This document shows, piece after piece, positions 1 to 62,018 of a stretch of 62,018 nucleotides of DNA. The stretch lies in NCBI GenBank assembly GCA_015490755.1, contig WFXF01000056.1, positions 1 through 62,018 of the forward strand, read 5' to 3'. This DNA comes from Gammaproteobacteria bacterium (lineage in GTDB: Bacteria > Pseudomonadota > Gammaproteobacteria > JAADGQ01). The translations under genes and the position numbers were made by a program. The notes beneath the pieces are model-generated. The model was given only the letters and a program-made list of their open reading frames with translations. It searched no databases and was not told the DNA's origin. The stretch's first letter is position 1. Each line of letters starts with the position of its first letter.

Positions 1-149
1 CTTGATTCAATTTTTTAAAGAGCCAGGATACAACAGACTTTACCTCCACATCGGTAACAAACCGCCTTATCCCCAAAGAGATGCGCATTCTACACCACAC
101 AACTCTTTCGTCAACTACTTTTTCAACTTTATTTTTATTTTATTTCTAT

Positions 150-602
150 TCAATCCGGGATATCCGCTGCAGCATCTTCCGTATTATGCTCAACCCACCT
201 CTGGCCTTTACTGGTAGACTCCCGCTTCCAAAAAGGCGCTCGCTTTTTCAGATAATTAATAACGAAACGACAAGAATCAAATGCTTCTGCGCGGTGTGCA
301 GACCAGGTTGCAACCAACACTATAGACTCATCAGGTTTAATTTCACCCACCCGATGAACAACCAAGACATCAATTATATCCCAGCGCTCTAGCGCTTCTT
401 CACAAACCTGCTCAATATGCTTTTCTGTCATCCCCGGATAATGATCCAGCCACATTGTCGAAACTTCATGACCATCATTAAAGTCACGCATGGTACCAAC
501 AAAACTAACAACACCACCCGATTGGCCTGATTTCAAGCCCGCTTGATACTTTTGAACCTCTGCATAAGGATCAAAAACAGCATCCGTAACAACAACTTTC
601 AT
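150..602 (-). CDS. moaE: Molybdopterin synthase catalytic subunit MoaE
   Basis: Large subunit of molybdopterin (MPT) synthase. It transfers sulfur from the MoaD thiocarboxylate to cyclic pyranopterin monophosphate in the cytoplasm. The 150-residue length matches the family. Visible motifs are FVGTMRD (34-40), DHYPGMTEK (53-61), HRVGE (83-87) and APFWKRE (122-128). The lysines known to be catalytic in the E. coli enzyme fall at the same numbers here, K119 and K126. It is the last gene of a moaA-moaC-moaD-moaE run on the minus strand and begins one base after the moaD stop codon, so translation is probably coupled. The 149 bases downstream, to the window edge, hold nothing recognisable. Confidence 0.97.
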   Translation of the reverse strand: MKVVVTDAVFDPYAEVQKYQAGLKSGQSGGVVSFVGTMRDFNDGHEVSTMWLDHYPGMTEKHIEQVCEEALERWDIIDVLVVHRVGEIKPDESIVLVATWSAHRAEAFDSCRFVINYLKKRAPFWKRESTSKGQRWVEHNTEDAAADIPD

Positions 603-603
603 A

Positions 604-837
604 CTACCCCCCGGTCACCGGTGGAAAAAAAGCAACTTCATCGCCCTCACTTAAAGAGTGGCTTCCATCGGTGTATTCCATATTCACAGCAATCAAAACT
701 CCATCAGGAATAGGCTCTTCAGCCACCTTTGACCACACATCAGCAACAGTAACAGAGGACCCTTCAATGTCTAAAGATTCCTCAGCCCGTCCGATACGAT
801 CACGCAGACTGGCAAAAAATTTTACTTTAATTTTCAT
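604..837 (-). CDS. moaD: Molybdopterin synthase sulfur carrier subunit MoaD
   Basis: Small ubiquitin-fold subunit of MPT synthase, 77 residues from the chosen start. The C-terminus ends PPVTGG. The terminal Gly-Gly is the site adenylated by MoeB and converted to a thiocarboxylate. A GTG lies six bases further upstream, but it overlaps the Shine-Dalgarno-like GAGGTG. The ATG at 835-837 stands five bases after that GAGGTG and is preferred. Its neighbours are moaC upstream and moaE downstream. A MoeB-like activating enzyme that could act on it is encoded at 3592-4335. Confidence 0.95.
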   Translation of the reverse strand: MKIKVKFFASLRDRIGRAEESLDIEGSSVTVADVWSKVAEEPIPDGVLIAVNMEYTDGSHSLSEGDEVAFFPPVTGG

Positions 838-855
838 ATGCACACCTCATGATCA

Positions 856-1335
856 CTATATTATTTTTTTCCAAACACCCGATTTACCGCCTGACTTGGC
901 CAACAGACCAATACCATTCATCACCATTCCGCGATCAACGGCTTTACACATATCATAGATTGTTAACAGCGCCACCTGAACCGCAGTAATCGCTTCCATT
1001 TCAACACCAGTCTTACCGCTGCATCTTACTGTTGCGACACAATAAACAGAATTGTTATCAGGTTCTGGCGTTAAATCAAGCTCAACAGCGGTAATATTTA
1101 TAGGATGACATAGCGGCACAAGCTCCGACGTCTTCTTTGCGCCCATAATGCCCGCCACCCGCGCAATACCCAGCACATCACCTTTTTTATTTTCACCTTT
1201 CAATATGAACTCAAGAGTTTCAGGCTCCATAATAATGCGCCCATCCGCAGTCGCCTCTCTTACAGTGATATCTTTACCACCCACATCAACCATATGCGCT
1301 TCGCCCGCCGCATTAAAATGTGTCAGTTTTCCCAT
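856..1335 (-). CDS. moaC: Cyclic pyranopterin monophosphate synthase MoaC
   Basis: Second step of molybdenum cofactor synthesis: converts the 3',8-cyclo-GTP made by MoaA into cyclic pyranopterin monophosphate. The protein has 159 residues, the usual length. The motifs LVPLCHP (72-78), GVEMEA (110-115) and TIYDMCKA (125-132) are present. H77, E114, D128 and K131 coincide with the active-site residues of E. coli MoaC. It lies between moaA and moaD, with 63 bases to moaA. Confidence 0.97.
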
Positions 1336-1398
1336 AAAAAATTCCCATTAACAACAAACCTACTTAACAAAACACATCAAACACAGAGCTACCTGCGT

Positions 1399-2481
1399 TT
1401 AACCACCAATTTGAGTCATACTTGTTCTTGGCTGACGCAAACCATCCAGATTAACTATTTTTTGATCTGACAGTTTTTTTGCCTCAAAACCATCTTTTGC
1501 TTTTTCATCATACGCCTGCCGAAACAGTGTAACAATTTGATCATCACTACACCCCTTTCTGATCAACCCTCGAAGATTATAGTCTTTACTTGAGTACAAA
1601 CAGTTACGAACCGCACCATCAGCCGTCAAACGAATACGCGAACAGTTACCACAAAGATCGCGAGAAAACGCAGGGATTACCGCAATCTTTCCTGCATACC
1701 CTGGAGCCTTAAAAATATAGTGCTCAGTACGTGTTCCTGATGCGACATCCAATCCCGGATAAATAGCTTTAATTTGATCCACAATATTATTAGCGCTGGC
1801 AAAATGATCACCACTCTCCCAAATCTGCTCTGCATCAAATGGCATAAACTCAATAAAACGCACAGTAACAGGAAGGTCTTTAGTCAACTCTGTAAATGCA
1901 ACAAGTTCATCCTCATTAAAACCACGCATAAGAACAACATTCACTTTCACCCTGGGAAACCCTAATTTTACAGCCAGATTTATACTCTCAAGAACCTCTT
2001 CGATTCCATCGCGCCGTGTAATTTCCTTAAACTTTCCGGGGTCAAGCGTATCCAGACTGATATTGACTCCCATCAAACCAGCATCAAGCAAATCTTTTGC
2101 CAAACGAGGAAACAGCAGACCATTCGTAGTCAAATGTACGCCTTTGATGCCTGGCGTATTATTTGCCCCCTTGACAAGATCCAGAATATCCTTCCTCATC
2201 AAAGGCTCACCACCCGTATATCGGATTTTTTTAACGCCCAAACGAGCCAGCACACCAATTGCGCGCAACAACTCGTCAGTATCAAGAATCATGTTTTTAT
2301 CTGCAAACTCCACACCCTCTTCAGGCATACAGTACGTACAACGCAGATTGCATTTTTCAATGATCGCAATACGCACATAGTCAAATACCCGCCCAAAACG
2401 ATCCTGCAACGGAGGAATACACTGATCAACTTTTTCTAGCTGAGCACTACAATTATTACTCTCTAAATCATCATTTCCCAC
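1399..2481 (-). CDS. moaA: GTP 3',8-cyclase MoaA (radical SAM)
   Basis: First enzyme of molybdenum cofactor synthesis; rearranges GTP to 3',8-cyclo-GTP. Two iron-sulfur sites can be read. The N-terminal radical SAM motif CNLRCTYC has C44, C48 and C51. The C-terminal set is C277, C280 and C294 (CGNC then RNC). GGEP (90-93) is the SAM-binding motif. The protein ends in Gly-Gly, as functional MoaA does. The start is GTG, nine bases after a GAAAGG. It is first in the moa operon and divergent from the kelch gene at 2652. The 170-base divergent gap is short and no Moco riboswitch fold was recognised in it. Confidence 0.97.
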   Translation of the reverse strand: MGNDDLESNNCSAQLEKVDQCIPPLQDRFGRVFDYVRIAIIEKCNLRCTYCMPEEGVEFADKNMILDTDELLRAIGVLARLGVKKIRYTGGEPLMRKDILDLVKGANNTPGIKGVHLTTNGLLFPRLAKDLLDAGLMGVNISLDTLDPGKFKEITRRDGIEEVLESINLAVKLGFPRVKVNVVLMRGFNEDELVAFTELTKDLPVTVRFIEFMPFDAEQIWESGDHFASANNIVDQIKAIYPGLDVASGTRTEHYIFKAPGYAGKIAVIPAFSRDLCGNCSRIRLTADGAVRNCLYSSKDYNLRGLIRKGCSDDQIVTLFRQAYDEKAKDGFEAKKLSDQKIVNLDGLRQPRTSMTQIGG

Positions 2482-2651
2482 TGATAAAAACCTTTCTACA
2501 TCGTTTTAGCCTACTCGAAATAGTGTAGAATCTTACAGCGCGCCAAAACAATTTACTACTGTAGATTTATAACTCGAAATAAAAACCACCTGGCCCAACA
2601 CTTACAATATAAGCACTTAACATACAACAAACATCAAGAGATCATTAAAAA

Positions 2652-3578
2652 ATGAAAAAACAACCCCGCCTCTGGGCAAAAAAACAACCTATGGCAATCG
2701 CTCGATCTCACTGCCCGATTGCATCATACAAAGAGAAAATCTACCTCTTCGGCGGTGGCGGCCCAGATTTCAAAAGCCTTAACTCTGTTACCGCCTATAA
2801 CGCAGACAACGAAACCTGGGAAAAGTGCACAAAGATGCCAACACTCCGCTCAGGAGCGACTGCCATCACAAAAAACAATAAAATTTACGTGATGGGCGGC
2901 GGCTTCAAACAGGCCGATGGAAACTTCAAATTTCTTAAAACTGTCGAAATTTATCACCCAGAGTCCGATACATGGGAGACAGGCCCAGACTTATTGAGGC
3001 CACATGACTACCCTGCTACCGCCATACTCGGAAATTACATTTATGTCTTGGGAGGCCATCATCCCGATGCAACTCGTGGCGGCCCAAAAACTGATCCTGG
3101 TTTTAATTTTTGTGAACGACTCAACCTCGAGACCAACACATGGGAAGAGATCGCCCCACTACCCACAGCACGATTTGCTCTTGCAGCAGTCACCTGCGAT
3201 GAAAAAATTCACGCAATGGGAGGCGTTGCATTCACCAAAGAAGGCTTCAACAATTTCACCTGCATTGAAACATTTGACCCGACAAACAACTCCTGGCAAA
3301 CAGACCCATCACTCGAACTTCCATGGCCCGCTGCAGGCCACGGTGCCGCAGCACTTGGCGACAACATCTATGTATTCGGCGGATACAGTAATGATAATAT
3401 TGGTGACCACGGAGCTGCTTACAACATAAAAACAAAAGTCTGGCAACAGCTCCCACCAATGCCAACACCTCGTGCAGCCATGGGAGTCACCACAATAGAT
3501 AGCACTATCTATATTATGGGGGGCTGGGCTGATGATGGCCGCACACCTATCTCTGACATTGCTGTATTGGAAGTATAG
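2652..3578 (+). CDS. Kelch-repeat six-bladed beta-propeller protein, function unknown
   Basis: A 308-residue protein with six kelch-type repeats. Each is marked by an I-Y-x-x-GG strand (IYLFGGGG, IYVMGGG, IYVLGGH, IHAMGGV, IYVFGGY, IYIMGGW) and a downstream tryptophan strand (TW, SW or VW) about 45-50 residues apart, which predicts one closed propeller. There is no signal peptide or membrane segment, so it should be cytoplasmic, unlike NanM-type periplasmic kelch proteins. It is 13 bases upstream of a MoeB-like gene in the same direction and divergent from moaA. A link to molybdenum cofactor use is possible but only positional. Catalytic residues cannot be named. The propeller fold is well supported; the function is unknown. 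Confidence 0.85.
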   Translation: MKKQPRLWAKKQPMAIARSHCPIASYKEKIYLFGGGGPDFKSLNSVTAYNADNETWEKCTKMPTLRSGATAITKNNKIYVMGGGFKQADGNFKFLKTVEIYHPESDTWETGPDLLRPHDYPATAILGNYIYVLGGHHPDATRGGPKTDPGFNFCERLNLETNTWEEIAPLPTARFALAAVTCDEKIHAMGGVAFTKEGFNNFTCIETFDPTNNSWQTDPSLELPWPAAGHGAAALGDNIYVFGGYSNDNIGDHGAAYNIKTKVWQQLPPMPTPRAAMGVTTIDSTIYIMGGWADDGRTPISDIAVLEV

Positions 3579-3591
3579 ATATTTTAGTTAA

Positions 3592-4335
3592 ATGGATGAT
3601 TTAACACTACAGCGCTACAGTCGCCACCTGCTACTCCCACAAATCGATCTTGCGGGACAAAAAAAACTGGGGTGCTCTCGAGCCCTTGTCATAGGGCTTG
3701 GCGGACTCGGCTCACCCGTCGCGCTCTACCTGGCAAGCAGCGGCGTTGGGCATCTTGTCATCTGTGATACTGACCACGTTGAACTTAGCAACCTGCAACG
3801 CCAAATCATCCATACCACCAAAACCATAGGCCAACAAAAGACCAAATCCGCACAAAACATGCTTCAAGCACTCAACCCGCACACCCAAATAACCACTATC
3901 AGCGAACGGCTCAACGGCAACAACTTGCACACTCAGATTGCAGAGGCTGACATTGTCATTGATGCCAGTGATAATTTTAAAACCCGCTTCGAAATCAATA
4001 AAGCCTGCATCACAAACAGAACCCCCCTTATCTCTGGAGCAGTCATCCAGATGACTGGACAAGTGACCGTCTTCGATAGCCGCAAAAAAAGCAGCCCGTG
4101 CTACCAATGCCTCTACCCTGACAATGACACCGAACCAACAAACAATTGCAACGCAAATGGTGTGTTCGCACCCACAACAGGCATTATCGGCAGCATCCAG
4201 GCAGCTGAAACCATCAAAACACTCCTTGGCATTGGCAACAATTTATGTGGCCGACTCCTGCTTATTGATGCGCTTAACATGTCCATGCGCACAATAAAAC
4301 TCAAGAAAGACCCCAACTGCTCCGTATGCTTCTAA
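3592..4335 (+). CDS. moeB: MoeB/ThiF-family adenylyltransferase (probable MoaD activator)
   Basis: E1-like enzyme of the HesA/MoeB/ThiF family, 247 residues (E. coli MoeB has 249). The ATP loop is GLGGLGSP (35-42). R11, R70 and K83 are conserved, and D127 lies in VIDASDNF. Four zinc cysteines are C170, C173 (CYQC) and C243, C246 (CSVC). There is no C-terminal rhodanese domain. The family adenylates the C-terminal glycine of a MoaD- or ThiS-type carrier. Proximity to the moa operon favours MoaD, but some bacteria use one such enzyme for both carriers. It probably forms an operon with the kelch gene, with a 13-base gap. Confidence 0.85.
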   Translation: MDDLTLQRYSRHLLLPQIDLAGQKKLGCSRALVIGLGGLGSPVALYLASSGVGHLVICDTDHVELSNLQRQIIHTTKTIGQQKTKSAQNMLQALNPHTQITTISERLNGNNLHTQIAEADIVIDASDNFKTRFEINKACITNRTPLISGAVIQMTGQVTVFDSRKKSSPCYQCLYPDNDTEPTNNCNANGVFAPTTGIIGSIQAAETIKTLLGIGNNLCGRLLLIDALNMSMRTIKLKKDPNCSVCF

Positions 4336-4367
4336 ACAAACACAAATTTAAAAACAAAAAATTACTT

Positions 4368-4396
4368 TTGCTTTTATCGTCGGCTGCCTATAGAAT
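4368..4396 (+). promoter_or_regulatory. Predicted sigma-70 promoter of rpsU
   Basis: A -35 like TTGCTT (4368-4373) and a -10 like TAGAAT (4391-4396) are separated by exactly 17 bases. They lie in the gap between the moeB-like gene and rpsU. The start codon follows about 60 bases later, after AAGGGG. Read by eye. Confidence 0.5.
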
Positions 4397-4454
4397 TTCG
4401 CGGTTTTCGACTTAACAATTGAATCAATCACTGAATAACAAGGGGATATAATTA

Positions 4455-4670
4455 ATGCCATCTGTGCGCTTAAAAGAACACGAACCATTTGAAGTTGCGC
4501 TGCGCCGCTTTAAACGCACCTGTGAAAAAGCAGGCACCTTATCTGAAGTTCGTCGTCGTGAATATTATGAAAAACCAACTTCTGTACGTAAACGTAAAGC
4601 CGCTGCGGCCGTTAAACGCCAAATGAAAAAAGTTGCTCGTGTTCAGCGTAAACATGTCCGTTTGTACTAA
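4455..4670 (+). CDS. rpsU: 30S ribosomal protein S21
   Basis: Small-subunit ribosomal protein S21, 71 residues, full length. It has the strongly basic C-terminal half ([14 protein letters not shown] region) typical of the family, which binds near the 16S 3' end and helps mRNA docking. It is first gene of the macromolecular synthesis block rpsU-yqeY-dnaG-rpoD. A clear Shine-Dalgarno AAGGGG precedes the ATG. Confidence 0.98.
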
Positions 4671-4746
4671 TTTATTCTAAATCTGGCTTAGAGCCACAGG
4701 CAGCCAAAAATATATTTCTGACTGCCTAAACAAAATTCGATTAAAT

Positions 4747-5187
4747 ATGAAAAAGCGTATTTTAGATGATATAAAAACAGCCATGCGCGCCAAAGATAAA
4801 GGCCGCCTTGGGGTGTTACGCCTGATTTCATCCGCAATCAAACAGCGTGAAGTTGACGAACGCATCGAGCTTGATGACACCCAAGTGATCACTGTACTGG
4901 AAAAAATGATCAAGCAACGACGCGACTCAATCGAGCAATTCACTGCGGCAAACCGACAGGAGTTAGCCGACATAGAGAAAAAAGAGCTCGAGATCATCCA
5001 GACTTACATGCCTAAGCAATTGAGTGATGAAGAAATTTCCGCTCTGATTGATGAGGCTATTGCCAGCTCCGGTGCAACTTCTGCCAAGGAAATGGGAAAA
5101 GTAATTGGAATTTTACGTCCAAAGTTACTCGGCAAAGCAGATATGGGCAGCGTTAGCAGCAAGATAAAACAAAAACTACAAGACTAA
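4747..5187 (+). CDS. yqeY: GatB/YqeY domain protein
   Basis: A 146-residue YqeY-family protein. It is mainly helical and resembles the tRNA-binding tail of the GatB amidotransferase subunit. It starts KKRILDDIKTAMRAKDK and has the family's LGVLRLI and YMPKQLS segments. Its role is not firmly established; an involvement in tRNA-dependent amidation has been proposed from homology. It sits between rpsU and dnaG, the usual place in many gammaproteobacteria, with 16 bases to dnaG. No convincing Shine-Dalgarno precedes the ATG. Confidence 0.92.
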   Translation: MKKRILDDIKTAMRAKDKGRLGVLRLISSAIKQREVDERIELDDTQVITVLEKMIKQRRDSIEQFTAANRQELADIEKKELEIIQTYMPKQLSDEEISALIDEAIASSGATSAKEMGKVIGILRPKLLGKADMGSVSSKIKQKLQD

Positions 5188-5203
5188 GGAAATACTCACC
5201 TGC

Positions 5204-6964
5204 ATGAGTGGCAGGATCCCACAATCATTCATTGATGACTTGGTCAACCGTACTGATATCGTTGATATCGTCAATGCACGCGTCACATTGCGCAAAACAG
5301 GCCGTGAATTTTCGGCTTGCTGCCCATTCCACAATGAAAAAACACCTTCGTTTACTGTCAGTAGAGAGAAGCAGTTTTATCACTGCTTTGGTTGCGGCGC
5401 ACATGGCACCGCAATCAGTTTTCTCATGGAATACAATCACATGACTTTTGTCGATGCAATTGAAGAGCTTGCATCAAATCTTGGACTAGAAGTTCCTCAC
5501 GAAAACTACCATGATCCCAAAAAAGCATCTAATGACGATCTTTACGCATTACTAAAGCAAGCCAGCACTGATTATCAAGAGCAGCTACGCAACCACTCAA
5601 ATTCAGCACAAGCCATTGAATATCTAAAAAACAGAGGTATTTCTGGAAAAACAGCCAAAGAGTTTTCGATCGGCTATGCTCCACCGGACTGGGATCACTT
5701 ACGGCAACGACTCGGCCAAGGGGACCACAAACAAAAGCAACTTACCCTTTCAGGCATGTTAATAGAAAATGAGGATGGAAAACGGTATGACCGCTTTCGT
5801 AACCGTATCATGTTTCCAATCAGGGATCGCCGTGGGCGCACCATTGGTTTTGGTGGCCGCGCTTTAGGTGATGGTAAACCAAAATACCTTAACTCACCTG
5901 AAACCCCACTTTTCCACAAAGGCAAAGAACTTTATGGCCTTTTTGAAGCGCAACAAGCTCTGCGCAAAATTACCCGACTTCTCGTTGTCGAAGGCTATAT
6001 GGATGTAACCTCCTTGGCGGAGCACGGCATTCGTTATGCCGTTGCAACACTAGGAACCGCCACCACCCATGAACATTTGTCACTGCTATTTCGTACAACC
6101 GATAAAATTATTTTTTGCTTTGACGGTGACCGTGCCGGTCGAGAAGCGGCCTGGAAAGCACTGCAAGTTGCTTTACCTACGATCCATGAAGGAAAGCAAA
6201 TTAATTTTATGTTTTTACCTGATGGCGAAGATCCCGATTCACTCGTGCAAAAAGAAGGCCGTGAACAATTTGAAAGCCGTATCAACCAGGCCCAACCGCT
6301 ATCTGAATTTATTTTTGACCGCTTAAGCCAGGATGTAGATACTTCCACAATTGATGGACGTGCCCGCCTGACCGAACTAACCCGAAACATACTCTCTCAA
6401 CTTCCTGGCGGCGTGTTCAAACACATGCTCACCGAACGATTAGCGAAAATTATCGACATTGACTCTAAGCGGCTGACTGCATTCATCACCCCATACGAGC
6501 ACACCAAACACACCAAATATAACCGTAAAAGCAAAAAGCAACTTACTCCTGTGAGCTTTATGATTGCATTGTTACTACAACAGCCCAAGCTTTCAGTATT
6601 AGCGCATGATTTTGAAACAAGCCCTGACATGGAAGTTCCAGGGCTCCATCTACTCATGGAACTACTTGAATTATTAAGAAAGAACCCCAACTTACAAACA
6701 GGCGCCTTGCTAGAGCATTGGCGGGATCAAGAGGCAAGTCGCCACCTTTTCAAGCTCGCGAAATGGCAATTTCCTCTCGCAAAAGAGCATATGGAAAGCG
6801 AATTCCAAGGCGCACTAAAACAACTAAAAACCAAGTTAAACGAACAAATGACAGAGCAATTACTGAAAAAAGAGCGAGAGACAGGTCTTAATGATACAGA
6901 AAAAGTACAATTACGCCATTTACTTACACGAGGAACTTCCGTTGACAACGACCATCCAACATAG
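5204..6964 (+). CDS. dnaG: DNA primase
   Basis: Synthesises RNA primers for replication. The protein has 586 residues. The N-terminal CHC2 zinc finger has C40, H43, C61 and C64, at the same numbers as in E. coli. The Toprim core carries VVEGYMD (glutamate) and FDGDRAG (metal-binding aspartates). A C-terminal helical region for DnaB binding follows from about residue 430. It lies 16 bases after yqeY and upstream of rpoD, whose own promoter is in the following gap. Confidence 0.98.
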   Translation: MSGRIPQSFIDDLVNRTDIVDIVNARVTLRKTGREFSACCPFHNEKTPSFTVSREKQFYHCFGCGAHGTAISFLMEYNHMTFVDAIEELASNLGLEVPHENYHDPKKASNDDLYALLKQASTDYQEQLRNHSNSAQAIEYLKNRGISGKTAKEFSIGYAPPDWDHLRQRLGQGDHKQKQLTLSGMLIENEDGKRYDRFRNRIMFPIRDRRGRTIGFGGRALGDGKPKYLNSPETPLFHKGKELYGLFEAQQALRKITRLLVVEGYMDVTSLAEHGIRYAVATLGTATTHEHLSLLFRTTDKIIFCFDGDRAGREAAWKALQVALPTIHEGKQINFMFLPDGEDPDSLVQKEGREQFESRINQAQPLSEFIFDRLSQDVDTSTIDGRARLTELTRNILSQLPGGVFKHMLTERLAKIIDIDSKRLTAFITPYEHTKHTKYNRKSKKQLTPVSFMIALLLQQPKLSVLAHDFETSPDMEVPGLHLLMELLELLRKNPNLQTGALLEHWRDQEASRHLFKLAKWQFPLAKEHMESEFQGALKQLKTKLNEQMTEQLLKKERETGLNDTEKVQLRHLLTRGTSVDNDHPT

Positions 6965-7000
6965 GCCAAACAAGAATTAATTATCATAAATAAAATGGAT

Positions 7001-7030
7001 TTCACAGAAATCACTATTTTATTATATAAT
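7001..7030 (+). promoter_or_regulatory. Predicted sigma-70 promoter of rpoD
   Basis: TTCACA (7001-7006; five of six bases match the -35 consensus) and a perfect TATAAT (7025-7030), separated by 18 bases, stand between dnaG and rpoD. The rpoD start lies 52 bases downstream of the -10. It would let the sigma factor be made independently of the upstream genes. Confidence 0.55.
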
Positions 7031-7082
7031 GCGCGGTTTCACTTTCTTTAGCACCTAACATTGTAAAGTTGCAAAATCCATT

Positions 7083-8876
7083 ATGAACCAACAAGAGTCT
7101 CGTCTTAAGCTTCTTATTGCCAAAGGAAAAGAGCAAGGTTATTTAACCTATCGTGAGGTCAATGACCATTTGCCAAACGATATCGTTGACCCTGATCAGA
7201 TCGAAAGCATTGTCAATATGATCAATGACATGGGTATTACCGTGCATGATACAGCACCAGACATGGACTCCCTGTTTATGCAAAATTCATCTACAGATGA
7301 AGATGCAGCAGAAGAGGCAGCAGCGGCATTAGCAAGTGTTAATAGTGAATTTGGCCGAACCACAGATCCGGTACGCATGTACATGCGCGAGATGGGCACT
7401 GTAGAGTTATTAACCCGTCAGGGCGAAATCGAAATCGCCAAACGTATCGAAAGCGGTATCAAGCAAATGATTGCTGCATTTGCCACTCGCCCCGATATTA
7501 TCGCCCAGTTTTTTGCACAATATGAAAAAGTTGAAGCTGGTGAAGGGCGACTGGAGGATCTTATCACCGATTTCATAGACCCAAATGCAGCAGAAGACGA
7601 AATTATCCTGACAGCGGCACAGCAGGCCGCACTCGCCGAAGAAAAAGGCGATAATGAAGAGGAACCAGGCCTTGACCCTGAAGAAGTAAGAGCACACCTT
7701 GCTAAACTGAAAACTCTGCACAACAAAGCGGTAACGGCTCTTAAAGAGCATGGTTTTGATCATGAAAAATCCATAGCTGCACGTGCAGCTATGGCAGATA
7801 GTTTTTTACGACTTAAAAGGACCCCCAAATCAAATGATGTGCTGGTCACGTACATGCGCAATAACATTGCCAGCATTCGTGAACAAGAGCGCACCATTAT
7901 GAAATTGTGTGTTGCGCAGTCAAAAATGCCACGCAAAATATTCATCAGCACCTTCCAGAAAAGAGAGTCCGACCCAACCTGGATTGATGAGCATATTCAG
8001 TCTGGCGAACCCTATGCTGCTGCACTCAAAGCAAGACAAGTTGAGATCCGTCGTGCTCAAAAAAGAATTGATGAAATTGAGAAAACGGCACTACTGCCCA
8101 TCAGCGTGCTCAAAGAGATCAACCGAAAACTCTCAATCGGTGAAGCCAAAGCTCGCCGTGCAAAAAAAGAGATGGTTGAAGCTAATTTACGCTTGGTGAT
8201 CTCTATTGCAAAAAAATATACGAATCGTGGCCTGCAATTTCTTGACCTTATTCAAGAAGGCAATATTGGCCTGATGAAAGCTGTTGATAAATTTGAATAT
8301 CGCCGTGGCTACAAATTTTCTACTTATGCCACCTGGTGGATTCGCCAGGCCATTACACGTTCAATTGCTGATCAGGCACGCACCATCCGTATTCCGGTTC
8401 ACATGATTGAAACCATTAACAAACTCAATCGTATTTCGCGCCAAATGTTGCAGGAAATGGGGCGAGAAGCCACTCCGGAAGAGCTTGCTGAACGCATGGA
8501 GATGCCTGAAGATAAAGTGCGTAAAGTCCTGAAAATTGCCAAAGAACCTATTTCAATGGAAACCCCTATTGGCGATGATGAAGACTCAAACCTTGGCGAC
8601 TTCATTGAAGACTTAAATACCATGCAACCTTCTGCCTCTGCCACTGTGCAAGGCTTGGGCGAAGCCACACAGAATGTGCTCGAAAGCCTGACCGCTAGAG
8701 AAGCCAAAGTCCTGAGTATGCGCTTTGGCATCGATATGAATACAGATCACACACTGGAAGAGGTCGGCAAACAGTTCGATGTAACCCGTGAACGCATCCG
8801 TCAAATTGAAGCCAAAGCACTGCGTAAACTACGCCACCCAAGTCGATCAGATCGTTTACGCAGCTTTCTTGACTAA
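7083..8876 (+). CDS. rpoD: RNA polymerase primary sigma factor RpoD (sigma-70)
   Basis: Housekeeping sigma factor, 597 residues. In order: region 1.1 (about 5-80), region 1.2 ([11 protein letters not shown], from about 98), a long acidic non-conserved insert (about 130-360), region 2 ([14 protein letters not shown], then [17 protein letters not shown], which binds and melts the -10 element), region 3, and region 4 with the -35-binding helix [17 protein letters not shown] and the end SDRLRSFLD. The insert marks it as a group 1 sigma of the E. coli RpoD type. Inside the insert the DNA contains a perfect 24-bp palindrome (7771-7794), reported separately. Confidence 0.99.
7771..7794. repeat. Perfect 24-bp palindrome inside rpoD
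   Basis: Half-site CCATAGCTGCAC is followed at once by its exact reverse complement. It encodes part of [10 protein letters not shown] in the non-conserved region of the sigma factor. Seen directly in the sequence; any function is unknown. Confidence 0.95.
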
Positions 8877-8885
8877 AAACAGGTG

Positions 8886-8927
8886 ACGGAAGATATAAGC
8901 AGCGGTTATACTTCCGTCTGCCTTTTT
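8886..8927 (+). terminator. Intrinsic terminator after rpoD
   Basis: The stem ACGGAAG (8886-8892) pairs with CTTCCGT (8911-8917), extended inside by TATAA/TTATA. A five-T run (8923-8927) follows. It lies nine bases after the rpoD stop and ends only two bases before the tRNA gene, so it may also mark a processing point. Confidence 0.75.
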
Positions 8928-8929
8928 CA

Positions 8930-9006
8930 GGGCCTGTAGCTCAGTTGGTTAGAGCAGTGGACTCATAATCCATTGGTCGAAGGTTCGAGTCCTTCCAGGC
9001 CCACCA
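8930..9006 (+). tRNA. tRNA-Ile(CAT), predicted lysidine-modified tRNA-Ile2
   Basis: A 77-base cloverleaf with encoded CCA. The acceptor stem is GGGCCTG/CAGGCCC, the D stem GCTC/GAGC, the anticodon stem GTGGA/TCCAT with loop CTCATAA, and the T stem GAAGG/CCTTC with loop TTCGAGT. The anticodon is CAT. C4-G69 and C5-G68 in the acceptor stem, and the position next to rpoD (as for E. coli ileX), favour the isoleucine tRNA whose wobble base is changed to lysidine by TilS. An elongator tRNA-Met is the alternative. Confidence 0.9.
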
Positions 9007-9030
9007 TTTACTATTCAGAGACTGTCTTAA

Positions 9031-10395
9031 ATGTTAAACAAGCCGCAGACTCGAACCTCATCACTGATTCAACGTGACCTTTCAGCGCTATGGCATCCAT
9101 GCACTCAAATGAAGGATCACGAATCTTATCCGATTATCCCCATTCGTCGCGGCAAAGGCATCTGGCTCGAAGATTTTGAGCGTAACCGCTACATTGACGG
9201 TATCAGTTCATGGTGGGTCAACCTGTTTGGTCACTCGAACCCACGAATAAACAGTCGTATCAAAGCTCAACTGGATACATTAGAGCACGTTCTGCTGGCC
9301 GGATTTAGCCACGAACCCGCCATCGAACTTGCACAACGCCTTGTACAAATCACTCCTTCCGGCCTTGAACGTTGCTTTTACGCCGACAATGGCTCTTCAG
9401 CGGTCGAAATTGCTATGAAAATGAGCTTTCACTATTGGCTCAATAAAGGACAAGCAAAAAAAACCAAGTTCATCACTTTAAGTAATGGCTATCACGGTGA
9501 AACTCTGGGCGCACTCTCTGTCGGCAATGTTGACCTGTATAAAAAAACCTATGGTCCACTGCTCATAGAGACAATTACTGTGCCTTCACCCGACTGTTAC
9601 AACAGAGAAGCAGGAGAATCGTGGAAAGAGTATTCAATACGCCAGTTTGAAGCGATGTCACAAGCGCTGGAAAAGCATTCGTCCGAAGTCTCAGCCGTCA
9701 TCATCGAGCCACTTGTACAGTGTGCTGGCAATATGAGGATGTACCACCCTATCTATCTCACACTCCTAAGAGAAGCATGTGACAATTATGGCGTACACCT
9801 GATTGCCGATGAAATTGCTGTTGGATTTGGACGAACAGGTACACTATTTGCCTGCGAACAGGCCGATATCACTCCAGACTTTCTCTGCCTCTCCAAAGGA
9901 CTTACTGGCGGTTATCTACCGCTCTCTGCCGTGCTCACCCACGAGTATGTTTACCAAGCCTTTTATGATGACTATGAAAACCTAACGGCTTTTTTGCATT
10001 CACACAGCTACACAGGCAACCCGCTCGGTTGCAGTGCAGCACTTGCGACTCTTGATATTTTTACCGAAGACGATGTACTGGGAAATAACCAAAAACTAGC
10101 GACTACAATGGCACAAGCCACTGCTCACTTCAGTGAACACCCCCATGTTGCAGAAGTACGTCAGCATGGCATGATTCTCGCCATTGAAATGGTGAAAGAC
10201 AAACAGACAAAAGCCTCCTTCCCATGGCAAGAGCGCCGCGGCTTAAAAATTTATCACCATGGTCTTAAAAATGGTGTATTGCTGCGCCCACTTGGTAATG
10301 TAATCTATTTCATGCCCCCTTATGTGATAAAAAAATCAGAAATAGAGCATATGGCTCGTATCGCCTTCGAGGGCATCGATCTGGCCACCCTGTAA
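9031..10395 (+). CDS. bioA: Adenosylmethionine-8-amino-7-oxononanoate aminotransferase
   Basis: Biotin synthesis enzyme. It uses S-adenosylmethionine as amino donor to make 7,8-diaminopelargonate from 7-keto-8-aminopelargonate. It is a 454-residue class III PLP aminotransferase. HPCTQMKDH near residue 22 and the SSWWVNLFGHSNP motif (59-71) are characteristic of BioA. D260 (LIADEIAVGFGRTG) contacts the pyridine nitrogen and K289 (LSKGLTGG) is the predicted Schiff-base lysine. It begins 24 bases after the tRNA. No other bio genes are in the window, so the pathway is split in this genome. Confidence 0.94.
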   Translation: MLNKPQTRTSSLIQRDLSALWHPCTQMKDHESYPIIPIRRGKGIWLEDFERNRYIDGISSWWVNLFGHSNPRINSRIKAQLDTLEHVLLAGFSHEPAIELAQRLVQITPSGLERCFYADNGSSAVEIAMKMSFHYWLNKGQAKKTKFITLSNGYHGETLGALSVGNVDLYKKTYGPLLIETITVPSPDCYNREAGESWKEYSIRQFEAMSQALEKHSSEVSAVIIEPLVQCAGNMRMYHPIYLTLLREACDNYGVHLIADEIAVGFGRTGTLFACEQADITPDFLCLSKGLTGGYLPLSAVLTHEYVYQAFYDDYENLTAFLHSHSYTGNPLGCSAALATLDIFTEDDVLGNNQKLATTMAQATAHFSEHPHVAEVRQHGMILAIEMVKDKQTKASFPWQERRGLKIYHHGLKNGVLLRPLGNVIYFMPPYVIKKSEIEHMARIAFEGIDLATL

Positions 10396-10407
10396 TTTAA
10401 ACTCACC

Positions 10408-11136
10408 ATGCGTATTCCTAGAATCTATACCGATCAGACCTTGATCTGCGAACAAAATATTATTCTTGAAAATACTGCAGCCAACCATATTCATCGTGTA
10501 TTACGTCTCAAGACAGGTTCTGAACTGACTCTGTTTAATGGCTTGGGCGGTGAATATAAAGCAATGATCAAATCCATTGATAAACGCCAGGTCACCGTAA
10601 AAGTTACGCACCACAATACCAAGGAGATAGAATCCCCACTGAATATCACACTGGTTCAAGGAATTTCCCGTGGCGAACGCATGGATTATACCATTCAAAA
10701 AGCAGTCGAACTGGGCGTGACCCGCATCGTACCGCTCAAAACCCGGCGCTGCATTGTTAAGCTTGATGAAATTCGAGCCAAAAAGAAAATCAAGCACTGG
10801 CAAAAAATTATCGTCAGTGCTTGTGAACAGTGCGGCCGGAATCAAATTCCAACCATTGAAAACATCACCTCTTTTGAAAAATGGCTTGCAGAGCAACACC
10901 AAGCCTTCAATCTTATTTTAGACCCTACTGCAACCCTCAAAATTACAGAGTTGAAAAAGCCATCAATCGCCATTAACTTATTTGTTGGGCCGGAAGGCGG
11001 ATTTGATGACAAAGAACTTATCCTGGCACAAACACACCAATATACCTGTATACGCCTCGGCCCTAGAATATTACGCACTGAAACAGCACCAATAACAGCA
11101 CTCAGCGCATTACAAACATTATGGGGTGATCTATAG
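10408..11136 (+). CDS. rsmE: 16S rRNA (uracil-1498-N3)-methyltransferase
   Basis: SPOUT-class methyltransferase of 242 residues that methylates U1498 in 16S rRNA. An N-terminal PUA-like part (VLRLKTGSELTLFNG) precedes the trefoil-knot domain with VQGISRGERMD, LFVGPEGGF and the C-terminal LGPRILRTETA loop, which binds S-adenosylmethionine. It lies 12 bases after bioA in the same direction and 42 bases before gshA. rsmE next to glutathione synthesis genes is a familiar order in proteobacteria. Confidence 0.95.
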   Translation: MRIPRIYTDQTLICEQNIILENTAANHIHRVLRLKTGSELTLFNGLGGEYKAMIKSIDKRQVTVKVTHHNTKEIESPLNITLVQGISRGERMDYTIQKAVELGVTRIVPLKTRRCIVKLDEIRAKKKIKHWQKIIVSACEQCGRNQIPTIENITSFEKWLAEQHQAFNLILDPTATLKITELKKPSIAINLFVGPEGGFDDKELILAQTHQYTCIRLGPRILRTETAPITALSALQTLWGDL

Positions 11137-11178
11137 TCACTCCATGCCCTAACCAGAAAAATAAAAGCGAAATTAAAT

Positions 11179-12465
11179 ATGCCTAACTCGCACAAGGTTC
11201 CACACTTAACAACCTCTCTCAGCGGCCCGCTGCTGGAGCTGGAGAAACACTTACTGGAAAACCAGACCCAGATAGAAACATGGTTTCGACACCAGTGGCT
11301 TGAAACACCAGCCCCCTTTTATGCCTCCGTCGATCTGCGTAACTCAGGCTTCAAACTCGCCCCCGTTGATACCAATCTTTTTTCCGCGGGATTTAACAAT
11401 CTAAACTCGGAATTTACCCCGCTTTGCATTCAAGCGATTCAGTCCGCAGTTGATCATATTCAACCGACAGCGAGTAAAATTTTAATCATTCCAGAAAATC
11501 ATACCCGCAACACTGGCTATTTAGAAAGTCTCGCCGCATTGTGCGAGGTGATTACTCAGGCCGGTTTTGAAGTTCGTATTGGCTCTCTTCAAACCGATAT
11601 GGAACAACCCAATGAAATCAAACTACCTTCCAAACGTACAATCACTTTGTACCCATTAATAAAAACAGGTGACAAAATTGGCACAAAAAAATTTGAACCT
11701 CATCTGATTTTATTAAACAATGATTTAACCGATGGTCGCCCTGCTCTTCTTGAGAATATTCAGCAACCTCTAACCCCTCCCTTAGGTATGGGATGGTCGA
11801 CTCGTCTGAAATCGAGTCACTTTATTCATTACCACCATATCGCAGAGCAGTTTTCAGAGATGATTGATATTGATCCCTGGTTGATTAATCCCATGTTCCG
11901 CCAATGCGGTGAAATCAACTTCATGAAACGTGAAGGTGAAGAGTGCCTGGAAAAAAATGTCGCCGCACTGCTCAAGGCGATCCAGAAAAAATATGATCAA
12001 TACGGTTTAACCGAAAAACCTTTTGTCATCATTAAGTCTGACTCTGGAACCTATGGTATGGGGGTCATGACGGTCTATTCAGCTGAAGAGGTCAAATCTC
12101 TAAACCGTAAACAACGCACCAAAATGGCTTCAAGCAAAGGTGGGGGCAATGTTGAGCGTGTCATCATACAAGAAGGTGTTTATACCTTTGAAACCTGGGG
12201 AAGCGATGGGGCGGTCGCTGAGCCTGTTGTTTATATGATTGATCATTTTGTCGTCGGTGGGTTCTACCGTGTGCATACGGGGCGCAGCAGCAGCGAAAAC
12301 CTTAATGCAGCCGGCATGCACTTTGAACCCCTAGAGTTTGCATCATGCTGCAATACACCCGACCGAAGAATGGAGCCCGATGCCGAACCCAATCGCTTTT
12401 ATGCCTATGGTGTAATTGCACGTCTGGCTCTGCTTGCTGCTTCACGCGAGATTGCTGAAGTATGA
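11179..12465 (+). CDS. gshA: Glutamate-cysteine ligase, Thiobacillus ferrooxidans type
   Basis: First step of glutathione synthesis, joining L-glutamate and L-cysteine with ATP. This 428-residue protein does not look like the E. coli GshA. Overall it matches the family first named from T. ferrooxidans, with VDLRNSGFKLAPVDTNLFSAGFNN near the start and FVIIKSDSGTYGMGVM (ATP-grasp-like) near residue 285. The gene overlaps gshB by four bases (ATGA), so the two should be translationally coupled. No strong Shine-Dalgarno is visible upstream. The assignment rests on remembered family pattern and on the gshB partner. Confidence 0.9.
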   Translation: MPNSHKVPHLTTSLSGPLLELEKHLLENQTQIETWFRHQWLETPAPFYASVDLRNSGFKLAPVDTNLFSAGFNNLNSEFTPLCIQAIQSAVDHIQPTASKILIIPENHTRNTGYLESLAALCEVITQAGFEVRIGSLQTDMEQPNEIKLPSKRTITLYPLIKTGDKIGTKKFEPHLILLNNDLTDGRPALLENIQQPLTPPLGMGWSTRLKSSHFIHYHHIAEQFSEMIDIDPWLINPMFRQCGEINFMKREGEECLEKNVAALLKAIQKKYDQYGLTEKPFVIIKSDSGTYGMGVMTVYSAEEVKSLNRKQRTKMASSKGGGNVERVIIQEGVYTFETWGSDGAVAEPVVYMIDHFVVGGFYRVHTGRSSSENLNAAGMHFEPLEFASCCNTPDRRMEPDAEPNRFYAYGVIARLALLAASREIAEV

Positions 12466-13421
12466 ATAATAAAACCATAAATATCGGTATCGTCATGGAT
12501 CCGATTCAATCAATCAAGCCCCATAAAGACAGTTCACTCGCCATGCTGATCGAAGCCCAAAAGCGTGGTTGGAAACTTCGTTACATGGAGCTGAATGACC
12601 TCTATCTGCGTAATGGTCAACCCTACGCCGAGCTTCAGAATCTCACGGTTCATGACAATAACGAACACTGGTTTGAACTGTCAAAGCGGCGCAGCCAGCA
12701 TCTGAATACGCTGGATGCCATCCTCATGCGTAAAGATCCGCCTTTTGATATGGAGTACATTCACAGCACGTACCTGCTCGAACAGGCAGAACGCGCTGGA
12801 GTGCTGGTCGTCAATAAAGCACAAAGCCTGCGTGATGTGAATGAAAAGCTGTTTACTTCATGGTTTCCTCAATGTACGCCACCCACACTGGTCACACGCA
12901 ACGCTCATGAAATTCGTAAATTTTTAGCCGAGTTTGGTGACATCATCTTAAAACCATTGGGTGAAATGGGAGGCGCTTCTATTTTTCGCGTACGCTCCGA
13001 TGACCCCAACATCAGCGTCATCATCGAAACCATCACTCAACATGCCAACCGCTACATCATGGCTCAGCGCTATATCCCCGAAATACTGGAAGGGGATAAA
13101 CGTATATTAATGGTTAATGGTGAGCCTGTTCCTTACGCACTGGCGCGAATTCCGGCTAAAAATGAAACACGAGGAAATCTCGCCGCAGGCGGGCGTGGTG
13201 AAGGAGTTGAGCTCAGTGAGCGTGACCGCTGGATTTGTGAACAAGTTGGCTCCACTTTGCGTGAACGAGGGTTACTGTTTGTTGGCCTTGATGTCATTGG
13301 AGACTATCTCACAGAGATCAATGTCACCAGCCCGACCTGCATTCGCGAACTGGATAAAATCTACTCACTCAACATCAGCGCACAACTTATGGATTGTATT
13401 GAAACAAAAATCAGACCGTGA
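12462..13421 (+). CDS. gshB: Glutathione synthase
   Basis: ATP-grasp enzyme of 319 residues that adds glycine to gamma-glutamylcysteine. Recognisable segments are GIVMDPIQSIKPHKDSS (substrate side), LMRKDPPFD, LKPLGEMGGASIFR (ATP-grasp loop), NETRGNLAAGG (glycine-rich lid) and EINVTSPTCIREL near the end. Its length fits E. coli GshB (316). It overlaps gshA by four bases and apbE by four bases (GTGA). Confidence 0.96.
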   Translation: MNNKTINIGIVMDPIQSIKPHKDSSLAMLIEAQKRGWKLRYMELNDLYLRNGQPYAELQNLTVHDNNEHWFELSKRRSQHLNTLDAILMRKDPPFDMEYIHSTYLLEQAERAGVLVVNKAQSLRDVNEKLFTSWFPQCTPPTLVTRNAHEIRKFLAEFGDIILKPLGEMGGASIFRVRSDDPNISVIIETITQHANRYIMAQRYIPEILEGDKRILMVNGEPVPYALARIPAKNETRGNLAAGGRGEGVELSERDRWICEQVGSTLRERGLLFVGLDVIGDYLTEINVTSPTCIRELDKIYSLNISAQLMDCIETKIRP

Positions 13422-14452
13422 CTGGAAAATTTTTTATAGCACTCTGCGTTGTATTACTCTGCGCCTGTAGCCAGCCTACAGAGCCGCCATCCGTTTACGA
13501 GGAACGGCTTTATGTCTTCGGAACACTGATTGATATATCAATACAAGGAGAAACAGAAGACAAGGCACGCCAAGCGGTTTCAGCTATTTCAAAGCAGTTT
13601 AATGCCATGCATCAACAATGGCATGCCTGGCAACCTGGTCGACTGGCTGATATCAATCAAGCTCTGGCGACTGGTAAAAGCATTACTCTGATTGAATCAG
13701 AAAAAAAATTCATCCGACAAGCATCAAACCTCTCCATCAACAGTGACCATCTATTTAATCCGGCCATCGGCCATTTAATTGGCTTATGGGGGTTTTTAAG
13801 CGATGAGCATAACAGACACCCCCCAACAAAATCGTCAATCGAAAAGCTCGTAACGTTTCAACCTACAATGGCTGATTTAAGTTTTTCCAATCTCCAGCTT
13901 TCAAGTAAAAATCGACATGTCAAACTGGACTTTGGTGGCATTGCAAAAGGATATGCCGTTGACCTGGCGATTAACAAATTAAAATCACTCGGCATTCATA
14001 ATGCCATTGTCAATACGGGAGGAGATCTACGAGCCATCGGCAGCAAAGGTCAGCAGCCTTGGCGTATCGGCATTCGCCACCCTCATCAAACAACACCTCT
14101 GGCTTTCATTGAAACCCGGGGGGACGAAGCGATCTTTACTTCGGGCGATTATGAACGCTACTTTACTTATCAGGAGCAACGCTACCATCACATCATTGAT
14201 CCACGTACGGGCTATCCTGCAACGGGTGCGACTTCGGTCACTGTTATTTGCAGTAACGGTCTGCTTGCTGATGCAGCCGCGACAGCGCTACTCATCGCCG
14301 GCCCGGAACAGTGGCAAAAAATAGCCTTGGCAATGGGCATCGATCAAGTTATGCTCATCGACCAGAAAGGCACTGTATATATAACTTCTAAGATGGCAAA
14401 ACGAGTTCACTTTATGGAAGAGCCCGTCCTCCAGATTGTAAAAATCTTATGA
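13418..14452 (+). CDS. apbE: ApbE-family FAD:protein FMN transferase, lipoprotein
   Basis: Attaches FMN covalently to threonine in periplasmic or membrane flavoproteins such as NqrB, NqrC or RnfG. The 344-residue protein starts with a lipoprotein signal peptide; the lipobox LCAC places the lipidated cysteine at C17. ApbE motifs follow: DFGGIAKGYAVD, NTGGDLRAIGSK, SGDYERYF and HIIDPRTGYPA. The start is GTG inside the gshB stop region, so it belongs to the gshAB operon. No Nqr or Rnf genes are in the window, so its target lies elsewhere. Confidence 0.93.
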   Translation: MTGKFFIALCVVLLCACSQPTEPPSVYEERLYVFGTLIDISIQGETEDKARQAVSAISKQFNAMHQQWHAWQPGRLADINQALATGKSITLIESEKKFIRQASNLSINSDHLFNPAIGHLIGLWGFLSDEHNRHPPTKSSIEKLVTFQPTMADLSFSNLQLSSKNRHVKLDFGGIAKGYAVDLAINKLKSLGIHNAIVNTGGDLRAIGSKGQQPWRIGIRHPHQTTPLAFIETRGDEAIFTSGDYERYFTYQEQRYHHIIDPRTGYPATGATSVTVICSNGLLADAAATALLIAGPEQWQKIALAMGIDQVMLIDQKGTVYITSKMAKRVHFMEEPVLQIVKIL

Positions 14453-15330
14453 CCACAACCCCTCATATCACTTCGAATGATCGAATCAGCATGACTATTT
14501 TTTTAGCCATCGCGATTCATGCCATTATTATTTTAGGTGTCACCTTCAACCTGAAACAGGTGGAAGATGAAACTGACAGACCATTACCCACTATGGAAAT
14601 CACCCTGGTACACCATTCAAGTGAAAAAACAGTTACAGAGGGAGATTTTCTTGCCCAGGTCAGTCAGGAAGGGGGCGGCAGCAGTGAAGAAAAATTACGC
14701 CTTTCCAGTCCTGTTTCAATACCATCTATTGCAGTGGAACCCAGCGATAGTGATACCATATTGCCTCCCACCTCTCCGCAAAGCACAATTCAGCAATCAG
14801 ACCCAACGGTTATAGCACACTCAAAATCTGACTTTAAATTACAGGAAAATAAAGAACCAGCCAAAGCTGCGCCAGAGACTATGGATGCTGCCGAACTAAT
14901 CAAATACGGAATGAAGATAGCCAGCCTGCAAGCGGAAATCAGTCAAGAATTACAAACGCTTACGATGAAAAAGGGAGAGCGTACGATATCAGCCACCAGT
15001 ACTCTCGCTTATCGTGATGCAGCTTACCTGGAAGCCTGGCAGTCAAAAATAGAACGTATAGGAACACTGAACTACCCGGAAGAAGCCAAGCGCCGAGCCA
15101 TTGTTGGCCGTTTAACTGTAGATGTTGCAATAAACCCAGATGGTAGCGTAGAAAAGGTTACAATTTTACAACCATCGGGGCATAAACTATTAGATGATGC
15201 TGTTAAACGTATCGTTCAACTAGCTGCACCTTTCGCCCCCTTTTCTGAAGAAATGCGTAAAGATACAAAAATTTTACACATTCAACGAACATGGAAATTT
15301 TTACCTAATAATAATTTTGAAGCAAGATAA
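14449..15330 (+). CDS. TonB-family energy-transducer-like protein
   Basis: A 293-residue protein with one N-terminal membrane segment (about residues 15-34), a long low-complexity periplasmic linker rich in Ser, Pro and Gln, and a C-terminal TonB domain: NYPEEAKRRAIVGRLTVDVAINPDGSVEKVTILQPSGHKLLDDAV (in two adjoining stretches). TonB proteins pass proton-motive energy from ExbB-ExbD to outer-membrane transporters. No exbB or exbD is nearby. It overlaps apbE by four bases (ATGA) and closes the gshA-gshB-apbE operon. Whether it serves iron uptake or some cell-envelope role cannot be told from sequence. Confidence 0.8.
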   Translation: MTTTPHITSNDRISMTIFLAIAIHAIIILGVTFNLKQVEDETDRPLPTMEITLVHHSSEKTVTEGDFLAQVSQEGGGSSEEKLRLSSPVSIPSIAVEPSDSDTILPPTSPQSTIQQSDPTVIAHSKSDFKLQENKEPAKAAPETMDAAELIKYGMKIASLQAEISQELQTLTMKKGERTISATSTLAYRDAAYLEAWQSKIERIGTLNYPEEAKRRAIVGRLTVDVAINPDGSVEKVTILQPSGHKLLDDAVKRIVQLAAPFAPFSEEMRKDTKILHIQRTWKFLPNNNFEAR

Positions 15331-15382
15331 GGGCTTTTAGACCATATTTGGCCTCTACCAATAAGTGGGTACTCATCTGGTT

Positions 15383-15400
15383 CCCATGCTCCCGCGTGGG
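15383..15400. repeat. Small GC-rich palindrome between tonB-like gene and fbp
   Basis: CCCATGC, loop TCCC, then GCGTGGG: a 7-bp stem with one T-G wobble, inside TTCCCATGCTCCCGCGTGGG. It lies 52 bases after the tonB-like stop in a convergent gap and may serve as a terminator. It resembles short dispersed palindromes common between genes of some proteobacteria; that comparison is from memory. Confidence 0.5.
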
Positions 15401-15423
15401 GGCGAGAAAAAATTCTCCATAAT

Positions 15424-15462
15424 AAAAAAGCCCCGATACCAAAAAGAAGCATCAGGGCTTTC
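15424..15462 (-). terminator. Intrinsic terminator of fbp
   Basis: On the minus strand, AAAGCCCTGATGC pairs with GTATCGGGGCTTT (two mismatches) and runs into a six- to seven-T tract. It lies about 24 bases beyond the fbp stop. Confidence 0.75.
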
Positions 15463-15485
15463 AGATGATCAGGTGCGATAATTAC

Positions 15486-16493
15486 TTATGCATCTTTATG
15501 ATATGAAACCACACGCTCAACCTCATTCTTCGAACCAAGAATGACAGGAACACGTTGATGCAGACCATCAGGCTTCACCTCCATAATACGTTCACGACCG
15601 GTTGAGCAAGCACCTCCTGCCTGCTCAACAATCATAGACATTGGATTGGCTTCATACAACAAACGTAATTTGCCCGCTTTCGCTGGATCTTTTGAATCTT
15701 TAGGATACATAAAAATACCCCCGCGAATCAGAATACGGTGCACTTCCGCTACCATCGAAGCCACCCAACGCATGTTGAAGTTTTCCCCGCGAGGCCCCTC
15801 TTTACCTGCCAGACACTCTTCGACATAACGCCGAACAGGCTCTTCCCAAAAACGCATATTAGAAGCATTGATTGCAAATTCTCGTGTATCTTCAGGAATC
15901 GTCATGTTTGGATTGGTCAAAATAAATTCACCAATATTTTGATCCAGAGTAAAACCATTCACACCATTTCCGGTCGTTAATACCAGCATGGTAGATGGCC
16001 CATATAACGCATACCCACCACAGACCTGCTCAGTGCCTGGCTGTAGAAAATCTTCAGCCGTTGGATTTTCTACCCCTTCAGGACAGCGCATAATTGAAAA
16101 AATGGTTCCCACTGAAATATTTACATCAATATTTGATGAGCCATCCAAAGGATCAAAAACCAACAGATATTTACCTTTTGGATATTGCTTTGGAATCGGA
16201 TAGATATCATCCATCTCTTCAGAAGCCATCGCCGCCAGGTTCCCTGACCACTCATTGGTCTGAGTAAAAATATCGTTAGTGATAATATCCAGCTCTTTCT
16301 GGGTCTCTCCTTGAATATTTTCACTCTCGGCAGCACCAAGAATACCGATCAAATTTCCGCGATTGACTTCATTAGAGATCACCTTGCAAGCAGTCACAAT
16401 ATCGTTAAGAAGCGAAGTAAATTCACCGCTCGCTGTTGACAAGCCACGCTGCTCCTCGATAATAAATTGAGTAACAGAAGTACCATTATGCAT
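15486..16493 (-). CDS. fbp: Fructose-1,6-bisphosphatase, class I
   Basis: Hydrolyses fructose-1,6-bisphosphate to fructose-6-phosphate in gluconeogenesis and, where present, the Calvin cycle. The 335-residue length is normal. The metal-binding signature [12 protein letters not shown] is intact, as are the upstream glutamates in [10 protein letters not shown], and [19 protein letters not shown] near the end. ATG is preceded by AAGGAAA. It is monocistronic, with its own terminator and a predicted promoter at 16562-16590. No Calvin-cycle genes are alongside. Confidence 0.97.
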
Positions 16494-16561
16494 AGAGCTT
16501 TCCTTTTGTATTGCTAAATTTGGAGTTAAAAGTTGAGTCTAAAAAGATAATTTTTGACAAA

Positions 16562-16590
16562 ATTATGCAGTTTTTCCGCTTAATTAGCAA
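16562..16590 (-). promoter_or_regulatory. Predicted sigma-70 promoter of fbp
   Basis: On the minus strand, TTGCTA (16590-16585) and CATAAT (16567-16562) are separated by 17 bases, about 70 bases upstream of the fbp ATG. Confidence 0.45.
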
Positions 16591-16754
16591 TGTATGCGAA
16601 TAAATGCCTCTAAAATAGAGTTGTTTGTGATATTTGCCTCATTTTTTCCATACAATTCAGCTATTGTTCATGCCCACTGTTTGTGGATCAATCTCAATCA
16701 TTAAACATACCACCCGATACAAGAAAAATTGATACGCCAATCTAGAGCACTTAA

Positions 16755-18038
16755 ATGAAGGATCACTTCAGGTATGCATTTCTACGCCCATTTGGTGATG
16801 AAAAGCTCGTACCTCACAGCAAGCACTATTTAAACAGTATAGCCATTATTATTTTCTTGATCGCTACACTCTGCAGTGTCGCCAGTGGGTTTATTGCATG
16901 GCAATGGTTATCCGCACAATTCGAGCCGCTTGCTCTTTACATCATGCTTATTTCCTTTATTATTTTATGGTTACTTGGCACAAAAACGGTTACCTATGAA
17001 CTACCAAGCACCTTAAGAACAACTCAAAAACTGCGGATTCTTTTTTTAAGCCGTAAAGGATGGGAGTTTAACTGGCGTTTCCTGATACTCATTATTTTCT
17101 CAATTTTTACTGCACCCACACTATTTACGCTCGCACTACTCCCAGCTATTGATCAATTTAATCAACAACAGTTTTCTAATGAAAAAATTCAGCGTTTACA
17201 AAAATCAGAGTCTGACTACAACCAAAGTCTAAAACTAATTAATAAAAATATTGAAGAAAAGAGAGATACCTTTGATCTTCTTGTCAATGAAGAAGGTGGT
17301 GAAAATGTTGACGACATCAATTTAACGATAAAAAGTCTGGAACGTCTTGAGCAGGAAAAGTTTCATTTATTACAAGAGTTTTCACAAGAAGATGCCCAGC
17401 TCAAGCAGTCGACATTGGCAGATACACGACAGCTATTCAAACTATTATCATTACCTTCTAATATCAACAACATTCAAAAAGCATTACTAGAAAATCAGAC
17501 ACACTGGAAATATTCGTTATTAAAGATTTCTTGCTCGATTTTTCCTGTTTTACTCGTTATTGCCCTACTACTTTTTAAGCTTTTCCAGCCAAAATCGGTA
17601 TCTTGCTATCTAAACCAGAAGCTAGAAACAAAAATAGAGATCGAACCAAAAAGCAACCCTGCTCACAAACATGTTAATAATAAAAACTCTCTATCAATCG
17701 CTTCACTTCTCAGCTCAAACAATGCAAACCTGCCAATTTTTACACAAGAAAATTTGCAAAAAGAGGTATTGTCGCCGAATAAAGTCACATTACTCAGAGA
17801 AAAAAGAGCTGTTGTTCTATCTGAAATCAAGGCACTTAGACATAACTTTAGCTCACAAAACATAACAAAAGAGCTATTCACCCAAAAGCTCGATACTCTT
17901 GAAACAGACATAGAAGTACTATCTGATAAAATTTTAAAAATACTTTTAAGTGACGCTGAAACAGCATTAACTACGTATAGTAATGAAAGTAATAGTGCAA
18001 AAACACAAAAAAATACCAAAGAGCTATTAAATGCCTGA
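16755..18038 (+). CDS. Uncharacterised membrane protein with long coiled coil
   Basis: 427 residues, not recognised. Four hydrophobic segments are predicted at about 26-50, 58-75, 108-130 and 254-277. Between the third and fourth is a polar, Gln/Glu/Lys-rich stretch (about 141-225) with coiled-coil character, and a second heptad-like stretch follows near 345-400. There are no catalytic or nucleotide-binding motifs. The arrangement of a helical stalk between membrane hairpins suggests a structural or sensing role, which is inference only. It stands alone, divergent from fbp and 55 bases before rpoZ. It is more AT-rich than its neighbours by eye. Confidence 0.75.
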   Translation: MKDHFRYAFLRPFGDEKLVPHSKHYLNSIAIIIFLIATLCSVASGFIAWQWLSAQFEPLALYIMLISFIILWLLGTKTVTYELPSTLRTTQKLRILFLSRKGWEFNWRFLILIIFSIFTAPTLFTLALLPAIDQFNQQQFSNEKIQRLQKSESDYNQSLKLINKNIEEKRDTFDLLVNEEGGENVDDINLTIKSLERLEQEKFHLLQEFSQEDAQLKQSTLADTRQLFKLLSLPSNINNIQKALLENQTHWKYSLLKISCSIFPVLLVIALLLFKLFQPKSVSCYLNQKLETKIEIEPKSNPAHKHVNNKNSLSIASLLSSNNANLPIFTQENLQKEVLSPNKVTLLREKRAVVLSEIKALRHNFSSQNITKELFTQKLDTLETDIEVLSDKILKILLSDAETALTTYSNESNSAKTQKNTKELLNA

Positions 18039-18055
18039 CAGAAATTTTGTATACT
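18027..18055 (+). promoter_or_regulatory. Possible promoter of rpoZ-spoT
   Basis: TTAAAT (18027-18032) and TATACT (18050-18055) are spaced by 17 bases. They overlap the 3' end of the upstream membrane-protein gene. The -10 is good and the -35 is weak. Confidence 0.35.
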
Positions 18056-18093
18056 TCCATCACTGAACGATTAAATCATAATGAGGAACAACT

Positions 18094-18363
18094 ATGGCGC
18101 GCGTCACTATTGAAGACTGCCTTGAGCATATCCACAGCCGATTCGAGTTAGTTTTGGTCTCTTCTAAAAGAGCACGTCAACTAGCAAATGGCGCAGAAGC
18201 ATTGGTTGAATGGGAAAACGACAAGCCAACTGTTGTTGCACTACGTGAAATTGCTGCTGGAAAAATCAATGCAAGCATTCTCAATGATATCTCTGCAAGA
18301 GAACATGCAGAAGAATCTTTAGTGAGTGAAGAAGAGTTACAAACCGCCCTGCAACAAAGCTAA
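18094..18363 (+). CDS. rpoZ: RNA polymerase omega subunit
   Basis: Omega subunit, 89 residues (E. coli 91). It begins [30 protein letters not shown], the conserved N-terminus that wraps the beta-prime subunit and, in E. coli, forms ppGpp site 1. GAGGAAC precedes the ATG. The downstream gene spoT makes and degrades ppGpp, the usual neighbour in gammaproteobacteria. The stop codon is in the same frame as spoT (see findings). Confidence 0.97.
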
Positions 18364-18381
18364 ACAATTTCTCAACCTGCT

Positions 18382-20610
18382 GTGCTTGAAGTACAAGCCA
18401 CCAAACATCCAGATACACAAGCCCTGGTGCAAGATTTATGCAGCCTGGCAGGGACGTATCTGGATGAAAAACAGGTCCAGAGTGTCAGGGAAGCCTGTCT
18501 ATTCGGCATAAAAGCCCATGAAGGCCAAACTCGACGCTCCGGTGAGCCCTATATTCATCACCCATTTGCTGTTGCCAGAATTCTGGCCAACATTCACTTG
18601 GATTGTGATAGCATCATTGCTGCAATTTTACATGACGTGATCGAAGATACTGGAGTCACGAAAAACGCACTGGCACTTCAATTTGGTAATGAGGTTGCAG
18701 AACTGGTTGATGGCGTCACTAAACTGACACAAATCAAATTTGAAAACCGCCTGGAAGCGCAGGCTGAAAACTTTCGAAAAATGATGCTGGCCATGGTGCA
18801 TGACATCCGTGTCATTCTCATCAAACTGGCCGACCGCCTGCACAACATGCGTACTTTAGGTGCCATGCCCGCCGAAAAAAGCCGCCGAATCGCCCATGAA
18901 ACTCTGGAGATCTATGTTCCAATTGCCTATCGCCTGGGCATTAACAGTGTTCGAACAGAACTTCAGGATCTTGGCTTCAAGGCACTGCACCCCATGCGTT
19001 ATCGAGTCATCAACGATGCGGTAAAAAAAGTACGCGGTCACTTTAAAGAGCTTGTAGGTAAAATTGAAAACACAATAACAGTGCGACTGAAAGATGAAGG
19101 AATCGAAGCCTGTGTTCAAGGGCGTGTCAAACACCTTCATAGCATCTATCGAAAAATGCAGGAGAAACAGCTCTCATTTTCAGATGTTTTTGATGTATAC
19201 GCATTTCGTATCATTGTAGATGAGCCTGATACATGTTACCGGGTGCTTGGCATTATCCATAGTATTTACAAACCGGTGCCCGGACGATTTAAAGACTATA
19301 TCGCCATACCAAAAACCAATGGCTATCAATCACTGCACACCATTCTTTTCAGTTCACATAAAGTCCCTATTGAGGTACAAATTCGCACCAAAGAGATGGA
19401 TAAAGTCGCCGAGGCAGGCATTGCTGCTCACTGGCTTTACAAAACAAAAGAAAATCCTGAAAATAGCTACTCTCATCATCATGTCCGTGATTGGCTGCAC
19501 AACCTGCTGGAACTTCAAAGAAATACTGAAAACTCTTTAGACTTTATTGAAAACGTTAAGGTTGATCTTTTTCCTGACAAAGTCTATGTATTTACACCCA
19601 ACGGCGATATTATTGAGCTGCCACGCGGATCAACCCTTATCGATTTTGCCTATGCAGTACACACAGATATAGGCAATCACTGCATCTCTGCTAAGGTTGA
19701 CCGCAGAACTGCATCCTTACGTACAGTGCTGCACAATGGCCAGACTATTGAAGTTATTACATCGCCAAACGCACGTCCCAATCCAGTCTGGATCAATTTT
19801 GCGGTCACCGGCAAAGCACGCTCCAATATTCACCATTATCTGAAAAACCTCAAGCATGATGATGCGATCATCCTGGGTGAACGCCTGCTTGACCAAGCCT
19901 TGCACGAGCTCGGTTTTTCGCTAATCAACCTCACCCCGGCTCAGATATCCATACTTTTGAAATCATTTAATTTCAAATCAATGGATGATCTACTTGCAGA
20001 AATTGGCCTAGGAAATTGCATGGCCATTTTAGTGGCCAGACGGTTGCAAAGTTTACAAGCCGTTGAAAAACCTGACAGAGAGCGTAGAAACAAAAAACGC
20101 CCTCGCATATTTAAAAATGTATTTTCAAACTACATGCCTACATGGTTGCGCAAAGAGGCCTCTCTTGCACGCCCTTTAGCTATTCGCGGCACTGAAGGCA
20201 TGGTCATTAATTTTGCTAAATGCTGTGACCCTATTCCCGGCGACCCCATTGTTGCCCAGCTTACAGCTGGGCGGGGAATCGTTATTCATACCGAAATTTG
20301 TAAAAATATGGCTGCACACAAGCGGCCAGAAAATTGTATTGACGTACATTGGGAACGGCAAGTTGAAGGTGAGTTTCCTGTAGAAATTCATATTGAAGTA
20401 ATCAATCAACGTGGGGTGCTTGCCACTATTTCAACGGCCATTTCCGAGCAACAATCCAATATTAACAATGTTGAAATAGATCAACGAGACGAAAGCCACA
20501 GCCTGATAAAGTTCACCATCACGGTACGCAACCGTAAACATTTAGCGACTATTATGCGTAGAATACGCCGCATAAAAAATATAACACGTATTTATCGTGC
20601 AAAAAAATAA
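18382..20610 (+). CDS. spoT: Bifunctional (p)ppGpp synthase/hydrolase SpoT
   Basis: RelA/SpoT-family enzyme of 742 residues, slightly longer than E. coli SpoT (702). The N-terminal HD hydrolase domain is intact (HHPFAVARIL at 59-68 and HDVIEDT at 84-90), which argues for a hydrolase-competent SpoT rather than RelA. A synthetase domain (about 240-350, with FDVYAFRIIVD and KDYIAIPKTNGYQSLHT), a TGS domain (VYVFTPNGDIIELPRGST) and a C-terminal ACT domain follow. The start is GTG without a clear Shine-Dalgarno, 18 bases after the rpoZ stop. Confidence 0.96.
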   Translation: MLEVQATKHPDTQALVQDLCSLAGTYLDEKQVQSVREACLFGIKAHEGQTRRSGEPYIHHPFAVARILANIHLDCDSIIAAILHDVIEDTGVTKNALALQFGNEVAELVDGVTKLTQIKFENRLEAQAENFRKMMLAMVHDIRVILIKLADRLHNMRTLGAMPAEKSRRIAHETLEIYVPIAYRLGINSVRTELQDLGFKALHPMRYRVINDAVKKVRGHFKELVGKIENTITVRLKDEGIEACVQGRVKHLHSIYRKMQEKQLSFSDVFDVYAFRIIVDEPDTCYRVLGIIHSIYKPVPGRFKDYIAIPKTNGYQSLHTILFSSHKVPIEVQIRTKEMDKVAEAGIAAHWLYKTKENPENSYSHHHVRDWLHNLLELQRNTENSLDFIENVKVDLFPDKVYVFTPNGDIIELPRGSTLIDFAYAVHTDIGNHCISAKVDRRTASLRTVLHNGQTIEVITSPNARPNPVWINFAVTGKARSNIHHYLKNLKHDDAIILGERLLDQALHELGFSLINLTPAQISILLKSFNFKSMDDLLAEIGLGNCMAILVARRLQSLQAVEKPDRERRNKKRPRIFKNVFSNYMPTWLRKEASLARPLAIRGTEGMVINFAKCCDPIPGDPIVAQLTAGRGIVIHTEICKNMAAHKRPENCIDVHWERQVEGEFPVEIHIEVINQRGVLATISTAISEQQSNINNVEIDQRDESHSLIKFTITVRNRKHLATIMRRIRRIKNITRIYRAKK

Positions 20611-20634
20611 TCAAACACCTGGGAGCACCTAACT

Positions 20635-21021
20635 ATGATGCGGGAAATCATTAAAACAGATAAAGCACCGGAGGCCATTGGCACCTACTCACAAGCCATC
20701 AAAACAGGCAGCACTGTTTACATCTCGGGGCAGATCCCCCTCATTCCTGAGACCATGCAACTTGTTAACGGTGATATGAGTGATCAAATCAAGCGGGTTT
20801 TTAATAATTTGAAAGCCGTTGCTGAAGCGGCCGGTGGTTCCTTAGAAGATATTGTCAAACTCAATATTTTTCTGACGGACTTGGGGCACTTTTCATTGGT
20901 CAATGAAGTCATGGCAACCTATTTTCAGGAACCTTACCCTGCACGTGCCGCTATTGGTGTCGCATCACTGCCCAAAGGGGCGGCCGTTGAAATGGACGCT
21001 GTACTTGAACTCCATACTTAA
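20635..21021 (+). CDS. ridA: RidA-family enamine/imine deaminase
   Basis: A 128-residue RidA protein that hydrolyses reactive 2-aminoacrylate and related imines released by PLP enzymes. [20 protein letters not shown] near the start and [20 protein letters not shown] near the end are family signatures. The arginine in PAR is the predicted substrate-carboxylate ligand. It is 24 bases after spoT and five bases before recG, so all three are probably co-transcribed; spoT-ridA-recG order occurs in other gammaproteobacteria. GGGAG lies upstream of the start. Confidence 0.94.
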
Positions 21022-21026
21022 GCCTC

Positions 21027-23108
21027 TTGATCCCATCACTGAACTCTCTGTCTGTCACGTCACTCAATGGGGTTGGGGCGCGTATTGCAGAGCGACTTGC
21101 TCGTCTAAATATCCGCACCGTCGCAGATATTCTGTTTCACCTACCGCTACGCTATGAAGATCATACCCATTTAACACCGATTGCAGCACTTCAAACCGGA
21201 AGTGAAGCGCTTGTTGAGGGAACGATTATTCGAAGTGAAATAAAGCAGGGACAAAAGCGCATGTTGATTGCCCAGCTTGAAGAGTCTGGCCATGTTCTTA
21301 CGTTACGCTTTTTTTATTTCAACGCCCATCAACAACAGATGTTAAAAAAGGGGAGCCGCATTCGCTGCTATGGCGAAATACGATCTAACAACATGGGATT
21401 GGAGATCATTCACCCTGAGATTAAAAAATTAACCTCAAAGGAGCCTGAGCCAGTCGAGCAAAGCTTAACGCCCGTCTATCCAACCACAGAAGGTTTGCAA
21501 CAGGCCAGCTGGAAAAAATTGACACAGCAGGCGATCGAGCTTCTCGAAGAGAGTTCGCTGACCGACTTATTGCCTCAAGCTATTTACCAACAATTTAATT
21601 TTATTCCATTTATTGAGGCCTTGTTATATGTTCACCGTCCCCCTTCGCATGCACAGCAAAGCATATTATTAAAAGGCAACCATCCCGCGCAGCAACGTCT
21701 CGCATTTGAAGAGCTACTGGCACACCATTTGGGACTGCGTCGACTGCGCCAAAATATGCAAGAAAAAATAGCACCCAAACTCTCAAGCACAGAGCAACTA
21801 TTCGACACTCTGCTCAAGAACCTGCAATTTAAACTGACCCGGGCACAGCAGCGCGTCATCAGTGAAATAAAAGCGGATCTTCAAAAAACCACTCCGATGC
21901 AGCGCTTGATTCAGGGCGATGTCGGTTGTGGAAAAACGGTTGTCGCAGTTTCGGCCATTTTAAGCTCTGTCGAAGCGGGTTATCAGGCAACAATCATGGC
22001 TCCCACCGAGCTACTGGCAGAACAACACCTGAATAATATGCAACAATGGCTTGAGCCCCTAAATATCAAAATCGGCTGGTTAACAGGAAAACACAAAGGC
22101 AAAAAAAGAGAAGCACTGTTAGAGCAGCTTGCATCCGCTGAAATAGAGGTTATTGTCGGCACACATGCTCTTTTTCAGGAAAGTGTTGTTTTCAAAAAAC
22201 TGGGGTTGATTGTGATTGACGAACAGCACCGCTTTGGTGTGCATCAACGCCTCGCTTTGCGCGAAAAAGGACTTCAATCAGGCCGTTATCCGCATCAACT
22301 TATCATGACCGCCACACCTATTCCACGTACACTCGCCATGACCGCCTATGCCGAGCTGGATATTTCAGTCATTGACGAACTTCCCCCGGGCAGACAGCCG
22401 GTTGAAACAGCCGTTATCCATGAGAACCGCCGGGATGCAGTGATTGCGCGTGTTCATCAAGCCTGCCAATCCGGCAGACAAGCCTACTGGGTTTGTACAT
22501 TGATTGAAGAGTCTGAAGCGCTACAGTGTCAAGCGGCAGAAGAGAGTGCTGCGCAGATTAAAAAAGCACTCACTGATATCCGCATCGGCCTCATTCATGG
22601 GCGCATGAAAGCGGATGAAAAAGCCGATGTCATGGCACAGTTCAAGGCTGGTGATATTGACCTGCTCGTTGCAACTACTGTTATTGAGGTCGGTGTTGAC
22701 GTTCCGAATGCCAGCTTGATGATTATTGAAAATGCGGAGCGACTAGGATTATCACAACTGCACCAGCTAAGAGGGCGCGTTGGACGCGGCAATACAAGCA
22801 GCGCCTGTATTTTGATGTATCGCCCCCCACTATCGAAAATAGGCCGATCAAGATTAAATGCCATGCGAGAGACCAACGATGGCTTCGAAATTTCTCGCCG
22901 TGATCTGGAAATACGTGGCCCTGGAGAAATTTTAGGTACACGCCAGAGCGGTATTGCAAAAATGCGCATCGCAGATGTTATACGCGATGCGCACCTTATA
23001 GAGAAAGTGGCCAAAGCCGCACCATTAATCATGCAGCACTATCCAGAGCATGTTGAGCCACTAATGAAGCGCTGGCTCAGCGATTCAGCAAACTACGGTG
23101 AAGTGTAA
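21027..23108 (+). CDS. recG: ATP-dependent DNA helicase RecG
   Basis: Branch-migration helicase that reverses stalled replication forks. It has 693 residues, as in E. coli. The N-terminal wedge domain starts SLNGVGARIAERL and HLPLRYEDHT. The helicase core has Walker A GDVGCGKT, DEQH (motif II), TATPIPRT (motif III) and QLRGRVGRG (motif VI). The start is TTG, five bases after ridA, and the N-terminal match to the family supports it. It converges with the malic enzyme gene, whose stop is directly adjacent. Confidence 0.97.
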   Translation: MIPSLNSLSVTSLNGVGARIAERLARLNIRTVADILFHLPLRYEDHTHLTPIAALQTGSEALVEGTIIRSEIKQGQKRMLIAQLEESGHVLTLRFFYFNAHQQQMLKKGSRIRCYGEIRSNNMGLEIIHPEIKKLTSKEPEPVEQSLTPVYPTTEGLQQASWKKLTQQAIELLEESSLTDLLPQAIYQQFNFIPFIEALLYVHRPPSHAQQSILLKGNHPAQQRLAFEELLAHHLGLRRLRQNMQEKIAPKLSSTEQLFDTLLKNLQFKLTRAQQRVISEIKADLQKTTPMQRLIQGDVGCGKTVVAVSAILSSVEAGYQATIMAPTELLAEQHLNNMQQWLEPLNIKIGWLTGKHKGKKREALLEQLASAEIEVIVGTHALFQESVVFKKLGLIVIDEQHRFGVHQRLALREKGLQSGRYPHQLIMTATPIPRTLAMTAYAELDISVIDELPPGRQPVETAVIHENRRDAVIARVHQACQSGRQAYWVCTLIEESEALQCQAAEESAAQIKKALTDIRIGLIHGRMKADEKADVMAQFKAGDIDLLVATTVIEVGVDVPNASLMIIENAERLGLSQLHQLRGRVGRGNTSSACILMYRPPLSKIGRSRLNAMRETNDGFEISRRDLEIRGPGEILGTRQSGIAKMRIADVIRDAHLIEKVAKAAPLIMQHYPEHVEPLMKRWLSDSANYGEV

Positions 23109-24344
23109 TCACGCCACCGGGTAGTCTAAACGGGCCACTCCAGAATCAACCGCTGCGCGAGCCACTGCCGGCGCTACACGCTCAATCAGGCGCGGATCTA
23201 ATGGTGTTGGAATAATATAGTCAAAACCAAAATCCAGATGATCTAATTGGTAAGCAGCCAATACCTCTTCTGGCACCGTTTCATGTGCCAAATCTGCAAT
23301 CGCATGCACTGCTGCCAACTGCATCGCCATATTAATACAGGAAGCACGCACATCCAGTGCTCCACGAAAGATAAAAGGAAAACCCAGTACGTTATTAACT
23401 TGATTAGGATGGTCACTACGACCTGTAGCCATCAATAGATCAGGACGTGTTTCGTGTGCTAAATCAGGCCGTATTTCGGGGTCAGGATTAGAGAGTGCAA
23501 AAACAATTGGTTTAGGTGCCATTGCAAGCAACATTTCAACCGTCACTAAATCAGGCCCGGAAACACCAATCAAAACATCTGCACCCGTCATTGCGTCCAG
23601 TAAAGATCGCTCTTTGGTATTTACCGCAAACTCTTGTTTGTAATCAACCAAGTCATCCCGACCTGTATGAATCACCCCTTTGCGGTCGATCAAACGGATA
23701 TTGTCTTTCTTAAGTCCCAGTTCAAGCAACAGGTGCATCGCAGCGATACCCGCTGCGCCAGCGCCCAAACAGACCAATTTAATCTGACCCATCTCTTTTT
23801 GTTGCAGTTGCAGCGCATTAAGTAAACCCGCGGCGATAATAATTGCGGTACCGTGCTGATCATCATGAAAAACCGGAATATCCAGTCGTTCGATCAAGGC
23901 TTTTTCTATTTCAAAGCAGTGCGGCGCTGCAATATCTTCCAGATTAATCCCGCCAAACGTAGGAGCAATATTGGCAACAGTTTCAATAAATGCCTCAGGT
24001 GAAGGCGCGTCCACCTCAATATCAAAACAGTTAATACCGGCAAACTTTTTGAACAGAACTCCTTTACCTTCCATGACAGGCTTACCGGCCAATGCACCCA
24101 CATTACCCAAACCCAGCACGGCAGTGCCATCGGTAATCACCGCGACCAAATTACCTTTGGCCGTATAACGGTAAGCTTCTTCAATGTTATCTGCAATGGC
24201 ACGTACCGGCTCAGCTACACCGGGCGTATAGGCCAGGGCAAGATCATCTTGCGAGATACAAGATTTTGTCAATTCAATACAAATTTTTCCGGGTTCCGGG
24301 TTAGCATGATAGTCAAGCGCCGCCTTTTTTCTCTCTTCGTTCAT
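23109..24344 (-). CDS. NAD(P)-dependent malic enzyme, short form
   Basis: Oxidative decarboxylation of malate to pyruvate. The 411-residue protein covers the malic domain (TPGVAEPVRAIAD; INLEDIAAPHCFEIE) and the NAD-binding domain (LGAGAAGIAA), but lacks the C-terminal phosphotransacetylase-like half found in MaeB of E. coli. It resembles the shorter bacterial malic enzymes. Cofactor preference cannot be read reliably. The stop abuts recG on the opposite strand. Upstream are two strong hairpins that separate it from rpmE. Confidence 0.93.
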   Translation of the reverse strand: MNEERKKAALDYHANPEPGKICIELTKSCISQDDLALAYTPGVAEPVRAIADNIEEAYRYTAKGNLVAVITDGTAVLGLGNVGALAGKPVMEGKGVLFKKFAGINCFDIEVDAPSPEAFIETVANIAPTFGGINLEDIAAPHCFEIEKALIERLDIPVFHDDQHGTAIIIAAGLLNALQLQQKEMGQIKLVCLGAGAAGIAAMHLLLELGLKKDNIRLIDRKGVIHTGRDDLVDYKQEFAVNTKERSLLDAMTGADVLIGVSGPDLVTVEMLLAMAPKPIVFALSNPDPEIRPDLAHETRPDLLMATGRSDHPNQVNNVLGFPFIFRGALDVRASCINMAMQLAAVHAIADLAHETVPEEVLAAYQLDHLDFGFDYIIPTPLDPRLIERVAPAVARAAVDSGVARLDYPVA

Positions 24345-24380
24345 CGTTGCTTCATCCTGGCATCTGTTTTGAACACAATT

Positions 24381-24420
24381 AAAAAAGGGGCACTCTTCCT
24401 CAGTAAGAGTGCCCCTTTTT
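24381..24420 (-). terminator. Bidirectional-looking terminator between rpmE and malic enzyme gene
   Basis: AAAAAGGGGCACTCTT (from 24382) pairs with AAGAGTGCCCCTTTTT (to 24420), a perfect 16-bp stem with a 7-base loop. On the minus strand it would end rpmE transcription. Confidence 0.8.
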
Positions 24421-24430
24421 CTCAGTACAC

Positions 24431-24458
24431 TGTGACGATAAATTTCTTTATCGTCACA
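24431..24458. repeat. Perfect 12-bp inverted repeat just after rpmE
   Basis: TGTGACGATAAA, loop TTTC, then TTTATCGTCACA. It starts seven bases beyond the rpmE stop and precedes the terminator on the minus strand. There is no T tract of its own. It may protect the rpmE mRNA end or bind a protein. Confidence 0.85.
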
Positions 24459-24465
24459 ATGCAGC

Positions 24466-24672
24466 TTAATGTTTCATACTGTATTTCTGACGGAACTTGT
24501 CAACGCGTCCAGCAGAGTCTAGAATTTTTTGTTGTCCTGTGTAAAAAGGGTGGCAAGCAGCACACACATCCAATTGCAAATCTTTGCCATGAGTCGAGCG
24601 GGTAATAAATTTATTACCACAACTGCAGGCTACATTAATATCTTTGTACTCTGGGTGAATATCCGCCTTCAT
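24466..24672 (-). CDS. rpmE: 50S ribosomal protein L31
   Basis: Large-subunit protein L31, 68 residues from the chosen start [12 protein letters not shown], the conserved N-terminus. A TTG 18 bases upstream would add MREFLK, but GAGAGA ten bases before the ATG at 24670-24672 favours the shorter form. The zinc-binding type (C+) is recognised by CSCGN and [10 protein letters not shown]. It stands alone, divergent from glgP. Confidence 0.96.
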
Positions 24673-24840
24673 TTTTAAAAACTCTCTCAATCCGTCATCT
24701 GTTCATAGTTGTTCAATAACTGCCGTTAATCTACTCAGATACCACAATTATCAAACTTAAGGGAACAGCGAATAATACGCAAGCTTTCAAAAAACGGCAA
24801 CCCCTATTTTTATATTAAAGTAAATAAAGGCAAGAAAAGC

Positions 24841-27327
24841 ATGGAACGCTCTACAGTTTATCGTAATATTTTTCAACACGAACGCCTTGGCCTCGATGTC
24901 GAAACATTAAAACATTCATTAGTTCAGCGCCTGGAATACAGCATTGGTAAAGATCGCTTTACTGCAACGCCTCGTGACTGGTTCAATGCACTGGCCTATG
25001 TGACTCGTGATCGTCTAACAGAGCGCTGGATGGAAACCATGCGCACGTACTACAACAAGGATGCCAAACGCGTTTATTATCTATCACTGGAGTTTTTAAT
25101 CGGCAGAACTCTCACCAATAGCTTGCTTAATCTGGATATTTACGACAATTGCACTGAGGCGCTTCAGGAGATTGGTGTCAAGATGGAAGACATTCTTGAT
25201 ATCGAACCTGACGCAGCCTTAGGCAACGGTGGTTTAGGCCGTCTGGCTGCCTGCTTTCTTGACTCCATGGCTACTTTAAATCTACCGGGTTATGGCTATG
25301 GAATCCGTTATGAATATGGCATGTTTAACCAAAAAATAGAAAAAGGCTTCCAGATTGAGCATCCAGATAACTGGCTCCGTTACAGCAACCCCTGGGAATT
25401 TCCTCGCGCGGAAGTGCTCTATCCTGTCAAATTTAATGGGAAAATTATTCAATATCCGGATGATAGGGGCGAGATGCGATATCACTGGATTGAAACAGAT
25501 GATGTCATGGCGATGGCATACGATACGCCCATCCCCGGCTATAAAACAGACACTGTTAATAATATGCGGTTATGGGCAGCAAAATCTTCCCGTGACTTCG
25601 AGCTTCAATACTTCAATCAAGGCGATTATATCAAAGCCGTTGAAAGCAAAAATGACTCTGAGAATATCTCCAAAGTACTCTATCCTGATGATACGACACT
25701 CACAGGAAAAACATTACGCCTGAAGCAACAATACTTTTTTGTATGCGCATCGCTACAGGATATTCTTTACCGCTTTAAAAAGCACCATGATACATTTGAT
25801 GAGCTACCCAACAAAGTCGCGATTCAGCTCAATGACACCCACCCTGCTATTGCCATTCCAGAGCTCATGCGTATTCTTGTTGACACTCACCACCTGAACT
25901 GGGACGTTGCATGGGACATCACCACCCGCACATTCGCTTATACAAACCATACATTAATGCCTGAAGCACTGGAAACATGGCCGGTAAAACTATTTGAAAA
26001 AATGCTGCCACGCCATCTGCAAATTATTTACGATATTAACCATCACTTTCTTGTTGATGTCTCCCATCACTTTCCAGGCAATCAGGATATGTTAAAAGAG
26101 CTATCAATCATTGATGAAAATAGTGAAAAACGAATTCGTATGGCACATTTGGCTATTGTCGGCAGCCATAAGGTCAATGGTGTGGCAGAGCTTCACACTA
26201 AACTCATGAAATCAACTATTTTTTCCAGATTTAATCAGCACTTCCCCGATAAAATTATCAATAAAACCAACGGAATCACACCAAGACGATGGTTAAACCA
26301 GGCCAATAAAAAACTGGCTCAACTGATTACAGCTAAAATTGGTGACGAATGGGTTACAGACCTGGATAAACTAAAAGCACTCAATTCACTGAAGAGCAAT
26401 AAAAAATTCCAGCAGGAAATACAAAGCATCAAACAAAGTAACAAGCAGCAGCTGGCTGACATGATTACAAAAGATCTGGGAATACAGATCAATACAGAAT
26501 CAATTTTCGATATACAAGTGAAACGCATTCACGAATACAAACGTCAACTGCTTAATGTATTACATATTATTACGCTCTATAACCGCATCCGCCATAACCC
26601 ACAAACAACCACAGTCCCACGTACTTTTATTTTTGCAGGTAAAGCCGCACCGGCCTACACGATGGCCAAACTCATCATCAAGCTCATCAACAACGTTGCA
26701 GATATCGTTAATAATGACCCTGCCATAGGAGACCGTATAAAAGTTGTATTTCTTCCGAATTATAACGTTTCAGCCGCTCAAAAAATTATTCCCGCATGCG
26801 ATCTTTCAGAACAGATCTCAACAGCGGGCACGGAAGCATCCGGCACCAGCAATATGAAATTTGCACTAAATGGTGCATTGACGATTGGCACACTGGATGG
26901 TGCTAATATTGAAATCAGAGAAGAGGTAGGCGAAGAGAATATTTTTATTTTTGGTATGACAACGACAGAACTAGAAGAGCTTCGCGCCAATGGCTACAAT
27001 CCCAAAGACTACTATCATGCCAATCATGAGCTAAAAGAGGCTATTGACATGATTGGATCGGGCTATTTTTCTCCCCGAAATATTAACCTCTTTCAACCCG
27101 TTGTTGATACCCTGCTCAATCATGGTGATCAATATTGCCTGCTGGCTGATTTTGCATCATATATCGCTTGTCAGGAGACCGTTTCAGACCTATATCTCGA
27201 CCCTGGTGCCTGGACACAAAAAGCTATTTCCAACATTGCCAATATGGGCAAATTTTCCAGTGACCGCACCATTGGTGAATATGCAAAAGAGATCTGGAAC
27301 ACAAAACCCGTAACAGTAAAGCTATAG
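24841..27327 (+). CDS. glgP: Glycogen/starch/maltodextrin phosphorylase
   Basis: PLP-dependent phosphorylase of 828 residues that releases glucose-1-phosphate from alpha-1,4-glucans. EASGTSNMKFALNGALTIG holds the predicted PLP lysine K673. The N-terminal segment with RVYYLSLEFLIGR and the glycine-rich ALGNGGLGRLAACFLDS are typical. Length and motifs do not separate GlgP from MalP. No other glycogen genes lie in the window. It is followed by a hairpin shared with the convergent rho gene. Confidence 0.95.
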   Translation: MERSTVYRNIFQHERLGLDVETLKHSLVQRLEYSIGKDRFTATPRDWFNALAYVTRDRLTERWMETMRTYYNKDAKRVYYLSLEFLIGRTLTNSLLNLDIYDNCTEALQEIGVKMEDILDIEPDAALGNGGLGRLAACFLDSMATLNLPGYGYGIRYEYGMFNQKIEKGFQIEHPDNWLRYSNPWEFPRAEVLYPVKFNGKIIQYPDDRGEMRYHWIETDDVMAMAYDTPIPGYKTDTVNNMRLWAAKSSRDFELQYFNQGDYIKAVESKNDSENISKVLYPDDTTLTGKTLRLKQQYFFVCASLQDILYRFKKHHDTFDELPNKVAIQLNDTHPAIAIPELMRILVDTHHLNWDVAWDITTRTFAYTNHTLMPEALETWPVKLFEKMLPRHLQIIYDINHHFLVDVSHHFPGNQDMLKELSIIDENSEKRIRMAHLAIVGSHKVNGVAELHTKLMKSTIFSRFNQHFPDKIINKTNGITPRRWLNQANKKLAQLITAKIGDEWVTDLDKLKALNSLKSNKKFQQEIQSIKQSNKQQLADMITKDLGIQINTESIFDIQVKRIHEYKRQLLNVLHIITLYNRIRHNPQTTTVPRTFIFAGKAAPAYTMAKLIIKLINNVADIVNNDPAIGDRIKVVFLPNYNVSAAQKIIPACDLSEQISTAGTEASGTSNMKFALNGALTIGTLDGANIEIREEVGEENIFIFGMTTTELEELRANGYNPKDYYHANHELKEAIDMIGSGYFSPRNINLFQPVVDTLLNHGDQYCLLADFASYIACQETVSDLYLDPGAWTQKAISNIANMGKFSSDRTIGEYAKEIWNTKPVTVKL

Positions 27328-27330
27328 AAG

Positions 27331-27366
27331 AAAAAAGGGGCGACAAACTTGCACTTGTCGCCCTTC
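27331..27366 (-). terminator. Terminator between convergent glgP and rho
   Basis: GGGCGACAA (27338-27346) pairs with TTGTCGCCC (27355-27363) with an 8-base loop. The six- to seven-A run before it becomes a T tract on the minus strand, so it should stop rho transcription. On the plus strand only TTCATCTTT follows, a weaker stop for glgP. Confidence 0.75.
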
Positions 27367-27391
27367 ATCTTTGAATTTGAAGTGCTTGTTA

Positions 27392-28651
27392 CTATTTTCG
27401 CTTCATTGATTCAAAAAATTCATTATTTGTTTTTGTATCTTTTAATTTATCCAGCAAAAAGTCCATCGCGGCCAGATCTTCCATCGGGTGCAATAATTTA
27501 CGCAGTATCCAGACTTTCTGTAATTCATCAGGCTTGCTTAATAACTCTTCACGACGCGTTCCCGAGCGATTGATATTAATTGCAGGGTAAATACGCTTTT
27601 CAGCAATTTTACGATCAAGGTGCAGCTCCATATTACCCGTCCCCTTGAACTCTTCGTAAATAACATCATCCATTCGTGAACCCGTTTCAACCAGTGCTGT
27701 TGCGATAATAGTCAAACTACCACCCTCTTCAACATTACGCGCGGCACCAAAAAAACGCTTCGGACGCTGTAGTGCATTCGCATCCACACCACCCGTTAAA
27801 ACCTTACCAGAAGAAGGGGCAACGGTATTATACGCACGCGCAAGGCGTGTAATTGAATCAAGCAGGATCACCACATCATGTTTATGTTCAACAAGACGTT
27901 TAGCCTTCTCTATAACCATTTCAGCTACCTGAACATGGCGGCTCGCAGGCTCATCAAAAGTGCTCGACACCACTTCACCGCGAACCGAACGTGACATTTC
28001 TGTCACCTCTTCAGGGCGTTCATCAATAAGCAGGACAATCAGGTAGCATTCAGGGTGACTGGTTGCTATTGATTGTGCAATTGTTTGCAGCATCATTGTT
28101 TTACCCGCTTTGGGTGGTGAAACAATTAAGCCACGCTGCCCTTTGCCGATGGGTGAAACAAGCTCAATAATACGAGACGTTAAATCCTCTGTACTGCCAT
28201 TACCTTGCTCAAGATTAAAGCGCTCCTGAGCAAACAGAGGTGTCAAGTTTTCAAATAGCACCTTATGTTTTGCATTTTCCGGTGAATCAAAATTGATTTT
28301 ATCCACTTTAAGCAGTGCAAAATAACGCTCACCATCTTTAGGTGGGCGAATTTTCCCGGCAACCGTGTCTCCTGTACGTAAACCAAAGCGTCTAATTTGG
28401 CTGGGTGATACATAGATATCATCAGGCCCCGCTAAATAAGAGCTATCCGCTGAACGTAAAAACCCAAACCCATCCTGCAAAATTTCCAGAACACCATCGC
28501 CAAAAATATTTTCACCTTTTTTAGCATGAGCTTTCAAAATAGAAAATATAATGTCTTGCTTTCTCGCTCGGGAAACATTATCAACACCCATCGATTTAGC
28601 AAGGTCAAGCAATTCGGTTGCTGGAAGTTTTTTTAGTTCGGTAAGGTTCAT
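27392..28651 (-). CDS. rho: Transcription termination factor Rho
   Basis: Hexameric RNA-dependent ATPase that ends transcription, 419 residues, same size as E. coli Rho. N-terminal RNA-binding fold: [35 protein letters not shown] (read in two parts). Walker [11 protein letters not shown]-loop and R-loop regions of the central channel are intact. trxA lies upstream with a 200-base gap, matching the trxA-rho order and a leader of the type through which rho is autoregulated in other gammaproteobacteria. Confidence 0.98.
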
Positions 28652-28801
28652 AATTTATTTAGTTCACATGAATTCTTTTATGGGAAAACCAGAGATCAAC
28701 TGGCTAAATTTGATTTATTTGGCGGGATTACTACAAGTTAGTATGTCGCTAACAATAGATTTTTTAACTCAATTTGTAAATAGCACCCTTACTTAAGCAA
28801 A

Positions 28802-28835
28802 CCCCATCACCATATACTGTTGTAAATAGATGGGG
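28802..28835 (-). terminator. Hairpin in the trxA-rho gap
   Basis: CCCCATC (28802-28808) pairs with GATGGGG (28829-28835) across a 20-base loop, 16 bases beyond the trxA stop. On the minus strand it is followed by TTTGCTT only, so it could be a weak terminator or part of the rho leader. Confidence 0.45.
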
Positions 28836-28851
28836 CACAACCATCTTATAG

Positions 28852-29178
28852 TTACAGGTTGCTGTCGATAAATGTAGTCAACTGTGATTTGGAAACGGCA
28901 CCCACCCGAGTTGCTTCCACATGACCATTTTTAAATAACATAATCGTTGGAATACCACGAATACCAAATTTAGGAGGTGTTACCGGATTATCATCAATAT
29001 TAAGCTTTGCTACTTTTATTTTGCCGACATATTCATCTGCAATTTCATCCAGAATTGGAGCAATCATTTTACAAGGCCCACACCAATCAGCCCAAAAATC
29101 AACCAATACTGGAACTTCAGCCTTAAGTACCTCTGCATCATAATTTGCATCAGTCACATAGATTATGTTTTCGCTCAC
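28852..29178 (-). CDS. trxA: Thioredoxin
   Basis: Disulfide reductase of 108 residues with the active-site motif WCGPCK and the cis-proline segment [11 protein letters not shown]. The start is GTG, four bases after a strong AAGGAGAGG. It lies upstream of rho, as in E. coli. The 234-base gap upstream to purH must hold its promoter, but no confident -35/-10 pair was picked. Confidence 0.98.
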
Positions 29179-29412
29179 TTAGCCTCTCCTTTAGAGCCGA
29201 ACCTTTTAAAATCAACAGAATAAAACGGAAAATAAGCTCTCACCTAAAAATATGCGTATTGATAGCTTGACACACGAAAATCAGAAACACTATGAGAGTT
29301 TTATTTATTAATATATGTTAGAACACTATCGGCAGATACGTCCTATATTTGAGCCTAAACAACTAAAAATTGCAACCCCAACCCTAACTTTTTCACCTTT
29401 CAGCTATTATTT

Positions 29413-30984
29413 TTAGTGTCGAAAATGCCTCATACCACTAAAAACCATCGCAATTCCATGTTCATTAGCAGCCTCGATTACCTCTTGGTCACGCATAGAG
29501 CCACCTGGCTGAATCACTGCTGTTACGCCCACTTCTGCCGCACTATCCAAGCCATCACGAAATGGAAAAAAAGCATCTGAAGCCATCACAGACCCCTTGA
29601 CTTTCAGACCAGCATCAGCCGCTTTAATCGCAGCTATCCGAGCACTATATACTCGACTCATCTGGCCTGCACCCACACCAATTGTTTGATTATTTTTACC
29701 AAAAACAATTGCATTGGATTTTACAAATTTTGCTACTTTCCAGGAAAATAGCAGATCTCTCATTTCACTTTCACTTGGTTTACGCTCGGTTACTATTTTT
29801 AAATCAGAGTGTGCAATAAAACCTTGATCACGATCTTGAACCAGCAACCCGCCCGTAACTCGCTTGTAATCCCATGTTGTATGACTCCGTTTATCCCAAT
29901 AACCACAGCTTAATACACGGACATTGGGTTTATTAGCAAAAACAGCCAAAGCATCTTCAGAAACCTTGGGAGCAATTACAACCTCAATAAACTGGCGTTC
30001 AATCAAAACCTTAGCCACTTCTGCATTCAGCTCACGATTAAATGCAATAATACCACCAAAAGCCGATGCTGGATCAGTTTCATAAGCACGCTCATAGGCA
30101 ACCAGCATGCTTTCACCTACAGCAACGCCACATGGATTAGCATGCTTTACAATCACACAAGCAGGCTCTAAATCAAAGGATTTAACGCACTCCAATGCTG
30201 CATCGGTATCAGCAATATTATTAAATGAAAGTGCCTTGCCCTGCAATTGACGTGCAGTTCCAACACATGCTTCGGTCGATGATGGCTCTACATAGAAAGC
30301 TGCTTTTTGGTGTGGATTTTCTCCATAGCGCAAATCCTGCGCTTTCAGGTATTGCGAATTATAAGTACGAGGAAAATCCATACGCTCTCCCGAACTCTGC
30401 ACTGTTCCTAAATAATTTGCAACTGCACCATCATAGCCTGCTGTATGCTCAAAAGCTTTTACTGCCAGAGAAAAGCGAGCGGAATCAGAAACCGCCCCCT
30501 TATTTACCTGCATTTCATTGAGTACTTTTGCATAATCATCGACATCAACCACAACACTGACCGATTCATGGTTTTTTGCTGCCGCCCGCAGCATTGTCGG
30601 CCCACCAATATCGATATTTTCAATCGCATCAACCAACGTACAATCAGGCTCAGCAACTGTTTTAGCAAACGGGTATAAATTAACGACAACTAAATCTATT
30701 GGCCCGATATCGTGTCGCTTCATAACAGCATCATCAACACCACGCCGCCCTAACAAACCACCATGAATTTTTGGATGGAGCGTTTTAACCCGCCCCTCCA
30801 TCATTTCAGGAAAACCGGTATAAGTTGACACTTCAGTTACAGCAATACCATGCTCATTGAGCAATTTTGCAGTTCCGCCCGTTGACAATATTTCAACCCC
30901 AAATTTTTGCTGCAATTGCCGAGCAAAATCGACGATACCACTTTTATCTGAAACGCTAATCAGCGCACGCTTGATTTTTAACAC
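29413..30984 (-). CDS. purH: Bifunctional AICAR formyltransferase/IMP cyclohydrolase
   Basis: Last two steps of IMP synthesis. The 523-residue protein has an N-terminal cyclohydrolase domain beginning [18 protein letters not shown] and a C-terminal formyltransferase domain with [11 protein letters not shown] and [23 protein letters not shown] (in two parts). GTG start, with AAGGA six bases upstream. It begins nine bases after fis and is the last gene of a dusB-fis-purH run. Confidence 0.98.
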
Positions 30985-30993
30985 AGAAATTCC

Positions 30994-31269
30994 TTAATCC
31001 AGATCGTACAGTTTTAATTTTTTGCGGAGGGTTGTTCTATTAAGACCAAGTATTTTTGCTGCCCTACTCTGATTTCCTTGAGTATATTTCATCACAACCT
31101 CAAGAAGTGGCAGCTCAACCTCACTCAACACCATTTGATAGATATTTTCTGGCGGTTGCCCTCCATCAAGATCCTTAAAATACATTTCCAGCGCAATACG
31201 CATGCAACCACTCAGTGGCTGCTTGCGCCGTTCAACGAAAGCATCCTGCTTTAATTTATATTCGCTCAT
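30994..31269 (-). CDS. fis: Nucleoid-associated regulator Fis
   Basis: Small DNA-bending protein of 91 residues. The C-terminal helix-turn-helix is highly conserved: GNQSRAAKILGLNRTTLRKKL. In E. coli it activates rRNA promoters and shapes the nucleoid during fast growth. The start overlaps the dusB stop by four bases, the classic dusB-fis coupling. Confidence 0.97.
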   Translation of the reverse strand: MSEYKLKQDAFVERRKQPLSGCMRIALEMYFKDLDGGQPPENIYQMVLSEVELPLLEVVMKYTQGNQSRAAKILGLNRTTLRKKLKLYDLD

Positions 31270-32243
31270 GCGACTCTATCCAGACAGTCAAAAAAATTAC
31301 GGGTCAGTTTTATTTGTTGCTCAGATGAATCTAATCGATTCACTTGATGACGAAATTCTGAAGCTCCAGTTTGCCCTTTACTAAACCAGGACAGGTGCTT
31401 CCGTGCCATACGTACCCCAGTATATTCGCCATAAAATTCATACATTTTTTGCAGGTGCTTTAATACTATCATTTTTATCTCAGCAGCTGTAGGCTGAGAT
31501 GGAATTTCCCCTGTTTTCAAGTACGCGCCAATATCACGAAAAATCCAGGGCCGCCCTTGTGCTGCACGACCTATCATGACAGCATCAACCCCGGTATAGT
31601 CGAGCACAAATTTGGCTTTTTCTGGTGAAGTAATATCACCATTGGCAATCACTGGAATCTCCACCGCTGCTTTAATATCAGCAATAGTATCGTATTCAGC
31701 ATCACCACGGTATCCGCAAGCACGTGTACGTCCATGTACTGCCAAAGCCTGAACTCCAGATTTTTCTGCAATTTTAGCAACAACGACTCCATTACGGCTA
31801 ACCGCATCCCAACCCGTACGTATTTTAAGCGTCACTGGCACATCAACAGCCTTAACAACCGCTTCCAGAATTTTCCCTACAAGCAGCTCATTTTGTAATA
31901 GTGCCGACCCTGCCATCACATTACATATTTTTTTGGCAGGACAACCCATATTAATATCAATAATTTGCGCACCATTTTCAACATTCATCTGTGCAGCTTG
32001 CGCCATAAGTGCAGGATCTGCACCCACAATCTGAACAGAACGCGGCGTATCATCAGCATCAGCAAATGTAGCTCGCCGCTGTGTTTTATCACTTCCCCAC
32101 AATAGCGAATTTGATGAAACCATCTCGGACACCGCCAAACCTGCTCCCCACTGCCTGCACAATTGGCGGAACGGCGCATCAGTCACTCCAGCCATAGGGG
32201 CAAGTATTAAATTGTTTGTTAGTTCATATGGACCGATTCGCAT
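31266..32243 (-). CDS. dusB: tRNA-dihydrouridine synthase B
   Basis: FMN-dependent enzyme that reduces specific uridines in tRNA to dihydrouridine. It has 325 residues (E. coli 321). LAPMAGVTDAPFRQLCR starts the TIM barrel, and MGCPAKKICN contains the catalytic cysteine. VIANGDITSPEKA and MIGRAAQGRPWIF bind FMN. Coupling to fis identifies it as the DusB type. It lies 56 bases after the arsS-like gene, probably in one transcript. Confidence 0.96.
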   Translation of the reverse strand: MRIGPYELTNNLILAPMAGVTDAPFRQLCRQWGAGLAVSEMVSSNSLLWGSDKTQRRATFADADDTPRSVQIVGADPALMAQAAQMNVENGAQIIDINMGCPAKKICNVMAGSALLQNELLVGKILEAVVKAVDVPVTLKIRTGWDAVSRNGVVVAKIAEKSGVQALAVHGRTRACGYRGDAEYDTIADIKAAVEIPVIANGDITSPEKAKFVLDYTGVDAVMIGRAAQGRPWIFRDIGAYLKTGEIPSQPTAAEIKMIVLKHLQKMYEFYGEYTGVRMARKHLSWFSKGQTGASEFRHQVNRLDSSEQQIKLTRNFFDCLDRVA

Positions 32244-32299
32244 GAAATTTTACTTTAGAGGGATCTATCAAGAGAACCGCACATCATACCAGAAAACAG

Positions 32300-33265
32300 T
32301 TATCCTTCCAGTGCACCGCCACAGCTGCTTCCTTGACCCGCAGCACAACCATAACAATGCCCCTTAACAACAACAGCCTCTCCCTCAAGCATTCCCCCTG
32401 CCAGGTCAGACAGATGCCAGCGACTCTTTCCTTCCCGCTGTAAAGGCAGGTTGAGCATTTGATTAAAGTCACAATCATAAACAAAACCCTGCCAATCCAC
32501 GCTCAACTGATTGCGACACATTAAACTTTCCAGATTATCTGAACTATATGCATTATTTAACAGCTGCATATAGCCTTCAAACTCACCCTTCGAAACCAAC
32601 ATGCTACCAAAACGCTTAATCGGCATATTTGTTAATGTAAATAGTTGATTAAACTCTATGCCAAATTTCTCTGTTAAATGCCTTCTATAGTCAGACTCCA
32701 AGGCTGCTTGAGGGGGGGGTAAAGCAGGGCCTTGTGGATTATAGACAAGGTTTAACACTAAACCTGACATCGGCTTTCCATAACCTAGAGAGTTCAACCG
32801 CAAAAGCCCCTTGATACTCGCAGCAAAGGTACCTCGGCCTCGCTGCTTATCAACATTATCTTCAAGATAACATGGCAATGATGCAACCACCTCTACTTCA
32901 TTAAGTGCTAAAAAATTCGCCAACTCTTTATAGCCAGGCTCTTCAAAAATGGTTAAATTACACCGATCAATGACATGAACGCCTAACGCTTTCGCACTCT
33001 CAACCAGGTAACAAAAGTGTATATTCATTTCTGGTGCCCCCCCTGTCAGATCCAGCGTTTTGATATCGCCCTTTTCCAAAAACCTGACAATATCTTCAAT
33101 AACATTACGCTCCATCATTTCAGACCGCCCAGGACTTGCATCAACATGACAATGCAAACATTGCAAATTACAGCGATACCCCAAGTTAACTTGCAACACC
33201 TCCACCTGCCTTCTGGCTACTGACGGAAATTGCCACTCTTCCAGCAGTGATAATGTATCAAGCAT
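32300..33265 (-). CDS. arsS: ArsS-like radical SAM protein
   Basis: 321 residues. Radical SAM motif CNLQCLHC (C32, C36, C39) is followed by HVDASPGRSE, and DLTGGAPEMN replaces the usual GGEP. The C-terminal part ends with CYGCAAGQGSSCGG (C304, C307, C315), probably for an extra iron-sulfur cluster. This layout matches the family annotated as arsenosugar-synthesis radical SAM protein ArsS, some members of which are selenoproteins. No stop codon is read through here and the positions are cysteine. No arsM or other arsenic gene is nearby, so the substrate is uncertain. It is first in a run with dusB, fis and purH. Confidence 0.85.
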   Translation of the reverse strand: MLDTLSLLEEWQFPSVARRQVEVLQVNLGYRCNLQCLHCHVDASPGRSEMMERNVIEDIVRFLEKGDIKTLDLTGGAPEMNIHFCYLVESAKALGVHVIDRCNLTIFEEPGYKELANFLALNEVEVVASLPCYLEDNVDKQRGRGTFAASIKGLLRLNSLGYGKPMSGLVLNLVYNPQGPALPPPQAALESDYRRHLTEKFGIEFNQLFTLTNMPIKRFGSMLVSKGEFEGYMQLLNNAYSSDNLESLMCRNQLSVDWQGFVYDCDFNQMLNLPLQREGKSRWHLSDLAGGMLEGEAVVVKGHCYGCAAGQGSSCGGALEG

Positions 33266-33409
33266 CTAATCTCTTCCCCTCCCCATCATTTATTGTGCCG
33301 AAACTCTCTATCTGAATACATAAAATTAACCTTAACGAGCCGTGTAAAAATTTAAAATTTACAACTTATTTAAAAATATGTAAGAATACGTATGCGTTTA
33401 CTCAAGTTT

Positions 33410-33925
33410 ATCCAGCATACGCCGTTAACATGTTCGCAAGGACGTAGCTAAGCAGCAAGGAATAAGGAAAGCGCTGCAATAACAGGATGATGTAGCATGT
33501 TGTGTAGCTGTGCAAATCGTACCACATGGATCGGTACTGGCAAGATGCCATACGCAACGGACAAGGATTGAAATGCAATCGGTCAATGGAATTGATAATG
33601 GCAAGATGCCGTGCACAGATACAACTTTTTGGATTCATAGGAATGAAGCCAAAAAACGGAAGCAGTATGCAAGGAAAAGGGACTAAGCACGTATATTTGG
33701 AAGGCAAGATGCCACCATGTCACATGGAGTGACCGCATGGAAGCAACGATCACGAAGGATTAAGGATAGATGTGATTGATAAAAAGGGAGTAAAGGATTG
33801 TACGCGTACGCTCTACGCGTACCTTAGATCACGGGAAGTGATCATTACCTGGCCAAGGACGGCCTCACCAATTTCCCCACCAAACTTTTCAAACCCATAG
33901 GCAAACTGGAAATGCCTATACTCAG
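33410..33925 (+). ncRNA. Candidate large structured RNA, unknown class
   Basis: This is the core of a 683-base stretch with no credible gene (33266-33948). Many consecutive helices can be drawn. Perfect or near-perfect ones are GCAGC/GCTGC (33452/33473), GTACC/GGTAC (33519/33533), GATTG/CAATC (33566/33576), TTTTTGG/CCAAAAA with inner TTCAT/ATGAA (33626/33649), CCATG/CATGG (33715/33723), GATCAC/GTGATT (33748/33772), GTACGCGTA/TACGCGTAC (33800/33814), GATCAC/GTGATC (33827/33838), GGCC/GGCC (33851/33861) and ATAGGCA/TGCCTAT (33897/33913). Three copies of GGCAAGATGCC, each a tiny hairpin, lie at 33539, 33600 and 33703. Loops are purine-rich on the plus strand (GGGAA, AGGA, AAGGAC), which favours plus-strand transcription. 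No promoter or T-tract terminator was identified with confidence. It could be an RNA gene, a remnant of a mobile element with a structured RNA, or a leader of arsS on the other strand. Confidence 0.4.
33539..33713 (+). repeat. Three copies of GGCAAGATGCC
   Basis: Exact 11-base copies at 33539-33549, 33600-33610 and 33703-33713. Each can fold as GGCA, loop AGA, TGCC. Spacing is irregular (61 and 103 bases) and the reading frame differs between copies, so they are not a protein repeat. Confidence 0.9.
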
Positions 33926-33948
33926 CAACGTTGTAAGGAACAGAAGGT

Positions 33949-34446
33949 TCACAAAAGTATTAAACCTCCGATCTCTTCAAATAAACCTGAAAAATCAACC
34001 TCCACCCAACCACTACTGCCACCTATAATTAAGTGCCGCTCTAAAATATCCGGAATTTTCACCTGGCTTTCCCCGTCAGTTTTTTCAATATTTATTACTT
34101 GTGGCAAAGTATCAACCAAAATACCCACAGCACCATCACCTTTACCAACAACCAAAATATGAGATTGATTCTCTTGCTGCGTATAAGACACTTCATCAAA
34201 AAAGATATCTTTCAGATCAAAAACTGAAACAATATTCCCACGATGATTAATGACTCCTCTAAACCACCTCGGTGTATTAGGTACGGGGTAGATCTCTCCA
34301 TCATTAACAACTTCATTTAACGTCTGCGAGGGGAGAAACAAACGAAGCCCCCCTACAAGAACACCATAACGTACTGTTTTAGCATCAAATTGAAGGTCAA
34401 TTTCACTTGATGCTTTCGCACTCTCTATTTCTTCAGTATTCACCAT
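33949..34446 (-). CDS. CheW-like chemotaxis/signalling adaptor
   Basis: CheW-domain protein of 165 residues. It has a 25-residue polar N-terminal extension, then YGVLVGGLRLFLPSQTLNEVV, WFRGVINHRGNIVSVFDL (the CheW core) and GILVDTLPQVINIE. CheW proteins couple receptors to a CheA-type kinase. None of cheA, receptor or pil genes is nearby, so it is an orphan. It could belong to a chemotaxis or twitching (PilI-like) array encoded elsewhere. It is divergent from the hypothetical gene at 34529 by 82 bases. Confidence 0.88.
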   Translation of the reverse strand: MVNTEEIESAKASSEIDLQFDAKTVRYGVLVGGLRLFLPSQTLNEVVNDGEIYPVPNTPRWFRGVINHRGNIVSVFDLKDIFFDEVSYTQQENQSHILVVGKGDGAVGILVDTLPQVINIEKTDGESQVKIPDILERHLIIGGSSGWVEVDFSGLFEEIGGLILL

Positions 34447-34528
34447 ATTTCCTCAGTTTTAACTATCACTTCCGATATCGACTTTAAACAACCTAAGGAT
34501 TAGAAAACAAAAACCGAAAGTTAATAAT

Positions 34529-35053
34529 ATGAGATACACCACAGCAACTCTTTCATTTTGCCTATTGATTTTCAGTGGCTATTTACCTTCCGCTCATTCG
34601 CTTGAGTTATTTGGCATCAATCTTGAAACTACAAACAGAAACCTACTACGCAGCGCTATTAAACAGGCGGGAGCCAAGCTGGTTCGTGAAGGCGGACTAT
34701 CAAACTTTTATGACATTTATAACAGCAGCAAACTTTTTGAAAACAGTGAACGCCTCTACACAGGGTTCATTAAAGAGAGTGGTGATTTTGCTTTTCTGGA
34801 ATATCAATTTCCAGCACAATTCCATGCCACAATTCAGCAAAAAATGGAGCGCAAATATGGACCTGCAAAATACAACAAAGGTACTTTTTTAACTGACGGC
34901 ACCTTGTACTGGAATATAGAAAAAATCCTCATCACCCTTCATACAGACTTTTACAGAGATAAAAGCCTGTTAATTTACGAGATCCCTGAAAATCGCATAA
35001 AACTCAACGCCGAGTTTAATCAGCAACAAATTCAAAATAGCCCCTATTATTAA
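34529..35053 (+). CDS. Exported protein of unknown function
   Basis: 174 residues, family not recognised. A typical signal peptide (MRYTTATLSFCLLIFSGYLP) ends near SAHS at residue 24, so it should be periplasmic. There is no lipobox. The mature part begins LELFGINLETTNRNLLRSAIKQAG and has a run of aromatic residues around FIKESGDFAFLEYQFP, suggesting a small beta-rich fold. It lies between the divergent cheW and the propeller gene, 77 bases ahead of the latter's ATG. No function is proposed. Confidence 0.75.
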   Translation: MRYTTATLSFCLLIFSGYLPSAHSLELFGINLETTNRNLLRSAIKQAGAKLVREGGLSNFYDIYNSSKLFENSERLYTGFIKESGDFAFLEYQFPAQFHATIQQKMERKYGPAKYNKGTFLTDGTLYWNIEKILITLHTDFYRDKSLLIYEIPENRIKLNAEFNQQQIQNSPYY

Positions 35054-35130
35054 TTTTTCCACGCGTTAAGTTGAGAAATTACCTTAAATTTTCTATCCTT
35101 CTCTCTATTTTTAAGTCAAGGTATAACAGA

Positions 35131-36387
35131 ATGCGAAAGGCTTCCTGGGCATTAGCCTATTTTTCAAGCGATAGAAAGACAGGCAACGTTTCAATTATTA
35201 AACATGATGAAACAACATCTCTAAAAGAGATTCCGATTGATCCTGCCAGTGATACTGAAAAACCTTACAAACCTGTTTTTCTTGGCATCAGTCGAAACGA
35301 AAAAATTATCTTGATGAACCCTGTATCAAAAGAGATACATCTTGCTGACCGTTTTCCAGCCGATGCGTTTCCAGCACATGCTTATCCAGATCCATACTCT
35401 GACCGAGTCTGGTATATGAATGACGGCGATAAACAGACAGGCAACGACACACTCAATTGTGGCACTCAAGGCTCTTCTGTCATGGTTGTCAACCTGGACA
35501 AAACAAATCAAAGTGAGGCGGCTGAAGTTTTAAAAACCATCTGTGTAGGGCGCGGACACCACAATGCAACCTTTTCAGCACCCTCAAAAAATGCACCCGA
35601 TGTTCCTTATCGTACATTCATTTCCAACTTAAAAGATGGCACTCTCTCAGTTATTGGTAATGATCCTGACGATAAAAAGAGCTGGTTAAAAGTTGTTGCG
35701 ACCATTAACCTATGTAATGCCGAAAAAGAAGAAAACAGTGAAACAAGCATTCCTAACAACTCATTTCCTCATGGCACTGACTATTCGCACCTCACTGGAA
35801 AGCTGTATTGCTTAAGTAACGGCTATGAACAAATACAGATTATTGATCCAATCAAAAATATTATTGAAAGTACAATTGAACTCAAAGGCAGTCGCAACCT
35901 GTTATTACACCCTGCAGGACAATTTTTGATTGGTAAAGGTGCCGATCGAAAATCTGATTCTGAACATATTATTGGCGAACTGTCTATTATCGATGCGCTC
36001 AATAAAACGGTTGTAGGTATTGTAAAAATACCCGATGTTTATGCTGCCAAGTATACCTTCAGCCCAACGGGTGACAAGCTCTATCTCGCTTGCGCTGCAT
36101 CGGGTAATGATGAGCAACAAAAAAATGCAAAAACTGGCATAATCCAAGTGTATGACACGTCAGCTTTGCCTGATATGCCACTGCTGAGTGAAATCAAAGT
36201 AGGAGAGGCACAATGCGGCAGCCGTTCTGCTGATATACTGACACAGCAAGACGGTTCAACACCCTACGTATTTGTTACCAATCCAACGGATGGATCAATG
36301 AGTGTTATTGACGCAGCGAGTGATGCTGTAATCGAAACGGTTGTATTCGAAAATACCTCAAGCCATGCTCGTCTCTATGACATATAA
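35131..36387 (+). CDS. YVTN/amine-dehydrogenase-like beta-propeller protein
   Basis: 418 residues from the chosen ATG. The pattern DGTLSVIGND, EQIQIIDPIKNIIESTIEL and DGSMSVIDAASDAVIETVV is that of YVTN-type seven-bladed propellers. TTG at 35071 would add 20 residues, but AAGG nine bases before the ATG at 35131 favours the shorter form. The longer form would add only a weakly hydrophobic, Arg/Lys-containing lead. Without it there is no signal peptide, so location is unclear. Histidine and cysteine residues in CVGRGHHNATF could bind metal. It is 21 bases upstream of DAHP synthase. Function unknown. Confidence 0.75.
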   Translation: MRKASWALAYFSSDRKTGNVSIIKHDETTSLKEIPIDPASDTEKPYKPVFLGISRNEKIILMNPVSKEIHLADRFPADAFPAHAYPDPYSDRVWYMNDGDKQTGNDTLNCGTQGSSVMVVNLDKTNQSEAAEVLKTICVGRGHHNATFSAPSKNAPDVPYRTFISNLKDGTLSVIGNDPDDKKSWLKVVATINLCNAEKEENSETSIPNNSFPHGTDYSHLTGKLYCLSNGYEQIQIIDPIKNIIESTIELKGSRNLLLHPAGQFLIGKGADRKSDSEHIIGELSIIDALNKTVVGIVKIPDVYAAKYTFSPTGDKLYLACAASGNDEQQKNAKTGIIQVYDTSALPDMPLLSEIKVGEAQCGSRSADILTQQDGSTPYVFVTNPTDGSMSVIDAASDAVIETVVFENTSSHARLYDI

Positions 36388-36408
36388 ACTAAAGTACAGA
36401 ATTAAGTA

Positions 36409-37467
36409 ATGAAATACCCAACAGATGATTTACGCATCGTAGCACTCAAAGAGTTACTCGCTCCAGAAGAGGTGCATCAAAAACACCCTATTACAGAATC
36501 TGCTGCAAAACTGATTCTGAATACTAGACAACAAGAGCATAATATTTTGAATGGTAAGGATGATCGCTTAATTGTAATCGTCGGACCATGCTCCATTCAT
36601 GATCCCAAAGCAGCTATTGAGTATGCAACTCGCTTGAAAAAAGTGAGTGAAATATTCGAGGACGACCTGCTCATCATTATGCGTGTCTACTTTGAAAAAC
36701 CACGCACCCGCGTAGGATGGAAGGGGCTGATTAACGACCCTGACCTGGATGGCAGCTTTCATATCAATAAAGGTTTGAATCTGGCTCGTAAGTTATTACT
36801 GGATATCAATGAAATGGGAGTTCCTGCGGCCACAGAATATCTGGATCTCATCAGCCCACAATATGTCGCCGATCTTATCAGCTGGGGAGCTATAGGCGCT
36901 CGTACTACAGAAAGCCAGGCTCATCGTGAACTGGCATCAGGCCTATCCTGCCCTGTAGGATTTAAAAATGGTACAGATGGCAATTTAAATATTGCTGTTG
37001 ATGCGATCTATTCAGCATCACAGCCTCATAACTTTCTTTCTGTCACCAAAGCAGGGCGTTCTGCAATTTTTGCCACCAAAGGTAACGACGACTGCCATAT
37101 CATTCTACGCGGAGGAAACAGCACCCCAAATTACGATGCAGAATCAGTAAATCTTGCAAGCCAAACTCTGAAAGATGCCGGGTTACGAGAAAATATCATG
37201 ATCGATCTAAGCCATGCCAATAGCAATAAACAACCTGAAAAGCAGACTCAAGTTGGAGCGCATGTTGCCAAGCAAATTGCCAACGGAGATCAACGCATTA
37301 TCGGTGTCATGATCGAAAGCCACCTGATTGGCGGACGACAAAACATTGTAAATGGTAAAGCTCCAACCTATGGACAAAGTATTACTGATGGATGTTTAAG
37401 TTGGGATCGTTCAATTCCATTACTAAAAAACCTGGCAACTGCAGTGCAGCATCGCCGTAAAAAATAA
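36409..37467 (+). CDS. 3-deoxy-7-phosphoheptulonate synthase (DAHP synthase), class I
   Basis: Commits phosphoenolpyruvate and erythrose-4-phosphate to aromatic amino acid synthesis. It is a 352-residue AroF/AroG/AroH-type enzyme with VGPCSIHDPKAAIEYA, YFEKPRTRVGWKGLINDPDLD, ESQAHRELASGLSCPVGFKNGTDG (in two parts) and DLSHANS. It carries an N-terminal extension like that of feedback-regulated E. coli isoenzymes. Which of Phe, Tyr or Trp inhibits it cannot be told, so no symbol is given. Confidence 0.94.
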   Translation: MKYPTDDLRIVALKELLAPEEVHQKHPITESAAKLILNTRQQEHNILNGKDDRLIVIVGPCSIHDPKAAIEYATRLKKVSEIFEDDLLIIMRVYFEKPRTRVGWKGLINDPDLDGSFHINKGLNLARKLLLDINEMGVPAATEYLDLISPQYVADLISWGAIGARTTESQAHRELASGLSCPVGFKNGTDGNLNIAVDAIYSASQPHNFLSVTKAGRSAIFATKGNDDCHIILRGGNSTPNYDAESVNLASQTLKDAGLRENIMIDLSHANSNKQPEKQTQVGAHVAKQIANGDQRIIGVMIESHLIGGRQNIVNGKAPTYGQSITDGCLSWDRSIPLLKNLATAVQHRRKK

Positions 37468-37586
37468 TTTTCAAAAAATCAACAAAAAATGCGTTACAAT
37501 ATGGAGCTTTTTTCTGAGCATGGAAAAGATTACTCTTCTCCCAAGAAAAAATATTGTACATTTAAATCTTAACCGGAGAGATTGCC

Positions 37587-38213
37587 ATGGCGGCGAATGC
37601 TAAAAGAAGATCTGTAATGACCCTCTATTCGGGCGCTAACTGTCCGCTAAGTCACCGCACTCGTATAGTGCTTGCTGAAAAAAATGTGACTGCGGAGATT
37701 GTTATGGTGGAAAAAAACAATCTCCCGGAAGATCTAATCGATTTGAATCCATACAATACACTGCCTACATTGGTTGATCGAGATCTTGCGCTGTTTAACT
37801 CGAAAATCATTATGGAGTATCTTGACGAACGCTACCCACATCCACCATTAATGCCGGTCGAGCCTGTTTTACGCGCCCGTACCCGCCTTATGCTATATCG
37901 CATTGATCGTGACTGGTATAGCCAACTGCCTGATATTTTGGGTAAGGATGAAAAAAAGGCCGCAAAAGCCCGTAAAGTTATTCGTGACGGCTTAACTGCT
38001 ATTGCACCTATTTTTGAGCAAAAAGATTTCTTTATCAGTGATGAGTTTTCGTTACTGGATTGCAGTGTTGCCCCACTATTATGGCGTTTACCTTTCTACG
38101 ATATACAGCTCACTGCAGCCGCAAAACCTGTTTTGAAGTACGCTGAACGCCTGTTTGAACGTGAATCATTCCAGATCAGTTTAACTGAAGCTGAACATGA
38201 ATTAAGAGACTAG
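37587..38213 (+). CDS. sspA: Stringent starvation protein A
   Basis: Glutathione-transferase-fold protein of 208 residues that binds RNA polymerase and affects stress and acid-tolerance genes in E. coli. MTLYSGANCPLSHRTRIVLAEK opens the thioredoxin-like domain, followed by NPYNTLPTLVDRDLALFNSKIIMEYLDERYP (in two parts). GGAGAG six bases before the ATG at 37587 supports this start over an internal ATG at residue 12. It is five bases upstream of sspB, the standard pair. Confidence 0.96.
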   Translation: MAANAKRRSVMTLYSGANCPLSHRTRIVLAEKNVTAEIVMVEKNNLPEDLIDLNPYNTLPTLVDRDLALFNSKIIMEYLDERYPHPPLMPVEPVLRARTRLMLYRIDRDWYSQLPDILGKDEKKAAKARKVIRDGLTAIAPIFEQKDFFISDEFSLLDCSVAPLLWRLPFYDIQLTAAAKPVLKYAERLFERESFQISLTEAEHELRD

Positions 38214-38218
38214 AACCC

Positions 38219-38632
38219 GTGCAAGAACATAGCAGCCCAACCATGACACCTATTCGCCCATATTTACTTCAGGCAGTCTACTCTTGGGTTTTAGACAATG
38301 GTAACACTCCTTACATTTTGGTCGATACCAGACATGAGGGTATTGTAGTTCCTGCTGAGTACATTGAAAATCACCAAATTATACTCAACCTTAGTCCTAA
38401 TTCAGTTCGAGATTTATCTTTTGAAAATGGCTGGGTGATGTTCAACGCTCGCTTCTCAGGAGCTGTCTGGCATATTGAGGTCCCCATAAGCGCTGTAAAC
38501 GCCATCTATGCAAAAGAGAATGGCCAAGGTATGGTTTTTGACCAACATCAAGAAGAGACACCTCAACCACCTGCTCAAAACAACCTCAAGAGAAAACAAC
38601 CTTCAAAGCCCTCTTTAAAGATTGTTAAATAA
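38219..38632 (+). CDS. sspB: ClpXP adaptor SspB
   Basis: Delivers ssrA-tagged proteins to ClpXP. The 137-residue protein has the folded core (PIRPYLLQAVYSWVLDNGNTPYILVDT) and a flexible tail ending KPSLKIVK, the ClpX-binding tail in E. coli SspB. GTG start; an ATG at residue 9 (38243) is an alternative and neither has a clear Shine-Dalgarno. Coupled to sspA. Confidence 0.95.
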   Translation: MQEHSSPTMTPIRPYLLQAVYSWVLDNGNTPYILVDTRHEGIVVPAEYIENHQIILNLSPNSVRDLSFENGWVMFNARFSGAVWHIEVPISAVNAIYAKENGQGMVFDQHQEETPQPPAQNNLKRKQPSKPSLKIVK

Positions 38633-38655
38633 CAACCATCAGGAGTAAACAAAGT

Positions 38656-39576
38656 ATGACAATGGATGATCGTGATGGCATCATCTGGTTCGATGGTGAA
38701 CTGGTTCCTTGGCGCGAAGCTAAAGTCCACGTATTAACCCATACACTGCACTATGGCATGGGTGTTTTTGAAGGTATTCGTGCTTATAAAACAGATAAAG
38801 GCCCAGCAATATTTCGCTTGCATGAACATACCGACCGCCTGTTTCGCTCAGCTCATATTATGGAAATGGCCATGCCTTTCGATAAAGAGACAATCAATGA
38901 AGCAACTCTGACCGCAGTACGTGAAAATAATCTGGAAAGTGGCTATATCCGCCCTATGTGCTTTTATGGTGCAGAAAGCATGGGAATACGTGCCAACAAC
39001 CTGAAAGTACACGTTATTATTGCTGCCTGGCAGTGGGGCTCTTATATGGGTGAGGAAAACCTTAAAAATGGAATAAAAGTTCAAACATCCTCTTACACAC
39101 GTCACCATGTCAATATCTCCATGTGCAAAGCCAAGGCCAATGGTCATTATATCAACTCAATGCTGGCACTCCATGAAGCGATACGCCACGGATGTGATGA
39201 AGCAATGCTACTGGACAGTGAGGGTTATGTTGCTGAAGGCAGTGGTGAAAACATTTTCATCATTCGTGATGGTGTGATCTATACTCCAGACCTGACCTCA
39301 GCCCTGGATGGTATTACACGCCACACAATATTCCAGTTAGCTGATGAATTGGGCATTGAAGTTAAAGAAAAACGCATTACCCGTGATGAAGTTTATATTG
39401 CTGATGAAGCTTTTTTTACAGGCACAGCAGCAGAAGTAACACCGATTCGAGAAGTGGATGGACGCTCAATCGGATCTGGCACACGCGGAGCCATCACTAA
39501 AAAAATACAAAGTAATTATTTTGATTTAGTCCATGGCCGTAGCAAAACTCACCCTGAGTGGCTGACGTTAATTTAG
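38656..39576 (+). CDS. ilvE: Branched-chain amino acid aminotransferase
   Basis: Class IV PLP aminotransferase of 306 residues that makes valine, leucine and isoleucine from their keto acids. FDGELVPWREAKVHVLTHTLHYG and GVFEGIRAY lie near the start. The predicted Schiff-base lysine is K160 (CKAKANGHYINS), with EGSGENIF downstream. AGGAGT precedes the ATG. It is 23 bases after sspB. A hairpin at 39601-39626 closes the gap to the convergent sucrose synthase gene. Confidence 0.95.
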   Translation: MTMDDRDGIIWFDGELVPWREAKVHVLTHTLHYGMGVFEGIRAYKTDKGPAIFRLHEHTDRLFRSAHIMEMAMPFDKETINEATLTAVRENNLESGYIRPMCFYGAESMGIRANNLKVHVIIAAWQWGSYMGEENLKNGIKVQTSSYTRHHVNISMCKAKANGHYINSMLALHEAIRHGCDEAMLLDSEGYVAEGSGENIFIIRDGVIYTPDLTSALDGITRHTIFQLADELGIEVKEKRITRDEVYIADEAFFTGTAAEVTPIREVDGRSIGSGTRGAITKKIQSNYFDLVHGRSKTHPEWLTLI

Positions 39577-39595
39577 TTAGAGTTTCACCCATATC

Positions 39596-39626
39596 AAAAA
39601 TGGGCACCTTAATAACAAGATGCCCA
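39596..39626 (-). terminator. Terminator of the sucrose gene cluster
   Basis: On the minus strand TGGGCATCTT, loop, AAGGTGCCCA (one mismatch) is followed by TTTTT. It starts 11 bases beyond the sucrose synthase stop and may also slow transcription from ilvE. Confidence 0.7.
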
Positions 39627-39637
39627 AAATTCCCATA

Positions 39638-42022
39638 TTATTGAATGCTTTCTGCCTGCTTTCGGTACTGTAATCCATAAAACATCTCTAAATAGCGTTG
39701 CGTTTCATTACGCTGAAGGTTGGTTACATATTTCCAGAACCCATAAATTCGAGACAGTGTCATCATTCGCTCAGCATACAAGCTCCAGGTATAGCGACTG
39801 CGCACTCTCTCAAGCCCTCCTTCCGAGATTTTTTTCCAATAATCAGCCTCCTTTTGGGATTTTATAAAAAAATCAATCAAACTAGTCGTCGCTGTTTCAC
39901 CATGATTAGGGTCAATATGAAAACCTGAAATTCCATCCTCAATAATCTCTAAAGGGCCACCATAACGTGTTGCAAACGTTGGCAAACCTGATGCCATGGC
40001 TTCAATCACAGTCAAACCAAATGCTTCAAATAGTGCGGGCTGCACAAAAACTCCCTGATGATCCGCAATATATCGATAAAGTTCACCTGCCAATGTTTTA
40101 TCAAGCCGCTTTCCTAACCAACGACACTGTTCATCCAAACCATGCCTGTTCATAAGCTCATGCATGTGTTCAATCTGTTCACGCTCTTCTTGGTCACTCG
40201 AATATGACGCATCAATACTACCTGCAACAACAACCAGATTTGCATGCTGACGTAGCTCATCACTATTTCCATACCAGTCCACCAAACTGGCTATATTTTT
40301 AATTCTATCCAAACGTGCCATGGTAAAAATAAGCGGTTTACCTTTATCTTTAAGTACCCCCCGTGTTTCTGGATCACTATCATCGCCATAAATAAGCTGA
40401 CCAATTTCATCATGCAGTACATGTAAGCGTCGTCTATTTTCTGTGTAAGGGAAATAAACGTCATCATTAGCTCCCGGCGAGACAATGTTAAATTTAGGAT
40501 CAAAGACATCAATGCCTTCTACAACACGGTACAGATCCGGCATTGTGAAAGCACGATAGCTTTCATATTGCCCGACACTCTCATTGGTTCCCGCAATTTC
40601 CTGAAAGGTGCTGGTAATAATAAAATCAGCAGCATTCATACTAATCAAATCTGCTGTAAATTGACTGGAAAAATGATATTGAGATTCGTTATCTTTCCAA
40701 TATAGGTCGGAGTAAAGATACTTGGTTTTTTCCAGGGCATGAGCAATGTTACATTGCGTCACTCCCAACGAATGAGATAATAGTGTCGCCACTAAATTTC
40801 CATCGGAATAGTTTCCCACAATCAAATCAGGCCTATCACCCAACTCAGCCTTTACTTCTCTCTCAACATCAGCTGAAAACCGCTCCAGGTAAGGCCATAT
40901 TTTAAAGCGTGATATCCACTCTGAAACTACTTCACCATTCGCCTCTCGAAATGGCACTCTCATAATACGTGCGTGCTGTGCCCCTATGATATCTTCAAAA
41001 CGTTGATCACAGGTTGTACCTTGCGCTTCAGGAATCAGACGTGTTACAACCAGAATTTGTGGATCAATATCTAGCCCTTGCTCACATAAACGGTGACGCA
41101 TCTCCTTTTCCAATGCCCGCACCTGATCCAGAATATAGACAACCTGGCCACCCGTATCGGGTAAACCAAGCACTTTATCCTGCCCAAAAAAGCCATGCGG
41201 TGAGAGAATCACCAATTTAAAAATCATAGGAATACGGCTTAGAAACTGTTCCAGACTCGCCGGATCAGGTGCTTCAAGAATGTCCAGCAACAGATGTAAG
41301 GTATTACGCATCCTCGCAACTGTGCGCCCCCAACCAATTTCAAACCCCAAACTTTGTAATGTAACACCGACCACCTTCCACTCTGCTTCTAATGGCTGAT
41401 CCATCAAATACTCTTCTGCACGACGTAACGCAACACGCAACTGACTGACACTATGCAGCCGGTCGTTCACCATCAGTTGAATTCCCTGGTATTGATGAAC
41501 ACGCAAAAAATCGAGTAACTTCTGATCACCTCGCCCCAACTCTTGAAACAATTCACTTGATAAACGACGGTTAAGAAATTCTACCCCTCGACCAATAGAG
41601 CGTGATTCACGAAGCTTCGGAAATTCCCGACTGAATGGCCCTATATCAAACTCCAGAGTCCATTTTTCATCGCTATGGTTATTTACTAATTGCTCTTTAA
41701 TTCTCAAAAAGTCAGAGACTGAGATCGTTTCAACTTGCATTGATTCGATATGAATACGTACATATTTCCAACGGGCAAGGTAAGGGCGTACTGCAAAATA
41801 GATCCACGGTGTAACAACAGCTGCTTCTTGAGTCATATCAACCAATTGGCTTAATTCTGAATCCAGTAAAGCAGGTTGCTCTTTGTCTCGACAAAAAACC
41901 TGAAATTCATCCCAAAGCTCTGAACGTAATAAAAGTGGTTTATACAAGCTGCAATAGTGACGCAATAGTAGATAAGATGCTTCACGATTTTTCTTGATAT
42001 ACGCTTGCAGTGTATCAATCAT
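39638..42022 (-). CDS. sus: Sucrose synthase
   Basis: Reversibly converts sucrose and a nucleoside diphosphate into NDP-glucose and fructose. It has 794 residues, the typical length. An N-terminal regulatory half (1-265) precedes a GT4 glycosyltransferase. GGQVVY (291-296), H428, R570, K575, E666 (FEAFGL) and E674 correspond in spacing to the catalytic residues of plant and bacterial sucrose synthases. AAGGAAA precedes the ATG. It is the last gene of a fructokinase - sucrose-phosphate synthase - sucrose synthase operon, 15 bases after the synthase. Confidence 0.95.
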
Positions 42023-42037
42023 TGCCTGGTTTCCTTT

Positions 42038-43414
42038 TTAGTTCAACTCGCCTTGATGGGATAAAACCTTTTGTACTGCCTGTAAATATATTTCTGAGTG
42101 ACTCTTCCATGAAAAGTGCTTATGGACACCCTGCAAACCTGCCTTAGAAAAAAGAGCCCATTGTGCTCTATTAGAAACCACATCCAAAAGTGTTGCGGCC
42201 ATTGCTTTTGAGTCGAGCGGATCAATCAGTAAACCATTGTTACAACATGCAATAATATCCTGAGGCCCACCATCTTCAGTCGCTACAACAGGTAGACCAC
42301 TCGCAGCCGCTTCGATAATAGTTAAACCAAAGGGTTCAGTGAGTGCTGGATTGATAAATACACCATGACTCTTTTCTGCTAGACGATACAATTCGGGTAC
42401 ATCATAAGAGTCATGTTGTTTGGGATAAGCAACTTTGCCGTAAAGATCATATTGATCAATCGCCAAAAATAGATCGTTTAATACAGCTCGAGGCCCTCGA
42501 TCCATTTCAGTGATGTCATCACGAGTGCCTAATATTAATACCAGATTGGCTGCATCCTGTAACTCTTCACTCTCACCATAGGCTTTCATCAGAGTACTGA
42601 TATTTTTTCGAATATCTGGTCGGGACATTGCTAAAATCATAGGCTTGTCAGGTTCATTTAGAAAACGTTTCAACTCACACCAAATATTGGAATTCTGTCT
42701 CGTTTTTTTTCTATCTGAAGGGTGAAAGCGTTTTAAATCCACACCGGGAGGAATAACCCGCATACGTTCAGGGCAATAGTTGCGATAAAAACCATACTGC
42801 TCCTCTTTTTCCTGCTCAGTACTGGCAATCACTAACTCAGCCTGCTCCAAGATCTGCTCTTCAGTCTCGATACGCTGGGTGATGTGATAGTGGCTTTCAA
42901 TAGTGGCACGTTTCAGCCCCTGGCCTTGCAAACGCCTTAATTTATCTCGCCCCAGCGAGTGCCCAGTATGAATCAGGGGAATTTCTAATACTTGTGCCAT
43001 TTTATTACCCACATAGCCTGCATCGGCATAATGGCTATGAACCAAATCAGGTAATCGCCCTTTTCGTTTTAAATAACGCATTGCTTCTTCTGCAAAAACA
43101 TCCAGATGAGGCCATAAAACTTCTTTGCGCAAATAATGCAAAGAACCACAAGGCAAACGGATAATAGAGGCATTATCTGCAATTTTTTCTTCCGGTTGAT
43201 TGTAGTCATTAGAAAGATAGGATTCTGAAAGCTGCCGTGTCAATATATCAACCTGATCAACCTCGGGCTGAGTTGCCAGTGTTTTTGCCAATTCAACAAC
43301 ATATTGGATTTGCCCACCTGTATCAGCATCTCGACCCAACTCCATATCATGACCACGAAATAGCCCATGAATACTAATCATGACCAAATATAGCCCTCTT
43401 TTTTCCTCATTCAT
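42038..43414 (-). CDS. sps: Sucrose-phosphate synthase, glycosyltransferase domain only
   Basis: GT4 enzyme predicted to make sucrose-6-phosphate from NDP-glucose and fructose-6-phosphate. HGLFRGHDMELGRDADTGGQ near the N-terminus and EPFGLTIIEAAASGLPVVAT near the end are diagnostic. The chosen ATG (43412-43414) gives 458 residues beginning MNEEKRGLYLVMIS, where family similarity starts, and overlaps the fructokinase gene by eight bases. An upstream start at 43498 would lie deep inside that gene. There is no C-terminal phosphatase domain and no separate phosphatase gene nearby. Confidence 0.92.
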   Translation of the reverse strand: MNEEKRGLYLVMISIHGLFRGHDMELGRDADTGGQIQYVVELAKTLATQPEVDQVDILTRQLSESYLSNDYNQPEEKIADNASIIRLPCGSLHYLRKEVLWPHLDVFAEEAMRYLKRKGRLPDLVHSHYADAGYVGNKMAQVLEIPLIHTGHSLGRDKLRRLQGQGLKRATIESHYHITQRIETEEQILEQAELVIASTEQEKEEQYGFYRNYCPERMRVIPPGVDLKRFHPSDRKKTRQNSNIWCELKRFLNEPDKPMILAMSRPDIRKNISTLMKAYGESEELQDAANLVLILGTRDDITEMDRGPRAVLNDLFLAIDQYDLYGKVAYPKQHDSYDVPELYRLAEKSHGVFINPALTEPFGLTIIEAAASGLPVVATEDGGPQDIIACCNNGLLIDPLDSKAMAATLLDVVSNRAQWALFSKAGLQGVHKHFSWKSHSEIYLQAVQKVLSHQGELN

Positions 43415-44354
43415 TTGCGTTCCATTGTTTGAGTTGTTCTTTATAAAAGTCTGGGCTTGATATTGTTGCACCTTGTATTTGGCAAATTTTTGCAGCAAAA
43501 GCCATCGCTCGCTGTAAAATAAGTGGATACTCCCATCCTTGAATCAGGCCAAAAAGAGTAACTGCACTAAAAGCATCACCCGCGCCTACGGTATCAACTG
43601 GATTTTTAACAGGCACAAGATCACAACTCATTACTTTTTGGTTCGAATCTATAATAAATGCTCCAGACTCTCCGAGCGTTACAACAAGTAATTCCAGATT
43701 AAATTTTTGTTGTAATATCTGAGCCATGACCTCTAGTTCGGAACAAGAGTTTAATAAACACTTATCTAATATTAGTAATTCATCTTCATTCAGTTTTAAC
43801 CAACGAACCCCTTCGAGTAACTCAGTAAGTAATTGCTTGTTCCACCAAGGTGAACGCAAATTAATGTCCGTAAAAATTGAAGGCGAAGTTTTTTCTAGCA
43901 AAGATTGAAGTGTTGCATAGGAGGTAGGGGTACGTGCTGCCAATGTACCATAGTAAAAAAATGAGACTGGCTGCTTTAAAATTTCAGTGATTGCTCTATC
44001 AAACTGAATAAAGTCATACGCTTGATCTGCAACTATATCGAACGAGGGTTGCCCTTGATTCAGTGCAATATGAACAGCTCCAGTCGGATGACTTGAGTCA
44101 ATTTGTAAACCACGAACAGTCATGCCCCATTGCTGCATTTTCTGTATGACTTGTTTACCTTGAGTATCAGAGCCGATACAGCTGATAAGCAGAGGTTTCA
44201 GTCCGAACCCTTGCAGATGCCAGGCCACATTAAACGGTGCCCCACCCAAGACCTCCTTTTTATTTGGAAATATATCAAACAGTACTTCACCGAATATCAC
44301 AGGTGTACCGTTCTCAATTACCCTGGTTTTGATACTCACTTTTTCACTCCGCAC
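43407..44354 (-). CDS. PfkB-family carbohydrate kinase, probable fructokinase
   Basis: Ribokinase-fold kinase of 315 residues. GGAPFNVAWHLQGFG (sugar-binding PfkB signature 1) and DTVGAGDAFSA (signature 2, with the catalytic aspartate) are intact. Its position in front of the sucrose-phosphate synthase and sucrose synthase genes points to fructose as substrate, recycling fructose released by sucrose synthase. GTG start after AGGA; a second GTG at 44339 has GGAG upstream and is possible. Probable first gene of the sucrose operon; the 140-base gap to glmS should hold the promoter. Confidence 0.9.
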   Translation of the reverse strand: MRSEKVSIKTRVIENGTPVIFGEVLFDIFPNKKEVLGGAPFNVAWHLQGFGLKPLLISCIGSDTQGKQVIQKMQQWGMTVRGLQIDSSHPTGAVHIALNQGQPSFDIVADQAYDFIQFDRAITEILKQPVSFFYYGTLAARTPTSYATLQSLLEKTSPSIFTDINLRSPWWNKQLLTELLEGVRWLKLNEDELLILDKCLLNSCSELEVMAQILQQKFNLELLVVTLGESGAFIIDSNQKVMSCDLVPVKNPVDTVGAGDAFSAVTLFGLIQGWEYPLILQRAMAFAAKICQIQGATISSPDFYKEQLKQWNANE

Positions 44355-44494
44355 TGCTTTCCTGCGCCCTTTACTCCTATGGAAAGCTAGATAATCTGAC
44401 AGAGGCGGAACTGCTATAAGCCAGATTTATTTATATTATTTAGCGGGCCATACCTTGGCAGCATGACCCATTGTATTTTTATTTTATCCAAACC

Positions 44495-46327
44495 TTATTC
44501 AACTGTGACTGATTTAGCCAAATTTCGCGGCTGGTCCACATCCGTACCTTTTAAAATTGCAGCATGATATGAGAGCAATTGCAATGGTATTGAATAGATA
44601 ATCGGCGCGATCGCTTCTTCAGTTGAATCAACATGTAAAACATGAACGTTTTCAGACTCTTTCATACCAGAAGCTTCATCTGCAAATACAAACAACTCCC
44701 CTCCTCGCGCACTGACTTCCTGCAAATTTGACTTGAGTTTTTCCAACAATTCATCATTCGGTGCAACGGCTATCACTGGCATATCCGAATCAACAAGTGC
44801 TAATGGACCATGTTTTAGTTCACCCGCAGGATAAGCTTCAGCATGAATATAAGAGATCTCTTTTAGCTTTAATGCTCCCTCCATTGCAACAGGGTATTGA
44901 GCTCCCCGGCCTAAAAAAAGTGCATGGTGTTTGTCTGCAAAAGACTCGGACCAAACCTCCACAGCACTATTTAACTCTAATGCCCGTTCAGCTTTAGCAG
45001 GTAGAGTGTAAAGCTGCTTAACAAGCTTTGCCTCTGCTTGCTCTGACACTCCATTACGTCGGCCAAGAACAATCACCGTAAGCATTAATGCTGCCAACTG
45101 TGTTGTAAATGCTTTTGTTGAGGCAACACCAATTTCGGGGCCGGCTCGAGTCATCAAGGATAGGTCCGATTCTCTGACTAATGAACTTTCCGGAACATTA
45201 CAAATGGCTAGTGAGTAACCAAAGCCCCGTTTTTTTGCTTCCTGAAGCGCAGCCAATGTATCTGCTGTTTCACCTGATTGAGAAATAGAAATAATTAATG
45301 AATTATTGCGAACTACGGGGTTCCTATAGCGAAACTCGCTGGCTACTTCCACACTGCACGGAACACCTGCTATAGATTCCAGCCAGTAGCGTGCAATCAG
45401 ACCGGCATGGTAACTCGTACCACAAGCAATAATATGAACCCCTTGAATCTGGTCAAATATTTCAGCAGCATTTAGACCAAAAGCACTATCCAAAACTGTT
45501 TGGCTAGTCATTCTTCCTTCTAAAGTCTCAGCCAGAGCGCGTGGTTGCTCAAATATCTCTTTCAACATGTAATGGCGATATTTACCTTTACTTGTCGCAT
45601 CAGCTCTCATTTCACTTTCGTTGATTGGCCGCTCAACGACTTTGCCATGCTCATCAAAAATCGTTAAACATTCTCGTGTCAGCTCGGCGATATCCCCCTC
45701 TTCAAGAAAAATGAAACGCTGTGTAACAGGCAGTAATGCAGCAACATCTGATGCAATAAAATACTCTCCAATACCGACACCAATAACAAGAGGGCTTCCG
45801 CGCCGTGCTGCAATCAATCGCTGCGGCTCTGACTTACAAATAACTCCTAATGCGTAAGCACCTTCCAGATCTTGTACTGTTTGTTGAACAGCTGCTAACA
45901 GGTCATTACTCTTTTCAAAATATTCATAAATTTGATGAACAACGACTTCAGTGTCTGTTTCAGAGGTAAATTCAAAGCCTTTCGCTATTTGCTTTGTACG
46001 AAGTGCTTCGTGATTTTCAATAATACCGTTATGTACGATCGCAATTGTTTTCCGGCAAACATGAGGGTGTGAATTTTTTTCACTGGGTTTACCATGAGTT
46101 GCCCAGCGCGTATGAGCAATACCCACTTGCCCAGATATGGAACCTGACCCCATGAGCAACTCAAGCTCACTCACTTTACCTTGCGCTCTAAGACGCTTTA
46201 AACCATCACGTTTTTCTAAAACCGCAATACCTGCAGAGTCATAACCACGATATTCAAGCCTTTTCAAACCTTCAATAAGAATAGGAACAACATCCCGTTC
46301 TGCTACTGCACCAATAATGCCACACAT
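44495..46327 (-). CDS. glmS: Glucosamine-fructose-6-phosphate aminotransferase (isomerizing)
   Basis: Makes glucosamine-6-phosphate from fructose-6-phosphate and glutamine. It has 610 residues. After removal of Met, the N-terminal Cys of MCGIIGAV is the glutaminase nucleophile. Two SIS domains follow, and the protein ends [11 protein letters not shown], the conserved C-terminus. It is 28 bases after glmU. No glmS ribozyme is expected or seen. Confidence 0.98.
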
Positions 46328-46355
46328 ATGCTACCTGTATCCTTTTTGCTGTTTT

Positions 46356-47723
46356 CTATCTGTTTTTTGTTGGACGTTTCCAATCTGATCGCGTTGTTTG
46401 TTTTGTTCGACTCAAGGTCAGTTCATTTGCTTCAACATTTCTGGTAATTGTTGAGCCTGCACCAACTGTCGAACCTTTTCCAAGCGTAACAGGTGCCACC
46501 AACTGTGATGCTGAACCGATAAAAACATGATCCTCTATCACTGTATGGTGTTTATTGGCTCCATCATAATTGCATGTAATGGTACCAGCACCAACATTGA
46601 CATCTTTTCCAACAGTTGAATCACCTACATAGCTCAAATGATTAATTTTAGAACCAGTACCAATTTTTGCTTTTTTGATTTCAACAAAGTTACCAATTTT
46701 GGTTTTTTCAGCCAGGCATGTTTCAGGCCGGAGCCGGGCAAATGGACCAATGTGACTGCAATCACCAACAATACTATTTTCGATAGTACAATTGGATAAT
46801 ACTGTAACACCTGAACCAATTTGGCTATCTTTAATGATAGTATTCGATCCGATATAGGTATCATCACCAATGGAAACATTACCTTCAAGAATAACATTAA
46901 CATCAATGACCACATCTCTACCAATAGATGCTTCACCACGCAGATCAAAACGTGCTGGATCATAGAGCGTGACCCCTCGGCTTAATAACAGGTCAGCCTG
47001 CTGCCTCTGTTTATAGCGTTCAAGCATCGCTAAATGTGACTTATTATTGACACCACAAACTTCCATCGATGATTCTGGATTCACTGTATTAATATTGATA
47101 CCATCTTTTACAGCCATTTCAACAATATCTGTTAAATAATATTCACCCTGGCTATTTTTATTACTTAATGCCGGCAGCCACTTACTCAATAAATCAGCGG
47201 CAACAACAAGCATTCCCGTATTGATTTCATTGACCTTTTTTTCCAGCTCTGTAGCATCTTTCTCTTCAACAATACAGTTCACAGCCCCATGTTTATCACG
47301 AATAATTCGCCCATAACCTGAAGGGTTGTCCAAATGAGCAGTTAATAATCCCAAGCTTTGCTCATTTGCAACATCAACTAATGATTTCAGGGTACCAAGT
47401 TGTGTTAGTGGCACATCGCCATAAAGTACGAGAACCATATTTTCTGATGGAATTGCCGGCAGCGCTTGCGCAACAGCATGACCTGTACCTAACTGCTCTG
47501 ATTGCTTTACCCAATTAATTGCATTTGCTTTCAGCCTGTTTTTTACAACTTTTCCACCATGCCCATATACAACATGTATATCTACCGCATCACCCAACCC
47601 CCTTGCAGTATCAATCACATGCATTAATAAAGGCTTGCCTGCAAGTGAGTGTAATACTTTGGGGAGTGCTGAATGCATTCGAGTGCCTTGCCCTGCAGCA
47701 AGAATAATTACACTTAACTTCAT
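46356..47723 (-). CDS. glmU: Bifunctional UDP-GlcNAc pyrophosphorylase / glucosamine-1-phosphate acetyltransferase
   Basis: Last two steps to UDP-N-acetylglucosamine. The 455-residue protein has the N-terminal uridyltransferase (LAAGQGTRMHSALPKVLHSL) and a C-terminal left-handed beta-helix of hexapeptide repeats (GSNTIIKDSQIG region), with the acetyltransferase site around NHLSYVGDS. It lies 210 bases downstream of atpC and just upstream of glmS, the common gammaproteobacterial order. Confidence 0.98.
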   Translation of the reverse strand: MKLSVIILAAGQGTRMHSALPKVLHSLAGKPLLMHVIDTARGLGDAVDIHVVYGHGGKVVKNRLKANAINWVKQSEQLGTGHAVAQALPAIPSENMVLVLYGDVPLTQLGTLKSLVDVANEQSLGLLTAHLDNPSGYGRIIRDKHGAVNCIVEEKDATELEKKVNEINTGMLVVAADLLSKWLPALSNKNSQGEYYLTDIVEMAVKDGININTVNPESSMEVCGVNNKSHLAMLERYKQRQQADLLLSRGVTLYDPARFDLRGEASIGRDVVIDVNVILEGNVSIGDDTYIGSNTIIKDSQIGSGVTVLSNCTIENSIVGDCSHIGPFARLRPETCLAEKTKIGNFVEIKKAKIGTGSKINHLSYVGDSTVGKDVNVGAGTITCNYDGANKHHTVIEDHVFIGSASQLVAPVTLGKGSTVGAGSTITRNVEANELTLSRTKQTTRSDWKRPTKNR

Positions 47724-47799
47724 TTATCTATAACCCTTGTTATCCAGAAACTTTTAATTACTAGATTAATTTTAGAAAGCTTCATTAACCATTCTTGAT

Positions 47800-47860
47800 A
47801 TTATTATCTGGAGTAAGATAATAATCTGTCGACACTTTATTACTTTTCTAAAGTAATAAA
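47800..47860. repeat. Two AT-rich perfect hairpins between atpC and glmU
   Basis: ATTATTATCT (47800-47809) pairs with AGATAATAAT (47816-47825), and TTTATTACTTT (47836-47846) pairs with AAAGTAATAAA (47850-47860). With the GC-rich terminator beside them they make three hairpins in a row. The purpose is unknown; they could tune readthrough into glmU. Confidence 0.85.
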
Positions 47861-47888
47861 GCAAAAAGGCCGTCTGAAGACGGCCTTT
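47861..47888 (-). terminator. Terminator of the atp operon
   Basis: AAAGGCCGTCT and AGACGGCCTTT form an 11-bp inverted repeat with a 2-base centre (47865-47888). On the minus strand it runs into TTTTTGC. It lies 45 bases after the atpC stop. Confidence 0.8.
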
Positions 47889-47933
47889 GGAATATTTTAA
47901 AGTGTACTTTTTGAAAAATCTAAAAGCACAGCT

Positions 47934-48356
47934 TTAATGTCTTCCTGCTTTACGCAATTTCTCTAACAATTGTAACTGTGCGACCGCTTGGGCCAGCTCA
48001 GCTTCAGCTTGTGCCAAATCAACATCAGAATCTCTATTTTTTAAAGCTTCTTCTGCCTTTTGTTTTGCTTCATTTGCTGCTGCTTCATCAATATCTTTAG
48101 CTCTCACCGCAGTATCAGACAAAACAGTGACAACATGAGGTTGAACCTCAAGCATACCACCCGAAACATAAATTGAATCTTCACCTTCAGAGGTTTTGAT
48201 AACAACTTCACCGGGTTTCAGCTTTGCCAATAATGGAGTATGACGAGGTAAAATACCCAAATCACCCATTTCACTTGGCGCAAATACCATTTCAGCAGTA
48301 CCAGAGTAAAGCTCACCCTCAGCACTTACAATATCAACATGCATCGTCATGGCCAT
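47934..48356 (-). CDS. atpC: ATP synthase epsilon subunit
   Basis: F1 central-stalk subunit that inhibits ATP hydrolysis, 140 residues. The N-terminal beta-sandwich has [27 protein letters not shown], and the C-terminal helical hairpin is rich in Ala and Glu. AGGAGA six bases before the ATG at 48356 supports this start over an ATG three codons later. It is the last gene of the operon atpZ-atpI-atpB-E-F-H-A-G-D-C. Confidence 0.97.
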
Positions 48357-48433
48357 CGTTATTCTCCTGACATATAAGGGTCATCACCAATTTCCAAAAA
48401 CCGGATCAGACCCACCCTAAGCTTTAAGATCGA

Positions 48434-49819
<1,386 letters not shown>

Positions 49820-49919
49820 TTATCCAGTTCCCCTTAAAATTGTGAAGTGACAAGTCTGGCTTTTAAAGTGCTTTATTTATCGCCACTTGTGCAACCAAAA
49901 TACCACTTGCAAACATCAA

Positions 49920-50780
49920 TTAAACTGCTGCTGCACCGGCAACGATCTCCGATATTTCTTGAGTAATTGCCGCTTGGCGTGCTTTATTGTATACCAGCTC
50001 AAGATCATCAATAACACTACCCGCATTATCTGAAGCACTTTTCATTGAAACCATACGAGCAGCCTGCTCACATGCTATGTTTTCAACAAGCCCCTGATAA
50101 ACGAGTGATTCAATATAACGTGTCATTAATGCATCCAAGACATCTTTAGCTTCTGGCTCATACAGATAGTCCCAATGGTGTTCGAGCTCTTTTTCATCAC
50201 TCGCCACAATTGGCAACAACTGCAGAACTTTTGGTGTTTGAGTCATTGTATTAACGAACTCATTATGAACCACATAAAGCCGATCAATTTCACCTTTATC
50301 ATAAGCATCCAACATCACCTTAACATTACCAATGATGTCATTCACTGAAGGCGTATCACCTAATTGAGTGATCTGAGCTTTAATATCTGCAAAACGTTTA
50401 AAAAATGAGAGCGCTTTTGAACCAATAATAGAATAAATCGATTCAACGCCTTTTTCTTTCCACTCTTTTGCAGAATTAATCGTAGCTCTGAACAGGTTAG
50501 GGTTTAATCCACCACATAACCCACGATCAGATGAAATAACAATATAACCAACCCGCTTAACTTCATCATGTGAAGTCAAATAAGGGTGGTTATATTCCGG
50601 GTGCGCATGTGCAAGGTGACCAATTACATTACGAATTTTATCTGCATAAGGCCTTGAAGCAGTCATTCGTTCCTGAGCTTTCCGCATTTTACTCGCCGCG
50701 ACCATCTCCATGGCACGCGTTATCTTCTGAGTATTTTTAACACTCTTGATTTGAGTACGGATCTCTTTTCCAACGGCCAT
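49920..50780 (-). CDS. atpG: ATP synthase gamma subunit
   Basis: Rotor shaft of F1, 286 residues. N- and C-terminal helices form the coiled coil: [25 protein letters not shown] at the start (in two parts) and [23 protein letters not shown] at the end. [10 protein letters not shown] is the conserved core motif. AAGGGGGCTC precedes the ATG. A 100-base gap separates it from atpD. Confidence 0.98.
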
Positions 50781-50792
50781 AATGAGCCCCCT

Positions 50793-52334
50793 TTACCAGA
50801 CCTGGTTCGCTTTAAAGCTCTCAAGTGCACTCTTCAGACCCTTTGCAATTTCATCATTAAAATCACCCGTATCGTTGATACGTTTCATTAAATCAGCGTG
50901 CTCGGATCCCATAAAAGAAAGCAATGCACTTTCGAAAGAACCTATTTTCTCAAGCTCAACATCGTCCAGAAAACCTTCGTTTGCAGCAAATAGAGAAACA
51001 GCTTGCTGTGCAACACTCATAGGAGCGTATTGAGCCTGCTTCATCAATTCAGTGACGCGCTGACCTCGTTCAAGCTGCTTACGTGTTGCTTCATCCAGAT
51101 CAGATGCAAACTGAGCAAATGCAGCCAGTTCACGATATTGAGCCAGATCAAGACGTACACCACCACCAAGTTTTTTAATGATCTTGGTTTGCGCTGCACC
51201 ACCTACACGAGAAACAGAAAGACCCGCATTAATCGCTGGCCTGATGCCTGAGTTAAACAGATCAGTTTCAAGGAAGATTTGACCATCAGTAATAGAAATT
51301 ACGTTCGTTGGTACAAATGCAGATACATCTCCACCCTGAGTTTCGATAATAGGCAGTGCAGTTAAAGAACCTGTTTTGCCTTTTACTTTTCCGTCAGTAA
51401 TTGCTTCAACGTGTTCAGCATTAATACGCGCTGCACGCTCAAGCAGACGGGAGTGAAGATAAAATACATCACCTGGATAAGCTTCACGACCTGGCGGACG
51501 ACGCAGTAACAAAGATACTTGACGATATGCCCAGGCTTGCTTGGTCAAATCATCATATACAATCAATGCATCTTCGCCACGGTCACGGAAATATTCTCCC
51601 ATCGTGCAACCCGCATAAGGTGCAATATATTGCATTGCAGCAGACTCTGATGCAGCAGCTGATACAATAATTGTATGCTCCAGTGCACCATGCTCTTCCA
51701 ACTTGCGTACCACAGCAGCAATAGAAGATGCTTTTTGACCAATCGCAACATAGATACACTTAATTCCTGTACCTTTTTGATTGATGATTGCATCAATTGC
51801 AACGGCTGTTTTACCAGTTTGGCGGTCCCCAATAATGAGTTCACGCTGACCACGCCCAACCGGAATCATCGCATCAACAGATTTTAAACCCGTTTGAACA
51901 GGTTGGTCGACTGATTGACGACTGATAACACCTGGTGCAACTTTCTCGATAGGAGATGTTTCAACTGCATCAATCGGACCTTTTCCATCAATCGGATTTC
52001 CCAATGCATCAACTACACGCCCCAATAGCGCTTCGCCAACAGGAACTTCAAGAATACGTCCAGTACACTTAACAGTATCACCTTCAGATATATGCTGATA
52101 AGAACCTAAAACAACAGCACCTACAGAATCACGCTCCAAGTTCAAAGCCATACCATATGTATCACCAGGAAATTCGATCATTTCCCCTTGCATTACATCC
52201 GCAAGCCCGTGTATACGGATAATACCATCAGTTACACTGACAACAGTTCCTTCCGTACGAGCTTCGGTTATAGCTTCAAAATTTTCAATGCGTTTTTTAA
52301 TTAAATTGCTTATTTCGGAAGCACTCAATTGCAT
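50793..52334 (-). CDS. atpA: ATP synthase alpha subunit
   Basis: Non-catalytic nucleotide-binding subunit of F1. The ATG at 52332-52334 gives [12 protein letters not shown] and 513 residues, exactly the E. coli length. GGGGA lies eight bases before it. An ATG five codons upstream would place this Shine-Dalgarno inside the coding region. The Walker A loop is [17 protein letters not shown] and [12 protein letters not shown] are conserved. It starts 22 bases after atpH. Confidence 0.98.
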
Positions 52335-52356
52335 TTTGCTTTTCCCCATGTGGCCA

Positions 52357-52893
52357 TTAACGAGACAATGCGCTAGCTAGTTTTTGCAGTTGTCCAGTTG
52401 CCGACCCATCAATAACTAAATCACCCGCGCGAATGATTGCCCCACCCAATAGATTTTCATCCACTGAACAGGTCAAATTCACTTCACGCCCCAGCCGCGC
52501 CTTTAAGGCCTCTGCAATTTTTGTCTGCAGCGCTTTGGTCACTTTAAATGCTGAAATAACCTCAGCTTCTATCGTTCCCTCAGCTTCGGCTCGATAAGAT
52601 TCATAAAGCGTTACAATCTCTGGTAAAAACGATAACCGGCTGTTTTCAATCAGCAGATGAACCAGGTTCTCTACAGATTTACCAAGATTTTTTCCGCAAA
52701 CACCCAGGAACAGCTCTCCCAATTGATCTTTTGACAAACGAGGATTGGAAGCCACCGCTTGCATTTCGGGACTGGCTGCTACAGAAGCTGCCAATTCCAA
52801 TCCATCAGACCAACCAGAATAGTCATTTTGACTTTTAGCCATTTCAAATACAGCCTGAGCGTACGGCCTTGCGATTGTACTTTTCTCAGCCAT
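52357..52893 (-). CDS. atpH: ATP synthase delta subunit
   Basis: Peripheral-stalk subunit joining F1 to subunit b, 178 residues. It starts [18 protein letters not shown], the conserved N-terminal helix, and ends with the family's [14 protein letters not shown]. The gene order, 13 bases after atpF, fits the standard operon. Confidence 0.97.
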
Positions 52894-52906
52894 TACACTA
52901 CGCTCA

Positions 52907-53377
52907 CTATATTTGCTCGATTAAATCTTTCATCAATTTATCATGAGATTTACTATCTATCTCACGACCAAGAACCCTGGAAGCACCAGCAACAGCAATT
53001 TCTGCGACCTGGCCGCGTAGCTGCTCTTTTGCACGACTTACTTCCTGATCAATCTCAGACTGAGCTGATGCTTTTATACGATCACCTTCAATCTGCGCTT
53101 TTTCTTTGGATTCTTCAACGATAATTGATGCACGTTTCTCTGCTTGTGCCAACACTTCAGCTGCTTGAGTCTTCGCTTCTTTTAAAGTCTCTTTAGCGTG
53201 CTTCTCTGCCAACTCTTGCTCATGCTTACCCTTTTCAGCCGCCGCCAAACCATCAGCAATACGCTTCTGACGATCTTCCAGCATAGCGTTAACAGGGGTC
53301 CACAAATACTTATTGACAAACCATATCAACAAGATAAACGCAATCATTTGAAAGATCAGAGTTACGGTAATATTCAT
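52907..53377 (-). CDS. atpF: ATP synthase subunit b
   Basis: Membrane-anchored stator stalk, 156 residues as in E. coli. One N-terminal membrane segment ([20 protein letters not shown]) leads into a long charged coiled coil rich in Lys, Glu and Ala. GAGGAGG stands a few bases before the ATG. Confidence 0.98.
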
Positions 53378-53420
53378 TTCGTTCCTCCTCGCCCAAAATG
53401 GCTCAGACTAGTCACTAAAA

Positions 53421-53711
53421 CTAGCCAATTGCCACAATAGCTGATTCCAAAGCACCAACGAATGGATTGGCAAACAAGAACCACATAGCGAACGCTAAAA
53501 TGATGAAAGGAAAAGACTCCATCAAACCAGCAAAGATGAACATATTAGTCATTAAAGCAGGGCGCATTTCTGGTTGACGAGCAATACCTTCCAGAGTTTT
53601 CGCACAAATCAGACCCCAGCCAATAGCTGAACCCATACCTGCTGCTGCCAAAATCACACCCACACCCACTGCGGTATAAGCATAGATCATCGATAACATG
53701 TCGGCTGTCAT
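53421..53711 (-). CDS. atpE: ATP synthase subunit c
   Basis: Proteolipid ring subunit, 96 residues, two membrane helices joined by a polar loop (ARQPEM). The ion-binding carboxylate is Glu65 (GLMESFPFI). Gln32, Thr67 and Tyr70 of the sodium-type site are replaced (Trp32, Phe67, Ile70), so proton coupling is predicted although Ser66 is present. A strong GGAGGAAA precedes the ATG. Confidence 0.98.
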   Translation of the reverse strand: MTADMLSMIYAYTAVGVGVILAAAGMGSAIGWGLICAKTLEGIARQPEMRPALMTNMFIFAGLMESFPFIILAFAMWFLFANPFVGALESAIVAIG

Positions 53712-53781
53712 TATTTATTTCCTCCAAAATTAAATATAAAAACAACGATAACAAAACTTCCTAAAACACCAGTTCTATAAA

Positions 53782-54675
<894 letters not shown>

Positions 54676-55056
54676 TTATCCGCGCGCATTAACTAAATAA
54701 GCCAGTTGCGCCAGAGAAAAACCAACCACGACTGCCAAAGGCGCCAATTCAAAAACCTTCAGACAGATAACAAACATAACAAGCACCATCACAAAACGAA
54801 ATGCGGCACTTACATAAAGAATTACTTGACTGACATTGGGATTATGACGAGATACAGAAGAAGACCAATTCATACCTCCCCATAAAATCAGAGTTGTCAC
54901 TATACTAATTATGCCACCGGCAACAGCTGACACACTCCCATGATAGCCTTCTATAAAAAAAAAGCCCCCAGCAACAATAATTGCTATTAACAATTGGGTC
55001 GTAATAACTTTACGACTCCCAGCAGCAAGCCTCTGAGCAGCAACATCCACAACCAT
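54676..55056 (-). CDS. atpI: ATP synthase assembly protein I
   Basis: Small hydrophobic protein of 126 residues with four predicted membrane segments, in the AtpI family thought to help assemble the c-ring. FRFVMVLVMFVICLKVF is the best-conserved helix. The start ATG overlaps the stop of the upstream gene by one base (TAATG). Position at the head of the operon supports the call. Confidence 0.9.
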   Translation of the reverse strand: MVVDVAAQRLAAGSRKVITTQLLIAIIVAGGFFFIEGYHGSVSAVAGGIISIVTTLILWGGMNWSSSVSRHNPNVSQVILYVSAAFRFVMVLVMFVICLKVFELAPLAVVVGFSLAQLAYLVNARG

Positions 55057-55262
55057 TAAAACTTACTCAGCATATTATAAACTTTCAGGCCACCACCGAT
55101 AAAACCAAGCGCGCCGAATGATAACATGAACAAGGGCGCAGTTTCCAACCAATAATCAACACCATAGCCCAGCAAAAAACCACTAATGACCATTGATGTC
55201 AGCATGGTACCTACACCTACAAGCAACAGTGATGTCTGTCTCTCTTCTTTGTTCTTCAACAA
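55056..55262 (-). CDS. AtpZ/AtpI-family small membrane protein
   Basis: Two-helix membrane protein resembling AtpZ, a small ATP-synthase-associated protein. GFLLGYGVDYWLETAPLFML and GALGFIGGGLKVYNML are typical. The open frame extends upstream to a TTG at 55319, only 12 bases from the parB stop and in the same frame. A good promoter overlaps that extension. TTG at 55260-55262, six bases after an AGG, gives 68 residues and is preferred; GTG at 55277 is another choice. Start confidence is low, gene confidence fair. Confidence 0.7.
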   Translation of the reverse strand: MLKNKEERQTSLLLVGVGTMLTSMVISGFLLGYGVDYWLETAPLFMLSFGALGFIGGGLKVYNMLSKF

Positions 55263-55290
55263 CCTATGCCTACGCACTTTTCGGATCAGG

Positions 55291-55319
55291 AGTATAGCGA
55301 TAACTAAATAGTGCCGCAA
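55291..55319 (-). promoter_or_regulatory. Predicted atp operon promoter
   Basis: On the minus strand TTGCGG (55319-55314), a 17-base spacer and TATACT (55296-55291) lie just after the parB stop. This placement would let the atp operon be transcribed separately from parAB. Confidence 0.45.
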
Positions 55320-55331
55320 GTAAAGAATGCT

Positions 55332-56201
55332 TTAATTCAGATGGGCCAGGATACCATCCAGCTCATCCAGACTATTATAATGAATGGTCACACGCCCTTT
55401 CCCTTTTGAGTTATGTTGTACTTTTAGTTCTGCGCCCAGTTTTTCGGACAACGCCTCTTCCAGTTTTTTTATATCTGGATCAACATAGCTCTGTTTTTCA
55501 GGCAGGCCATCTACACCGGCAAGCATTGTTCGAACTAAACGCTCTGTTTCCCGCACTGTCAAACCGCGTTTAACTACTTTAATAGCTGCCTCTTTTTGCT
55601 CCTTTTTTGAAAGGCTTAATAATGCACGTGCATGCCCCATTTCAAGGTTTCCATGCATCAACATTGACTTCACATCCTGGTGCAACTCCAGCAAGCGTAG
55701 CAAGTTTGTAACTGAAGTACGTGAACGCCCTACAGCTTCCGCAGCCTCTTGGTGCGTCAATGAAAACTCTTCAATCAACCGCTGCAATGCATTCGCTTCT
55801 TCTATAGGGTTTAGATCTTCACGCTGAATATTTTCGATCAAAGCAATAGCAATTGCCGTTTCATCAGCTACATCACGAACAACTGCCGGAATATCTTGTA
55901 ATCCAGCAAGCTGAGATGCCCGCCAACGCCGTTCACCCGCTATTATTTCAAATTTCTCATCAGAGATCGCTCGAACCACAATCGGCTGCACAACCCCTTG
56001 AGCACGAATAGAGTTCGCCAGCTCTTCCAATGCTTCTTGCTTCATATCAACACGCGGCTGATACTTTCCTCGCTGAATAACATCAACAGGCAAGCTACAT
56101 AACTCACTACCGCTTGTTATATGTGGCTCATTTAAGACAGGCCGTATATCGCCCATCAATGCACCCAGACCTTTTCCTAGTCCTCTACGCTTTGCAATCA
56201 T
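55332..56201 (-). CDS. parB: Chromosome partitioning protein ParB
   Basis: CTP-dependent DNA clamp that loads at parS, 289 residues. RGLGKGLGALMGD at the N-terminus (ParA-stimulating tail), GERRWRA (89-95, CTP-binding box), IALIENIQREDLNPIEEA and the helix-turn-helix LTHQEAAEAVGRSRTSVTNLLRL (in two parts) are intact. It overlaps parA by four bases. Confidence 0.97.
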   Translation of the reverse strand: MIAKRRGLGKGLGALMGDIRPVLNEPHITSGSELCSLPVDVIQRGKYQPRVDMKQEALEELANSIRAQGVVQPIVVRAISDEKFEIIAGERRWRASQLAGLQDIPAVVRDVADETAIAIALIENIQREDLNPIEEANALQRLIEEFSLTHQEAAEAVGRSRTSVTNLLRLLELHQDVKSMLMHGNLEMGHARALLSLSKKEQKEAAIKVVKRGLTVRETERLVRTMLAGVDGLPEKQSYVDPDIKKLEEALSEKLGAELKVQHNSKGKGRVTIHYNSLDELDGILAHLN

Positions 56202-56971
56202 AACGCCACTTGAGCAGCCTCTTTACGAATCATCTCGCCCGCCAGCGCCAAATAAGCCATTGCTCCAGTCGAAGCGCTATCATAGTACATCGCAGGAGCA
56301 CCATAACTAGGAGCTTCTGCAAGTCGAACATTGCGCGGGATAATTGTGTTATAAACTTCATCCCCGAAGTGCGAAAGCAACTGCTCCGAAACTTCTTTGG
56401 CTAATTTATTGCGCGGATCATACATTGTACGCAACAACCCAAAAACTTGAAGGTTTGGATTTAGAGATGCTCTGATTTGCTCCAAAATATCCATCAATGC
56501 CGTCAAACCTTCAAGCGCATAGTACTCACACTGCATAGGAATAATAATTCCTTGTGAAGCAACCATTGCATTAACTGTCAACATATTCAATGATGGTGGG
56601 CAATCAATGAAAATATAGTCGAACTCTTCAGCCACCTTGTCCAGCGACCATTTAAGCTGTTGTTCACGCTGAAACATATTCATCAGCTTCACTTCAGCAG
56701 CAGTCAGATCGGCATTTGCAGGAAGCAAAGAGTAACCCGCTTCATTCACTGAAACGATCGCTTCCTCAATATCACACTGACTTAACAATACATCGTAGAC
56801 CGTTTGACCCTGAGCCGCCTTATCAACACCACTGCCCGTTGTTGCATTTCCCTGTGGGTCAAGATCGACCAATAAAACCCGCCGCCGTGTTGCACTCAAT
56901 GATGCCGCAAGATTAATGCTTGTCGTTGTTTTACCAACCCCACCTTTTTGATTTGTAACTGCAATTATCAT
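56198..56971 (-). CDS. parA: Chromosome partitioning ATPase ParA
   Basis: Walker-type ATPase of 257 residues that moves ParB-bound origins. The deviant Walker A is KGGVGKTT near residue 10, followed by LLVDLDPQGNATTG and FIDCPPSLNMLTVNA. It is chromosomal in type: short N-terminus, no DNA-binding domain. Its place between rsmG and parB is the origin-proximal arrangement. Confidence 0.98.
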   Translation of the reverse strand: MIIAVTNQKGGVGKTTTSINLAASLSATRRRVLLVDLDPQGNATTGSGVDKAAQGQTVYDVLLSQCDIEEAIVSVNEAGYSLLPANADLTAAEVKLMNMFQREQQLKWSLDKVAEEFDYIFIDCPPSLNMLTVNAMVASQGIIIPMQCEYYALEGLTALMDILEQIRASLNPNLQVFGLLRTMYDPRNKLAKEVSEQLLSHFGDEVYNTIIPRNVRLAEAPSYGAPAMYYDSASTGAMAYLALAGEMIRKEAAQVAL

Positions 56972-56997
56972 AATCGAACTTTAGATGTACTTAAAAT

Positions 56998-57654
56998 TTA
57001 TGTTGCAGGTAATTCACTACAACTGATTTCCACAATATGTCTCTCTTCATCCAACCCTGGAACATTCAATGAATGTATCGCGACAACCTTGCAACCTTGA
57101 GCCAACGCCTTCAACTCTTCGCCAGGAAAGCGGCCTTTCATTGCCAGCAACTTGCCACCAGACCCACAACACGGAGATGCCGCCGATGTAAATTCATGAA
57201 TACTGCTAAAAGCACGCGATACTACAACATTAAAATCATGTCGTGCCCTATAATCCTCTAGGCGACAATGTACCACATTTACATTTTTCAAGCCCAATTG
57301 AGCAACGACTTGCATCAAAAAATGAGTGCGTTTTTTAAGTGCGTCTAACAATGTAAAGTGCTTTTCGGGAAAAGCAACTGCTAATGGAATACCAGGCAAT
57401 CCTCCCCCTGTACCGACATCCAATATAAATTCACCCGCGATATAAGGCCGAACGGATAAACTATCAAGAAGATGGCGAACAACCATCGAACCAGGGTCAC
57501 GAATACCCGTTAAATTCATCACCCGACTCCATTTCACCAGCAAATACAAATATTCAATCAAAGCTTGCTGCTGACCATCAGATAAATCAATATTTAATTC
57601 GCCACAACCTTTAATTAGCTGCTTACATAAAACATTTCTATTAAAATCATGCAT
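56998..57654 (-). CDS. rsmG: 16S rRNA (guanine-527-N7)-methyltransferase
   Basis: S-adenosylmethionine-dependent methyltransferase of 218 residues acting on G527 of 16S rRNA. ILDVGTGGGLPGIPLAV is the SAM-binding loop, and MNLTGIRDP and VVSRAF are conserved. It follows mnmG by 19 bases on the minus strand. No strong Shine-Dalgarno is seen. Confidence 0.97.
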   Translation of the reverse strand: MHDFNRNVLCKQLIKGCGELNIDLSDGQQQALIEYLYLLVKWSRVMNLTGIRDPGSMVVRHLLDSLSVRPYIAGEFILDVGTGGGLPGIPLAVAFPEKHFTLLDALKKRTHFLMQVVAQLGLKNVNVVHCRLEDYRARHDFNVVVSRAFSSIHEFTSAASPCCGSGGKLLAMKGRFPGEELKALAQGCKVVAIHSLNVPGLDEERHIVEISCSELPAT

Positions 57655-57673
57655 ATTTCATCTGTTTTCCAAG

Positions 57674-59554
57674 CTATCTGCTACGTGCGTGCTTTTTCAG
57701 ATAAACAATTAATAAAGAAATCGCGGCAGGAGTCACCCCGGAAACCCTTGATGCCTGCCCAACAGTAGCAGGACGGGTACTTCCAAGTTTTTGCTGAACC
57801 TCTATTGAAAGACCGGATACCTCGTCATATTCAAAATCAGAAGGTATTTGTAGCTCTTCATAACGGCGCTGCTTCTCAATCTCCGCTTGTTGCCGCTCAA
57901 TATAACCTGAATACTTTGCCTGAATTTCAATTTGCGCCGCAACACTCTCATCCTTCACGCCTGGGCCTGCTTTTTCCAGAGCCATCAGATCAAAGTATTT
58001 TACATCTGGACGACGTAATAATTCTGATAACTTATATTCTCTATTCAACTTGCCGCCAAAAAGCTTTTCACTTTCGACTTCATTTAATGCCGTTGGCTGC
58101 AAAACAGTACTAAGCAATCGTTGTTGCTCACGCGCAATCAATTCACTCTTTTTTTCAAAAGAGATCCAGCGCTGATCATCCACCAAACCTAGTTCACGCC
58201 CTTTAACTGTTAAACGTAAATCAGCATTATCCTCCCTGAGTAATAAACGATGCTCAGCACGACTGGTAAACATCCGGTAAGGCTCTTGTGTACCTTGGGT
58301 AATTAAATCATCAATCAGCACACCAATATAGGCTTCATCACGACGCGGAGACCAGGCATCAACTCCTTGCACAGAGCGCGCTGCATTTAAACCGGCAATC
58401 AACCCTTGTGCTGCTGCTTCTTCATAACCTGTTGTTCCGTTAATTTGGCCCGCAAAAAATAATCCCGAAATACTTTTCGTTTCAAGTGACGGTTTTAAAT
58501 CTCGCGGATCGAAAAAGTCATATTCAATGGCATACCCAGGCCTTACAATATGTACGTTTTCAAACCCGGGCATCGAACGGACAAAATCATACTGTACATC
58601 AAAAGGTAAACTTGTAGAAATACCATTAGGGTACACCTCATGCGTATCCAGGCCTTCAGGCTCTACAAAAATTTGATGTGAACTTTTGTCAGAAAAACGT
58701 ACAACCTTATCTTCAATTGAAGGACAATAACGAGGCCCTACCCCTTCAATTTTTCCAGTAAAAAGTGGTGAACGAAACATTCCCTGACGAATAATTTCAT
58801 GTGTTTTTTCATTTGTTTTTGTAATAAAACAAGAAATTTGGCGAGGGTGTTGCTCTTTTTTGCCCAGAAAAGAAAACACTGGCACGGGTGAGTCACCGGG
58901 CTGCTCTTCCAGTTTACTATAGTCAATTGTTCTACCATCTAAACGTGGAGGTGTACCTGTTTTCAATCGTCCGGTACGAAAAGGCAGATCTCTTAATCGT
59001 TGGCCTAATGTATTTGCAGCAGGATCACCTGCTCTTCCAGCCTGATAATTAGCTTCACCAATATGAATACGTCCTGTTAAAAATGTACCCACAGTCAATA
59101 CGACAGTGGGGGCAAAAAATTTAAGCCCCATTTCTGTTACTACACCCGTGACTTTATCTTGATCTAAAATCAAATCATCTACAGCTTGCTGGAAAACAGA
59201 TAAGTTAGGCTGGTTTTCTAATATTGACTTTATAATTTTCTTATATAAGGCTCGATCTGCTTGAGCACGTGTTGCACGCACTGCCGGCCCTTTACGTGAA
59301 TTTAATATACGAAAGTGAATGCCAGCCAAATCAATCGCACGAGCCATCACCCCGCCCAGCGCATCGACCTCTTTAACCAAATGACCCTTTCCAATACCAC
59401 CAATCGCCGGGTTGCAACTCATCATACCCAACGTATCTATATTATGAGTCAATAACAACGTATGAGAGCCCGTACGCGATGCAGCTAATGCGGCTTCTGT
59501 TCCCGCATGACCGCCGCCAACAACAATAACATCAAATTTTTCTTGATAATTCAC
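57674..59554 (-). CDS. mnmG: tRNA uridine-5-carboxymethylaminomethyl modification enzyme MnmG
   Basis: FAD-binding partner of MnmE that modifies the wobble uridine of several tRNAs. The 626-residue length is normal. FAD loop [17 protein letters not shown] is near the N-terminus. [17 protein letters not shown] and [21 protein letters not shown] (in two parts) are family signatures. GTG start. It often lies close to the replication origin. Confidence 0.98.
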
Positions 59555-59574
59555 AATAGATATTCAATTTTAAG

Positions 59575-59597
59575 CATGATCTGAATAGTATCATGCG
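59575..59597 (-). terminator. Hairpin between the PilZ gene and mnmG
   Basis: GCATGAT (59575-59581) pairs with ATCATGC (59591-59597) across nine bases, in the 67-base gap. Only a weak TTAAAATT follows on the minus strand, so termination is possible but unproven. Confidence 0.4.
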
Positions 59598-59621
59598 CTA
59601 GCTTAAGTCACTGAAAAAATA

Positions 59622-60701
59622 TCAAGAGGGTGCTGTATTAACAGCATCAAGGCTATTTTTAAGTGCAAGATATAAATCACTATTTGCCGAAGAGTCACCT
59701 TCCGAAAATTTTACACCGAAACGACAATAACTCGAATCAAGCAAGCACTGAACCCATGCAATTGTACCGTGGACAACAGTTTTTTTATCATTATCAATAT
59801 GCATAATATCGACCTCGGCACCCACATTAAATGAGTGCGATGCCATCTCGATCTCCATACCTGAAGATGAGATATTACGAACCGAATTAATTTGATAATC
59901 TTTATTATTTAGCTTTAAAATGAAGCTGGATTTACACTCCGTAAAAAAATACTCTTGGCGTTTATGGTCTCGTTTTTCAGTGATGTTTACCGAGACTTCA
60001 TCGCTAATATTTTCATAATAAGATTTTAATGAAAATAGCAGTAAACTTTTCCTTTTTTCATCGTCCGCCGCGAATACCACACCAAAACGATAACTCTCAT
60101 TATCAGAGTTTTGTGCACACCATGCAACACTCCCTTTTACATGGTGCAACAACTCCTTGGTTTCATAAACCACGACAACTTTATCCCCAACATTAAATGC
60201 CTTAGGCATCTCCATACCTATACCGCCTGTAGATATATCAAAAACAACGCTGATTTCGTATGTTTTCCCTGATGCGAGAAGAAAAAATGGTCCCTCACAT
60301 ACTGCTGTTCGAAATTTTTTTCTCTCATGATTCCGTTTTTCATGAAAGATATTATTTGAAAATGGAGTTCGATAAGATTCAAGTGAGCTCAACAATAATG
60401 ATTTGCTTTTCTGATTATTGTTATCAAACTCAATTCCAAAACGGTAAATACTATCTTTTTCCTCTTTACACCAACGGATAGTCCCTTTAACAGCGAGCAT
60501 CGTATCTTTGGTTTCATAAGTGATAATAATTTTTTCGCCTACAGGAAATCCGTTCGGCATTTCAATAGCCATACCCGAAGAAGATATATTACATACATGA
60601 TGAATTTCGTAAGCCTTACCTAAAGCTAAAAGAAAAAACGGCCCTTCACACTCAGCCGTGCGAAAAACCCATCGTTCTTGCTGACGCTTTTTCTCACTCA
60701 T
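59622..60701 (-). CDS. Triple PilZ-domain protein
   Basis: 359 residues made of three tandem PilZ-like domains of about 115 residues. PilZ domains bind cyclic di-GMP through RxxxR and D/NxSxxG. Domain 1 has R10-x3-R14 and NISSSG (38-43). Domain 2 has R127-x3-R131 and DISTGG (155-160). Domain 3 keeps NISSSG (276-281), but the second arginine is Phe252, so it probably does not bind. There are no membrane or catalytic segments. The ORF opens at TTG 60731, but ATG at 60699-60701 is the likelier start. Output partner unknown. Confidence 0.85.
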   Translation of the reverse strand: MSEKKRQQERWVFRTAECEGPFFLLALGKAYEIHHVCNISSSGMAIEMPNGFPVGEKIIITYETKDTMLAVKGTIRWCKEEKDSIYRFGIEFDNNNQKSKSLLLSSLESYRTPFSNNIFHEKRNHERKKFRTAVCEGPFFLLASGKTYEISVVFDISTGGIGMEMPKAFNVGDKVVVVYETKELLHHVKGSVAWCAQNSDNESYRFGVVFAADDEKRKSLLLFSLKSYYENISDEVSVNITEKRDHKRQEYFFTECKSSFILKLNNKDYQINSVRNISSSGMEIEMASHSFNVGAEVDIMHIDNDKKTVVHGTIAWVQCLLDSSYCRFGVKFSEGDSSANSDLYLALKNSLDAVNTAPS

Positions 60702-60963
60702 AACTTGTATATATCCTTTTTTAAGTTTCAAGCCACCTAAATTTTATCGCTTTAAGTGCATAAATATCGCTTATAAATAAACAACTTCATAAAGTTTTGT
60801 TTACCTTTTCATTGATCGGATGTTTAATCAGCTATTTAAAGAGCTATAATCAAGTTCAATTATTAAAATGCTAGCTAGAAACTTACTCTAATCGACTTAA
60901 TTCAGAGCATCCTTAAGGAGTTCATCTTTTTTATTATAAAATCCTTGGTAAAATATAGTTCGC

Positions 60964-61872
60964 ATGAATACTTTAATTTGGTCAATACTGCTATTATTAG
61001 CTTTATCCCCTCGTAGCTACGCCGAATCATTTTTTCTACCAACAGCAGATAATGATGTCGTTGGCCAGCTAATTGCTACCCAACTAAATAGTTCTGATAC
61101 ACTGTTAGATATAGCTCGCCGGTTTGATATAGGCTATAACGAAATCACCCAAGCCAACCCAAACATTGACCCATGGCAACCCACCAAGGACTCTTTTGTT
61201 ATCGTACCTACCTTATACATACTCCCCAATGCCCCCAGGAAAGGAGTTGTTATTAACGTACCTGAAATGCGCCTTTATTACTATCCAAAACCGAAAAAGA
61301 ATCAAGCTCCTATGGTAATTACTTACCCGATTAGTATAGGAAAAGAAGGATGGTTAATGCCATTAGGCCAATCTAGAATCACAGCTAAAATAGAGAATCC
61401 ATCTTGGACCGTGCCTCCAAGTATTCGAGCTGCTTACAAAGCAGAAGGTTATGACTTACCTTCAGTCGTTCCTCCTGGAGAGAGTAACCCGCTCGGAAAA
61501 TTTGCAATGAAATTAGGAGATAGTGGTTATTTCATTCACGGAACCAATAAGCCCCACAGTATTGGAATGCGCGTTAGTTATGGGTGTATTAGACTATACC
61601 CAGAAGATATCGCTGAATTTATTTATATGGCTCCAAAAAAGACACCTGTTACAGTCGTTAATCAACCATTTAAGATAGGAAAACATCATGGAAAAGTTTA
61701 TATAGAAGCGCATACGGCTTTGGCTGACTGGGATATTCCATCACTATTCGACAAACTACCGTCTAGCATCAATGCTGATGATTTGGCACTATTAGTTAAT
61801 TTACCAGAAACTCTGCATCAAATTATCGAACAGCAATCAGGCATTCCTACGCCCATTAAATTGAATAACTAG
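60964..61872 (+). CDS. L,D-transpeptidase (ErfK/YbiS/YcfS type)
   Basis: Periplasmic enzyme that cross-links peptidoglycan through 3-3 bonds or anchors proteins to it, 302 residues. Signal peptide 1-20 (ends SYA), then a LysM-like segment (DTLLDIARRFDIGYNEITQANP region, 45-66), then the YkuD catalytic domain with H192 (IHGTN) and catalytic Cys208 (YGCIR). A perfect TATAAT stands at 60845-60850, about 110 bases upstream, with a poor -35. It is divergent from the PilZ gene. Individual paralogues cannot be told apart, so no symbol is given. Confidence 0.93.
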   Translation: MNTLIWSILLLLALSPRSYAESFFLPTADNDVVGQLIATQLNSSDTLLDIARRFDIGYNEITQANPNIDPWQPTKDSFVIVPTLYILPNAPRKGVVINVPEMRLYYYPKPKKNQAPMVITYPISIGKEGWLMPLGQSRITAKIENPSWTVPPSIRAAYKAEGYDLPSVVPPGESNPLGKFAMKLGDSGYFIHGTNKPHSIGMRVSYGCIRLYPEDIAEFIYMAPKKTPVTVVNQPFKIGKHHGKVYIEAHTALADWDIPSLFDKLPSSINADDLALLVNLPETLHQIIEQQSGIPTPIKLNN

Positions 61873-61884
61873 GAGCCTGTCCGA

Positions 61885-62018
61885 GAATGAAAAGTCTACT
61901 GCGGAAAATCCATTTCGGCCATATTTGGTGTAAATTTTCGTTAAATAGAACAACTATTCGCCTCAAATTTACACCAAATCTGCCTCAAAATGGCTTTCCC
62001 TCGCTACGACTTCCATTC
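61885..62018. repeat. Long imperfect palindromic element, cut by the window end
   Basis: From GAATG at 61885 to CATTC at 62018 the sequence is its own approximate reverse complement, centred at 61951. The core is a perfect pair, ATTTGGTGTAAATTT (61923-61937) and AAATTTACACCAAAT (61965-61979). Inside, AATAG/CTATT flank a loop AACAA. Outer arms match with scattered mismatches (for example GGAAAATCCATTT against AAAATGGCTTTCC). The left flank CTGTCCGA suggests that the element continues past the edge. It has the look of an ERIC-like or miniature transposable element, with no transposase gene seen. Confidence 0.85.

Follow-up and report, generated by a model that had tools for sequence, protein, structure and literature searches.

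The plus strand of a non-coding gap between arsS and a CheW-like gene very probably carries the gene for a small RNA of CsrB/RsmZ type, about 480 nt long and predicted to act as a sponge that titrates CsrA. The gap lies in a stretch of gammaproteobacterial DNA of 62,018 nucleotides, hereafter called the window. CsrA is a master regulator of metabolism and lifestyle in bacteria, and its sponges adjust the balance between growth, motility, and a biofilm or storage lifestyle. The features that mark a Csr/Rsm sponge were found together here, namely an excess of GGA on one strand, a placement of GGA in loops and linkers, and a CsrA encoded in the genome. The class was assigned from the repetition of GGA, from where the motif lies relative to loops and how well it is conserved, and from a CsrA in the genome.

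No Rfam family was matched by the region at gathering thresholds, which is consistent with an RNA outside the known Rfam families, and permissive thresholds brought up no significant family either. The CsrB model (RF00018) did not exceed its gathering threshold here, and in a control search it passed in one of 14 control genomes. The best sub-threshold match was to PrrB_RsmZ (RF00166), with 15.6 bits against a gathering score of 44, and nothing in the genome exceeded the cut-off of that model; weak matches to it elsewhere (L092-L095) lacked the GGA density and were set aside. Since the sequence, as far as it can tell, has the features of a sponge and the Rfam thresholds are missed, the predicted RNA is a new member, so far without annotation, of a functional class already known, outside CsrB and PrrB_RsmZ as these families are delimited by their thresholds.

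The non-coding locus and its limits

The gap spans 683 bp (33266-33948). No credible open reading frame was found in it by an ORF check between the two flanking genes, and insertions and deletions relative to a homologue in the same-genus genome G001 (for example of 1, 15, 2, 4, and 6 nt) break any reading frame, which bears out the gene-free character given to the region in a preliminary description. That description had also named fold energy against shuffled sequence as a check on structure; the observed energy was better than all 100 dinucleotide shuffles on each strand, with a z-score of -2.6 on the plus strand and -3.5 on the minus strand. Additionally, a run of G at 32712-32719 within arsS is a possible slippage site.

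A promoter-like site precedes the GGA-rich region (Table 1). It has the form TTTACA-N18-AAGAAT with an extended TG in the window and is kept as TTTACA-N18-AACAAT with TG in G001, although the number of such sites found by the consensus scan across the region is not above chance. Judging from this site, transcription would start near 33394. Conservation with G001 stops at about 33870, 3' of hairpin H11, and no intrinsic (Rho-independent) terminator was found for the RNA region. Such a 3' terminator is usual for CsrB and RsmZ, but is not essential to their function. The limits first proposed, 33410-33925, were therefore slightly off at both ends, as the likely start and the end of conservation lie at the positions above and conservation does not reach the last hairpin (33897-33919), which may lie outside the RNA.

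Table 1. Features of the locus and of the predicted RNA, with the corresponding forms in related genomes.
Feature	Position	Strand	Form in the window	Form in related genomes	Remarks
arsS	32300-33265	minus			NCBIfam TIGR04167
Promoter-like site	33358..33387	plus	-35 TTTACA, 18 nt, extended -10 TGTAAGAAT		Consensus scan
Predicted CsrB-type RNA	33394..33870	plus	~480 nt, 22 GGA		GGA statistics, homologue, GGA conservation, covariation; ends putative
H1	33452..33477	plus	GCAGC/GCTGC, two GGA in loop	G001 GCAAC/GTTGC	1 compensatory pair
P2, closing helix round multibranch domain	33508..33618	plus	CTGTGCA/TGCACAG	G001 CTGTGTA/TACACAG	1 compensatory pair
H2a	33519..33537	plus	GTACC(ACATGGATC)GGTAC	GGA loop same in G001	Two stem pairs broken in G001
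H2	33538..33550	plus	TGGC(AAGAT)GCCA	G001 TGAC(AGGAA)GTCG, loop GGA	1 compensatory, 1 G-U change
H3	33583..33595	plus	TCAA(TGGAA)TTGA	G001 TCA(TGGAA)TGA	
H4	33600..33610	plus	GGC(AAGAT)GCC	G001 GGC(AGGAT)GCC	
H5	33626..33655	plus	TTTTTGG...TTCAT(AGGA)ATGAA...CCAAAAA		2 compensatory, 1 G-U change over inner and outer stems
H6	33703..33713	plus	GGC(AAGAT)GCC, loop without GGA	Identical in G001	
H7	33719..33733	plus	GTCAC(ATGGA)GTGAC	Identical in G001	
H8	33749..33776	plus	ATCAC...GTGAT, two GGA in loop	G001 GTCGC/GCGAT	1 compensatory, 1 G-U change
H9	33800..33822	plus	GTACGCGTA/TACGCGTAC, without GGA	Shorter in G001	
H10	33827..33843	plus	GATCAC(GGGAA)GTGATC	G001 GATTAC(GGGAT)GTAATC	1 compensatory pair
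H11	33851..33864	plus	GGCC(AAGGAC)GGCC	G001 GGCC(AAGGAT)GGCC; G002 GGCC(ACGGAC)GGCC	
Possible extra hairpin	33897..33919	plus	ATAGGCA(AACTGGAAA)TGCCTAT, GGA loop	Not conserved in G001	
CheW-domain (CheW-like) gene	33949-34446	minus			

Density and placement of GGA motifs

CsrA/RsmA binds at sites with GGA at their center, preferably in a hairpin loop (PMC7652899; PMC3856055). Single-stranded GGA in short hairpins is preferred, with an optimal distance between sites of about 18 (PMC3856055), and E. coli CsrB, whose partner CsrA favors GGA in hairpin loops, carries 22 GGA (PMC7652899). The same count was obtained for E. coli csrB as a control, in 369 nt.

The plus strand between 33388 and 33875 (488 nt) contains 22 GGA, 11 AGGA, and 17 ANGGA motifs against one TCC, with a median GGA spacing of 19 nt. 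Over 33410-33860, dinucleotide shuffles gave means of about 10 GGA, 3 AGGA, and 3 ANGGA, and none of 2,000 shuffles reached the observed values. No other part of the window comes close to this density on either strand, with 22 GGA against at most 12 elsewhere and 17 ANGGA against at most eight per 450 nt; the purine-rich loops of the preliminary description correspond to this density.

The mean unpaired probability at GGA was 0.73 in the window and 0.63 in G001, compared to 0.49 and 0.47 overall, although the values for other purine triplets were similar to those for GGA. Perfect hairpin loops with a stem of at least five pairs contained GGA more commonly than in GGA-preserving shuffles, an enrichment that is weak in G001 once wobble pairs are allowed.

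Conservation and covariation in a same-genus genome

G001 holds a syntenic homologue between arsS and the cheW-like gene, with 78% identity. In a MAFFT alignment that was corrected by hand locally at two places before GGA motifs and pairs were counted, 19 of the 22 GGA were kept in register, a retention above that of triplets in general (53%) and of the other purine triplets (57%).

The helices named in the preliminary description (GTACGCGTA/TACGCGTAC, TTTTTGG/CCAAAAA with inner TTCAT/ATGAA, GATCAC/GTGATC, and ATAGGCA/TGCCTAT) were all present, and a homologue with compensating base changes, by which the candidate RNA was to be judged, was found in G001. Across 14 helices, 52 pairs were unchanged, three changed on one side, seven changed on both sides, and two were broken. 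When the partner columns were shifted by one to three positions, at most one double change was seen and 39 to 51 pairs were broken. These counts come from two sequences, and as some of the helices were picked by eye from the window sequence, the number of retained pairs leans towards structure, while the double changes are unaffected. H2a is the weakest among the proposed helices.

The element GGCAAGATGCC occurs three times, in hairpins H2, H4, and H6, whose loops lack GGA. Two of the G001 counterparts of these GGC(AAGAU)GCC hairpins carry GGA, as GAC(AGGAA)GUC and GGC(AGGAU)GCC, and the third is identical in both genomes. Because two counterparts carry the motif, at least some of the three look like putative CsrA sites from which GGA was lost here, or at which it was gained in G001.

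Beyond G001, a DNA search of 274 class-level genomes returned a single match of 39 bases, in the genome G056, which lies near what reads as transposase-like sequence and was attributed to chance. No match was found among the GTDB contigs searched with the CheW alignment, or among viral contigs. A 17-base motif from the 5' part occurred in 13 stretches of unrelated taxa, which is not above chance expectation.

A putative GGA-rich RNA in another genus of the family

In the genome G002, from a different genus of this family, no similar sequence was found by DNA search. A search for clustered ANGGA patterns identified a non-coding stretch with 20 GGA (L064) between a response-regulator gene and recQ. 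Its hairpins include GTTTCA(TGGAG)TGAAAC, AAATGC(TGGAA)GCATTT, AGCC(AGGAT)GGCT, and CTGAA(AGGA)TTCAG, and the last one, GGCC(ACGGAC)GGCC, resembles H11 of the window, GGCC(AAGGAC)GGCC; the two RNAs have little other sequence in common. The G002 RNA would be either a relocated true orthologue or a Csr RNA independent of that in the window. Further GGA clusters returned by the pattern search (L060, L061, L065) overlap long open reading frames and were classed as coding, as was, by reading, a weak match of the G002 RNA in the window's genome (L087).

By reading of the surrounding stretch (L071, G002:C155:2000-9500), the neighbors of the GGA-rich RNA of G002 are a response regulator, a histidine kinase, and a CheC-like protein. 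With a CheC-like neighbor there and a CheW-like neighbor in the window, a link to chemotaxis-type signaling is possible.

The window RNA and its G002 counterpart were both missed by Rfam, so annotation would make the family's Csr circuit seem incomplete. A covariance model for the family could be started from these loci.

CsrA, its regulators, and a proposed mechanism

A canonical csrA lies close to lysC in the window's genome and scores higher than the NCBIfam equivalog cut-off, and the protein has L4 and R44, which have been named as RNA-contacting residues of CsrA (PMC7652899). Neither csrA nor lysC was found in the assemblies of G001 and G002 (completeness 97% and 91%, respectively). Because the neighboring lysC is absent as well, the missing csrA probably reflects a gap at this locus in both assemblies and not a loss.

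A UvrY/GacA protein above the NCBIfam equivalog cut-off was found in G002, and none was found in the incomplete assemblies of the window's genome and G001, where the best candidates reached about half the cut-off and a far lower score, respectively. None of the three RNAs had a convincing GacA box in its upstream sequence, the best match having four mismatches in 12 positions. Given the sub-cut-off scores in both genomes and the lack of a convincing box, the usual activator may be absent from this genus or have given way to another, or may fall in assembly gaps. A bolder extension, that the genus has a Csr sponge without UvrY/GacA, driven by another regulator, and that the GGA-less GGC(AAGAU)GCC hairpins bind a second factor and are not decayed CsrA sites, appears doubtful. 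With UvrY apparently lacking from one genus, the idea of another input to the Csr system becomes testable.

A dispersed repeat around AGGAGGCTGTCCGAGAATGGAAGTCGTAGCGAGGGA was also observed in more than 20 copies in the window's genome (contigs C2, C13, C28, C34, C36, C40, C50, C58, C61, C87, and others). Several copies stand about 112 bases from the end of a contig, a position that points to a mobile element interrupting the assembly.

In the proposed mechanism, the RNA would have its own promoter near 33358-33387, with transcription divergent to that of arsS and heading for the CheW-like gene from its 3' side. The RNA would display its approximately 22 GGA sites at intervals of about 19 nt, many of them in the loops of hairpins or in linkers that are single-stranded. 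Many CsrA dimers could be bound in this way, drawing CsrA off its mRNA targets, and the mRNAs repressed by CsrA would be released. Transcription, CsrA binding, and titration are predictions read from the sequence.

Alternative readings

The size and strong structure of the region, its lack of an Rfam match at gathering thresholds, and the presence of helices without GGA, such as H6 and H9, would also suit another large ornate RNA in which GGA is incidental, for example a HEARO or OMEGA RNA, a giant riboswitch, or a new ribozyme. This is very unlikely, as short hairpins repeat where a complex conserved core would be expected, the conservation of GGA exceeds that of the rest of the sequence, and the related genus has a GGA-hairpin RNA that otherwise shares little sequence. 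No nuclease or transposon gene adjoins the region, and the comparison to HEARO offered in the preliminary description found no support, with no HEARO match in Rfam even at E <= 5. What had been called an unknown structured RNA is indeed structured and non-coding, with covariation and no Rfam gathering match, but it is not unknown in kind, as the Csr/Rsm class, which that description did not consider, fits.

The strand and the function of the region were weighed likewise. Both flanking genes lie on the minus strand, and the fold is slightly better against shuffles on that strand (z of -3.5 versus -2.6), as might be seen if the RNA acted from the minus strand or was a 3' UTR or antisense part of the cheW-like transcript. 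However, GGA is concentrated on the plus strand (22 versus one TCC), where the promoter-like site is kept in G001, and all three one-sided stem changes produce G-U pairs on the plus strand and A-C mismatches on the minus strand. The plus strand was assigned because the one-sided changes fit it alone and because of the GGA bias; the minus-strand, 3' UTR, or antisense reading is further opposed by the related G002 RNA at another locus and has an extremely small probability. A few repeats (GGCAAGATGCC, three times) and the lack of an open reading frame could also point to a region without function, whether made of degenerate repeats, a dead element, or the remains of a gene, but this is barely credible: synteny and 78% identity are maintained in another species, GGA is preferentially retained, and the covariation contradicts decay. 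The CsrA-titrating sponge on the plus strand remains the preferred reading.

Comparison with known systems

HEARO and OMEGA RNAs resemble the window RNA as large structured non-coding RNAs, but differ in having a complex core instead of repeated GGA hairpins, and the window RNA has neither a match to their models nor a nuclease gene. The RsmZ/PrrB, RsmY, and RsmX RNAs of pseudomonads share the ANGGA hairpin loops and linkers, and the weak sub-threshold model match was to this group. In contrast, these RNAs are about 100 to 150 nt long (the RF00166 model has 133 positions), while the window RNA is several-fold longer with far more sites, and a GacA box was not found for it.

E. coli CsrB (RF00018) is alike in its 22 GGA, many of them in small hairpin loops, in its lack of an open reading frame, in its one-stranded motif bias, and in the presence of CsrA in the genome. 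It is shorter (369 nt versus about 480) and differs in motif composition, with seven ANGGA against 17 in the window RNA and 14 AGGA against 11. The window RNA also differs from it in lacking a U-run terminator, an Rfam match, and a clear UvrY in the genome, and in its neighboring genes. RsmB of Pectobacterium and Erwinia, a long CsrA/RsmA sponge of about 480 nt, is similar to the window RNA in length and in the sponge function predicted for the latter, but is under the control of GacA.
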